Positions 1 through 45,866 of a DNA stretch of 45,866 nt are shown here, piece by piece (within the stretch, counting starts at the first letter, position 1; each line of letters begins with the position of its first letter). The stretch spans positions 1-45,866 of the forward strand of contig VRUB01000004.1 in NCBI GenBank assembly GCA_019456345.1, in the 5' to 3' direction. The notes below the pieces were generated by a model that saw nothing but the letters and a program-made list of their open reading frames with translations, did no database searches and was not told the DNA's origin. The position numbers and the translations under genes were made by a program. This stretch comes from Nitrospira sp. (lineage in GTDB: Bacteria; Pseudomonadota; Gammaproteobacteria; Acidiferrobacterales; SPGG2).

Positions 1-266
1 ATCAGCCGCACGTGGCCCCGGCCCAGCGGCCCCCACAAATCGATGTCGTGCCGGTCGCCGTCACGCACCCAGCGAACGGTTGCCTGCCAACCCTCCGTCG
101 AGGATCGCGCGGATATCCGGCCTTGGATTTCCCAGGAATTGAGGGATATGAGCCTGGACTGCCGCGCCCGCCAGGCCGCAGTCGGGTCTTCTAACGGGGG
201 ACGCTCCGTAACCGCCGCGCAACCCGTGGCCACGGCGGCTACGAGCGCCACCATGAACTTCTTCAC
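1..266 (-). CDS. lolB: Outer-membrane lipoprotein LolB (3' end cut by window edge)
   Basis: LolB is the outer-membrane receptor that takes lipoproteins from the periplasmic carrier LolA and inserts them into the membrane. The visible 88 codons start at a GTG and read MKKFMVALVAAVATGCAAV, a short signal peptide with an acceptable lipobox (ATGC) and mature N-terminal Cys. Next comes a LolB-like stretch with W..RQ.RL..L..W and GRISAR, then a GWQATVRW segment and a DLWGPLGRG motif. The GTG overlaps the stop of the upstream TPR gene by 4 bp (GTGA), which implies translational coupling. The ORF track misses this gene because it runs off position 1. Family assignment rests on the N-terminal half plus the TPR-lolB gene order; about half the protein lies outside the window. 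Confidence 0.88.
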   Translation of the reverse strand, partial: MKKFMVALVAAVATGCAAVTERPPLEDPTAAWRARQSRLISLNSWEIQGRISARSSTEGWQATVRWVRDGDRHDIDLWGPLGRGHVRL

Positions 267-1981
267 GGATTAAATTTCTTGATTACGTCGAGCAGGGAAT
301 CACTGTCCGGGGTTTCCTCCAGCGCCTTGTTCCAGACCGACTTGGCTTGCGTGCGATCCCCCGTGACCCATAGCACCTCGCCCAGGTGCGCTGAGATCTC
401 GGCATCGTTACGGATTTTTAAGGCGCGATTGAGATAGTGGATCGCCTCGGCGTTGTTCCCCAAGCGGTACTGTACCCAGCCCATGCTGTCCAGTATGAAA
501 GGGTCGTCCGGCTTCAGCGCAAGTGCCCGCTGGATCAGATCCAGTGCCTCCTGGTAACGATCGGTACGGTCCGCCAATGTGTACCCGAGCGCATTGAGGG
601 CCTGTGCATTGTCGGAATCCCGCGCCAGGATCGCGCGCAGATCGCGCTCGGCGATATCGACGAGATCGAGCCGCTCCGCTATCAGCGCACGGGCATAAAG
701 CAATTCCTTGTCAACCGGCAGCGCCTCCAGTGCGTCATTAAGCACGCCGAGCGCCTTTTCATACTGCTTCGCTTCTCGCAGGATCTGCTCCTCGGCGAGA
801 ACCAGTTGCGCGCGCTGCGCATCGGAGGTATACCTTATGGCGTGCAGGTGTTTGCGCGCGCGCTCCAGATCGCCCTGCTTGGCTATGACTACACCCAAAC
901 GGGTTTGTGCCTCAAAGTGGCGCTCGCCCGGCGCCACCTCGCTATACCAGCGCTCCGCCTCCTCATAATCCTTGCGTTCCTCGGCAACCTGGCCCAGGTA
1001 AATGCGCGCCTGTTCATTATCAGGCCGCAACCGCAAGGCAGTCTTAAGAAATTGCTCAGCATCATCCAGCCTCTGCGTTTGCAGCGACAATAACCCGACG
1101 GCGTATGCGGCATCTGCATCTTCGGGCGAGTCGCGCATTACCAGCAAAAACTGCTTATGCGCCTTCTCCCATTGCTTCAGATCAACGAGGTAGCGGGCAT
1201 AGTTCAACCGGATCCGAGTCGATCCGGGTTGGCGTGCCAGGTATTCTTCATAGAACTTCTGAGCCTTAACCGACTCTTTTTGTGATACCAGGATCCCGGC
1301 CTTGAACAGTGCTGCCTGTTCCCACTCCGGTCTGAGCGCCAATGCACGGCCGGCGGCTTCCACCGCCACGTCAAGCTCATCGGCGCGCACTGCCAAATGC
1401 GCCAACGCCAGATGTGCGCTGGCATTGTCGTCATCCTGGGCCACCAGTGTGCGCATAATCTCGATTGCCGCCGCCCGGTTGCGCTGGCGTCCCAGAATCG
1501 ACGCCACCCGCCGGTAGGCGCGGTCCCGGGCTTTGCCCGTGCCGGCGATCACAAGAACCTGCTCGAAACGCAGTTGCGCTTCCGCCGGCCTTTTGAGCTC
1601 CATTAATATCGAGCCAACCGATTCCTGCGCCTGCTGACTGCGCGGCTGCAACTGGACCCACAGCTCTCCTTGCTCCAGCGCCTCCTCGTAGCGCTTGGCG
1701 TGAAGCGCCGCACGCATCGCCCGTTCTGCTAATCGGGGATCCCGGGTCTTGCGCGCCACACGCGCGAGGCTCGTAATCGATATGTCGTACTGGCCGCGCT
1801 GGCCGGCGATCTCCCCGAGCAGGATGTCGTACAGGATGTCCTGCGTGAGCTCGACACCGGACGACTGCAGGCGTTGCTCCGCGGGAGGATTGGCCTCACC
1901 CATAAGCGGCTTGCTCGCCGCGCAGGCGCCCAGCAGCACGGCGACCGGCCCCGCTGCGAGTAATGTGAAAGTTCGATTCAT
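263..1981 (-). CDS. TPR-repeat outer-membrane lipoprotein, LbcA-like
   Basis: This is a 572-residue lipoprotein made almost entirely of tetratricopeptide repeats. I place the start at the internal Met (MNRTFTLL) rather than the ORF-track start because GAGGAAA lies about 5 nt upstream and the signal peptide then ends in a textbook lipobox, LLGAC. Repeats such as ALAHLAVRADELDVAVEAAGRALALRPEW run through residues 60-560 and include many A.....A...Y..AL..P units. Its position directly upstream of lolB and divergent from the hemA side matches the Pseudomonas gene for LbcA, an outer-membrane lipoprotein that delivers substrates to the CtpA protease. Function here is inferred from that synteny and architecture; no ctpA is in the window. 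A generic cell-envelope TPR scaffold is the alternative. Confidence 0.8.
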   Translation of the reverse strand: MNRTFTLLAAGPVAVLLGACAASKPLMGEANPPAEQRLQSSGVELTQDILYDILLGEIAGQRGQYDISITSLARVARKTRDPRLAERAMRAALHAKRYEEALEQGELWVQLQPRSQQAQESVGSILMELKRPAEAQLRFEQVLVIAGTGKARDRAYRRVASILGRQRNRAAAIEIMRTLVAQDDDNASAHLALAHLAVRADELDVAVEAAGRALALRPEWEQAALFKAGILVSQKESVKAQKFYEEYLARQPGSTRIRLNYARYLVDLKQWEKAHKQFLLVMRDSPEDADAAYAVGLLSLQTQRLDDAEQFLKTALRLRPDNEQARIYLGQVAEERKDYEEAERWYSEVAPGERHFEAQTRLGVVIAKQGDLERARKHLHAIRYTSDAQRAQLVLAEEQILREAKQYEKALGVLNDALEALPVDKELLYARALIAERLDLVDIAERDLRAILARDSDNAQALNALGYTLADRTDRYQEALDLIQRALALKPDDPFILDSMGWVQYRLGNNAEAIHYLNRALKIRNDAEISAHLGEVLWVTGDRTQAKSVWNKALEETPDSDSLLDVIKKFNP

Positions 1982-2175
1982 CGGTTTCCTCGTCCGAGTT
2001 CCCGCTGGAGCCCGCACAAATCAGGTCTATTGATTATTTCAGATACACGACCGCCTATATTGTTCCCGCGGCGGCGGCCGGCGACCCAGTTTCTTATATA
2101 TGCTACATGCTTTCAACTGCTCTCGGTCCCTACGCTGTCACAAGCGTTATGTGTCTGATTAAATAACACCCATCC

Positions 2176-2201
2176 GTCGGTTACTATAGTCGGTTACTAT
2201 A
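2176..2201. repeat. Perfect 13-bp tandem repeat in divergent promoter region
   Basis: The 13-mer gtcggttactata occurs twice back to back in the 250-bp divergent gap between the TPR lipoprotein gene and the cstA-like gene, ending 34 bp before the ATG at 2236. Each copy contains TACTATA, a plausible -10 element, but neither has a good -35 at 17 bp. It could be a duplicated promoter core or a tandem operator. The rest of the gap (1982-2175) shows nothing else I can name. Confidence 0.6.
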
Positions 2202-2235
2202 TACAAAAACGAAATATAAGAACGAAGGCTTACAT

Positions 2236-3933
2236 ATGAACGCACTGTTTTTGCTGCTCACCGGAGCCGCGGTATTCGTCCTGGGATACCGCTTTTATGC
2301 CAAGTTGCTGGCGTTGTCGGTATTTCGCCTTGACGCAAATTATAGTACATCGGCTGACGCGCAGGCAGATGAACCGGAATCGGTTACGCACAACCGGCAC
2401 CTAGTCTTTGGCTATCACTTCGCGCTCGTGGCGGGCGCCACCACGCTGACCGGCGCCGGAATCTCGGTCGTATGGGGGTGGGTACCGGCATTCTTGTGGG
2501 TCGTAGTCGGGACGGTCGTGGCCGCCGGGGTGTACGGGCTAGGCACCTTGTGGCTGGCTCGACGTGAGCCCGCTAGTGGCATGGCGGAGCTCGTGGCTAA
2601 CTTGATGGGCTCGCGCGCGCGGTCGTTAGTCCTGATTCTCGCCACGGCGTTGATTCTCACCATGAACGCCGTGTTTGCCTGGCTTACCGCCGAAATGCTG
2701 AAAGCCTATCCGTCCGCGGTCCTGCCCTTTTGGACCCAGATGTTGCTTGCTCTCGGCCTTGGCTTTTTTTTACATCGCGCCGGCGCGCGGCTGGCGCGAG
2801 CGACACTCATCACGGTCGTGCTTGCATTAATCGCGGTGTGGTTGCTCGGTCACGTACCGGTGGCATTCTCGGGCGCACTGAATATCGACCTTCGCGGCCA
2901 CTCACTGCTGTCTCTAGACGCTACACCGGCCTGGGTGGTCTTACTTTTCGTGTCGTCCTATTACGTCACACGCGCGCCGCATTGGAAGCTCGCGCAACCG
3001 CGAGGTTACCTGATGGCATGGCAGGCGGGCTTGCTTTTATTAATCGTGACCGCCGCGATTATCATCATGCAGCCGACCATAGTCGCACCAAATTTCAACA
3101 CGCTGCCTACTGGTCCGCGCGCGCTCCCGTGGATTTTCGTGACCCTCACGTCGGGTGCGATTGCGGGTTTTTATCTGCTGTTTGCCCAGGGTATCACGGC
3201 AAGACATATGGTGCGGGTCACCGATGCACGCTACCTTGGCTACGGCGCAGCGGTCGCCGAAGGCGCTCTCGCCTTAAGCGTAATTCTGGTTTGCACTGCG
3301 GGTTTCAGCTCCCCCGACAAGTGGGCACAGTTCTACAGCTCGTGGCAAGGAGTGCAAAGCCTGCCGCGGGTTCTGCGCCTGTACATCGACGGGTCGGCCG
3401 GGTTGGCAGGAGCGCTGGGCATCGACAAAGATCTTGCGCGTACGTTTGCGGCAGTGGTCGTTACCGGGCTGATTGCAGTGACACTCGATGCCGGAATCCG
3501 GGTGCAGAAACAACTCCTCACCGAGCTGGTCAAACTTTACGGTGTTTCCCGGTTGAAGAACGAAAAGACTGTGTTGCTGTTCACGGTCACGTTGGCCGCA
3601 GCACTGGCGTTGTACGACGGCCATGGCCGAGGGGGGCTGGCCTTGTGGCCGTTGTTCGGTTCATGGAACCAGATCCTGGCGCTGACGGGCTTGTTGCTGA
3701 TCGCCCTGGCGCTGCGACGCCGGCGCCAGCCGGCTTTTGCAGTCTGGGTCCCAGCCTTATTCCTGTTGCTCGTGACTACGTGGGCGCTGGGCTCACAGCT
3801 TGCCCTGTGGTGGCACAGCGGTGACTGGCTGCTGCTGTGCGGTGGCATAATACTGCTGGGGTTGGAAGGGTGGCTCGTGTGGGAAGCGTGGCGGGCCTTC
3901 AGACGACCGCCTGCAGCTGTACTTGGTGCTTGA
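2236..3933 (+). CDS. CstA-family carbon-starvation/peptide transporter, divergent
   Basis: This is a 565-residue polytopic membrane protein with roughly 14 hydrophobic segments. The N-terminus (VLGYRFYAKLL, then a polar loop and a HLVFGYHFALVAGATTLTG block) and the following WGWVPAFLWVVVGTVVAAGVYGLGTL resemble the CstA/BtsT family, whose characterised members import peptides or pyruvate during carbon limitation. It is shorter than E. coli CstA (about 700 aa) and clearly divergent, so substrate cannot be inferred. The ATG is preceded by GAAGG about 8 nt upstream. It sits between the TPR lipoprotein gene and hemA, a junction that in Pseudomonas has no transporter gene, and the 59-bp gap to hemA makes cotranscription possible. 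Confidence 0.72.
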   Translation: MNALFLLLTGAAVFVLGYRFYAKLLALSVFRLDANYSTSADAQADEPESVTHNRHLVFGYHFALVAGATTLTGAGISVVWGWVPAFLWVVVGTVVAAGVYGLGTLWLARREPASGMAELVANLMGSRARSLVLILATALILTMNAVFAWLTAEMLKAYPSAVLPFWTQMLLALGLGFFLHRAGARLARATLITVVLALIAVWLLGHVPVAFSGALNIDLRGHSLLSLDATPAWVVLLFVSSYYVTRAPHWKLAQPRGYLMAWQAGLLLLIVTAAIIIMQPTIVAPNFNTLPTGPRALPWIFVTLTSGAIAGFYLLFAQGITARHMVRVTDARYLGYGAAVAEGALALSVILVCTAGFSSPDKWAQFYSSWQGVQSLPRVLRLYIDGSAGLAGALGIDKDLARTFAAVVVTGLIAVTLDAGIRVQKQLLTELVKLYGVSRLKNEKTVLLFTVTLAAALALYDGHGRGGLALWPLFGSWNQILALTGLLLIALALRRRRQPAFAVWVPALFLLLVTTWALGSQLALWWHSGDWLLLCGGIILLGLEGWLVWEAWRAFRRPPAAVLGA

Positions 3934-3992
3934 CACCTTGCCTGCAGGGCCCACAATCCAAGGCTAGATCGGCGAGGACGGGGCCGCTCAAG

Positions 3993-5252
3993 ATGTACCT
4001 CTTTGCTTTTGGAATCAATCACAACACCGCCCCGGTAGAGATCCGGGAACAGGTGGCGATCGCACCGGAAGATGTCGGGGACATCTTGCGCGATATCACC
4101 TCGAGCGGAGCCGCCAGCGAAGCGACCATATTATCAACTTGTAACCGCACCGAGCTCTACTGCGGCGTCGACCGCGCCGACGGCGAAACACCGGTATCCT
4201 GGTTCTCCGAAAATTACAGGGTCCCGTCCGTTGATATTGAATCTTATCTCTATAGCCATCGCGACGAGGCAGCCGTCAAGCACGCCTTCCGTGTCGCCGC
4301 CGGTCTGGACTCCATGGTATTAGGGGAGCCACAGATATTGGGTCAGATGAAGGACGCGTTTGCGCGGGCTCACAAGGCCGGTGCTACGGGGAAAATTCTG
4401 AACCGACTTTTTCAGCAGACGTTCTCAGTAGCAAAGAAAGTCAGAACCGACACCGCTATCGGCGAGAGCGCCGTGTCCGTGGCCTATGCTGCGGTCAGCC
4501 TCGGCAAGCAGATCTTCGACCAGCTCCAGGAACAGACCGTACTACTGATCGGTGCAGGCGACATGATCGAGCTGTGCGCGCGGCACCTGAAGGAACATAG
4601 CGTGCGCCAGATGATTGTGGCCAACCGTACGCTCGAACGAGCACGCGCACTGGCGGCCCCACTTGGCGCACAGGCCATCACCTTGCGCGAGATGCCGGCG
4701 CGACTGAGCGAGGCGGATATTGTCATTTCCTGCACGGCGAGCCAGCTCCCCATACTCGGCAAAGGCGCAGTGGAGCGGGCCTTGAAGGCGCGCAAGCACA
4801 GACCCATGCTTATGGTCGACATTGCCGTGCCGCGTGATATCGAGGAGGAAGTCGGCGCCCTCGGCGATGTATACCTTTACACCATTGACGATCTCAAGGA
4901 GGTCGTGCACGAGAATCTGCAGTCGCGCCTAGAGGCCGCCAAGGAAGGCGAGCAGATTATCGACACCCACGTCACCAAGTTCATGCACTGGGTGAGATCG
5001 CTGGACACAGTGCCGAGCATTCGCGCCCTTAGAGAAACCGCAGATGCAGTGCGTGACGCCGAGCTCGAGCGCGCCCGCCGCAGGCTGGCGTTGGGAGAAG
5101 ATCCGGAGCAGGTGATGGAACGGCTCGCGCGTGCATTGACTAACAAGTTCATGCATGCACCAACCACCGCCTTGAGGAGTGCCCATCACGGCGATGATGC
5201 GATCCTGCGCGATACTGTACGTAAGCTTTTCAATCTGCGCGAGCACGATTAA
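3993..5252 (+). CDS. hemA: Glutamyl-tRNA reductase
   Basis: GluTR reduces glutamyl-tRNA(Glu) to glutamate-1-semialdehyde with NADPH, the first committed step of C5-pathway haem biosynthesis. I choose the internal ATG ([14 protein letters not shown]), giving 419 aa, because that is the conserved N-terminus; the ORF-track extension is the tail of the upstream gene in another frame. The catalytic nucleophile Cys50 lies in [26 protein letters not shown] (about 105-120), the NADPH-binding VLLIGAGDM and the dimerisation helix near the C-terminus are all present. The Shine-Dalgarno is weak and distant (GAGGA about 14 nt upstream). It is followed 2 bp later by prfA, the conserved hemA-prfA-prmC operon. 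Confidence 0.98.
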
Positions 5253-5254
5253 CC

Positions 5255-6337
5255 GTGAACCCCTCCCTCGAGGCTAAGCTGAGGAAACTGATCCAGCGCG
5301 ACGAAGAGATCAGCGCCTTGCTCGCCGACCCCAAGGTGATAAGCGATCAGCAGCGCTTCCGGCGTCTGTCCCAAGAGTACGCCGAAATCGACCCTGTGGT
5401 TCAGCACTATCAAAATTACCGCCACGCGTGCGATGAGCTTGCGGCTGCTCGTTCAATGCTGAAAGATTCCGATAGCGCTATCCGAACGATGGCGCAGGAG
5501 GAGATCAACGGTATCGACAAGCGAATCGAGCACCTGCAAGAAGACCTTCAAAAGCTTCTTCTGCCGACTGATCCAAACGACCGGCGTAATATCTTTCTCG
5601 AGATACGGGCCGGGACCGGCGGTCAGGAAGCGGCTCTGTTCGTCGCCGATCTTTTTCGCATGTACAGCTATTACGCCGAGAAACACCACTGGAAGCTCGA
5701 GATCATCAGCCAGAGCCCAAGCGAGCTCGGTGGCTACAAGGAGATCATCGTTCGCATCGTCGGTCAGGGGGCATACTCGCGGCTCAAGTTTGAATCGAGT
5801 GGCCACCGCGTACAGCGCGTGCCCGTAACCGAGGCCCAGGGCCGTATTCATACCTCTGCGTGCACGGTGGCCGTCATGCCCGAGGCCGAGGAAGTAGACG
5901 AAGTCGAGATTAACGCGGCAGACTTGAAGATCGACACCTATCGCGCCTCCGGCGCCGGTGGCCAGCACGTAAATCGAACCGACTCGGCCGTGCGCATTAC
6001 CCACACTCCTTCCGGTATCGTCGTGGAGTGCCAGGATGAGCGTTCGCAACATAAGAACAAAGCGCGCGCGATGTCGGTGCTGCGTGCGCGACTGCTCGAG
6101 ATGGAGCGCCAGAAACAACGCGCGCAGCAAGCCGCCACCCGCAAAAGCCTTATCGGCAGCGGTGACCGCTCCGAGCGCATCCGTACATACAATTTTCCGC
6201 AGGGCCGCGTGACCGATCACCGCATAAACTTGACCCTGTACAAGCTCGAGCAGATTCTTGCCGGCGAGCTCGACGAGCTCATCGACCCGTTGATCGCGGC
6301 ACACCAAGCCGATCAGCTCGCAGCATTGAGTGCTTGA
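5255..6337 (+). CDS. prfA: Peptide chain release factor 1
   Basis: RF1 recognises UAA and UAG in the ribosomal A site and triggers peptidyl-tRNA hydrolysis. The 360-residue length is standard. The codon-recognition tripeptide PVT is visible in [10 protein letters not shown], and the catalytic GGQ in [15 protein letters not shown]. The start is a GTG only 2 bp after the hemA stop with no clear Shine-Dalgarno, so translation probably depends on coupling to hemA. The next gene, prmC, encodes the methyltransferase that modifies the GGQ glutamine, so enzyme and substrate are encoded side by side. Confidence 0.98.
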
Positions 6338-6344
6338 ACGCAAT

Positions 6345-6372
6345 GGCAAGTTTCAAGTTGCAAGTGGCAAGT
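6345..6372. repeat. Heptamer-phased repeat, four units
   Basis: Four consecutive 7-mers of form nnCAAGT (ggcaagt, ttcaagt, tgcaagt, ggcaagt) fill most of the 74-bp gap between prfA and prmC. The ORF track reads them as an N-terminal extension of prmC (MASFKLQVASK), but they belong to the same type of heptamer array seen at 9151-9225 and 33026-33081. Confidence 0.7.
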
Positions 6373-6411
6373 AAAATCGCTCGGGCATGTAATCCCACAT
6401 CCGAGGCGAAA

Positions 6412-7287
6412 ATGCGAAATCTCAACACGCGCACGCTACTCGACGAGGATGTCACCGTTGGCGCTGCCTTGCGCTCAGTGATGGAGGAACTCGCGCCAGT
6501 GAGCGCGACGCCGCGCCTGGATGCGGAGCTGCTTCTCATGGCCGTATGCGGATTGGACCGTGTGCAGCTCATCACGCATACCGAGGTTATCTTGACTGAT
6601 GAACAAACGCAGCGACTGCGTGCGTTTGTGGCGCGGCGCCGGAATGGCGAGCCGATCGCATACCTTATGGGTACGCGCGAGTTCTGGTCCATGGAACTCA
6701 GCGTCTCCGCCTCGGTGTTGATCCCGCGTCCCGACACCGAGGTGCTGGTAGAGCACACGCTCGCGTGCATCCCGAGCGATGCACAATGGACCGTCGTCGA
6801 CATGGGCACCGGTTGTGGTGCAATTGCGCTGGCACTGGCGAAGGAGCGGCCGCGATGCCGCGTGATCGCAACGGATAACAGCCTGGAGGCACTGCGAATG
6901 GCCCAAAAAAACGCCGCCCGGCTGGCCTTGCGGGCAATCGAATTCAGGCACGGACACTGGCTGGCGCCGGTGGCGGGCGAGACCCTCCACGTGCTCGTAA
7001 GTAATCCCCCTTATATCCGCGATGATGATCCATGCCTGACTACAGGCGAAGTTCGCTTCGAGCCGATCCGCGCACTCGCCGGCGGCGCCGATGGTCTCGA
7101 TGCCATCCGCCACCTTGTTGCGCATGCCCGCACTTGCCTGCAACCAGGTGGGTGGTTAGTGCTGGAGCACGGGAGCGATCAGGCACGAGCTGTGCGCGAG
7201 CTGATGCGCCGCGCCGGCTACGACGACGTTGCCGGCTACGCCGACCTCGCAGGGTTTGACCGCGTGAGCCGCGCTCACAACCCCTGA
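6412..7287 (+). CDS. prmC: Peptide chain release factor N5-glutamine methyltransferase
   Basis: PrmC (HemK) methylates the glutamine of the GGQ motif in RF1 and RF2 using SAM, raising termination efficiency. From the ATG at 6412 the protein is 291 aa, near the family norm. That start has GAGGCGAAA just upstream, whereas the longer ORF begins at a TTG overlapping the prfA stop and crosses a heptamer repeat. The N-terminal helical domain holds RLDAELLL. The Rossmann core has the SAM loop DMGTGCGAIAL (130-140) and the signature NPPY (198-201). The C-terminus (YADLAGFDRVSRA) looks complete. Third gene of the hemA-prfA-prmC operon. Confidence 0.95.
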   Translation: MRNLNTRTLLDEDVTVGAALRSVMEELAPVSATPRLDAELLLMAVCGLDRVQLITHTEVILTDEQTQRLRAFVARRRNGEPIAYLMGTREFWSMELSVSASVLIPRPDTEVLVEHTLACIPSDAQWTVVDMGTGCGAIALALAKERPRCRVIATDNSLEALRMAQKNAARLALRAIEFRHGHWLAPVAGETLHVLVSNPPYIRDDDPCLTTGEVRFEPIRALAGGADGLDAIRHLVAHARTCLQPGGWLVLEHGSDQARAVRELMRRAGYDDVAGYADLAGFDRVSRAHNP

Positions 7288-7334
7288 CACACCTTCTTCA
7301 CCAAGCCCGCGTCGAGAAGGGCGAGAGCCCCGAG

Positions 7335-7946
7335 GTGTTCTGGCGCAAGGACGATACCGGACGCGTCGCAATCGAACCCGAGGGCACCGACGTGACTCCG
7401 AGGTACAAAGATGTCTGGCGATCACGCGCGAGCCTGGCGGGTTTCGCCAGCAAGCCGGCCCATACCGCCAATTTTCTCACGAACCACGCCAGCGGAAATC
7501 GCTATCGTTTCACCGAGGAGCTTCTAACTCCCGTTGATGAGCTTTACGCGATAGGGCTTCTAAAGAACCTTGGCAGCCATCTTGATACAACGACTATTGA
7601 CGCTGAGGTACGCCAGCTCTTGCACGAGTGGAAGAAGGACCAGGCCACGCTGAAGCAACGCTTCGATCTTAACAACGACGGCAAGATAGACCAGATGGAA
7701 TGGAAGCTCGCGCACAGCCAGGCCCGACGCGAGGTGGCGAAAGCACGGCGGGAGCAGAGCGAAGTTTCTACCGAGGGCATTAACCTGTTGACGCGGACCA
7801 ACGACCGCAATCGGCCGTTTTTGTTATCGGCTTTTCCACAACGAGATCTTATCAAGCGCTATTGTCTGTGGGCGTTGCTCTACAGTGCGGGTTTCTTCGC
7901 ACGCAGCAGTGCGGGGATATGGTTGTTCAATACACGTTTCGGCTAA
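7335..7946 (+). pseudogene. 5'-truncated GIDE-type E3-ligase-like protein with EF-hand
   Basis: The ORF encodes about 203 residues resembling the C-terminal two thirds of bacterial GIDE-family proteins (annotated as E3 ubiquitin ligase-like). It begins inside the family's TGRVAIEPEGTDVTP block, has a TEELLTPVDELYAIG motif, then a canonical EF-hand loop DLNNDGKIDQME (Ca2+ ligand positions 1, 3, 5, 7, 9 and 12 all suitable), PFLLSAFPQ and a final hydrophobic helix. The usual N-terminal membrane segment and first half are absent. Homology-like sequence (ARVEKGES) runs upstream into the 3' end of prmC with no start codon of its own. The GTG used by the ORF track is an internal codon. I infer a deletion that removed the 5' half; expression of a short form cannot be excluded. 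Confidence 0.62.
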
Positions 7947-7996
7947 CATCCGACTCAGCTGGCGCAAAGTAGATATACAAAAGAATTATGCGGATA

Positions 7997-8860
7997 TTAC
8001 TTTCTTTGGTTCCGGTCGATTGTCTCCCATGACGCGAAAAACGCGCACAGCTCGCCGTTCGGTATCTGCTGATCGGCAAATGAAAATGAACCCTTCTCCG
8101 CCATCTCGCGCGCCGCACGCCGAATAAGGCCGAAGGTCGCTCGCGCCAGGCTGCCGCCGATACTTATTCTGCGCACACCCAAAGTCTCTAATTCCTTAAC
8201 CGACAAGGCACTGCCGGTCAGGCCCATGACGACATTGAGGGGCCCCTGGATCTCGCGCACGAGCGCGGCAATCGTGTCGGCGTCACGGACCCCTGGCACA
8301 AACAGGCAATCCGCCCCGGCTTCGCGATACAGGTTCGCGCGTGCGACCGCTTCCGCGAAAGCATTCGGGTGGCTCACCAGGTAACAGTCCGTTCGAGCGG
8401 TGAGCACATACGGCACGCTCGTGGCATCGGCCGCTTCGCGCGCGGCGCGGATTCGCGCCGCCGCCAAATTCGGCTCATAGAGGAGTAAGCCAGGATCGCC
8501 CGTGTCGTCCTCGATGTTGCCGCCGACTGCCCCCGCCTGAATGGAGGCACGGACGGTGGCGGCCACGGCTTCGGGCGTCTCGCCGTATCCCGCCTCCAGA
8601 TCCGCGCTCACCGGGAGGTCCGTAGCACCTGCAATGGCATGGATACGCTCTATCATGGCGTCGCGGCTGACGCGGCTTTGCCCGTCGGGAACGCCCATAG
8701 AAAAAGCGATGCCCGCGCTGGTCGTCCCCAGCGCGGAGAACGGCGCGGCGGCCAGCATGCGGGCACTGCCAGCATCCCACGCATTCGGCATCAAGAAAGT
8801 GCCTTCAACAAGATGAAGCGCCCTGAAACGTTCTGCTTTTTCTACCTGGTTTACAGCCAT
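7997..8860 (-). CDS. Isocitrate lyase/PEP mutase superfamily enzyme
   Basis: This is a 287-residue TIM-barrel protein of the PEP mutase/isocitrate lyase superfamily, whose members make or break C-C or C-P bonds next to a carboxylate using Mg2+. Recognisable features are FLMPNAWDAGSARML, the metal-site block SADLEAGYG, NIEDDTG, and LTARTDCYL. The KKCGH catalytic loop of true isocitrate lyase and methylisocitrate lyase is absent, as is common in the large subgroup annotated only as superfamily members. Substrate is unknown. A GGGAG lies about 10 nt before the ATG. It converges with the GIDE remnant and is the last gene of a minus-strand series. Confidence 0.82.
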   Translation of the reverse strand: MAVNQVEKAERFRALHLVEGTFLMPNAWDAGSARMLAAAPFSALGTTSAGIAFSMGVPDGQSRVSRDAMIERIHAIAGATDLPVSADLEAGYGETPEAVAATVRASIQAGAVGGNIEDDTGDPGLLLYEPNLAAARIRAAREAADATSVPYVLTARTDCYLVSHPNAFAEAVARANLYREAGADCLFVPGVRDADTIAALVREIQGPLNVVMGLTGSALSVKELETLGVRRISIGGSLARATFGLIRRAAREMAEKGSFSFADQQIPNGELCAFFASWETIDRNQRK

Positions 8861-8935
8861 CAGCTTCAGCTCCCTATCTCTGGGCGCGGCTCACGCGCTA
8901 ACCACGTTGGCATCGAGTCGCACGCGAAAGCGGCC

Positions 8936-9136
8936 TCAGCAGCTCACGCGCCGGGCGATACATCCCGAGCCTTCCATCAGAATCTCGTCGAAGGTGACCG
9001 AGCACAAGACCTGATCTTCCTCGTGTCTGAGCGTCTCGATCTCGATCGTTTCGGGATCCGACCAGCCGTTCTGGGTACATAGTTGGCTGAGGATTGGCGT
9101 GGTGGCGAACACACTCCTGAGCCGATGGTTGTTCAT
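8936..9136 (-). CDS. Small conserved-looking protein, possibly interrupted by TGA
   Basis: A 66-codon ORF reads ILSQLCTQNGWSDPETIEIE, a run of charged residues, then TFDEILMEGSGCIARRVSC before a TGA. Composition and alternating pattern look like a real compact beta-rich protein. The frame stays open for 14 more codons after the TGA (GRFRVRLDANVVSA) to a second TGA at 8893-8891, and that tail looks like a natural continuation, with TGG (Trp) a one-base change away. The gene may therefore be an 81-residue protein broken by a nonsense mutation. No family name can be given. The Shine-Dalgarno is weak. Confidence 0.45.
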   Translation of the reverse strand: MNNHRLRSVFATTPILSQLCTQNGWSDPETIEIETLRHEEDQVLCSVTFDEILMEGSGCIARRVSC

Positions 9137-9150
9137 TTCATGTTAGATAC

Positions 9151-9225
9151 CGTTTCAAGTAGCAAGCAGCAAGAAAAATGTCAGAGTTCTGCCTTGCTAC
9201 TTCCCACTTGTCTCTTGCTACTCGC
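9151..9225. repeat. Heptamer-phased repeat with inverted halves
   Basis: The left part holds ttcaagt, agcaagc and agcaag; the right part holds cttgcta, cttccca, cttgtct and cttgcta in strict 7-bp phase. The two halves are inverted relative to each other, and aagtagcaag (9158-9167) is a perfect complement of cttgctactt (9193-9202), so the transcript could form a hairpin. The array begins 1 bp beyond the argB stop and may act as its 3' structure. Confidence 0.7.
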
Positions 9226-9226
9226 A

Positions 9227-10189
<963 letters not shown>

Positions 10190-10328
10190 TCAGCCCGTAA
10201 GCGGGTCCGGTCCAGCGGGCGTAAGCTCGCCTCGCATTGCCAGCGGCGTCTCGCACCTGCGCAGACTCGTGCCCGAGCAAACTGCGACCGGCGATGATTT
10301 GGATTGCGTTCGCGCCGGCCTGAAGCCG

Positions 10329-10355
10329 AAAAAAAAGGCCGCATACGCGACCTTT
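10329..10355 (-). terminator. Rho-independent terminator of hsp20
   Basis: Read on the minus strand, AAAGGTCGC and GCGGCCTTT form a 9-bp stem (one G-U pair) around the loop GTAT, running straight into eight T residues. It begins 29 bp after the hsp20 stop. Confidence 0.85.
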
Positions 10356-10383
10356 ATTAGAATTGCTTGGGCGTGGATCCGTG

Positions 10384-10851
10384 TTAACCGACGTCCACAG
10401 CGATGCGCTTCGGCTTGACGGACTCCGCCTTCGGCAGTACGAGCTCGAGCACACCATCCTTGTACTTGGCCTTGGTCTTGTGCTCATCGACCTGTGTCCC
10501 CAGCCGTAGGCTGCGCATGTACTTCCCGTAACGCCGCTCCTGCCGGATGACGCGACCGCCCTTCTTCTCATCGGTCTCGCTCTTGGTCTCGCTCTTGGTC
10601 TCGCCACTGATCGCCAGCACTCCGTCTTCCAGCGTCACATTTATGTCTTCCTTTTTGACACCGGGCAACTCTGCTCGGACGATGTACTCGTTGTCGTTTT
10701 CGCTGACGTCCACCGCGGGGGCCAGACCGCGCTGCGGGGCCTCTTCGAACACTCGCATCGGCCGGAAAAACCCCTCGAAGATGTCATCGAAGTCCTCGTC
10801 AAACCACCCCAAACGATTACGGCGCTTGGTGCTTGGTACCAACGTAGTCAT
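10384..10851 (-). CDS. Hsp20/alpha-crystallin small heat-shock protein
   Basis: This is a 155-residue small heat-shock protein that holds unfolding clients for refolding by other chaperones. The alpha-crystallin domain spans roughly residues 45-150, with VDVSENDNEYIVRAELPGVKKEDI, LEDGVLAISGE, and the late YKDGVLELVLPK motif. The C-terminal tail has only a weak I-x-I/V (RIAVDV). A short internal duplication, ETKSETKSET, comes from a 12-bp DNA repeat in the loop between strands. The ATG has a strong AGGAGG. A sigma32-like promoter upstream, its own terminator and the neighbouring hslVU pair support heat-shock control. Confidence 0.95.
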   Translation of the reverse strand: MTTLVPSTKRRNRLGWFDEDFDDIFEGFFRPMRVFEEAPQRGLAPAVDVSENDNEYIVRAELPGVKKEDINVTLEDGVLAISGETKSETKSETDEKKGGRVIRQERRYGKYMRSLRLGTQVDEHKTKAKYKDGVLELVLPKAESVKPKRIAVDVG

Positions 10852-10913
10852 TTTTGCCTCCTGCTGTACTCTAAAGGTGATTGCTCATCTGGCTGAGCGC
10901 CCTCTTGTCCGAC

Positions 10914-10940
10914 AAATGCGTCCTGCCGCAGGCGTTCAAC
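10914..10940 (-). promoter_or_regulatory. Putative sigma32 (heat-shock) promoter for hsp20
   Basis: On the minus strand GTTGAAC, a 12-nt spacer, then ACGCATTT matches the sigma32 consensus CTTGAAA-N(11-16)-CCCCATNT at most positions. It lies 60-90 bp upstream of the hsp20 ATG. Motif matching only. Confidence 0.5.
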
Positions 10941-11052
10941 CATCGTTTACATAAACTTACATGGGGATGCCGGCACAGATTTCAAGGGCTGCGAGTAAGC
11001 TCGGCATGATAGGTACTGCGCTCGGCGAGTGTGGTACGGCACAGGGGCTCCG

Positions 11053-11077
11053 GACCCCCGCCATGCGAGCGGGGGTC
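11053..11077 (-). terminator. GC-rich hairpin downstream of hslU
   Basis: A perfect 9-bp stem, gacccccgc/gcgggggtc, closes a 7-nt loop 46 bp beyond the hslU stop. No T-run follows on the minus strand, so it may be an RNA-stabilising 3' structure or factor-dependent terminator rather than an intrinsic one. Confidence 0.4.
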
Positions 11078-11122
11078 ATGGCGCAATCGCAGGCGGCGCG
11101 CGTGACCACCTGGGGGCCGGAG

Positions 11123-12475
<1,353 letters not shown>

Positions 12476-12477
12476 GG

Positions 12478-13017
12478 TTAGCCCGTCAGTTCCTCGATCG
12501 TGACATTACTGTTGGTGAAGACGCAGATCTGTGCCGCAACGGCGAGACTCTTTTCCACAATAGAGCGGGCATCGAGCTCGGTGTTTTCCAGCAACGCGCG
12601 CGCGGCCGCCTGTGCATAGGGACCACCGGATCCGATCGCAATCAAACCTTGCTCCGGCTCGATAACATCCCCGTTACCCGAAATAATCAATGAGGTGGTC
12701 TTGTCGGCCACCGCAAGCATCGCTTCCAATCGGCGCAGCAGCTTGTCGGTACGCCAGTCCTTGGCCAGCTCGACCGCCGAGCGCAACAAATGGCCTTGGT
12801 GTTTTTCCAGCTTTCCTTCAAAGCGCTCGAACAACGTCAAGGCATCGGCCGTACCACCGGCAAAGCCGGCGATCACCTTGTCCTTGTATAGGCGGCGCAC
12901 CTTACGGGCATTGCCCTTCATGATGGTATTACCCACGGACACCTGGCCGTCGCCGCCGATAACGACGCGCTCACCCCTCCTTACGGAGACAATGGTAGTG
13001 CCGTGAAAGCTCTGCAA
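12478..13017 (-). CDS. hslV: ATP-dependent protease peptidase subunit HslV
   Basis: HslV is the proteasome-like dodecameric peptidase of the HslUV complex, using an N-terminal threonine as nucleophile. The protein starts [14 protein letters not shown], so a six-residue propeptide must be removed to expose Thr7, the pattern of HslVs with an HG-T cleavage site. [49 protein letters not shown] and [14 protein letters not shown] are diagnostic. The start is a TTG, with CAGGG about 9 nt upstream and no in-frame ATG. It precedes hslU by 2 bp. Confidence 0.97.
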
Positions 13018-13073
13018 TGTAGCGTACCCTGACTTAGTGAAAACCGGGAAGATGGCCCGAGCGCCGTGTGCCC

Positions 13074-13102
13074 ATTGTAACCAATGGGGAATTGAGCGTT
13101 AA
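13074..13102 (-). promoter_or_regulatory. Putative sigma70 promoter for hslVU
   Basis: On the minus strand TTAACG, a 17-nt spacer, then TACAAT lies about 57 bp upstream of the hslV start. The -10 matches 5 of 6 and the -35 4 of 6. The spacer contains CCCCATTG, close to a sigma32 -10, but no CTTGAAA is placed correctly for it. The remaining 200 bp to msrQ shows only a short CCCATTG/CAATGGG inverted repeat. Confidence 0.45.
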
Positions 13103-13302
13103 ATGCCCTCGTGGGCACGCCGCACCTTGCCGCGCGCTCGACGGCATCCGTTAATGAGCAATATCCGCCCTGCGCACGCCCATTTCAAGAGCGGACCACG
13201 TCCCCAAAGCACACGCATACAATCGCCGATTGGCGGTAACTGCAATCGCGGGCGAGGCGCAGGCAGCTCCTTGCTGTCAGGGGTAAACGGAGGGGTTGGT
13301 TA

Positions 13303-13980
13303 TTAGCGGCGGGCGGCCTTGCCGCGGGCAGACCCGCGCAACGCCCAGATCACCCGGTAGCCCAGCAATAGCGCCAGCACTGCCCCGTAGATCACGGGCT
13401 GGGAGATGTCGCTTTTCACCAGCCACAGGAAGTGGATGACCCCGCCGATGCCGATGACATAGACCAAACGGTGCAGTCGCTGCCAGCGCTTCGCCCCCAG
13501 GCGTCTTACCATCCCGTTGGTCGACGTCACCGCCAGTGGAATGAGCAGCAGGAAGCTCGCCACTCCTACCGTGATGTATGGGCGGTCCAATACGTCCTCA
13601 ATTATCGCGTCGAGCGCGAAGAACTGGTCGAGCCAGATATAGCTTACGAAATGCAGACAAGCGTAGAAAAATGCAAATAGCCCTAACATGCGACGCAGCC
13701 GAAGCATCGCATTCCAGCCGGTTATACGACGCAGTGGCGTAACCGCAAGCGTGATAAGCAAGAACCGCAGCGTCCAGTCCCCAGTGTACAGCCTGATCGT
13801 CTCGACGGGGTTGGCACCGAGATTGTTCGCCACACCGTCCCATACCAGCAACGCGAATGGCACCAAACTCGCAACGAATATAATGGGTTTCGTAACCCAG
13901 CGTATCCACTGCGCCTGCGTCAGAAAAGGTGTGCTTTGCTGGCCTTGTGCGGCGGCCAGCGTTTGCGGATCGGCTGACAT
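13303..13980 (-). CDS. msrQ: Haem-binding membrane subunit MsrQ
   Basis: MsrQ is the inner-membrane haem b protein that passes electrons from the quinone pool or flavin reductase to periplasmic MsrP. The 225-residue protein has about six transmembrane helices and the FRD-type ferric-reductase layout, with likely haem His residues in the ACLHFVSYIWLD, RWQRLHRLVYV and VIHFLWLVKSD segments. The LRRMLGLFAFFYA and AVTSTNGMVRRLG blocks are characteristic. It follows msrP on the same strand with a 19-bp gap, the standard msrPQ operon order. The N-terminus is about 20 residues longer than many homologues. Confidence 0.94.
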   Translation of the reverse strand: MSADPQTLAAAQGQQSTPFLTQAQWIRWVTKPIIFVASLVPFALLVWDGVANNLGANPVETIRLYTGDWTLRFLLITLAVTPLRRITGWNAMLRLRRMLGLFAFFYACLHFVSYIWLDQFFALDAIIEDVLDRPYITVGVASFLLLIPLAVTSTNGMVRRLGAKRWQRLHRLVYVIGIGGVIHFLWLVKSDISQPVIYGAVLALLLGYRVIWALRGSARGKAARR

Positions 13981-13999
13981 CTAATTATTGATATAATCG

Positions 14000-14974
14000 T
14001 TAGAAGTGTTTCTTTAAATCCATCCCTGTGTAGAGATGGGCAACCTGATCCGCGTAGCCGTTGAACATGAGGGTCTTGCGCTTCGGCGTAAACCAGGAAT
14101 CCTCGCCGATACGCCGTTCCGACTTCTGACTCCATCGCGGGTGGTCGACATTGGGATTGACGTTCGAGTAGAACCCGTACTCTGACGACCCTGCCATGTT
14201 CCAGGTCGTGGCGGGCTGTTTTTCCACGAAACGCATCTTCACGATGGACTTGATACTCTTGAAGCCGTACTTCCACGGCACCACGAGCCGCAACGGAGCG
14301 CCGTTCTGGTTTGGCAACACCTCGCCGTAGAGACCCACCACGAATAGAGTCAACGGATTCATCGCTTCATCGATCCGCAAACCCTCTCGATACGGCCAGT
14401 CGAGTCCGCCGCCAAACAGGCCTCGCTTCTGGCCCGGCATCTGCTCGGGGTCATACAGCGTCACGAACTGCACATACTTGGCGCGCGAGTTAGGTTCGAG
14501 CCGCTTAATCACGTCGGCCAGCGGAAAACCTACCCACGGCACGATCATCGACCAGGCCTCGACGCAACGGAGCCGGTAAATACGCTCTTCCAGGGCGTGC
14601 GGCTTGATGAAGTCATCGATATCGTACGTGCCCGGTTTATTCACTTCGCCTTCTACCACCACGGTCCAGGGGCGGGTTTTCATTTTCTTGGCGAATTTCG
14701 CTGGCGAACTCTTGTCCGTGCCGAATTCGTAAAAGTTATTGTAGCTGGTGATGTAATCATATGACGTCAGCTTGTCGTCAATCTTATAAGTACTTTTGCG
14801 CACACCGCTCAGCTTCTCCCCGGCTTGCACGGACGCTGGCAGCCACAGCGCCGAGGACGCCAATCCGGCACCGGTTGCCGCTGCCGTTCGCAAGAAACGT
14901 CGTCGTTCTGAGAAGAGCTTTTTGTCGGTTATTTCGGAACTCTTGATATCCGGTGCCTGCTTGATCAGCAACAT
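14000..14974 (-). CDS. msrP: Periplasmic methionine-sulfoxide reductase MsrP
   Basis: MsrP is a molybdopterin enzyme that repairs oxidised methionines in periplasmic proteins. The 324-residue protein carries a twin-arginine signal, [15 protein letters not shown], ending near SVQAGE, for folded Tat export. The molybdenum-ligand Cys137 lies in [11 protein letters not shown], followed by [31 protein letters not shown] and the C-terminal FNGY block are conserved. GGGAGG about 5 nt before the ATG is a strong ribosome-binding site. It forms an operon with msrQ and is divergent from a DUF1223 gene. Confidence 0.96.
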
Positions 14975-15288
14975 GGGCCTCCCATTCCGTATAGGTGCTT
15001 TGTGCGGCCGCTGTCCGGGACGCTACGACCATCGAGAACTTGACCGACTTATCGGACCGCCGATACCCGTTACAGTTCCACAGCCGACCAGTCCCCGTAC
15101 TGTATTGGTTTTACGCTGCAGGCGCCACCTCCCGAAGAAAATGGGGCTGCTGCTATCTCGTGCTCGCACTTCAAACGCCGGCACACGCTGGCCGTGGCCC
15201 ACGGACCTCAAAACCTCAGGCTTACCATGGTTTTTCATCTCGCGGATAGGATGGCACAATCGACACACAAAGGACTTGGACTCGATCA
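14975..15288. other. Divergent intergenic region msrP / DUF1223
   Basis: This 314-bp gap separates the divergent msrP and DUF1223 genes, so it must contain both promoters. I see no convincing -35/-10 pair, inverted operator or RNA structure. The ORF-track entries here have no recognisable protein pattern and I treat them as chance frames. Confidence 0.5.
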
Positions 15289-16083
15289 ATGCGCCCATCG
15301 TTAATCATCCTGGTAATGGTCATCGTGCTGGGGCTAAACGGCGCCGCTCATTCCGGGCGCACGATCTCCTGTAGTGCCGCGAGCGACAAGAATACTGTGG
15401 CGTTACTCGAACTGTACACGTCTGAAGGCTGCAGCAGTTGCCCGCCGGCCGACGAGTGGCTGGGCGCATTGCCCGCACGTGGGTTCGCGGCCGATCGCGT
15501 AGTGGCGCTCGCGCTGCACGTGGACTACTGGAATTACCTCGGTTGGGAAGATCCCTTCTCGCAGAAAAGATTCACCGTGCGCCAGCGCCGCTTCGGGGCC
15601 CTTAATCACCTGCGGACAATCTACACGCCGCAGGTTCTCTTGAACGGTAGAGATTTCCGCGGCTGGACGCGCGGGCGGCACCTGACCGAGGAACTCGCAC
15701 GCATCAACGGCACCGCGGCACGCGCCAGCATTCGCTTGAGCCTTCAGCGCACGCAATCCGATCTTCTCGAGATCGCCGGCAAAGCGCGTGTGCCCAAGCC
15801 CGCGCACAGGCGCAACGCTGATGCCTACCTGGTGATCTACGAAAACAATCTTATCCGCGCGGTGCACGCCGGCGAAAATGCAGGGCGAACCTTGCACCAC
15901 AGCTTCGTAGCACGCCAGTTTATCGGGCCGCTGCCATTCACCTCGGAGCTGGGCGTGGACCTGGCGCAGGATTTGCGCCTACCGAAACGCTGGGTTACCG
16001 ACAACCTTGGTGTGGTGGCCTTCGTTCAGGATCGCCACTCCGGCGAAATCTTGCAGGCACTCGCCCTGCCGGTGTGCCGATAA
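15289..16083 (+). CDS. DUF1223 thioredoxin-fold secreted protein
   Basis: This 264-residue protein begins with a signal peptide (MRPSLIILVMVIVLGLNGAAHSG), so it should act in the periplasm. The mature part opens with LLELYTSEGCSSCPPAD, the DUF1223 signature: a thioredoxin-like CxxC (CSSC) after the first strand. LALHVDYWNYLGWEDPF, YTPQVLLNGRDFRGW (the cis-Pro region) and the HHSFVAR segment follow, as in the family. Function is unproven; a disulfide or redox role is inferred from the fold and fits its position opposite msrPQ. No Shine-Dalgarno stands out. Downstream it overlaps the degraded htpX region on the other strand only in ORF-track terms. Confidence 0.88.
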   Translation: MRPSLIILVMVIVLGLNGAAHSGRTISCSAASDKNTVALLELYTSEGCSSCPPADEWLGALPARGFAADRVVALALHVDYWNYLGWEDPFSQKRFTVRQRRFGALNHLRTIYTPQVLLNGRDFRGWTRGRHLTEELARINGTAARASIRLSLQRTQSDLLEIAGKARVPKPAHRRNADAYLVIYENNLIRAVHAGENAGRTLHHSFVARQFIGPLPFTSELGVDLAQDLRLPKRWVTDNLGVVAFVQDRHSGEILQALALPVCR

Positions 16084-16122
16084 GCGAGGCCAACGTTCTC
16101 CCTTGACCGTCAATGAGGCTTG

Positions 16123-16347
16123 TCGCTGCAACGCGGCGGTGCGCTCCTCCGACGATGGATGCGACATAAAGAACTGTTTTAGGCCGTGGCCGATGCCGCC
16201 CGAAATACCGAACGCGGCCGTCTGCTCGGGCAGATGTGGCTGCTGCGCGCTCACTTTCAGACGCCCGAGCGCCGCAATCATGATCGACACGCTGAGAATT
16301 ACCAGCACCGCGATGTTGGTCATCATAAACAAGAAGATTCGTTTCCT
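16123..16347 (-). pseudogene. htpX: htpX remnant with large internal deletion
   Basis: The minus strand reads RKRIFLFMMTNIAVLVILSV, the N-terminal first membrane helix of HtpX, joined in frame to IMIAALGRLKVSAQQP....FGISGGIG and FFMSHPSSEERTAALQRQ, the extreme C-terminus of HtpX. HtpX is an inner-membrane zinc protease of about 280-300 residues; about 200 residues, including the HEISH zinc site and other helices, are missing, with the junction near 16288. There is no start codon before RKRIF (the codon before it is GCT) and no stop at the expected end, so the frame runs on antisense into the DUF1223 gene. It cannot encode a functional protease. Confidence 0.82.
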
Positions 16348-16774
16348 AGCTTCACTCCATCAACACCGGTCAGGGTACATGCCTTGGACCAGGCCCTGGC
16401 ACATAGTTGGGGCCTTACCCCGCAAATTCAATCGTTATCAACACTTAGATTAATGACACGGAGCGCCAATTCAGCTCGGCAACCATGAGTGCCGCGGCAT
16501 CTAGGCGGTGTTCCCACCGCTATTCGCACTCGCCCCATGGGCCGCGGCAGTCATGAATGGGGCGATGCGGCACGCCCCGTCTCGCAACCGCCCCGGCGCC
16601 TGCTTCGCCAGCCGCCAGAGGGCGAAAATACTCTGTTGGTTCCGCTGCCTACCCCCGGAAAATGCTATTATAAAAATGCAAGCCGGCTGCTGCACATGGA
16701 AAGGAATGATAGGGTGTCCGGCCGACAGCGCCATACGCGCTGCACCGGTGTCCGGGGCTTTGGATCAATACACT
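16348..16774. other. Intergenic region without assigned function
   Basis: About 430 bp between the htpX remnant and the coiled-coil gene. The ORF-track frame continues upstream of the chosen start here, but its first 89 residues are low in pattern (Cys-, Arg- and Pro-rich) and unlike the protein that follows. An AT-rich patch (gctattataaaaatgc, near 16665) could hold a promoter -10, but no matching -35 is evident. Confidence 0.4.
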
Positions 16775-17950
16775 ATGCAGTTGAGTACTAAAAAAATCGT
16801 CGATGCTCAGCTCAAAGAAGCGCTGATCTCAATGACGACTCTGGCGTACATTGAGGAACATGCCCTTCTGACCCAAGACCAGCTGCAAGATGCCAAGAAG
16901 AGCCTGCAGGCGCTGTTCCTGCGCACGAGTGGCGAAGAGACGATGCTGCGCAAGCTCATCGCGATCCTGAAAACGACCAAGACGATTAACCAAGCCTTTA
17001 GCAACATTTCCAAGATCCTCGCCGGCATATCGCGCAGCGGGGAGACGCTGCAAGCTAAGCTCGATTCCCTGAGAGCGAAGCTGGAACAGATGCAGATTTC
17101 AGCGGAGGAGAATGCTAAGTTCGTCGGTCCGTTTTCGTCGTTTTCCACGGAATTCCTCGCAAAGATTCGCGAGTTACACATAGGTATGAAAGAGTACATC
17201 GATGTGAAAGAAAGGGAGGCGCAATGTTCCAATGTCTATCACATCGCGCACGAGGCACGCTTGCGGCTCAGAGACAGACTGTCGGGGTCGCTCGGGGCGC
17301 AAACGCATAGTGAAGTTGAAGAGAAAATTAAGCAAGAAGTTTTTGAAACGTTTGACTATGGTGAGTCTGAGAAAAAATACAAGAGTGCCAAACGCGATTC
17401 TCGCAGGGTCGAAGTCCAAATCAACGACACGCTGGGTACCCTGAAGGAAATGTGCCAGATGGCAATGAACCCGGATATGCGTGAACGTCTTTCGAGTGAG
17501 TCCATCACAAGCGAACCCCGTTATGAGGATGTGTATACGCTATCTCGCGCGGCGCTGAAATCGCATCCGAAACTGAGGGAAGTCAAGGAGAACATACTCG
17601 ATCTGTTCAAGCTATATCAGCACTCCTACGGTATGTTCAGACTCGATTTCGAGAACCTGAATCGTGCCATACAACCAATGATGGTTGATGCCGTCGCCTA
17701 CTTCAAATCCAAAGAAGAAGACGAGGACATCAGGGTCAAACGCCAGAAGTTGCAGAAAATAGAGGCGCTTATCCCGTTCGTAGAAGACTCAGCGCAAGCC
17801 CTGATCGACAAGGAAACGAGAGCTTATGCCAAGTTCTCGAAGAAATTCTCCGAGATCCTCTCACAGAAGAAAATGCCATGGGAGTATATTAGCGGCGATT
17901 TGCTCCGCATGAAGGTCATGGCAGAGGCTGAGCTCAGTGCGCGCATGTAA
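16775..17950 (+). CDS. Uncharacterised soluble coiled-coil protein
   Basis: I do not recognise this family. From the ATG at 16775 (MQLSTKKIVDAQLKEALISM) the protein is 391 residues, almost wholly helical, Lys/Glu-rich, with no signal peptide or membrane segment. Long heptad-like stretches include LRAKLEQMQISAEENAKF and the VKRQKLQKIEALIPFVED region. The ORF-track start 89 codons upstream is unlikely because the extra residues are Cys/Pro/Arg-rich noise. Another ATG at 16706 has AGGA immediately abutting it, too close to serve. Codon use looks less GC-biased than neighbours. It stands alone: 77 bp from the convergent DUF2007 gene. No function can be offered beyond a probable scaffold or assembly role. 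Confidence 0.75.
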   Translation: MQLSTKKIVDAQLKEALISMTTLAYIEEHALLTQDQLQDAKKSLQALFLRTSGEETMLRKLIAILKTTKTINQAFSNISKILAGISRSGETLQAKLDSLRAKLEQMQISAEENAKFVGPFSSFSTEFLAKIRELHIGMKEYIDVKEREAQCSNVYHIAHEARLRLRDRLSGSLGAQTHSEVEEKIKQEVFETFDYGESEKKYKSAKRDSRRVEVQINDTLGTLKEMCQMAMNPDMRERLSSESITSEPRYEDVYTLSRAALKSHPKLREVKENILDLFKLYQHSYGMFRLDFENLNRAIQPMMVDAVAYFKSKEEDEDIRVKRQKLQKIEALIPFVEDSAQALIDKETRAYAKFSKKFSEILSQKKMPWEYISGDLLRMKVMAEAELSARM

Positions 17951-18026
17951 CGTACGGCGGCAAATTCCCCAAGAGAAGAATCGCATACATCCCCTAGCTT
18001 CGCAGAACACCCAGCACCGACCGGGA

Positions 18027-18329
18027 CTAGATCGGTTCACCACAATTCCAGCAGACTTGAAAGTTGGCAGGATTTGTCTCCCGGCACGCAGCGCATCGAA
18101 CGTCGATATGGTCGGGTAATTTCTCATACCCGGCTACGACCTCGCGGGCACGCGGCATATCGGCCTCTTCCATTACCCACACCTCCGGATAAGCGTGGGT
18201 AAATGGTATCTCTCCAAGGCCGCCTAGCGCGTGCTCATTGAACACGCGTGCCTCGATCCCCGCCTGCCCCAACAGATGGAAGACAATGTAAGCCTCGGGC
18301 AGGTTCGCAGCCGTGTACAGTTTGAGCAT
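18027..18329 (-). CDS. DUF2007 protein with C-terminal zinc ribbon
   Basis: A 100-residue protein starting MLKLYTAANLPEAYIVFHLL. The first 70 residues match the DUF2007 fold (putative signal-transducing, GlnB-like ferredoxin fold), with the family's LEAHLLR-like helix followed by GIEARVFNEHALGGLGEIP and a YPEVWV strand. The tail has two CxxC knuckles (CAAC and CWNC) about 14 residues apart, a zinc ribbon. I shorten the ORF-track call by 39 codons because the upstream part overlaps dodecin in another frame. The gap to dodecin is 20 bp, so the two are probably cotranscribed. Confidence 0.85.
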   Translation of the reverse strand: MLKLYTAANLPEAYIVFHLLGQAGIEARVFNEHALGGLGEIPFTHAYPEVWVMEEADMPRAREVVAGYEKLPDHIDVRCAACRETNPANFQVCWNCGEPI

Positions 18330-18349
18330 AAGCGTACAGATCAGGCGCC

Positions 18350-18559
18350 TCAATCCACGAGACGGAATCCGACCCGGAGCGTCACCTGGTAGTGTGCAAC
18401 CTCCCCATCTTGAATATGGCCGCGCGTCTCGACAACCTCGAACCAATCGAGGTGCTTTAACGTGGCCGAGGCACGTTTGATCGCATTACGAATCGCGTCG
18501 TCGGCGCCCTTAGTGGAAGAGCCGACTAACTCAACCTTCTTGTAAACATGCTGACTCAT
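18350..18559 (-). CDS. Dodecin, flavin-binding protein
   Basis: Dodecins form hollow dodecamers that store or buffer flavins. The 69-residue length is exact for the family. The sequence [29 protein letters not shown] and the [14 protein letters not shown] strand, with the flavin-stacking Trp and a following [14 protein letters not shown] strand, are diagnostic. GGAGGG stands 8-12 nt before the ATG, an excellent ribosome-binding site. It is first of a likely two-gene unit with DUF2007. Confidence 0.95.
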
Positions 18560-19036
18560 CTTTCATCCCTCCGGTCGCTGTGTGACATCGCTGTCATTGT
18601 TTCATTTTTCAGCTGTGCAAGGCTAGCAGCCCGCGGGATCAGGCTCACTGTGACGAGCGCACAGCGGTACCCAAATCGCTGTAAGTGTTAGTTCGCACCT
18701 GCACACGCACCTGTTGCGCAGTGCTGCCGCACACGAGCACACTGCTATCGGGCACGACGATCCCGGGCGACGCACACCGGCAATACCACATTACGAGGGT
18801 GACGCTGATAGGCACATTTCGTACGGGGCTCACCCGCCCGGGGCGGGAACGCTGAGGTTGCGCAGTCACATAAGCCAGCTAGCACCAGCACCTAACCCAT
18901 TGTTTCCATAGCCTTCACGCCAGCAGATATCCGATCGCATGCGTTTTGCTGCGCTGTATCACCTAATCTTGGCGTGAAAATTGCATGAAAAACAAAGACT
19001 TATAGACCGCTAGGGCAATGATGTCGAACGGGCCCG
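18560..19036. other. Divergent intergenic region dodecin / HD-GYP, with weak ORF
   Basis: This 477-bp gap must hold the promoters of dodecin (minus) and the HD-GYP gene (plus). A minus-strand frame at 18645-18869 reads VTLVMWYCRCASPG, then STAQQVRVQVRTNTYSDL, which faintly recalls the Cys-containing C-terminal end of TadE-like pilus proteins. It has no convincing start and I do not call it. No terminator or operator is clear. Confidence 0.4.
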
Positions 19037-20305
19037 ATGAAGAAGATAGCTGTTGAAGATCTCAGGGTAGGGATGTACGTCTCCGATCTGGATCGTTCCC
19101 GGCTCGCGCTGCCGCGCGGGTTCTGGATTCGTTCGCAGGCGCAAATTAACAAGCTCAAGCGCTACTGCAAGCACGTCTACATTGAGGATGCTGGGAACTA
19201 CGCCTATCCCAGTAGTCCCCGCCCCAGCTCCGGCAAGTGGCCCCCAACCTCTCCCTTTACAACAGAGCAACAAAAAAAACTGGAATTCGAGATGCTCAAA
19301 GTCGGCGCCGCACCACCAGACGCGAGCGCGGAGTATCAGGACAAAACAACCCTGGATCAAGAAATCGTTTCGATAAGAGCACCGTACGCCGAAGCCAAGG
19401 TATTAATGAAGACGATAATGGCGGATGTACGTCGTGGTGAGGCCTTTGACGTTGCGCACCTGAAAAACATAGTCGCGCAGATGGTTGAAAGTGCTCTTCG
19501 TAACCCGAACGCCCTTGTATGTTTAGCACAAGTGCGCAGGAAAGCAGATTACATTGCCCTGCACGGTCTGCATACATGTGTGTTGGCGCTCACACTCGGC
19601 CGCCATCAGGGTATGGAGGTTAACGATCTGTACGTCCTCGGCATCGGGACATTGCTTCACGACATCGGCATGGCCAAGATTCCATTGGGGCTCTTGAACA
19701 AGGCGAGAGGTCTGAGCCAACAGGAATTCGAGGTTGTAAAGAACCACGTGCGCTGGGGAACCGAGATCCTGCAAGACACAAAAGGAATACCGGAAGGCGC
19801 CATTGATGTGGCCCGGCATCATCATGAACGCTATGACGGCTCCGGATATCTCAACGGCTTAGAAAAAGACCAAATTCCCCTGTTTGGGAAAATCGGCGGT
19901 CTGGTCGACTGTTATGATTCATTGATCAGCGACCGTGTCTACAACGTAGCGACTTCGGCACACACGGCATTGAAGCAGATCTACGAATGGCACGGAAAAC
20001 TATTCGACTCCAAGCTCGTAGAGAACTTCATTCAATGCATGGGGACCTACCCCATCGGCAGCGTGGTAGAACTGAATACAGGGGACGTAGGAGTTGTGAT
20101 TTCGGTCAACCGCGTTCGTCGACTGCGGCCCAGGGTGCGGCTCGCGTTAAGATCCGACAGGACACCTTATAGGCCACCGAAGAGCATAAATCTTATGCAA
20201 GATCTGTCCGAGGAAGGCCGCCCATTTGATATCGACCGCGTGCATGAACCGGGGGCCTATGGCATCAATCCGGTCGATTACCTGCCGATCAGGGCGCACC
20301 ATTAG
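19037..20305 (+). CDS. HD-GYP domain phosphodiesterase-like protein with DUF3391
   Basis: HD-GYP proteins hydrolyse cyclic-di-GMP. This 422-residue protein starts MKKIAVEDLRVGMYVSDLD, the DUF3391 N-terminal domain (about 1-125), followed by an HD-GYP domain (about 145-340). Metal-site pieces visible are the LHGLHTCVLAL helix, LLHDIGM (His208-Asp209), NHVRWG and HHHERYDGSGY (261-271). Two departures stand out: the HDxGK motif reads HDIGM with Lys two residues later (HDIGMAKIP), and GYP reads GYL. The metal ligands are kept, so activity is plausible. The last 80 residues form a beta-rich tail (VVELNTGDVGVVISV) usual in this subgroup. No strong ribosome-binding site is visible. Confidence 0.93.
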   Translation: MKKIAVEDLRVGMYVSDLDRSRLALPRGFWIRSQAQINKLKRYCKHVYIEDAGNYAYPSSPRPSSGKWPPTSPFTTEQQKKLEFEMLKVGAAPPDASAEYQDKTTLDQEIVSIRAPYAEAKVLMKTIMADVRRGEAFDVAHLKNIVAQMVESALRNPNALVCLAQVRRKADYIALHGLHTCVLALTLGRHQGMEVNDLYVLGIGTLLHDIGMAKIPLGLLNKARGLSQQEFEVVKNHVRWGTEILQDTKGIPEGAIDVARHHHERYDGSGYLNGLEKDQIPLFGKIGGLVDCYDSLISDRVYNVATSAHTALKQIYEWHGKLFDSKLVENFIQCMGTYPIGSVVELNTGDVGVVISVNRVRRLRPRVRLALRSDRTPYRPPKSINLMQDLSEEGRPFDIDRVHEPGAYGINPVDYLPIRAHH

Positions 20306-20377
20306 CGCCAAGAAAATACACTCGGGCGCGAGCGCAATTCAGTCCCGGCTTCAACATATTCCTTCTCCTTCATCACT

Positions 20378-21484
20378 CTAATCGAAAAGTCCCATCTGCC
20401 TCCGAGCGCTCGCCGGCACCCGGAACCGGGTCGTATCGAGCGATGCCGAATCGCACGCGAGTCTCAATCGTTTGCAAATCAACTCAAAACGGCGCGCAAT
20501 GATTTCTGCATAAATGCCCGTGCCGATCATGCGGGTACCGAATCGTGGATCGTTCTCCCGACCCTCTCGCGTCTGCCGAATCAGGTTCATGACCCGGTTA
20601 TGCTTCAAGGGATAGTGTACGTTAAGCCATTCCTCGAACAGGTCCTTGATCTCTCGCGGCAAGCGCAACAGCACGTAACGGGCCGCCCTGACTCCCGCGG
20701 CGGCGCTCGCCGTGACGATTGACTCGAGCTCTGCATCCGTAAGACCCAGAATCACCGGTGCCACGAGCACCGCCGTGGGCACCCCCGCGTCGGTCACGGT
20801 TCGCAACGTCTGGAGACGGCGCTGCGGGGCCGCCGCCCGCGGCTCCATGCGGCGTGCGAGCTGCCGGTCCAGGGTCGTTACCGAAAGCGTCACCTGCGCC
20901 AGGCCCTTTTTTGCCATGGGCGCCAATATGTCGAGATCCCGCTCGATCAGCGCAGACTTAGTCACGATGGTCACGGGATGATGGTGGCGTGCGAGCACCT
21001 CGAGAATCTGACGGGTTATCCGCAGCCTGCGCTCGACCGGTTGATAGGGGTCCGTGTTCGTACCCAGCGCAATGGTCTGGCATCGATAGCGCGAATCGCC
21101 CAGTTCCTGGGCCAACAGCCGTGCCGCGTCGGGCTTGGCCAACAGGCGGGTTTCAAAGTCGAGGCCCGGTGAGAGGCCTAAGTAGGCATGCGTCGGGCGC
21201 GCATAACAGTAGATACAACCATGCTCGCAGCCGCGGTAGGGATTAATAGACCGATCGAAAGGGACATCCGGCGACTGGTTGTGCGTGATAACAGATCGCG
21301 ACTTGTCGTTAACGACGGTTGTACGCAATGACGGTGGTTTCTCGTCCAGGGAACTCCAACCATCGTCGATCGGTTCACGAGACCTGCTTTCGTATCGGCC
21401 ATCCTGGTTGCTGAGGGCACCACGACCCTTGCGCACGGGCAGAGCCAAACCATCCAAACCGTTCTTTTGCGATGTGCCCCTCAT
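20378..21484 (-). CDS. SPL-like radical SAM protein (PA0069 family)
   Basis: This 368-residue protein belongs to the COG1533 group of radical SAM enzymes related to spore photoproduct lyase. The [4Fe-4S] motif lies in RGCEHGCIYCYARPTHAYLG (Cys spacing CxxxCxxC). LGTNTDPYQPVER, TIVTKSALIERDLD and SVTTLDRQLARRMEPRAAAPQRRL are family hallmarks. The C-terminus RVPASARRQMGLFD fits the subgroup. Substrate is unknown; the relation to DNA photoproduct repair is inference. It is convergent with the HD-GYP gene, 72 bp away, with no clear terminator between. The first 60 residues are variable, and an internal start is possible. Confidence 0.9.
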   Translation of the reverse strand: MRGTSQKNGLDGLALPVRKGRGALSNQDGRYESRSREPIDDGWSSLDEKPPSLRTTVVNDKSRSVITHNQSPDVPFDRSINPYRGCEHGCIYCYARPTHAYLGLSPGLDFETRLLAKPDAARLLAQELGDSRYRCQTIALGTNTDPYQPVERRLRITRQILEVLARHHHPVTIVTKSALIERDLDILAPMAKKGLAQVTLSVTTLDRQLARRMEPRAAAPQRRLQTLRTVTDAGVPTAVLVAPVILGLTDAELESIVTASAAAGVRAARYVLLRLPREIKDLFEEWLNVHYPLKHNRVMNLIRQTREGRENDPRFGTRMIGTGIYAEIIARRFELICKRLRLACDSASLDTTRFRVPASARRQMGLFD

Positions 21485-21538
21485 AGCAGATGTTCAACAG
21501 ACAATCAGGCATTCTCCGCATCTTGGTCTGAAATCACG

Positions 21539-21920
21539 GTACATACGACCGCGCGTTCTGGTCTGGGGCCATCAAACTCACAGAAAAATTCGTTTGGCTA
21601 GCGCGATAACCCGAGCTTGCTGTCGATCACCGGGTTTGTCTCGGAAGGCCCCACCAGTCCGGCCTTGAGATGAGCGTCGCCGTTACCATCTTGGCGATCA
21701 TGCAGCCAGACGCCGGATGGTATCATGTTGCGACGCAAGTGGACCACGTCAGTTTGGACGCTTTCATCCCAGTTTTCCTGGAACATGATCGCGGCCGTTG
21801 CTCCCTGAGCGTAGACCGCGATGAGCCCGTCGCGTATACCGCTGTTTGCAACAACGGCGGCGACCTGCTGCGTGATGCCCACCAGCTCTTCACGCTGGTG
21901 CGTAGAATAACTCTATGATC
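21539..21920 (-). pseudogene. Degraded second copy of yjbQ (frameshifts at both ends)
   Basis: The middle frame (ORF-track 94 aa) reads REELVGITQQVAAVVANSGIRDGL, then ATAAIMFQENWDESVQTD and GDAHLKAGLVGPSE, clearly the YjbQ/UPF0047 family. The N-terminal RVILRT lies in a different frame just upstream (about 21898-21915). The C-terminal FFCEFDGPRPERAVV lies in yet another frame downstream (about 21539-21590), after the main frame hits a stop. At least two frameshifts are needed to rebuild it. QENWDES replaces the usual NENADPS. An intact, different-subtype yjbQ is at 28598-29005. Confidence 0.85.
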
Positions 21921-22955
21921 TTTCTCATGGCTGCTCGATATTGGCTGACCGGCCGAGTGTGGCGTTTTGCGCGGCATCCTACCTTGTTTCCGAAAATGCG
22001 CCCGTTAGCGTTTCTTACGCTGTTAATTATTGCCACAATGTCACACGGGTTCAAACAGCTCGACAACCGGGAGCCAAAGTTGGTTGCAGACAACGTGATC
22101 GAGCGCCTTCGCGGCGGCGTGCAAAGGCTCGCGGGCGAGATCGGAGAGCGCAATGTGTTTCACCCGCAGGCGCTGCGCGATGCGGCCGATTACATTGAAC
22201 GGGTCTGGACCAGCCAGGGCTATGATGTCATCCGCTACGAGTACGAGCTGGATGGTGAGAATTGGGCTAATCTTGAAGTCACGCGACGAGGCGAGAGACG
22301 GCCCGGGGAGATCGTGCTGATCGGCGCGCACTATGACTCTGTTTTCGGCAGCCCGGGCGCGAATGACAACGGCAGCGGTGTAGCAGCCATGCTGGAGCTT
22401 TCCCGCCGTCTCGCGACGCAGCGGCTGGGGCGTACAGTCCGTTTCGTCGCCTTTGTTAACGAGGAGCCACCGTTTTTCAAGACCAGTGCTATGGGTAGCC
22501 GTGTTTATGTGAAGATGGCGCAGGCGCGTGGCGACAATATTCGCGCGATGCTATGTCTCGAGACCATAGGCTATTACAGTGATGCGCCCGACAGCCAGCA
22601 CTACCCGCCTTTTTTTAACATGTTTTATCCGGACAAAGGTAACTTTATCGGAATCGTGTCCAACTTCCGGTCACGCGCGTTGCTCAAGCGAGCGACGGCC
22701 GCCTTTCGTGCCAACAGCGATTTTCCCGTCGAGCACGTCACCACCTTCGGGTTTGTGCCCGGGGTGGATTGGAGTGATCACTGGTCGTTCTGGCGCGCGG
22801 ACGTACCGGCTATCATGATCACCGACACGGCGCTGTACCGCTACCCCTACTACCACACCGCAGGGGACACACCGGAGAAAGTGAACTATCCTCAACTCGC
22901 GCGGGTGGTCGAAGGCCTGCTGGCGGTGGTCAAGGCACTCGCCGGCATGGGTTGA
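21915..22955 (+). CDS. M28-family zinc aminopeptidase-like protein
   Basis: M28 peptidases are two-zinc exopeptidases. The 346-residue ORF has the full ligand set: His in IGAHYDSV, bridging Asp in GANDNGSG, Glu pair in FVNEEPP, Glu/Asp-type ligand in CLETIGYY, and His in YPYYHTAGDT. A hydrophobic segment, MRPLAFLTLLIIATMSHG, lies at residues 28-45, so the true start may be the ATG at 21996 with this as a signal peptide or anchor. The ORF-track start overlaps the degraded yjbQ copy by a few bases. No start has a good Shine-Dalgarno. It is followed 10 bp later by a 2H phosphoesterase gene, probably cotranscribed. Substrate unknown. Confidence 0.88.
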   Translation: MIFLMAARYWLTGRVWRFARHPTLFPKMRPLAFLTLLIIATMSHGFKQLDNREPKLVADNVIERLRGGVQRLAGEIGERNVFHPQALRDAADYIERVWTSQGYDVIRYEYELDGENWANLEVTRRGERRPGEIVLIGAHYDSVFGSPGANDNGSGVAAMLELSRRLATQRLGRTVRFVAFVNEEPPFFKTSAMGSRVYVKMAQARGDNIRAMLCLETIGYYSDAPDSQHYPPFFNMFYPDKGNFIGIVSNFRSRALLKRATAAFRANSDFPVEHVTTFGFVPGVDWSDHWSFWRADVPAIMITDTALYRYPYYHTAGDTPEKVNYPQLARVVEGLLAVVKALAGMG

Positions 22956-22965
22956 ACGCGGTCCT

Positions 22966-23484
22966 ATGTCCGAGATCAGGCGCTACTCGCTTTGGTTGCT
23001 GCCCGACGACACCGCCGCCGAGAGCTTTGCCGCAATTATCGGCGGCCTCAGCGATCAATACCACGGACCACGGTTTACACCGCACGTCACGCTGCTGGGG
23101 TGGGTCACGGGCCCGGAAGATGATCTGGCCGAACGCACGAAACGGTTGGCCGAACAAGCGCACGCGCTCCCCCTGCGGGCGCAGGCGCTCGCCAGCGAGG
23201 CGTATTACTTTCGCTGCTTTTACCTGAAGCTGGAGGAAACCGCGGAGCTGCTGCAGCTGCACGAGCAGGCATCAGAGCTGTTTCGAGGTGGCTATGCGTC
23301 GGGCTATCTGCCACATCTCAGCCTGATCTACGGGCATTTGCCACCTGCAGAGAAAGCCAGGCTCCGTCGCCAGGTCCACGACAACCTCCCCACCGAGTTC
23401 ACAGCGGACCGTATCCAGTTGATCCGCATCACCGTGTCGGTACAGGACTGGCGCGCGGTCGTGAGCTGTCCGTTGAAGGCGTGA
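22966..23484 (+). CDS. 2H-superfamily cyclic phosphodiesterase / 2'-5' RNA ligase-like
   Basis: This 172-residue protein has the two catalytic His motifs of the 2H phosphoesterases: FTPHVTLLGW (HxT, near residue 45) and YLPHLSLIYG (HxS, near residue 115). This spacing and the SLWLLPDD opening match the plant-type cyclic nucleotide phosphodiesterase (CPDase) group, which opens ADP-ribose 1'',2''-cyclic phosphate or 2',3'-cyclic nucleotides. Actual substrate is not predictable. It lies 10 bp after the M28 peptidase gene and probably shares its transcript. Confidence 0.87.
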   Translation: MSEIRRYSLWLLPDDTAAESFAAIIGGLSDQYHGPRFTPHVTLLGWVTGPEDDLAERTKRLAEQAHALPLRAQALASEAYYFRCFYLKLEETAELLQLHEQASELFRGGYASGYLPHLSLIYGHLPPAEKARLRRQVHDNLPTEFTADRIQLIRITVSVQDWRAVVSCPLKA

Positions 23485-23573
23485 CTTGCTGCCGCAGGAG
23501 ACCCCAAAAATCACAAAGAATATCTTTACACACGTATACTCTGTACCCACTGGTGCAAAAGGTTTTTGAAACA

Positions 23574-24233
23574 TTAACCAGATGCGAACTTGTGCGCAAA
23601 ACGCGTGGTCTCCGGCAGGCGGTACTTCATCGTACACCGCAGCACCAGGTTAATCGCCGTCTTCAGGCTTACACGGTGACCGACGGATACATAAACAGGA
23701 CGCACTCCCGTACGCGTACGCAACACGGCTCCTATACGTTCTCCATGATCCGTGAGCGGAACCCAGGCGCCCTTCTCCGGCGGTAGCTCAGCATGCTCGC
23801 CGATCAGGCGCGACTTAGCGACGCCGATGCTTGGAATATCAGCAAGCAGGCCCAAGTGGCAAGCCAGCCCGAATCGGCGCGGATGCGCAAACCCCTGACC
23901 GTCGCAGAGAATCAGGTCCGGCCGCGTGCGCAGCTTCGCCAAGGCTGCCAACACCGCCGGCGCTTCTCTGAACGACAGGTATCCGGGCACATAGGGAAAC
24001 CGCGTCTTGCGCCGCACGATGGCATGCTCGTGTAACGCCAGCGTTGAAAAATCCAGAACGGCAACGGCGGCCCGCGTCACCGTGCCGTTGCGCTCGAAGC
24101 CAACATCAATCCCGGCAACATAGCGCAACGGCGGCAGCCGGTCTCGGGTGACGATCCTATTTCGCAGTGCCTCCTGGATGGCCCGCGCCTTGGCAGTCGT
24201 GGTTGGCCAGCGGTGAGATTTGCTGATTTTCAT
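23574..24233 (-). CDS. nfi: Endonuclease V (deoxyinosine 3' endonuclease)
   Basis: EndoV nicks DNA one nucleotide 3' of deoxyinosine to start repair of deaminated adenine. Taking the ATG at 24233 ([10 protein letters not shown]) gives 219 residues, the usual size; the ORF-track extension of 137 residues is antisense to the GT2 gene. Catalytic acids are visible at Asp43 (VAGIDVGF), Glu90 ([10 protein letters not shown]) and Asp111 ([18 protein letters not shown]). The wedge motif FPYVPG and GVAKSRL also match. It is divergent from the GT2 operon. Confidence 0.96.
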
Positions 24234-24413
24234 TGATCTGTTGGTTTCAATTCTCGAGCCAGAGCGCAGTGCTGGCAACCCTGCATATTCGCACCACGCC
24301 CATCGTCGAATCCGGTCGCACCCTGATCTTCCCTTTCTCCACGATCGTGCATGCGGTAATCTAAGCCGTTGATCGAAAAACATTCTACCCAGTTGTCGCC
24401 GGATTCCGTAACG

Positions 24414-25301
24414 ATGGATATTTCCGTAATCATCCCGACCCATAACCGCCTTAAGCTCCTCGAGCGCGCATTGCGATCCGTACATGTCCAGTCCCGCCGG
24501 GCGAGCGAGGTGATCGTGATAGACGACGGGTCGACCGACAGTACCCGGCAAAAGGTATCCAGCCGATTCCCACAGGTGCAGTACATCTGGCAGTCGAATC
24601 GCGGTGTCAGCGCCGCACGCAACCGCGGGTTGAGGGCGGCACACGGCGAGTGGCTGGCCTTCCTGGACTCTGACGATGAGTGGCTACCACAAAAACTGCA
24701 GGCCCAGCAACAAGCGCTGCAAGCACAACCGCGATACAAAGTCTGTCACACGGACGAGATCTGGATCCGGCACGGCACTCGCGTCAACCCTGGAAATAAG
24801 CACGCCAAGAGCGGCGGTGCGATCTTTCGCCGCTGCTTGCCCTTGTGCGTGATTTCGCCCTCGTCGGTGATCATTCACCGCTCGGTCCTCGCTGACGTTG
24901 GATTGTTTGACGAGTCTCTACCGGCCTGCGAGGACTATGACCTTTGGTTGAGGATCTGCGCCGTTTACCCCGTGCTGCTTGTCAATCAACCGCTGATCGT
25001 CAAGTACGGAGGTCATGCCGATCAGCTCTCACGCCGTTACCCCGCGATGGATCGTTTCCGTATCGCAGCGCTCGAAAAGATCATCCACTCAGGCAAGCTG
25101 TCTGTCACCGACAGGCAGGCTGCGCTACAGGTGTTGCTCGAGAAGATCGGAATCTATTTGCAGGGCGCCATCAAACGTAGCAAGCACGACGACGTCGCAC
25201 GTTACCGGCACAAACACACCCGTTACGCCCAGCTGGCCCGGGCGGCATGCGTTGACGGCGCGATCGATAATAACGCACCACTCGTGGAGGGGCGAGTATG
25301 A
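24414..25301 (+). CDS. Family 2 glycosyltransferase
   Basis: This is a 295-residue GT-A fold glycosyltransferase without membrane segments. [20 protein letters not shown] is the classic N-terminus, followed by [12 protein letters not shown] (nucleotide-binding acids), SAARNRGL and the metal-binding [20 protein letters not shown] supplies the probable catalytic acid region. I take the ATG at 24414 rather than the ORF-track start 15 codons upstream because it begins the conserved strand; neither has a clear Shine-Dalgarno. The donor and acceptor are unknown. Its stop overlaps the next gene's ATG by 4 bp (ATGA), so it starts a coupled three-gene operon with a phosphorylase-like enzyme and an aldo/keto reductase. 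Confidence 0.92.
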
Positions 25302-25945
25302 TCTGCTTTGTGGTTGCGTTGCCTGCCGAGGCACGGCCGTTGATCGACCGCTATCGGCTGCGGCGCCGTCAGCCGGCAGGCCCGTTCCCGATATATGAGA
25401 CCGGTTCGATCGCGCTCATTGTCTCCGGTGTGGGCAAGATTGCGGCGGCATCGGCGAGCGGCTATCTGCAGGCGCTACGGCACGATGAACCGCACGCGTG
25501 CTGGTTGAACGTCGGTCTCGCCGGACACAAGACACGGGCGGTGGGCGATGCGATCTTAGCACAGCGCATCACCGATCGCGCGACATCCAGAAGCTGGCGC
25601 CCACCGTTGTGCTTCCGGCCACCGTGTGATGTCGGTGATGTGCTCACGGTCGACGCACCCGAGTACACATTCGCCGAGCCTGCATGTTATGACATGGAAG
25701 CCTCCGGATTCTGTCAGACCGCCGGCCGCTTCTCCGTGGCACAACTCGTGCATTGCCTCAAGGTGATCTCGGACAACGCCACGCACGCACCGGGTCGCGT
25801 CGATGCAAGAACTGCGCAGCAACTAATCGCGGGGCAGCTCGGTGTCATCGACCGGCTGGTGCAAGAGCTTTCACTGCTCTCGGCGAAACAGGCGCACCTC
25901 GAATCTGACGGGATGGCACTTGATACCACGGCTCGCCGCCTATGA
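25298..25945 (+). CDS. Nucleoside phosphorylase-superfamily (MTAN/PNP-like) protein
   Basis: This 215-residue protein has the purine nucleoside phosphorylase/MTA-SAH nucleosidase fold pattern. [17 protein letters not shown] is the first strand and loop, IALIVSGVGKIAAASASGY the phosphate/ribose region, WLNVGLAG the core strand, and CYDMEASGF the DMEA motif that binds ribose hydroxyls. ISDN near residue 165 would place the catalytic Asp. Hopanoid-associated phosphorylases (HpnG) and orphan nucleosidases share this layout; I cannot decide between them. It overlaps GT2 upstream and AKR downstream, each by ATGA. Confidence 0.8.
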   Translation: MICFVVALPAEARPLIDRYRLRRRQPAGPFPIYETGSIALIVSGVGKIAAASASGYLQALRHDEPHACWLNVGLAGHKTRAVGDAILAQRITDRATSRSWRPPLCFRPPCDVGDVLTVDAPEYTFAEPACYDMEASGFCQTAGRFSVAQLVHCLKVISDNATHAPGRVDARTAQQLIAGQLGVIDRLVQELSLLSAKQAHLESDGMALDTTARRL

Positions 25946-26919
25946 AGTACCGGACGCTGGGAAGGACAGGCTTGAAAGTCTCCGAGATCGGCTTCGGCGG
26001 CTGGGCGCTCGGCGGCGGCGCCTGGGGCAATCAGAAAGATCGCGAATCGCTCGCTGCGCTGAACAAGGCGATCGATCTGGGCGTGAACCTCATCGACACC
26101 GCTGCCAGCTACGGCAAGGGCCGAAGTGAACGCGTAATCGCCCGCGCGCTGGCAGAGCACCATCAGCGCATCTACGTCGCCACCAAGATTCACCCCATGC
26201 CCGGCCCGTGGCCGCCTTCTCCCTACTGCAAGATCGAGAGGCGATATCCCGAAGACTACCTTCGCCAGAAGGTCGACGAACGTTTGCGCAATTTGCGCAC
26301 GGACCGCATCGACGTGCTTCAACTACATACGTGGACACGCGCCTGGAACAAGGCGCCGCGGGCGCTGGACACGCTAAAGGCGCTGCAGGACGAAGGCAAA
26401 ATTCGCTACATCGGCATCTCAACGCCCGAGCACGACCAGGATTCGGTCATTGATCTGATGCGCGAAGGTTATGTAGATGTAGTACAGCTTATCTACAACA
26501 TTTTCCAGCAAGACCTCGTCGCCGAGCTGCTGCCAGCCGCGGCGGAGCATAACGTCGGGGTCATCGTGCGTGTGCCGTTTGACGAAGGGTCGCTGACCGG
26601 TAAGTTTACGAAAGACACGCAGTTCGCTTCCGATGATTTTCGCAATAAGTATTTTGAAGGCGATCGACTCACGCGCACGGTGGAGCGCGTCGGGCGGATC
26701 CACGCGGAGCTTGAAGACAGCGGCTTCACGCTGGCACAGGCGGCGCTCAAGTTCATCCTGGCGCATCCCGCCGTCAGCACGGTAATTCCGGGTATACGCA
26801 ACCTCAGGCAGGCGGAGGCGAATGCCACGGTCTCTGACCTGCCGGAGCTGCCCGATGAGCTCGTCGGCCGGTTGCGCAAGCACGCCTGGCGGCGGGGATT
26901 CTGGTATGCGGGGAAGTGA
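25942..26919 (+). CDS. Aldo/keto reductase
   Basis: This 325-residue NAD(P)H-dependent reductase has a TIM barrel. MKYRTLGRTGLKVSEIGFGGWALGGG opens it. Catalytic tetrad residues are visible: Asp and Tyr in LIDTAASYGKGRSE, Lys in VATKIHP, His in VLQLHTW. The cofactor region VIPGIRNLRQAEANA near the C-terminus is typical. Substrate unknown. Its ATG overlaps the stop of the phosphorylase-like gene, so all three proteins are made from one coupled message and are likely to act on a common carbohydrate-containing compound. Confidence 0.92.
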   Translation: MKYRTLGRTGLKVSEIGFGGWALGGGAWGNQKDRESLAALNKAIDLGVNLIDTAASYGKGRSERVIARALAEHHQRIYVATKIHPMPGPWPPSPYCKIERRYPEDYLRQKVDERLRNLRTDRIDVLQLHTWTRAWNKAPRALDTLKALQDEGKIRYIGISTPEHDQDSVIDLMREGYVDVVQLIYNIFQQDLVAELLPAAAEHNVGVIVRVPFDEGSLTGKFTKDTQFASDDFRNKYFEGDRLTRTVERVGRIHAELEDSGFTLAQAALKFILAHPAVSTVIPGIRNLRQAEANATVSDLPELPDELVGRLRKHAWRRGFWYAGK

Positions 26920-27260
26920 CGTAGTCAAACGTTGCGTGGTACTCGCGCCATGGTTCTCAAACACATTACGCCGCGCAACACCCGCGATAAAGATTGCCGG
27001 CAATCCTATCTTCAACCCTGGTCGATACGTGCACGTTCTTGTCGATAGATCGACATCTGCATTGAAGATCGCTCGACTCTTCCGGAAGATTGGGAAAAAC
27101 GTTAGCACCCTGCAGCTCTCCGGGCACGGGCTCCGGTAGAGAAATACTGAAATTTGAGCGCTAAATCATAGCGAAGGACTTTCTGCTGGAGAGCTCGAGG
27201 AGTCATCTATAATTACCAGTATCAGGTAAATACCGTCGACGAAGCCTCCGTCTGTTGGTC
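26920..27260. other. Intergenic region with no recognised gene
   Basis: About 340 bp between the AKR and the unknown membrane protein. A plus-strand frame continues through the first 200 bp but shows no protein pattern. A 7-bp inverted repeat, gctctcc (near 27114) and ggagagc (near 27188), is about 70 bp apart and of doubtful meaning. The downstream gene's promoter presumably lies in the AT-richer 27150-27230 stretch. Confidence 0.4.
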
Positions 27261-28454
27261 ATGCAAGATACGGTACCCACCCAGCTTATACTTCAAAACC
27301 GCGCTACCCTGAGCCAACGCCCACCGCGCATTGGCCTGTGGCTCGTGGTGCTCACTATTCTTACCATTATTGGCCTCCTCGCCGTGATGTCCTATTTGGG
27401 CGCCACGGAGGACGGTAAGTTCATCGATTGGAACGCTCTCATCGCCAAGTTGCTGGCGAAAGCCCAAGAAAACTGGTTTAAAGGCCTCTTGGCGGCATTC
27501 GCAATATTCGCCTCCGGTCTGCAAATGTTCTATTTCGTCACTGCCAGGCATCGCGAACGGCTTGTCCTGGACGAACTTGGAATAAGCTACGTGTCTCCCC
27601 TGCCCAAGGCGTTGCAGTTCATCATGCCAAGCTGGCGGTTCCAGTGGATCGGGATACGGCGTGCGGAATTCAAGACGAACGCGTATACGAAGCGACCGGA
27701 ATTCGTCACTATCGTGTTCCACACGGGACTTCGAAAACGCACGATTCGTCCCTATATGTGGGTCGATGCCACCGACTTTCAGCCGCCCTCTTGGAAGGAA
27801 CAGCTGCGGCTTACACCGCCGAAAATCGAGGAGATCGTGGCGGAGGTGATGAACAGCCCCGTCATGCAATTCATACAGGCGCGGCCGCACATCAAGCTCG
27901 CGCCGCTGAGCTTGCAGAGGCTGAAACCATTCGCACTGGAGAAGAACCCGGTAACGCTTGCTTTCGTCGCCGTTTTCTTCGTCTCCATCCTCTACGCGTT
28001 CGCAGATACGTTTATCTTCAACGCTGAGAACTACACTAGCCAGCCATTTTATCTCGTCTACGTGACAGGCGGGCTCACGCTGAGCTTGATCGCCCTTCTG
28101 CTCTTGCGAGGAGCGAAGGTGCCTGTCACGGAGAGCCTCGTCGTGGCGGTTCTGACCGGTGTGGCTTTTGGTGCAGCGCTATATCCCGGGTTGTTGCGCG
28201 CTAACCAACTTACGGATACGGGAGGTTTGCAAACATACGAATACAAGATGATAGAGCCAGCCTATTTTGTCCACGAACAGGACGGACCCCCGGAGTTGAA
28301 ATTCCCGGAGCGGCACCGCGAGTTTTGGTCGCAATACGACCCAGGTAGCACTCAAGAGTTCGAGTTGCGGAAAGGGGGGTTGGGGTTTTATCAAATCAAT
28401 ATGAAGCCCATTTACGACCGCATCCGGAATTACTACGAGCAAACGTCGCCGTGA
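27261..28454 (+). CDS. Uncharacterised multi-pass membrane protein
   Basis: I do not recognise this family. From the ATG at 27261 (MQDTVPTQL) it is 397 residues. Hydrophobic segments occur at about 27-47 (IGLWLVVLTILTIIGLLAV), 75-97, 230-252 (VTLAFVAVFFVSILYAF), 262-282 and 290-312, suggesting five membrane passes. A soluble domain of about 125 residues follows the second helix and a soluble tail of about 80 residues ends the protein (EFELRKGGLGFYQINMKPIYDRI). The ORF-track start is a TTG two codons earlier. It is a single gene, flanked by gaps of more than 140 bp; the 28455-28597 gap has a weak GGGAC/GTCCC hairpin with a short T-run that could be its terminator. No function is proposed. Confidence 0.78.
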   Translation: MQDTVPTQLILQNRATLSQRPPRIGLWLVVLTILTIIGLLAVMSYLGATEDGKFIDWNALIAKLLAKAQENWFKGLLAAFAIFASGLQMFYFVTARHRERLVLDELGISYVSPLPKALQFIMPSWRFQWIGIRRAEFKTNAYTKRPEFVTIVFHTGLRKRTIRPYMWVDATDFQPPSWKEQLRLTPPKIEEIVAEVMNSPVMQFIQARPHIKLAPLSLQRLKPFALEKNPVTLAFVAVFFVSILYAFADTFIFNAENYTSQPFYLVYVTGGLTLSLIALLLLRGAKVPVTESLVVAVLTGVAFGAALYPGLLRANQLTDTGGLQTYEYKMIEPAYFVHEQDGPPELKFPERHREFWSQYDPGSTQEFELRKGGLGFYQINMKPIYDRIRNYYEQTSP

Positions 28455-28597
28455 GTTGTGTTGGCTTCCGCTAGCGGTTTGCTCGATCTCCGTACACGGA
28501 CTCCCGAACTTGGGGACCGTTTGTTGTCCCTTTAATCACCATAGTTCGCGGCACAATCGCCGCCCGTGCCATGAATCACGCCCTATTCTCTGGCAGA

Positions 28598-29005
28598 CTA
28601 TTCACTAACATACACGATCACCCGCCGCGTGGCGCCGGCGCGGCGGTGTTCCCAAAGATAAATCCCCTGCCAAGTTCCGAGCGCCAGGCGCCCGTTCGTA
28701 ACAGGGATCGACAGGCTGGTTGCGGTCAGTGCTGACTTGATGTGGGCCGGCATGTCGTCGGCTCCTTCCGTCGTGTGCGTGTACAGGGCATCGCCTTCCG
28801 GCACGAGGCGCTCCAGCCAGCGCTCGAGATCGCGCCGCGCCGAGGGATCGGCATTCTCCTGAATGATCAGGCTCGCCGAGGTGTGCTGCACGAATACCGT
28901 GCACAGGCCCTCGCGAATGCCGACCTCGCGCACAACCGCTTCTATTTGCGCAGTGATCTCGTGCATCCCCTGGGCCGCTACCCTGACAGCGAGTTGTTTG
29001 ATCAC
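28598..29005 (-). CDS. yjbQ: YjbQ/UPF0047 family protein
   Basis: This is an intact 135-residue member of the YjbQ family, annotated in databases as secondary thiamine-phosphate synthase-like although its cellular role is unsettled. Family motifs are GMHEITAQIEAVV, HTSASLIIQENADPSARRDL, DMPAHIKSAL and the end block GRLALGTWQGIYLWEHR. The His and Glu/Asn residues in those blocks form the putative active site. It lies 31 bp downstream of the 947-residue fusion gene on the same strand and probably shares its transcript. A second, degraded copy is at 21539-21920. Confidence 0.94.
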   Translation of the reverse strand: MIKQLAVRVAAQGMHEITAQIEAVVREVGIREGLCTVFVQHTSASLIIQENADPSARRDLERWLERLVPEGDALYTHTTEGADDMPAHIKSALTATSLSIPVTNGRLALGTWQGIYLWEHRRAGATRRVIVYVSE

Positions 29006-29036
29006 GGCGCTCCCCAGCGCGAACGCAGCGCCGCGG

Positions 29037-31880
29037 TCATAGCGATGGTGCCGATCTCACCAGATCGGGCTCACCGCTGCGGTCCAGGATTTCCGTGCGG
29101 GCCGCATTGCGCAATGCGATCGCCGCCGACCAGTCCTGCCCTTGAGGAAAGATCGGCGCCCCAACGATTACGTTGATCGCGCCGCGGCGCGGGAACGCTG
29201 TTTCTGCCGAAAGAATGGCACGCGTGCCGCGGATAGTGACCGGCACCACGGGGGCTCCCGCCTCGGCTGCAGCGGCAAAGGCCCCCAGACGGAACGGGAG
29301 CAGCCCAGGCATGCGTATGAACTTGCCCTCGGGGAAAAAACCGACCGGGCGGCCCTGCTGAACTGCCCGCACCAAGCGACGTGCATCGTCCGCACTGCGC
29401 TGCATATCAACACGCTCGACATACTCAGCACCGAGACGATCCAAGAATATTCGAGTAACAAAGTGCTCACCGAGCTCGCGTTTAGCGACGGAGCTGATCC
29501 GACGCGGCAAAATCGCGACCAGCACCAGTCCGTCCAGGTAGCTTGAATGGTTCGCCACCAGCACGAACGGACCGGTCTGGGGGATATTGTGCAGCCCTTC
29601 GACCGTGAGCGGTGTCGCCGTGAGCCGCCCCAGCAACCGTCCGGCTGCCCCGAAAATTGCCCAGGCCCACGACTGCCGCGGCGAAAGCGCCATTAGCAGC
29701 CAGGTAAATGGGCCGAGCAGCGCGAATATTGCCCATACGTAGACCGCGTAACAGACTTTGCCGAAACCGCGCAGCGAGCGGCGCCATTGCGGCCACAGAC
29801 CGGTCCACGCGAAACGCGCGAGCTGCCACCGAACGTCCCATTTACGCATACCGAGCTTACCGCGCTCGTACAATGCGCGGCTGGCCGCGCGGCGCAGCTT
29901 GCCGCTCGAGGTCTTGAGCACGGTATGCGGCGGTGCCAGTACGACCTCGTCCGGCGGCATACCAACAAGATCGACAACAGTATTATTGATCTGCTCGCGC
30001 AATTCTTGCCGGATTTGTGGCTGGGTCTCGCGGGTCTCTGCCAGCACCACGAGACGCTCGGTACCTGCGGTGGAATCCGTGGCAGGAAACACGGCGACAC
30101 ACCCGCGTCGTATGCCGGGGAGGCCGCTGATCGCGTCCTCCAGTTCCGGCGGGTAGATGTTGCGCCCACCACGAATGATCACATCCTTGGTGCGGCCGGT
30201 AATGTAGATCTCGCCGTCGGCCATATACGCCAGATCACCGGAGTCGAGCCAGTCTCCATCAAACAGGCGCCGCGTGGCCTCCGGATCGCGGAAATACCCG
30301 CTCGTCGCCGACGGCCCACGAAACTCAAGCCGCCCCTGTTGCCGCTCCGCTACCTCGTTTCCGGCCGCATCGACGATGCGTATCTCGTGCCCGGGTAACA
30401 CGTGCCCACAACTGGTAAAGCTCAAACCATGCGACGCGGTTTCGGCCGCAGGAATCGCGTGGCCTTCGCGCATGAACGGTTCGCGCGCAATGTGATCGAT
30501 GCGCGGCTTGCGCCCGATCGGCGGGAATGCTAGACCGACCGCGGTCTCGGCCAGACCGTAGACCGGATACATCGCCTCCTCGCGGAAGCCGTAGCGTGCG
30601 AACCGCTCGGTGAACGCGCGCATCGTCTTCAGGCTGATGGACTCGGCGCCGTTGGCGGCCATGCGCCACGATTGCAGGTCGAGACCTTCGATCTCCCGAT
30701 CATCGACCCTGCGCACGCACAACTCGTAGGCGAAGTTAGGGCCGGCTGACAATGTGCCCCGGTGGCGATGTATGGCCCAAAGCCAGCGTGCCGGTCGCGT
30801 CAGAAAGTGCAGCGGTGACATCAGCACTAACGGGAACGCATGATACAGGGTACCGAGCCAGGCAGCGATCAGGCCCATGTCGTGATACATCGGCAGCCAG
30901 CTGACAAATACATCGGTGGAGTCCACTTTCAGTACCGTGCCCATTGCCCGGATATTGACAAGCAGGTTGTGATGCGTGAGCACGACGCCCTTCGGAGCCG
31001 CCGTGCTGCCCGAGGTGTATTGCAAGAACGCTATATCGCCCGCTTTCAGGAGTGGGCGGGCGGGCAATTCCCGTTGCGCGGTCAGCTCTGCCACGGTCGT
31101 CACATGCCGTAGCGTGGCGACATGGGACTTCAGCAGCCGCGCCAACGGCCTGGCCTCGGCCACCGTAACCAAAACGCGCACCTGGGCATTGGACAATATA
31201 CCGACGTGCCGTCGCAGGTGATCTTCGATCTGCGACATCCGCACCGGTGGATAGATCGGGACCGGGATACCACCGGCAAGCAGGATGCCGAAAAATGTGA
31301 ACAGATAGTCCCGCCCCGTAGGCAACATGATGGCCGCGGTGTTGCCGAGCTCGAGCCCGCTGGCTTGTAGGCCCGCAGCCACGGCCTGCGCGCCGTCGAA
31401 CAACGCCTGATAGGTGATCTCCTCGTCCTGACCGTCGCCGCTCAGCAGATAGACATGCGGCCGATTGGGATGGGCCGTTACATGCCACTCGAGCACATCG
31501 ACCAATGTCTGCGCCTGCGCAGGCGCCGCCGCGGCGTCCCCTAGCGTGACCGGGGCCGGCGCTACCGACGTGCTCCGCGCTTGCGCTGCTGCAGTGCCAG
31601 CCACCGCCCGCAGCAGGTCACGCGGGGTCTCCGCGCTCGCGAACACCTGCGCCGACAGGCTGACCCCAAAAGCGCGCTCGATGCGGGCCAGCAGCTCGAC
31701 CCGGCTCAGACTGTCGAAACCCAGCTCGCGCTCTAAAGCGCTGTCCAGCCGCACGCGGACGGCAAGCGGATCGTGCGGATGCAACTCGCGGTCCATGTCC
31801 GTGATGATTTGCAGCAGCTTGTCCGCTTTATCATCGGCAACGGTCACTGCGCGTGCGCTGTCTTGCCCGTCGATGGCCAT
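29037..31880 (-). CDS. Fused acyl carrier - acyl-AMP ligase - PlsC acyltransferase
   Basis: One 947-residue polypeptide holds three lipid-handling domains. Residues about 15-90 are an acyl carrier domain with phosphopantetheine Ser57 in GFDSLSRVEL. Residues about 120-660 are an acyl-adenylating enzyme: P-loop FLQYTSGSTAAPKGVVL, SWLPMYHDMGL, YPVYGLAETAVGL, WLDSGDLAY, and TKDVIIRGGRNIYP, with the C-terminal Lys in KTSSGKLRR. The PIYPPVR and LPMYHDMGL blocks resemble fatty-acyl-AMP ligases. Two hydrophobic helices follow (about 700-735). Residues about 760-930 are a PlsC-type acyltransferase, with NHSSYLD (777) and FPEGKFIR (849). A plausible cycle is activate a fatty acid, load it on the carrier, transfer it to a lipid at the membrane. 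The carrier domain is N-terminal. The acceptor is unknown. Confidence 0.93.
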   Translation of the reverse strand: MAIDGQDSARAVTVADDKADKLLQIITDMDRELHPHDPLAVRVRLDSALERELGFDSLSRVELLARIERAFGVSLSAQVFASAETPRDLLRAVAGTAAAQARSTSVAPAPVTLGDAAAAPAQAQTLVDVLEWHVTAHPNRPHVYLLSGDGQDEEITYQALFDGAQAVAAGLQASGLELGNTAAIMLPTGRDYLFTFFGILLAGGIPVPIYPPVRMSQIEDHLRRHVGILSNAQVRVLVTVAEARPLARLLKSHVATLRHVTTVAELTAQRELPARPLLKAGDIAFLQYTSGSTAAPKGVVLTHHNLLVNIRAMGTVLKVDSTDVFVSWLPMYHDMGLIAAWLGTLYHAFPLVLMSPLHFLTRPARWLWAIHRHRGTLSAGPNFAYELCVRRVDDREIEGLDLQSWRMAANGAESISLKTMRAFTERFARYGFREEAMYPVYGLAETAVGLAFPPIGRKPRIDHIAREPFMREGHAIPAAETASHGLSFTSCGHVLPGHEIRIVDAAGNEVAERQQGRLEFRGPSATSGYFRDPEATRRLFDGDWLDSGDLAYMADGEIYITGRTKDVIIRGGRNIYPPELEDAISGLPGIRRGCVAVFPATDSTAGTERLVVLAETRETQPQIRQELREQINNTVVDLVGMPPDEVVLAPPHTVLKTSSGKLRRAASRALYERGKLGMRKWDVRWQLARFAWTGLWPQWRRSLRGFGKVCYAVYVWAIFALLGPFTWLLMALSPRQSWAWAIFGAAGRLLGRLTATPLTVEGLHNIPQTGPFVLVANHSSYLDGLVLVAILPRRISSVAKRELGEHFVTRIFLDRLGAEYVERVDMQRSADDARRLVRAVQQGRPVGFFPEGKFIRMPGLLPFRLGAFAAAAEAGAPVVPVTIRGTRAILSAETAFPRRGAINVIVGAPIFPQGQDWSAAIALRNAARTEILDRSGEPDLVRSAPSL

Positions 31881-32149
31881 TAGGCTTGCATTGCTTGTGG
31901 ACGGATCATTATGTGCATCATGCCTGAGGTATCGGTGAATACGACCTGACCAACGCCCGAGGTGCGACGTCGTCTCGCATCCTGCCTGGCGACTACCCCC
32001 AGTCGGTTGAGCCTCGCGGTCCGCCGCCGTCGGTAATAATGGCCCTTATATTACAAAATGCCGCACGAAGCTGGCACAATCGGTTTTCAGGTCCGAGCTG
32101 GGAATTGAATAACATCGAACTGCTGCCCACCATTGGGCCCTGGCGGGTT

Positions 32150-32180
32150 GCTGAAAAAGCCCGTCCCTGGCTTTTTCAGC
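32150..32180. repeat. Perfect 12-bp inverted repeat (hairpin)
   Basis: gctgaaaaagcc and ggctttttcagc flank a 7-nt loop. The stem is perfect. Without a T-run directly after the right arm it is not a classic terminator. Similar GCTGAAAAAG-type ends occur on some insertion sequences, so a remnant or MITE-like element is possible. Confidence 0.7.
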
Positions 32181-32197
32181 CGCCTCCGTGCATCGCC

Positions 32198-32237
32198 CTA
32201 CCAGGCTGCTGAAAATAGGTTCTCATCAGTCTGGTAG
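32198..32237. repeat. Second hairpin just upstream of gpmA
   Basis: ctaccag/ctggtag outer arms are perfect and continue inward (gctgctga versus tcatcagt) to a 15-bp stem with one G-U pair and one mismatch, loop of about 10 nt. It ends 14 bp before the gpmA ATG and contains a second gctgaaaa core. It would sit in the gpmA leader if transcription starts upstream. Confidence 0.6.
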
Positions 32238-32251
32238 GCATTGAAAATACA

Positions 32252-32995
32252 ATGGGAAGAGCCGTAGTGGAAAAAATTGTGTTGCTGCGCCATGGGGAGA
32301 GCGAGTGGAACCGGGCAAATCGGTTTACCGGATGGACCGACGTGGGCCTGTCCGAGGCCGGTCGCCAGGAGGCCAGGCAAGCGGGGCTGGCGCTGAAAGC
32401 GCGCGGCTTCACGTTCGACATCGCTTACACCTCTGTGCTCAAACGCGCCATCGACACACTGGTAATAATACTGGAGGTGTTGGATCAGAAGTCGCTACCC
32501 ATCGTGAAAAGCTGGAAACTCAACGAACGCCACTACGGCGCCCTGCAGGGGCTGAACAAGGCCGAAACCGCCCAGAAGTACAGCGCCGAGCAGGTCCATA
32601 TTTGGCGTCGGAGCTATTCGACACGCCCACCGGCACTCGAAAAGAACGATAAGCGCAATCCGCGATTCGACCCGAACTACGCGGATCTCGATCGGTCGCT
32701 GCTGCCGGCGAGCGAGTCGCTGAAAGATACCTTGGACCGTGTGCTGCCTTACTGGCATACCACGATTGCGCCAACCGTGCGCGCGGGCAAGTGCGTGATG
32801 ATCTCGGCACACGGTAACTCCTTGCGCGCGCTGGTCAAGTACCTCGACAAGATTTCGGACGAAGACATACCCAACCTCAATATCCCCACAGGTGTTCCGC
32901 TGATCTATGAGCTCGACGACGACCTCAATGTCATCAAACACTACTATCTGGACACGCCATCGAATTCCAAGGCAAGCACCGGGCAAACAGCATGA
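32252..32995 (+). CDS. gpmA: 2,3-bisphosphoglycerate-dependent phosphoglycerate mutase
   Basis: GpmA interconverts 3- and 2-phosphoglycerate in glycolysis and gluconeogenesis through a phosphohistidine. The 247-residue length matches the family. The phosphorylated His lies in [12 protein letters not shown] (His14), followed by [44 protein letters not shown] and the second active His in [20 protein letters not shown] at 32267 ([10 protein letters not shown]), with GGGAAGAG about 7 nt upstream, could be the true start, five codons shorter. Two hairpins precede it. Downstream it faces the DUF99 gene across a heptamer array. Confidence 0.97.
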
Positions 32996-33025
32996 GTTCG
33001 GTATCCGAATACGACTCGACGTTCA

Positions 33026-33081
33026 CTACTCGCTACCGCAGTTAGACTACTTGCCATTTGTTACTCGCTACTCGTTACTGA
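33026..33081. repeat. Heptamer-phased repeat, eight units
   Basis: Eight back-to-back 7-mers fill the convergent gap between gpmA and the DUF99 gene: ctactcg, ctaccgc, agttaga, ctacttg, ccatttg, ttactcg, ctactcg, ttactga. Most fit nTACTCG/nTACTTG. Sequence varies but 7-bp phase does not. The array stops 1 bp before the DUF99 stop codon. Confidence 0.72.
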
Positions 33082-33082
33082 T

Positions 33083-33649
33083 TTATGGCCTATGCCGGCT
33101 TTCGCCCGCCTCGATGCCGCCGGCAATCAGATGAGCGACGCGTAATGGCTCGGGAATAGTGCTATGGATCGCAAAGCGCCCGAGCAGGGTGTCGACCTGT
33201 GTCAAGGTCAGCCCCGCGCGCTGGACGTAGATCCCGCCGACACGCTCCATCGGCCCGGCACGCTCGATCAGCGCCCACTTGCGCTCGCCGCCCGGTACTC
33301 TATGCAGCAGTGCGCGTTTGATTGCATTCAAGTCCGGGTGCTTGCGCGCAACCACCACTGCCGGAATACGTAAGCTCTCGTGCAACCGATGCAAATCGAT
33401 CACGTTGAAACCGGCAAAGGCGATGCCCTGCAGCATGATGACCTGGATATGCCCCTTGAAGCGCGATTGCGACAACAGTCGAACCAGTGTGGAGGTACTG
33501 TTAGCGCCGTCGCGGCGAACTTTTGCAGACAGCACTCCCTCCAGGCGCAAGCCTGAGTAAAGCGCTCCGACAATCAACACATCGCCCCGGTGTGTGCGCG
33601 CGAACGGCGCATCGTCAAAACCGATAACATGTGACAGGCGACGAGCCAC
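33083..33649 (-). CDS. DUF99/UPF0215 protein, endonuclease V-like fold
   Basis: This 188-residue protein opens with RLSHVIGFDDAPF, the paired-acid signature of DUF99, and continues with GDVLIVGALYSG, the VIMLQGIAFAGFNVIDL strand-loop and IPAVVVARKHPDLNAIKRAL. DUF99 has an RNase H-like fold related to endonuclease V and is mainly archaeal; at least one archaeal member has been described as acting on damaged (uracil-containing) DNA, which I state from memory. Bacterial copies are uncommon. It is unlinked here to other repair genes on the same transcript. The Rid-family gene lies 95 bp upstream on the same strand. Confidence 0.85.
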   Translation of the reverse strand: MARRLSHVIGFDDAPFARTHRGDVLIVGALYSGLRLEGVLSAKVRRDGANSTSTLVRLLSQSRFKGHIQVIMLQGIAFAGFNVIDLHRLHESLRIPAVVVARKHPDLNAIKRALLHRVPGGERKWALIERAGPMERVGGIYVQRAGLTLTQVDTLLGRFAIHSTIPEPLRVAHLIAGGIEAGESRHRP

Positions 33650-33744
33650 CTTTCATCTACCCTTGGCCAGTCGTTTTCCCGTAGCCGGTACAAAGCGCCT
33701 CACACAATCGCAAACGCCTGATTACGCCGCGAGCCAGGCGCCGA

Positions 33745-34137
33745 CTAACTGTTATCGACAAACGCATCGGCCTCGATCTCCACCAACATATCCGGGTCGA
33801 TCAACCGGCTCACCTCCACCATACTGGTCGCGGGCCGGATTTCATGAAAAAACTCTCCGTGTGCCCGGCCGATCTTCTCCCATTCGCCGATGTTGACTAC
33901 ATACATGCGCGTTCGCACGACATCTTCAATCGTCGCACCGGCTTTCACCAATGCCGACTCGATATTCTTGAGCGTCTGTATGGTCTGGGCATAGGGATCG
34001 CCGGTCCCGACGATATTACCGTTCTTGTCCGTCGCGGTGGTACCGGACACATGCACGTAGGGACCGATCGCGACCGCCCGTGAGTAGCCGACGATATTCT
34101 CCCACGGAGTGTTGCTAGCGATGTTTTCACGCTTCAT
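33745..34137 (-). CDS. Rid (YjgF/UK114) family protein lacking the RidA arginine
   Basis: Rid proteins are small trimers; RidA itself hydrolyses reactive enamines/imines such as 2-aminoacrylate. This 130-residue protein shows [46 protein letters not shown] and the closing MVEVSRL....[10 protein letters not shown]. Where RidA has PAR(S) with the catalytic Arg105, this protein has RPATSMVEV, with Thr instead. Rid subgroups that lack this Arg are not known to have the RidA deaminase activity. It lies 51 bp after dpaL on the same strand, where an aminoacrylate-handling role would make sense, so its biochemistry is open. Confidence 0.92.
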
Positions 34138-34188
34138 GATGCGTACCTCACAGTTGGAAGATGACCACGTGTAATGGTTTGCGTGTGT

Positions 34189-35418
34189 TCAGCGTGACAT
34201 AATCTTGCGGTACATGTCTGGATCCGTCGCCCCTTCCGTCGAGAACAACAGGACCTTCGACTGCGCGTTCAGCTGAATCTTTTCCCGTAACCCGCGCAGC
34301 GCGGCGTCATGGCACAAACAGGCAACCACACCCGTCGTAACCGCCCCGGATTCTCCGGATACCACCGCCGCGTCCCCCGGAAGCGGTCTGCCCAGCAACT
34401 GCATCCCTTTTGCCGCCACCCCATCGGAGCACGCGAAGAAACCATCACTGTAATCGCGCAAAATCCGCCAGGCGAGCGTGCTGGGTTCGCCCGCCGCCAA
34501 CCCGGCCATAATCGTCTCCAGCGCACCCGTCACCGTCTTTGGCGCGCCGTCGCCGGTCTTAGCGGATTGATAAAAGCAGGCCGCATTTTTCGGTTCGACC
34601 ACAGCGAAGAATGGACCTGAATCGCCATACTGCTCCCGCAGATACGCTCGCAGGGCCGCGCCGAGCGAACCGACGCCGGCCTGGATAAGCACGTGCGTGG
34701 GGCGCTCTGGCCCGAGTTGCTCGATCGCTTCCGCGAACAACGTCAGATATCCCTGCATCACCCACAGCGGAACTTGCTCGTAACCCTCCCACGCCGTGTC
34801 CTGCAGCAACACCCAACCGTGTTGGGCCGCCGTCTCCGCTGCCAACCGTACGCTCTCATCAAAGTTGCCGTCGGTCACGCGCGCCTCGGCCCCGAGCTTG
34901 CGAATGTGTGCTACCCGTGCGGCAGACACGTTTCGGGGCAAAAAAACAACCGCTTTTTGTCCCAATTGCCGTGCCGCCCAGGCCACGGCGCGACCATGAT
35001 TTCCGTCGCTCGCGGTGACGAAGACACGCCCGCCGAGACGGGCGCGGGTCTGCGGCAATCTAAGAAAATCGAAGGAAATCTGCTCCAATTCCAACCCGAG
35101 CTGCTGCCCCACAAACCGGCCGACGGCGTGGGACGCACCGAGCACCTTGAAGGCATCGAGGCCGAAACGCCGGGACTCGTCCTTCACCCATAAACGCGTG
35201 ATCCCTAACGAATCCGCAAGCCGCTGCAACGCCACCAGCGGCGTCGGATAATAGTCCTTGAAGCCGCGGTGGAAAGATCGTACCGATTGAGCCGCAGCAA
35301 CGGAAAACGCACCCGTGTCACACCGGGCTGAACCAGCGCGCCGCTGGTAGCGAGTCGCTACGTACTCGACCTCAATATCGTATTCCACGACTGTGTGTCC
35401 GAATCCGGCACGGTCCAT
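34189..35418 (-). CDS. dpaL: Diaminopropionate ammonia-lyase
   Basis: DpaL (YgeX) is a PLP enzyme that converts 2,3-diaminopropionate to pyruvate and two ammonia through an aminoacrylate intermediate. The 409-residue protein follows E. coli YgeX closely: FHRGFKDYYPTPLVAL, WVKDESRRFGLDAFKVLGA with PLP-Lys91, TASDGNHGRAVAWAA, VLLQDTAWEGYEQVPLWVMQGY, THVLIQAGVGSLGAALRAYL and the phosphate-binding SGESGAVTTGVVA. Its nearest downstream gene encodes a Rid-family protein. The first 45 residues are variable and a later start is possible. The upstream neighbour on the same strand is the YgiD-like dioxygenase, 65 bp away. Confidence 0.93.
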   Translation of the reverse strand: MDRAGFGHTVVEYDIEVEYVATRYQRRAGSARCDTGAFSVAAAQSVRSFHRGFKDYYPTPLVALQRLADSLGITRLWVKDESRRFGLDAFKVLGASHAVGRFVGQQLGLELEQISFDFLRLPQTRARLGGRVFVTASDGNHGRAVAWAARQLGQKAVVFLPRNVSAARVAHIRKLGAEARVTDGNFDESVRLAAETAAQHGWVLLQDTAWEGYEQVPLWVMQGYLTLFAEAIEQLGPERPTHVLIQAGVGSLGAALRAYLREQYGDSGPFFAVVEPKNAACFYQSAKTGDGAPKTVTGALETIMAGLAAGEPSTLAWRILRDYSDGFFACSDGVAAKGMQLLGRPLPGDAAVVSGESGAVTTGVVACLCHDAALRGLREKIQLNAQSKVLLFSTEGATDPDMYRKIMSR

Positions 35419-35483
35419 GGGCGCCGCCCTGCGTCACCGGCATGGCACTACGTGAACATGCGTACCCCTGAATTCCGCGCCAC

Positions 35484-36266
35484 TCAATCCCAGGCATAAG
35501 CGGCCATGGACAACACGCCGTAGGTAAAAGCCCCGTGCAACTGGCGGCCGTGCACCCCCGGGGTGGCCGCGCCCAGGGGAACGAACAACGGTAGGAAATG
35601 CTCTGTGGTCGGGTGATTGCGACGCGCACTCGGCCCTTCATGCTCGTAGCTGAGCAACATCTGCTCACGGCCATTCGTGATGGTTTCCTCGAGCCACGTA
35701 TCGAAAGCTACCACGTAGTCCGGCGGCGCGGCATCGATGGCCTGGGCGCGAAACTCCGCCAGGTTATGCGTCGCGCCACCGCTGCCCATAATCAGCACAC
35801 CCTCTGCACGCAGCGTACGCAACGCCTTGCCGATTTCCAGATGGTGTCGTGCGTCGCGCTGCGGCTGAATGGAAAGCTGTACGACCGGTACATCCGCCGC
35901 CGGGTAGGCAAGCATCAGCGGCACCCAGGCACCATGGTCCAGGCCGCGCGACTCATCGATGCCCACTGTGAACTCTGCTTCGCGCAGCAACGTGGCAATC
36001 TTCTCGGCAAGTGCAGGATCACCGGGTGCCGGGTAGTGCATCCGGTACAACGCTTCGGGAAAACCGTAGAAGTCATGGATCGTGGCGGGCCGCGTGGCGC
36101 CCGTGACTCGCGGGCTGGTTGTCTCCCAGTGCGCAGAGATGCACACGATCGCGCGCGGAGGTGGCAGCATCGGACCGAGCCCTGCAAGGAAATCCGGTGT
36201 CGGCCCCTTGTCGAGCAACAGCGTCGGCGCCCCATGCGAAACAAAAATACCAGGCAAAACATCCAT
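35484..36266 (-). CDS. ygiD: YgiD-type extradiol dioxygenase (LigB superfamily)
   Basis: This 260-residue protein matches the YgiD/4,5-DOPA extradiol dioxygenase family, metal enzymes that cleave catechol rings. PGIFVSHGAPTLLLDKGPT supplies the first His, VCISAHWETTSPRV the second, SRGLDHGAWVPLML another conserved acid/His pair, and MGSGGATHNL the C-terminal His. The terminal HGAFTYGVLSM block is conserved. The natural substrate in bacteria is not established. The ATG is 28 bp downstream of the stop of the broken CsaA-like gene on the same strand. Confidence 0.93.
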   Translation of the reverse strand: MDVLPGIFVSHGAPTLLLDKGPTPDFLAGLGPMLPPPRAIVCISAHWETTSPRVTGATRPATIHDFYGFPEALYRMHYPAPGDPALAEKIATLLREAEFTVGIDESRGLDHGAWVPLMLAYPAADVPVVQLSIQPQRDARHHLEIGKALRTLRAEGVLIMGSGGATHNLAEFRAQAIDAAPPDYVVAFDTWLEETITNGREQMLLSYEHEGPSARRNHPTTEHFLPLFVPLGAATPGVHGRQLHGAFTYGVLSMAAYAWD

Positions 36267-36293
36267 CAGCCAATGACTTCTATCGACGCGCGC

Positions 36294-36638
36294 CTACCCG
36301 ATCAGCACACCATTCCTCACCTTAAAAGAGGGTTCCAACAAAACCACATCGTGCTCGGGACACATCGCACCGAGTACGAGCACTTCGGACTTTACTCCCG
36401 CAACTCTTTTCGCAGGAAAGTTCATCACGGCAACGATCTGTTAGCCGATGAGCTCTGTCTCGGTGTAGTTTTCGGTCAGTTGCGCCGAGCTGATACGTGT
36501 CCCCTTTTCCTCAAAATCGATAGACAGAATATAAGACGCTTGCCTCGCCTTAGGATTCAGCTTGGCTTCCGTAATCGTGCCGGTGCACAGTTCGACTTTG
36601 AGAAAATCATCGAATTCAATTGTATTCAATCTGTCCAT
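36294..36638 (-). pseudogene. CsaA-like tRNA-binding-domain gene interrupted by one stop
   Basis: The first part (MDRLNTIEFDDFLKVEL...SAQLTENYTETELIG) is the N-terminal half of a CsaA/Arc1p-type tRNA-binding OB-fold protein. It ends at TAA (36443-36441). The same frame then continues without interruption for 48 codons, QIVAVMNFPAKRVAGVKSEV, then LVLGAMCPEHDVVLLEP and NGVLIG, to a TAG at 36296-36294, exactly the missing C-terminal half. The TAA stands where homologues have Lys or Arg, so one substitution (for example AAA to TAA) explains it. Full length would be about 114 residues, normal for the family. True nonsense mutation, readthrough and sequencing error are the options. Confidence 0.88.
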
Positions 36639-36730
36639 AATCCGAACCACGAGGTAGATTAGACTGTATTGCTACGGTCAGCACTCTGGCACGACGTAAC
36701 AATATCCAAGGGGGGACTTTCAACAGTCTC

Positions 36731-37078
36731 TTAGCCGTCGCTCTCCTCCTCCAGCCCGTGCCAACCGACGAGACGGAAATCTACGCGCCCCTGCGAATCG
36801 AACAACACGCCTTCCGCTTGCAACAGCCGGCGCTGGCGCAAGCTGCCATCGCCGCCACGCCGATCGCTGATCTTTCCCTGGGCGTTGATCACGCGCTGCC
36901 ACGGTATGCCGCTGCCAGTGGGAACCGCCGCCATGGCGTAGCCCACCGTGCGGGCGCTGCAGCGTCCGACGATGGTGGCGATCTGCCCGTAGGTGGCGAC
37001 CTTGCCCGCCGGGATCCGGCGCACCACGGCATAGATGCGTTCATACAATCGCGGGCTGTCAAGCTGCTCGGCGGACAT
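36731..37078 (-). CDS. atl: Alkyltransferase-like (ATL) DNA-damage-binding protein
   Basis: ATL proteins resemble O6-alkylguanine-DNA alkyltransferase but cannot accept alkyl groups; they bind O6-alkylguanine, flip it and recruit nucleotide-excision repair. The 115-residue protein has the winged-helix region VVRRIPAGKVATYGQIATIVG and the Arg-containing SARTVGYAMAAVP. In place of the PCHRV active site it reads GIPWQRVIN, with Trp60 replacing the reactive Cys, the defining ATL change. GGDGSLRQRRLLQAEGV follows as expected. It is at the head of a minus-strand series and the repeat-rich gap before purN lies upstream. Confidence 0.95.
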   Translation of the reverse strand: MSAEQLDSPRLYERIYAVVRRIPAGKVATYGQIATIVGRCSARTVGYAMAAVPTGSGIPWQRVINAQGKISDRRGGDGSLRQRRLLQAEGVLFDSQGRVDFRLVGWHGLEEESDG

Positions 37079-37252
37079 ACCGGCACACGATGGCGCTGCA
37101 AGATCTAGCCCGCATTTCTCATCAACTATCTACTGCGACCGCGTATCTCGGTCGCTGTTCCCGACGCGACTCTACCTCGGCAACTCGGTAACTGCTCCAG
37201 GCGTTACCCTAACTCCTACTTCCCTGTAGTCGTGCTCCCTGCGTTGCCCTGC

Positions 37253-37336
37253 CTCGGCAACCGCTCCTGCGTTGCTCTAGCTCGGCAACCGCTCCTGCGT
37301 TGCTCTAGCTCGGCAACCGCTCCTGCGTTGCTCTAG
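37253..37336. repeat. Three exact tandem copies of a 28-bp unit
   Basis: The unit starts ctcggcaaccgctcctgcgt and ends tgctctag. Copies are 37253-37280, 37281-37308 and 37309-37336, all identical. Decayed copies precede it (ctcggcaactcggtaactgctcc and neighbours from about 37175). It lies in the 470-bp atl-purN gap. A frame through it gives only repetitive residues, so I do not call a gene. Confidence 0.92.
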
Positions 37337-37339
37337 CTC

Positions 37340-37415
37340 CTGCATCCCTGCAGTCGTCCTGCATCCCTGCAGTCGTCCTGCATCCCTGCAGTCGTCCTCC
37401 ATCCCTGGAATCGTG
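37340..37415. repeat. Four tandem copies of a 19-bp palindromic unit
   Basis: The unit ctgcatccctgcagtcgtc occurs three times exactly (37340-37358, 37359-37377, 37378-37396) and once degenerately (37397-37415). Each contains the small palindrome ctgca-tccc-tgcag, so each copy can form a hairpin. It directly follows the 28-bp array. Confidence 0.92.
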
Positions 37416-37549
37416 CCCACATCGCGCTCGGTTGTGTGCTTAACGTGGTGTCAGCTACGCCTGCGCGCCCTCGCGACGATACCCGGTGAGAAATGCGGGC
37501 TAGCAGGCTGCCTGCGGCCCATATCGGGATTGCTGAGCCAGCCCCGTCG

Positions 37550-38206
37550 TCAGGCCGAACGCTCCACCAGTCCCTGTTCAGGGTGTTGTCCACCGTCGAG
37601 CAGCACACGCCCGTTGCGTACGCTCAGGCGGCCCTCGGCGAACCAGCGAATTGCCGTGGGATAAATCCGGTGCTCCTGCTCCAGCACGCGACTCGCCAGA
37701 GATTCGGGCGTGTCGCCGGCGCGCACCGGCACCGCCGCCTGGATAATAATCGGCCCCCCGTCCAGCTCCGTTGAAACGAAATGCACGCTGGCACCGTGTT
37801 GGGTGGCGCCACTCTTGAGCGCGCGCGCATGCGTGTCTAGGCCGGAGAGCTCAGGTAGTAGCGAGGGATGAATGTTCATGAGGCGCCCGGCGTAACGATC
37901 GACGAACTCCTTACTGAGAATCCGCATGAATCCCGCCAGTACCACGAGTTTTGGCGCGAAGCTGTCAATGAGCTCCATCAGGGCCTTGTCGTAGTACACG
38001 CGCTCGGTGAACTTTCGATGTTCCAGCACCCGCGTCGGCATCCCGGCCTGCTGGGCACGTTGCAGCCCATAGGCATCGGGCTCGTTGCTGACAACAGCGC
38101 ATATTGTGATCGGCAGCTGCCCGGCCTGCATCTGATCGATAAGGCTTTGCAGATTGCTCCCTCGCCCCGAGATCAGGACGACCACGGGCAACCGCGATGG
38201 GCTCAT
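37550..38206 (-). CDS. purN: Phosphoribosylglycinamide formyltransferase
   Basis: PurN transfers a formyl group from 10-formyl-THF to glycinamide ribonucleotide in purine synthesis. The 218-residue protein starts with [19 protein letters not shown] and has [36 protein letters not shown], with catalytic Asn-His, then [24 protein letters not shown] with the catalytic Asp. Its ATG overlaps the purM stop by 4 bp (ATGA), so purM-purN are translationally coupled, the usual gammaproteobacterial order. Confidence 0.97.
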
Positions 38207-39249
38207 CTAAGTATTATCATTTGCTTGTCGGCACTGTGCGCTTCGGTGTGCCCGATGACAAACGCGGTTTCGCCCGATTCGCGCAGTACTTGAATCGTGG
38301 CCGCCTCGTCGCCGTCACGCACGACCAGTACCATGCCGATGCCACAGTTAAACGTGCGATACATCTCGTCATCCTCAATGTTCCCGTGCTCCTGCACCCA
38401 ATCGAAGATCGCGGGCCGGCGCCATGTGCGCGCATCAATGACGGCGTGAACCCCTTTGGGCAGGACTCGCGGGACGTTGCCGGGAAGACCCCCGCCGGTG
38501 ATGTGCGCCATCCCGAGCGGTGCTTGTGCCTGCAAGAGCATTAACAACGACCGGCAGTATATGCGCGTCGGGGTGAGCAGGGCATCGCCCAGCGTTGTCC
38601 CCGCGAAGGGCGTATCGAGCGGAGTGCGGCTGCGCTCCAAGATTTTGCGGATAAGCGAGAAGCCGTTGGCGTGCGGGCCGCTCGAGGCGATCCCAACCAA
38701 GACGTCGTTGGCCCCGATCGCAGAGCCGTCGATGATCTTCGTGCGCTCGACGATACCGACCGCAAAGCCTGCCAGGTCGTAGTCCGCGCCGCTGTAAAGT
38801 CCCGGCATTTCCGCGGTCTCGCCGCCGATCAGGGCCATACCCGCAAGTCGGCAGCCCTCGGCGATGCCCTGGATTACGCGGGTGGCTATAGGCACATCCA
38901 GTCGGGCGGCTGCCAAGTAATCCAGAAAAAACAGCGGTTCGGCGCCTTGCACGATGATATCGTTGGCACACATCGCCACCAGATCGATTCCGATCGTCTG
39001 ATGCCGATCGAGCTCCAGGGCGAGCTTGAGCTTGGTGCCAACACCGTCGGTGCTCGCGACCAGCACTGGCTGCTCATAGTCGCGAGCGGGAATCTCGAAC
39101 AAACCGCCAAAGCCACCCAGCTCACCGAGCACACCGGGGCGCGCTGTGCTCTTCGCCACAGGCTTGATCGCGCGCACCAGCGCGTCGCCGGCGTCGATAT
39201 CCACGCCCGCACCACGATAGCTGAGAGGGGTTCTGCTGGATTCGCTCAC
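38203..39249 (-). CDS. purM: Phosphoribosylformylglycinamidine cyclo-ligase
   Basis: PurM closes the imidazole ring to form AIR with ATP. The 348-residue protein shows [93 protein letters not shown] and [17 protein letters not shown], all in the expected order. It is the first gene of the purM-purN pair, with its stop inside the purN start. It is divergent from the CDP-alcohol phosphatidyltransferase gene across 199 bp. Confidence 0.98.
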
Positions 39250-39448
39250 ATCAGGCTCCGAGACCGGAGATGTTCTATGTTAGGGCGAGGCCCGTGAGGT
39301 GTAAACCTTGACTTCGCATATGAGCTTGCATAGCGTGCAAGCGAACCGCGGAACCGCCGATGCGAGGCGGTCGATGCGAAGCGGCTGAGCGGATCAAGCC
39401 CGGGTGCGCCAGGAGGAACTCAGCGTTGTCAAACAGGACGAACGGATC

Positions 39449-40021
39449 ATGAAGTTCTACTATCTGCCGAATGCGATCACGCTGGTACGCCTTGGATTGG
39501 TGCCCGTGTTTATTGTGGTGCTCAAGGCACAAGACTATACGGTGGCGCTGTTGGTTTTTGCCGTCGCCGGTTTGTCCGACGGGCTCGATGGGTTTATTGC
39601 CAAGCGTTTCAATCTTGTGACGCGCCTTGGCGCCATTCTCGATCCACTCGCAGATAAGGTACTGCTGGTCAGCGCCTACATCATGTTAACCGTCCTCGGG
39701 CATCTGCCGTTCTGGCTGGTCCTCACCGTCGGTTTTCGCGATTTGTTGATTGTCGGCGGATACCTGGTGTACACGTCCCTGATCGGGCCCGTTGCTATGC
39801 GCCCGACCTATCTCAGTAAGTTCAACACGTTTTTGCAGATTACGCTGGTTGTCGCGATTCTGGTGCAGCAGGCGATGGCCCTGCCGCTTGTCCTTTTGGT
39901 GCAGATCTTGATCTACGGCGTGTTCATAACCACGGTTTCCAGCGGCGTGCACTATGTGTGGATCTGGGGGGTCAAACGCGAGCCTGATGCGATGTCCGAC
40001 TCGAAACCGCCCGCTAATTAG
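39449..40021 (+). CDS. CDP-alcohol phosphatidyltransferase family membrane enzyme
   Basis: These enzymes join a CDP-activated lipid to an alcohol acceptor to make phospholipids. From the ATG at 39449 (MKFYYLPNAITLVRL) the protein is 190 residues with about five membrane helices. The active-site signature reads SDGLDGFIAKRFNLVTRLGAILDPLADK; its second half fits DG(x)2A(R/K)...G(x)3D(x)3D with all metal-binding Asp residues present. A CAGGA lies about 10 nt before the ATG. A stronger AGGAGG further upstream faces no usable in-frame start. The acceptor, perhaps glycerol-phosphate, is not determined. It lies upstream of hda as in Pseudomonas relatives. Confidence 0.92.
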   Translation: MKFYYLPNAITLVRLGLVPVFIVVLKAQDYTVALLVFAVAGLSDGLDGFIAKRFNLVTRLGAILDPLADKVLLVSAYIMLTVLGHLPFWLVLTVGFRDLLIVGGYLVYTSLIGPVAMRPTYLSKFNTFLQITLVVAILVQQAMALPLVLLVQILIYGVFITTVSSGVHYVWIWGVKREPDAMSDSKPPAN

Positions 40022-40191
40022 CGCGCGGCATACGGTGCTCGGCGGCCCGACGGCCGCGGTAGCGCAACGTCGGGAGCAAGTCGCCAGGGCAGAGTGACGC
40101 AGGTGCCGTTGCCGGGGGAGAACCGCGTGGGAGGTGGCAATCGGGGGGCGCAGCGTAACGAACGGCGAGGATCGCAGGCCGACCCGCAATC

Positions 40192-40899
40192 ATGACGCAA
40201 CAGCTTTTCCTTAATATTCGCCTCAGCGACGCGGCTTCATTCGATAATTTCCTGATGGGTCGTAACCACGAGCTTGTCGAGCGGTTGCGCGCGGCAGTCC
40301 GCGCTGTGGGTCGGGGACAGCTGTCCTCGGAGCGGGTGCTGTTCCTGTGGGGTGCACCCGCGGCGGGCAAAACGCACCTCTTGCAGGCCGCGTGTCATCT
40401 GGCGCAAGAAGGCGGCCGTGTTGCGCCAGCCTACATTCCCTTGGCCATGGCCGCACAGATGTCGCCAGCCGTACTGGAGGGCCTGGAAAAACTGCCCATG
40501 GTGTGTCTCGACGACATCGATCGTATCCGGCGCGATGCTGCGTGGGAGACGGCGTTATTCAGCCTGTGTGAACGGTTGCGCAATCGCGGAGGGTTGTTGG
40601 TCGCGGGCGCGCGTTCGGCACCATTGCGCATCGGGTTTAAGCTGGCGGATCTCGCGGCGCGATTGGGCTGGGGCCTGGTCTACCCGTTGCGGCCCCTGAC
40701 CGATGCCGAGAAACTCGAGGCGATGCGGTTACGTGCACGCAATCGGGGGTTCGAGTTGCCCGAGGAGGTTGCACGCTACGTGCTGAGGCGCTATCCGCGC
40801 GATGCGCAATCACTGTTTGAGCTGTTAGATCGCATCGATCGGGCGTCATTGGCCACGCAACGGCGCGTTACTATCTCGCTTGTTCGGGACCTGGAGTGA
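40192..40899 (+). CDS. hda: DnaA regulatory inactivator Hda
   Basis: Hda is a DnaA-related AAA+ protein that, bound to the beta sliding clamp, stimulates ATP hydrolysis by DnaA and prevents over-initiation. The 235-residue protein starts MTQQLFLNIRL, whose QLFLNI is the clamp-binding motif. DAASFDNFLMGRN matches the DnaA-like domain start. The P-loop is WGAPAAGKTHLL and Walker B is MVCLDDIDRI. LARYPRD-type sensor residues occur in RRYPRDAQSLFELLDRID. It follows the phosphatidyltransferase by 170 bp and is convergent with wrbA. Confidence 0.96.
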   Translation: MTQQLFLNIRLSDAASFDNFLMGRNHELVERLRAAVRAVGRGQLSSERVLFLWGAPAAGKTHLLQAACHLAQEGGRVAPAYIPLAMAAQMSPAVLEGLEKLPMVCLDDIDRIRRDAAWETALFSLCERLRNRGGLLVAGARSAPLRIGFKLADLAARLGWGLVYPLRPLTDAEKLEAMRLRARNRGFELPEEVARYVLRRYPRDAQSLFELLDRIDRASLATQRRVTISLVRDLE

Positions 40900-41046
40900 G
40901 GGCGCCTTCCTTCGATGGCGGCCATGGATTGTGTATGGGTCGCAACAGCGGAGGGGCGAGTATCGGCACCCGCGGGGGTGGCCTCTTGCCCCGGCTAGCA
41001 AGCGCGGCACCATAGCGGCGCGCAGCAAGGATATGTAAGCATCTCC

Positions 41047-41652
<606 letters not shown>

Positions 41653-41881
41653 CTACAGCGTGCGGGTTCTCGTGCACACTATGCGATACCGGCGTGCTGA
41701 CGACGCCCGACCCCCGGGCGGACGCCGTGCTGGCTGCCCCACAGGGGCAAACGAGGTGCATTTTTGCCGCGATACGGTTAATCTCTTTCCTTGACAGTCT
41801 ATACATACAGGCTGATACTTTGTAGTATTCGCTGCCGTGACTGGTGCGCGCCGGACAAAAAACTCAGAGCGGAGGATATCG

Positions 41882-42385
41882 TTGAAAATGAAAAGGCTTA
41901 ATCTTGCATGGAAAGTGTTACTGCTGGGTGTCGTTTTGGCTGTGGCAAGTGGCTGTGCGACTACGAAGGAGGAAATCGCCGGGGTTGATGCGCCTGATGC
42001 GCAGCCCATGAAGAAGGAGGCGCCGGAATTGATGCCGGCGCAACCGGGTGAGATGGGGCCCGAGGGTATGGTCAAGGAAGAGGTGATGATGGTCGAAGAA
42101 GAGGGGCTGACACAGTACACCGTCTTGCGCGGTGACAACCTGTGGGACATCGCAAGCTATCGCGTCATCTACGGCAACCCTTATCAATGGCCGCTTATCT
42201 ACCGGGCGAACCAGGACCAGATCGCCGATGCGGACCTGATCCAACCGGGCCAGGTGCTCGTCATCCCACGCGAATCCGCGGCGAGCCAGATTGAAATGGC
42301 GATCCAGCACGCCCGCTCGCGCGGTGCCTGGCAGTTAGGCGTGGTCGAGCAGTCCGACCGCGAGTATCTGCAACGCAGTATGTAA
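41882..42385 (+). CDS. LysM-domain lipoprotein
   Basis: A 167-residue envelope protein with a lipoprotein signal (KVLLLGVVLAVASGCATT; lipobox ASGC), an acidic Met/Glu/Pro-rich linker (about residues 28-70) and one LysM peptidoglycan-binding domain (TQYTVLRGDNLWDIASYRVIYGNP to LIQPGQVLVIP). A helical tail follows. I set the start at TTG 41882 because GGAGG is 6 nt upstream; the ATG two codons later is 12 nt away and is the alternative. The ORF-track start is upstream of the ribosome-binding site and unlikely. A strong terminator follows the gene. Exact role unknown; it may tether or sense peptidoglycan. Confidence 0.88.
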   Translation: MKMKRLNLAWKVLLLGVVLAVASGCATTKEEIAGVDAPDAQPMKKEAPELMPAQPGEMGPEGMVKEEVMMVEEEGLTQYTVLRGDNLWDIASYRVIYGNPYQWPLIYRANQDQIADADLIQPGQVLVIPRESAASQIEMAIQHARSRGAWQLGVVEQSDREYLQRSM

Positions 42386-42409
42386 CAGCTAAGCTCGATT
42401 TTTCTCGCC

Positions 42410-42440
42410 AAAGGGCCCCGGAAAGGGCCCTTTGCGTTTT
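42410..42440 (+). terminator. Rho-independent terminator of the LysM gene
   Basis: A perfect 9-bp stem, aaagggccc/gggcccttt, with a 6-nt loop is followed by gcgtttt. It lies 25 bp after the LysM gene stop and just before the convergent gene end. Confidence 0.85.
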
Positions 42441-42449
42441 GTTAGTTTT

Positions 42450-44057
42450 TCAGTTTTCCGATAATTTGAACTGGAAAAGCTCGAATGCGTCCGTGGCCTC
42501 GATCCGCTTGGTGGCGCGGATTTTGTGTCCGACTTCGCCGTCATCCAGGTACAAATGCCGATCGGGTTTGAATATACCCTTGTACGTGACTAATCTCTGC
42601 GTTCGATTTAGCGTCTTGATTCGGGGGAGCAGTAATGCCGGTAGGAAATCACCATCAGCGTGGTCGTCGGTCAAAATCTTAATGGCGACGGGATCCGCGG
42701 TCGGGGCCAGACGACTGACCCCGGCCTCGATGTCGACCGGACCCGTGCTTTTTAACCAGCGAACAATACCGATTCCCCACGCCTGATCATGCGTTCGTGA
42801 TCGTGTCGCGACGAGATCACCGACGCGCACGCTGCCTTCGCTTACGCCTGCTTTAGCCAGGGCGAAGCCGGTCGCACTTTCATCGCGCAGTACCCACGAC
42901 GAGTAGCCCGCCTGATCGGTCAGGAATGTTTCTCCGCACTCGAGTTCATCGGCCCCCGTACTCGGCGCAAACGACTTGCCACCGTTCACACAGTAATTGA
43001 TCCAGGTGATACCGATGGCGACGTCCACTTCATCGCCTTGCTTGAAGTCAGTTCTAGGAAAAGAACGCGTGGGGTTGATGCCCCAGACCTTGATCATCCG
43101 TCCCAGCATGTCCCGTGCATCGTCGGTGAAAAAGTCGACCTCCAAGCCCTTCGGGTCAGGTTGGTGGCCTTTTCGCAGGGCCGTGAGTTGCTGATGGATC
43201 ACCTGTGCCAGCTCAATTGAGTTCAACAAACGATAGCGCTGGGGCTCCTGAACATCGGCTTCGCGGGTGTAAACTTGTCCGCCGCTGTCGCTTTGCTGGT
43301 CGATTAGAAACTGACATTTCTGGTCATAATACTTCGTGGCTGCCTGTAACTGCGCGATCGGGGCCCAGCGATCCAGATAGCGCCGTACCTTCTCGGTCAT
43401 TCGTGCCGGCAGATGGTACGGATTGCTCAGATCGACCAGCACGGACTGTTTATAGACATGGCTGATGCTGCTATTTGGTACGGTGTCGTTAAGCGGATCG
43501 GCGACCGGCATGTCCGCCGCACCATTTCGTTCTGCGTACGTATACAGCTGATGAATCTCGCGCCAGATGCCTTCCGGGTACGACGTGTAGACCTGATACG
43601 ACGTGACCAGGATCTCCGTCAAGTAGCGGATCGCGCGTTGGATCGCGACGATGAGCTCCGTGGCGGGTTTGCCGGCTGAGGGTTGATCATTTCGCAGAGC
43701 GGCGTTGAGCACTATGCGTTTGTAGCCATAGGACATTTCAACCTGGAGCTGACGGACTTGCCCCGCCGCGGTCTTGCTTTTTTCGTTCATTGGGAGCGCT
43801 TGGCCCAGGTACTGGCGCTGCAGTTCCCGGCAGATTTTATCGACGGGGACACGATACAGCTCCAGCAACGTCAGTCTTCGCTCATCATCAATCTCGCTGC
43901 GATTGAGGCTTGACAGCAACTTGTACACGCTGCGGCGAGAGTCAGGAGCATTGAGGAGCGGGAGTTGCGCAAGCTGTTCTTCCAGCCGGGCAGGATGCGT
44001 CTCAACGTCGCTGGCGGATGTCGCGCCTTCATCCGGCACGGTGAGCGTGAGGGCCAT
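42450..44057 (-). CDS. Large cytosolic protein, possible FimW/PilZ-like c-di-GMP receptor
   Basis: This 535-residue protein has no signal or membrane segment. The N-terminal 300 residues are helical (VYKLLSSLNRSEIDDERRLTLLELYR; SYGYKRIVLNAAL; TSYQVYTSYPEGIWREIHQLYTYA). Residues about 370-520 form a beta-rich region with LRDESATGFAL, VRVGDLVATRS, AWGIGIVRWLKS and a GVSRLAP strand, the layout of the atypical PilZ end of FimW-like proteins. The full RxxxR...DxSxxG PilZ signature is only partly visible, so c-di-GMP binding is an inference from pattern memory. It is monocistronic and convergent with the LysM gene. Confidence 0.6.
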   Translation of the reverse strand: MALTLTVPDEGATSASDVETHPARLEEQLAQLPLLNAPDSRRSVYKLLSSLNRSEIDDERRLTLLELYRVPVDKICRELQRQYLGQALPMNEKSKTAAGQVRQLQVEMSYGYKRIVLNAALRNDQPSAGKPATELIVAIQRAIRYLTEILVTSYQVYTSYPEGIWREIHQLYTYAERNGAADMPVADPLNDTVPNSSISHVYKQSVLVDLSNPYHLPARMTEKVRRYLDRWAPIAQLQAATKYYDQKCQFLIDQQSDSGGQVYTREADVQEPQRYRLLNSIELAQVIHQQLTALRKGHQPDPKGLEVDFFTDDARDMLGRMIKVWGINPTRSFPRTDFKQGDEVDVAIGITWINYCVNGGKSFAPSTGADELECGETFLTDQAGYSSWVLRDESATGFALAKAGVSEGSVRVGDLVATRSRTHDQAWGIGIVRWLKSTGPVDIEAGVSRLAPTADPVAIKILTDDHADGDFLPALLLPRIKTLNRTQRLVTYKGIFKPDRHLYLDDGEVGHKIRATKRIEATDAFELFQFKLSEN

Positions 44058-44275
44058 ATCGTCTCGTCAGGTTCTGGTCTTATGTCAGATTGTAGACAGC
44101 GCAGCGCCCCGTGCCAATTTCCCAATTATGCGGGTGTCGGCGCAGCACACCCCTGTTGCGTGAACGCAAGACACGATCGCACATCGGTATGCGCTTTGCA
44201 CGCTCGACCCACTGCAGCGACATCTTTAGAATTCGATGGCATTGAGTGCCCGGTGGCAGCGCTGGATAAAACTTT

Positions 44276-44689
44276 ATGAAATCTCGGATGCTCTGGCTTT
44301 CGGCCGCCATACTCTATTATGGCGCTATGCTTGCGATCCAGACATGGGGGCCGGGCATGGCTCAGGTGGCGGCTCACCCCACGGCAGCAGCACCCTCGAA
44401 GGTGCTCTATGCCGTGGTCTACCTGGGCCTGGGGATGGTCCTCCTCGGGGCGGTGGCGCACGTCTTTGCGCAATCCACCGCTGCCCTGTGGCGGCCGTTG
44501 ATGCTGTGTATGGGGGCGGGCCTGGCGTTGATGCACATTTGGGTCGCGGCAGTCACGAGCGGCACTTCCATGAGCGCAGAGCTGTGGATGTCCGCCCTGC
44601 TTGGACTTGCCTTAACCGTGGTGATCACCCGCGTTGTGCCCGAGCGGATCTGGCTGCGCTGGTATGGCGTGAACGGGGGTAAGGATTGA
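44276..44689 (+). CDS. Small four-helix membrane protein of unknown function
   Basis: A 137-residue protein with four predicted membrane segments: about 5-24, 44-64 (VLYAVVYLGLGMVLLGAVAH), 72-92 and 103-121. Charged residues are few and sit at the ends (VVPERIWLRWYGVNGGKD). No family recognised and no Shine-Dalgarno evident; the start is the first Met. Composition is consistent with a real membrane protein. It lies between the divergent FimW-like gene and acylphosphatase on the plus strand, 110 bp from the latter. Confidence 0.6.
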   Translation: MKSRMLWLSAAILYYGAMLAIQTWGPGMAQVAAHPTAAAPSKVLYAVVYLGLGMVLLGAVAHVFAQSTAALWRPLMLCMGAGLALMHIWVAAVTSGTSMSAELWMSALLGLALTVVITRVVPERIWLRWYGVNGGKD

Positions 44690-44799
44690 GTTGTGAAGGG
44701 GAGCGTGGGTAGTACCGTGGTTGCGTGCCAGAGTGCCGATCTTCCGGGCGGCGAGCTGGGTTTCGATCGCACGCGTCTCGTGGCTGGCTCAAAGCAATT

Positions 44800-45069
44800 A
44801 TGAACCGCTGCAGGCGATACCTCATCTCAGGGAAGGTTCAAGGGGTTTTCTTTCGTGCCTCAACGCAGGATACCGCCCGGCAGCTGCAGTTGAGCGGTTT
44901 TGCCCGAAACCTGCACGATGGACGCGTCGAGGTTGTGGCATGCGGTGATGAATCCAGTTTGCGGCGGTTGGAGGCTTGGTTGAGGAAAAGCCCGGGCTAC
45001 GCCCGCGTAGACAACGTGATTGTCGAGGACATTGCAGCGCGCGCCTTCACGGACTTCGAGGCGCGTTGA
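44800..45069 (+). CDS. Acylphosphatase
   Basis: Acylphosphatase hydrolyses carboxyl-phosphate bonds such as acetyl-phosphate or carbamoyl-phosphate. The internal ATG (MNRCRRYLISGKVQG) gives 89 residues, the standard size. The signature GKVQGVFFRAST holds catalytic Arg19, and GFARNLHDGRVEVVACG holds catalytic Asn37. The ORF-track start adds 25 unrelated residues. It converges with the lytic transglycosylase gene, with only 2 bp between stop codons. Confidence 0.95.
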   Translation: MNRCRRYLISGKVQGVFFRASTQDTARQLQLSGFARNLHDGRVEVVACGDESSLRRLEAWLRKSPGYARVDNVIVEDIAARAFTDFEAR

Positions 45070-45071
45070 GC

Positions 45072-45647
45072 TTATTGCGGAAACCAGCGCGTGTTCCAGA
45101 GTTGAAACACGCGTGCCGGATATTTGTTCTTTCCTGTGCTTCCATTGTAGCGCGCGAGCGCGCGCACACGATTGCCATTTTCCCGGTCCAGGTAATAACG
45201 CAGGATAGTGCAGCCAAAACGCAGGTTGGTGCTGACGTGAAAAAGATTGTCTTCTGTCCTGCCGATCTCCGCGAGCCAAAACGGCATCACCTGCATTAAC
45301 CCACGCGCACCGGCGATCGAGATAGCGAACGGGTCAAAATCGCTTTCCACCTCAATAACAGCGAGGACCATTTCCGGAGTGAGCTTGGCGCGAGTGGCCT
45401 CCCGGTGAACGTTCTTGAGTAACTCAATGCGGAATATCGCGTCCGGGATCTTTTCTTCGAGTCGCCGTGACATGTCGGCGAGCCACACCCATGCATCGAA
45501 GCGGTCGTGAAAACTGTCTGTCTCATTTGCGGCGCGTTTAAGCAGTTCCTTGAGCTGCGAGTCGACTTGAGCGGGCGTTAGCGCGGCGAACGCGACCGAT
45601 GCTAGCGACAAGTAGCCCACCAGGGCGCAAACCGTGATGCGGTGCAT
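45072..45647 (-). CDS. Lytic transglycosylase with SLT domain
   Basis: This 191-residue periplasmic enzyme should cleave the MurNAc-GlcNAc bond of peptidoglycan to form anhydro-muropeptides. It starts with a Sec signal peptide (MHRITVCALVGYLSLASVAFA). The SLT domain from about residue 85 has the catalytic Glu101 in IEVESDFDP, GARGLMQVMPFW, and the FGCTILRYYLDRENGN.VRALARYNGS stretch that forms the substrate groove. The N-terminal 60 residues are a short helical region. Its 3' end abuts the acylphosphatase gene. A role in wall remodelling is typical; no secretion apparatus is nearby. Confidence 0.93.
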   Translation of the reverse strand: MHRITVCALVGYLSLASVAFAALTPAQVDSQLKELLKRAANETDSFHDRFDAWVWLADMSRRLEEKIPDAIFRIELLKNVHREATRAKLTPEMVLAVIEVESDFDPFAISIAGARGLMQVMPFWLAEIGRTEDNLFHVSTNLRFGCTILRYYLDRENGNRVRALARYNGSTGKNKYPARVFQLWNTRWFPQ

Positions 45648-45821
45648 ATTCTTGATTTTCTGCTAAACGGGGTGGCTATCGACATCATGAAGCATAGCCC
45701 GCGAAATGGACATTGTCAGCGGCCTGGGTGTTGGGATGCCCGGGTACCGTGAGCGCGCGACTCCGTTAGTTGTAGCGCCTACCGGCGGCTATTCTAATCG
45801 GGTTCTCGCACCCGAAGGCGA

Positions 45822-45851
45822 GGTACTTTCTTGTCGCGACAAGAAAGTACC
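45822..45851. repeat. Perfect 30-bp palindrome in edge repeat element
   Basis: ggtactttcttgtcg is followed immediately by its reverse complement, giving a loop-free 30-bp palindrome, then ccaaagaaacgctccc. The sequence resembles a widespread repetitive element of proteobacterial genomes built around GGTACTTTCTT...AAGAAAGTACC. Only its first part is inside the window. The rest of 45648-45821 shows no gene. Confidence 0.75.
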
Positions 45852-45866
45852 CAAAGAAACGCTCCC

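Follow-up and report, generated by a model that had tools for sequence, protein, structure and literature searches.

An ACP–FAAL–PlsC fusion family as a candidate CoA-independent, fatty-acid-recycling phospholipid acyltransferase

The window examined here, a 45,866-nucleotide stretch of a Nitrospira sp. genome (contig VRUB01000004.1), carries at 29037–31880 on the minus strand an open reading frame, stop codon included, that starts with ATG and encodes a single intact protein of 947 amino acids. Three Pfam domains score above their gathering thresholds and follow one another from the N- to the C-terminus: a carrier (PP-binding, PF00550; residues 44–93, 2.4e-10), an AMP-forming ligase (AMP-binding; residues 130–530, 1.4e-66) and an acyltransferase (Acyltransferase/PlsC, PF01553; residues 758–883, 3e-29). 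Together with full-length orthologues, these matches mark the gene as an ACP–FAAL–PlsC fusion. The carrier domain spans residues about 20–95 (31596–31823, on the minus strand like every feature of the gene given below), where weak matches to ACP families accompany the Pfam match. Ser57 (31710–31712), the D-S-L serine of PF00550 within the motif GFDSL, is invariant among 34 orthologues and is the predicted 4'-phosphopantetheine attachment site. Translation of the reading frame and the Pfam search bear out the coordinates, strand, domain order and Ser57 of the original prediction, including the position of the carrier N-terminal to the ligase. Structure prediction, which had been proposed as a check, gave a confident AlphaFold2 model (pLDDT 85, pTM 0.71). 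A PF01648 search found no phosphopantetheinyl transferase in the Nitrospira sp. genome, while it found one in 10 of 14 control genomes; as the assembly is only 84.6% complete, the gene is probably just missing from the data.

The ligase domain (residues 122–676, 29853–31517), with its P-loop YTSGST at residues 288–293 and the A10 lysine Lys661, was assigned to the fatty acyl-AMP ligases (FAALs) by NCBIfam, PDB, alignment, tree and fold. FAALs rank first in both the NCBIfam and the PDB searches (3pbk, 1e-90), and the AlphaFold2 model superimposes on 3pbk, the E. coli FAAL, with a TM-score of 0.91 of the target. The FAAL hallmarks described in PMC8460268, in E. coli FAAL numbering, are three bulky side chains within the former CoA pocket (W224, M231 and F279), a FAAL-specific helix (T252–R258) and the gate prolines P107 and P226. 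All of these have counterparts in the fusion. W328, M335 and F383 align with the pocket plugs and P212 and P330 with the gate prolines, and all five are invariant in the family. The helix aligns with residues 356–362 (30795–30815), in a region that retains a conserved FL.RP motif. The FAAL-specific insertion, which the original prediction had proposed looking for, lies at residues about 456–488 (30417–30515) in an alignment of fusions, FAALs and other ligases. The segment from A5 to the next strand, which holds this insertion, measures 61–64 residues in the fusions and 59–68 in FAALs; it is shorter in E. coli FadD, in Aas-type ligases and in the other ligases of the Nitrospira sp. genome, with 36–37 residues in FadD and most CoA- and Aas-type ligases compared, and 47–48 in three. 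In the ligase tree the fusions group with the FAALs (100/100) and form a single clade of their own (100/99). Insertion, helix, pocket residues and tree speak against an acyl-CoA ligase, which was rejected, and agree with the fold in making the ligase FAAL-like rather than ACSL-like, the case that the original prediction had named as favouring ACP-directed loading. On these features, ACP-directed loading is expected: the ligase would reject CoA and load a carrier.

The acyltransferase core occupies residues about 741–905 (29166–29660). A PDB profile search with the C-terminal 271 residues returned one entry, Thermotoga maritima PlsC (TmPlsC, 5KYM; 2.8e-32), in an alignment that begins at its residue 4 and includes its two-helix region. 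The same structure is the top fold match (1e-13) of the AlphaFold2 model of this domain (pLDDT 91). Two long helices of the model, at residues 683–731 and 736–753 (29622–29834), correspond to the two-helix membrane motif of TmPlsC in the profile alignment to 5KYM. The HX4D catalytic motif, from His778 to Asp783 within NHSSYLD (29532–29549), has N777, H778 and D783 invariant, and so are E851 and G852 of motif III. These invariant catalytic residues rule out a decayed domain; an inactive acyltransferase was one of the two weak points named by the original prediction, and the catalytic residues are instead kept in orthologues. Among family models, the general domain model TIGR00530 tops the matches, although below its cut-off, followed among curated models by acyl-[ACP]--phospholipid O-acyltransferase and Aas, which come ahead of PlsC. 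OlsA models match weakly.

Clues to the acceptor come from motif III. In TmPlsC, R159 of this motif and K105 are proposed to hold the phosphate of lysophosphatidate (LPA), according to PMC6688108, which cites Robertson 2017 for the proposal; in mammalian LPAAT alpha, activity drops strongly when the motif III Arg is exchanged for Ala or Lys (PMC6688108). The fusion keeps Lys800 (29481–29483), which aligns with K105 and is invariant in orthologues. Its motif III reads FPEGKF (29319–29336; family consensus FPEGT[F/L]), with Phe854 in place of R159. All 55 family members examined lack the Arg of the EGTR motif typical of lysophosphatidate acyltransferases and have Phe (40) or Leu (15) instead. 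The same position is Ile in 25/25 reading frames longer than 600 amino acids with an Aas-type PlsC domain, E. coli Aas included, and Arg in E. coli PlsC and in the three other PlsC-type proteins of the Nitrospira sp. genome. The loss of this Arg, common to the fusion and Aas, is suggestive of a lysolipid acceptor with a capped phosphate, such as lyso-PE or lyso-PG. Motif III alone does not name the acceptor, however, because a further stand-alone PlsC-type group has Ser at this position.

Far from being a one-off, the fusion represents a conserved and widespread family. A whole-protein search recovered proteins with these three domains from 25 of 59 near relatives, a count in which some members are cut by contig ends and from which two further matches, being FAALs only, were left out. 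Among good-quality genomes sampled across the class, 43 of 272 (about 16%) encode the fusion, and in a wider sample of the phylum 4 of 292 do. The named orthologues come from many Pseudomonas, Burkholderiales, Rhodocyclaceae and Rhodospirillaceae, some of them beta- and alphaproteobacteria, and from one acidobacterium; the fusion also resides on plasmids or chromids of Methylobacterium, Sinorhizobium, Cupriavidus, Paraburkholderia and Photobacterium. Such a patchy distribution points to an accessory function. In dozens of other species the frame stays open over its full length (43–69% identity), the nearest orthologues (64–69%) being those of a gammaproteobacterial genome and a 'Candidatus Muproteobacteria' genome, an affinity that probably places the source of the window in this group. 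The fusion is therefore no sequencing or assembly artefact, a possibility excluded by the same open architecture in many independent genomes. Every full-length orthologue found has all three domains in one order. In 34 dereplicated orthologues Ser57, the P-loop residues of the ligase, Lys661, His778, Asp783, Glu851 and Gly852 are invariant, and the linkers (residues about 96–121 and 677–740) are less conserved than the domains. At an acidobacterial locus (L102:5669–7632) a separate ACP gene overlaps a FAAL gene, the two ordered as in the fusion; no PlsC match was found near this gene pair, which possibly resembles an unfused precursor.

No shared pathway emerges from the neighbourhoods of the fusion across the loci compared. 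In the window, yjbQ follows the fusion gene about 30 bp downstream in the same orientation, and gpmA lies divergently upstream. This arrangement is taken as plain synteny, since adjacency to yjbQ is kept only in close relatives, and an operon with the co-directional yjbQ was set aside on the same grounds. In 27 of 31 Pseudomonas loci the adjacent, divergent gene encodes an ATG22-like MFS transporter (e.g. L046:4499–5890, minus strand) and the outer genes differ. This transporter was rejected as an LplT-like partner, being related to LplT at superfamily level only, and no homologue was seen beside the fusion at the loci compared outside Pseudomonas. On the plasmids of Cupriavidus and Paraburkholderia, the gene directly upstream of the fusion encodes a further AMP-binding protein (L119:6248–8023 and L120:6170–7828; the two share 48% identity). 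Genes related to stress and energy surround it, for FtsH, a universal stress protein, pyruvate dehydrogenase, a separate ACP and cytochrome oxidase. On Methylobacterium nodulans pMNOD02 (L118:11225–12724) a metallophosphoesterase gene and a CDP-archaeol-synthase-like gene adjoin the fusion; the latter was dismissed as a conserved neighbour, as it was seen at no other locus compared. Elsewhere in the window, the gene at 33083–33649 (minus strand) matches Endonuclease dU (PF01949, 2.5e-57), with a haloarchaeal model among its NCBIfam matches, in a genome that looks proteobacterial; a gene for Endonuclease V is located some 8 kb from it (23574–24644). Genes for a RidA-like protein, a diaminopropionate ammonia-lyase and a LigB-type dioxygenase follow one another on one strand (33745–36266, minus strand) and possibly form an amine-handling cluster.

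The protein reads best as a fatty-acid-recycling phospholipid acyltransferase that is independent of CoA and has its own carrier, an explanation that we consider somewhat better than an even bet from sequence features. A phosphopantetheinyl transferase would first convert Ser57 to its holo form. As a member of its family, the FAAL domain would then adenylate a free fatty acid at the expense of ATP, and the acyl group would pass to the carrier at the N-terminus, onto its phosphopantetheine arm, with CoA rejected through the FAAL-specific features; that the chain loads its own carrier in cis is suggested by the fusion itself. Finally, the PlsC domain, placed on the inner leaflet by its two-helix motif, would transfer the carrier-bound acyl group to the free hydroxyl of a lysolipid. 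Given the Arg loss shared with Aas, this acceptor would most likely be a lysophospholipid that bears a head group, lyso-PE or lyso-PG, and not lysophosphatidate. On balance, free fatty acids would be used to repair or remodel membrane phospholipid, a task like that of Aas carried out by a different lineage. In favour of this explanation are the presence of three domains in one chain and the conservation of all catalytic residues across 34–55 orthologues. Against it count the retention of Lys800, the second proposed contact to the LPA phosphate, and the Ser in another PlsC-type group; no conserved neighbour at the loci compared points to a partner in lysophospholipid repair. A bolder version is tentative and in our estimate falls short of even chances: a self-contained assembly line for membrane lipid, in which carrier and FAAL, as a polyketide-style loading module, feed a glycerolipid acyltransferase built into the same chain. 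A single, selected class of free fatty acids would then be channelled in cis to a membrane lipid, insulated from CoA and the general AcpP pool.

Lysophosphatidate acyltransferases also deserve consideration, since the closest solved structure is one, the 1-acylglycerol-3-phosphate acyltransferase domain model TIGR00530 leads the matches (though below its cut-off) and Lys800 is kept. The fusion would then salvage free fatty acids for new phospholipid, passing the carrier-bound acyl group to the sn-2 position of LPA to give phosphatidate, as PlsC does. The Arg proposed to hold the LPA phosphate is, however, missing from every member compared, its substitution in LPAAT alpha is strongly inhibitory, and the same genome encodes other PlsC-type proteins with FPEGTR, so we regard this role as unlikely. 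No more probable, in our judgement, is a tailoring enzyme for special lipids (for example by O-acylation of an aminolipid, or by acylation of a glycolipid or a secondary metabolite) that would supply them with one specific free fatty acid. Specialised pathways are the main destination of FAALs as PMC8460268 describes them, and the scattered distribution across the class, the weak OlsA matches and the variation of neighbouring genes between lineages would all fit. Such an enzyme should be surrounded by a dedicated biosynthetic cluster, yet no OlsB-, NRPS- or PKS-like companion gene was seen among the neighbours, which were clustered among themselves and partly annotated.

It may also be asked whether the domains work together at all. 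The linkers are less conserved than the domains they join, the acidobacterial ACP–FAAL pair stands alone, and E. coli Aas is served by a diffusible ACP (PMC11416262). The FAAL domain might accordingly serve other acyltransferases by charging the carrier or free AcpP, while the PlsC domain uses general acyl-AcpP or acyl-CoA. Against such a division, every full-length orthologue found retains the three domains in a single order and the carrier Ser is invariant, which suggests that the carrier is used by its own enzyme; we rate the division as the least probable of these alternatives.

If the favoured reading, recycling of fatty acids into phospholipid through a private carrier, is true, many proteobacteria, Pseudomonas included, would have a second, separately evolved counterpart of the LplT–Aas task, in which free fatty acids and lysolipids become membrane lipid by way of that carrier instead of AcpP. 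This would bear on how bacteria withstand phospholipases, those released through type VI secretion among them; P. aeruginosa Aas has been implicated in such defence (PMC12663445). It would also bear on how exogenous fatty acids are used by bacteria under a block of fatty acid synthesis. Further, FAALs, mainly known from natural-product pathways, would enter ordinary membrane metabolism. In records from the Methylobacterium, Cupriavidus and Paraburkholderia loci the family is annotated merely as 'AMP-binding protein', so that a name and an assay would correct many annotations.

Fusions of this kind are not new. A single sentence in an eLife paper of 2021 (PMC8460268) mentions lysophospholipid acyltransferases fused to some FAAL-like domains of bacteria, and these fusions are probably the same family, as judged from that one-sentence description rather than from sequences, carrier or taxa. 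A literature search found no characterised member of the ACP–FAAL–PlsC family. What is added here is the placement of the family among the FAALs, its distribution, the clues that motif III gives to the acceptor, and the separation from Aas. Other chains that join a FAAL to a carrier are the didomain proteins HapA, NocH and AmbG (PMC11837247); unlike the fusion, they serve natural-product (polyketide or peptide) pathways, and none is described there with a PlsC domain. TmPlsC, the closest solved structure to the C-terminal domain, N-terminal two-helix region included, differs in being a stand-alone protein and in having the motif III Arg159 that the fusion lacks.

The nearest functional parallel is Aas, the 2-acyl-GPE acyltransferase/acyl-ACP synthetase of E. 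coli (NF005959, PRK08043), which activates a free fatty acid, loads a carrier and acylates a lysolipid (PMC11416262). Both proteins combine a PlsC-type acyltransferase and a carrier-loading AMP-forming ligase in one chain, and in both motif III is without the LPA-phosphate Arg (FPEGRI in Aas, FPEGT[F/L] in the fusion). The original description of an Aas-like logic with a carrier of its own was thus apt, and the shared loss of this Arg lends it added support. However, PlsC comes first in Aas and last in the fusion, a carrier is built into the fusion and absent from Aas, and the Aas ligase falls outside the FAAL clade and has neither the insertion nor the helix. The PlsC domains of the two also form separate groups, in a tree whose deep branches are weak and in which the distant rows L150 and L152 are poorly placed. 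The fusion does not have the Aas architecture of an N-terminal PlsC followed by an Aas-type ligase and scores far below the Aas-type cut-offs. With domain order, ligase clade, PlsC group and carrier all different, it is no member of the Aas family. Nor does it replace Aas, for which mutual exclusion would be expected: in 275 genomes, with presence lists sorted by hand, 13 have both against 12.7 expected (Fisher p = 1), and the fusion and Aas-like proteins occur independently. Indeed, the Nitrospira sp. genome itself also encodes an Aas-type ligase (C100:8467–9993) and three other PlsC-type genes. The single-chain LplT–Aas fusions (PRK08633, NF006386; PRK06814) are likewise multidomain acyl-[ACP]--phospholipid acyltransferases, and their motif III, FPEG[T/A]ISR, resembles the FPEGT[F/L][T/S]R of the ACP–FAAL–PlsC family; they differ in having an LplT-like transporter in place of the carrier and an Aas-type ligase in place of the FAAL.
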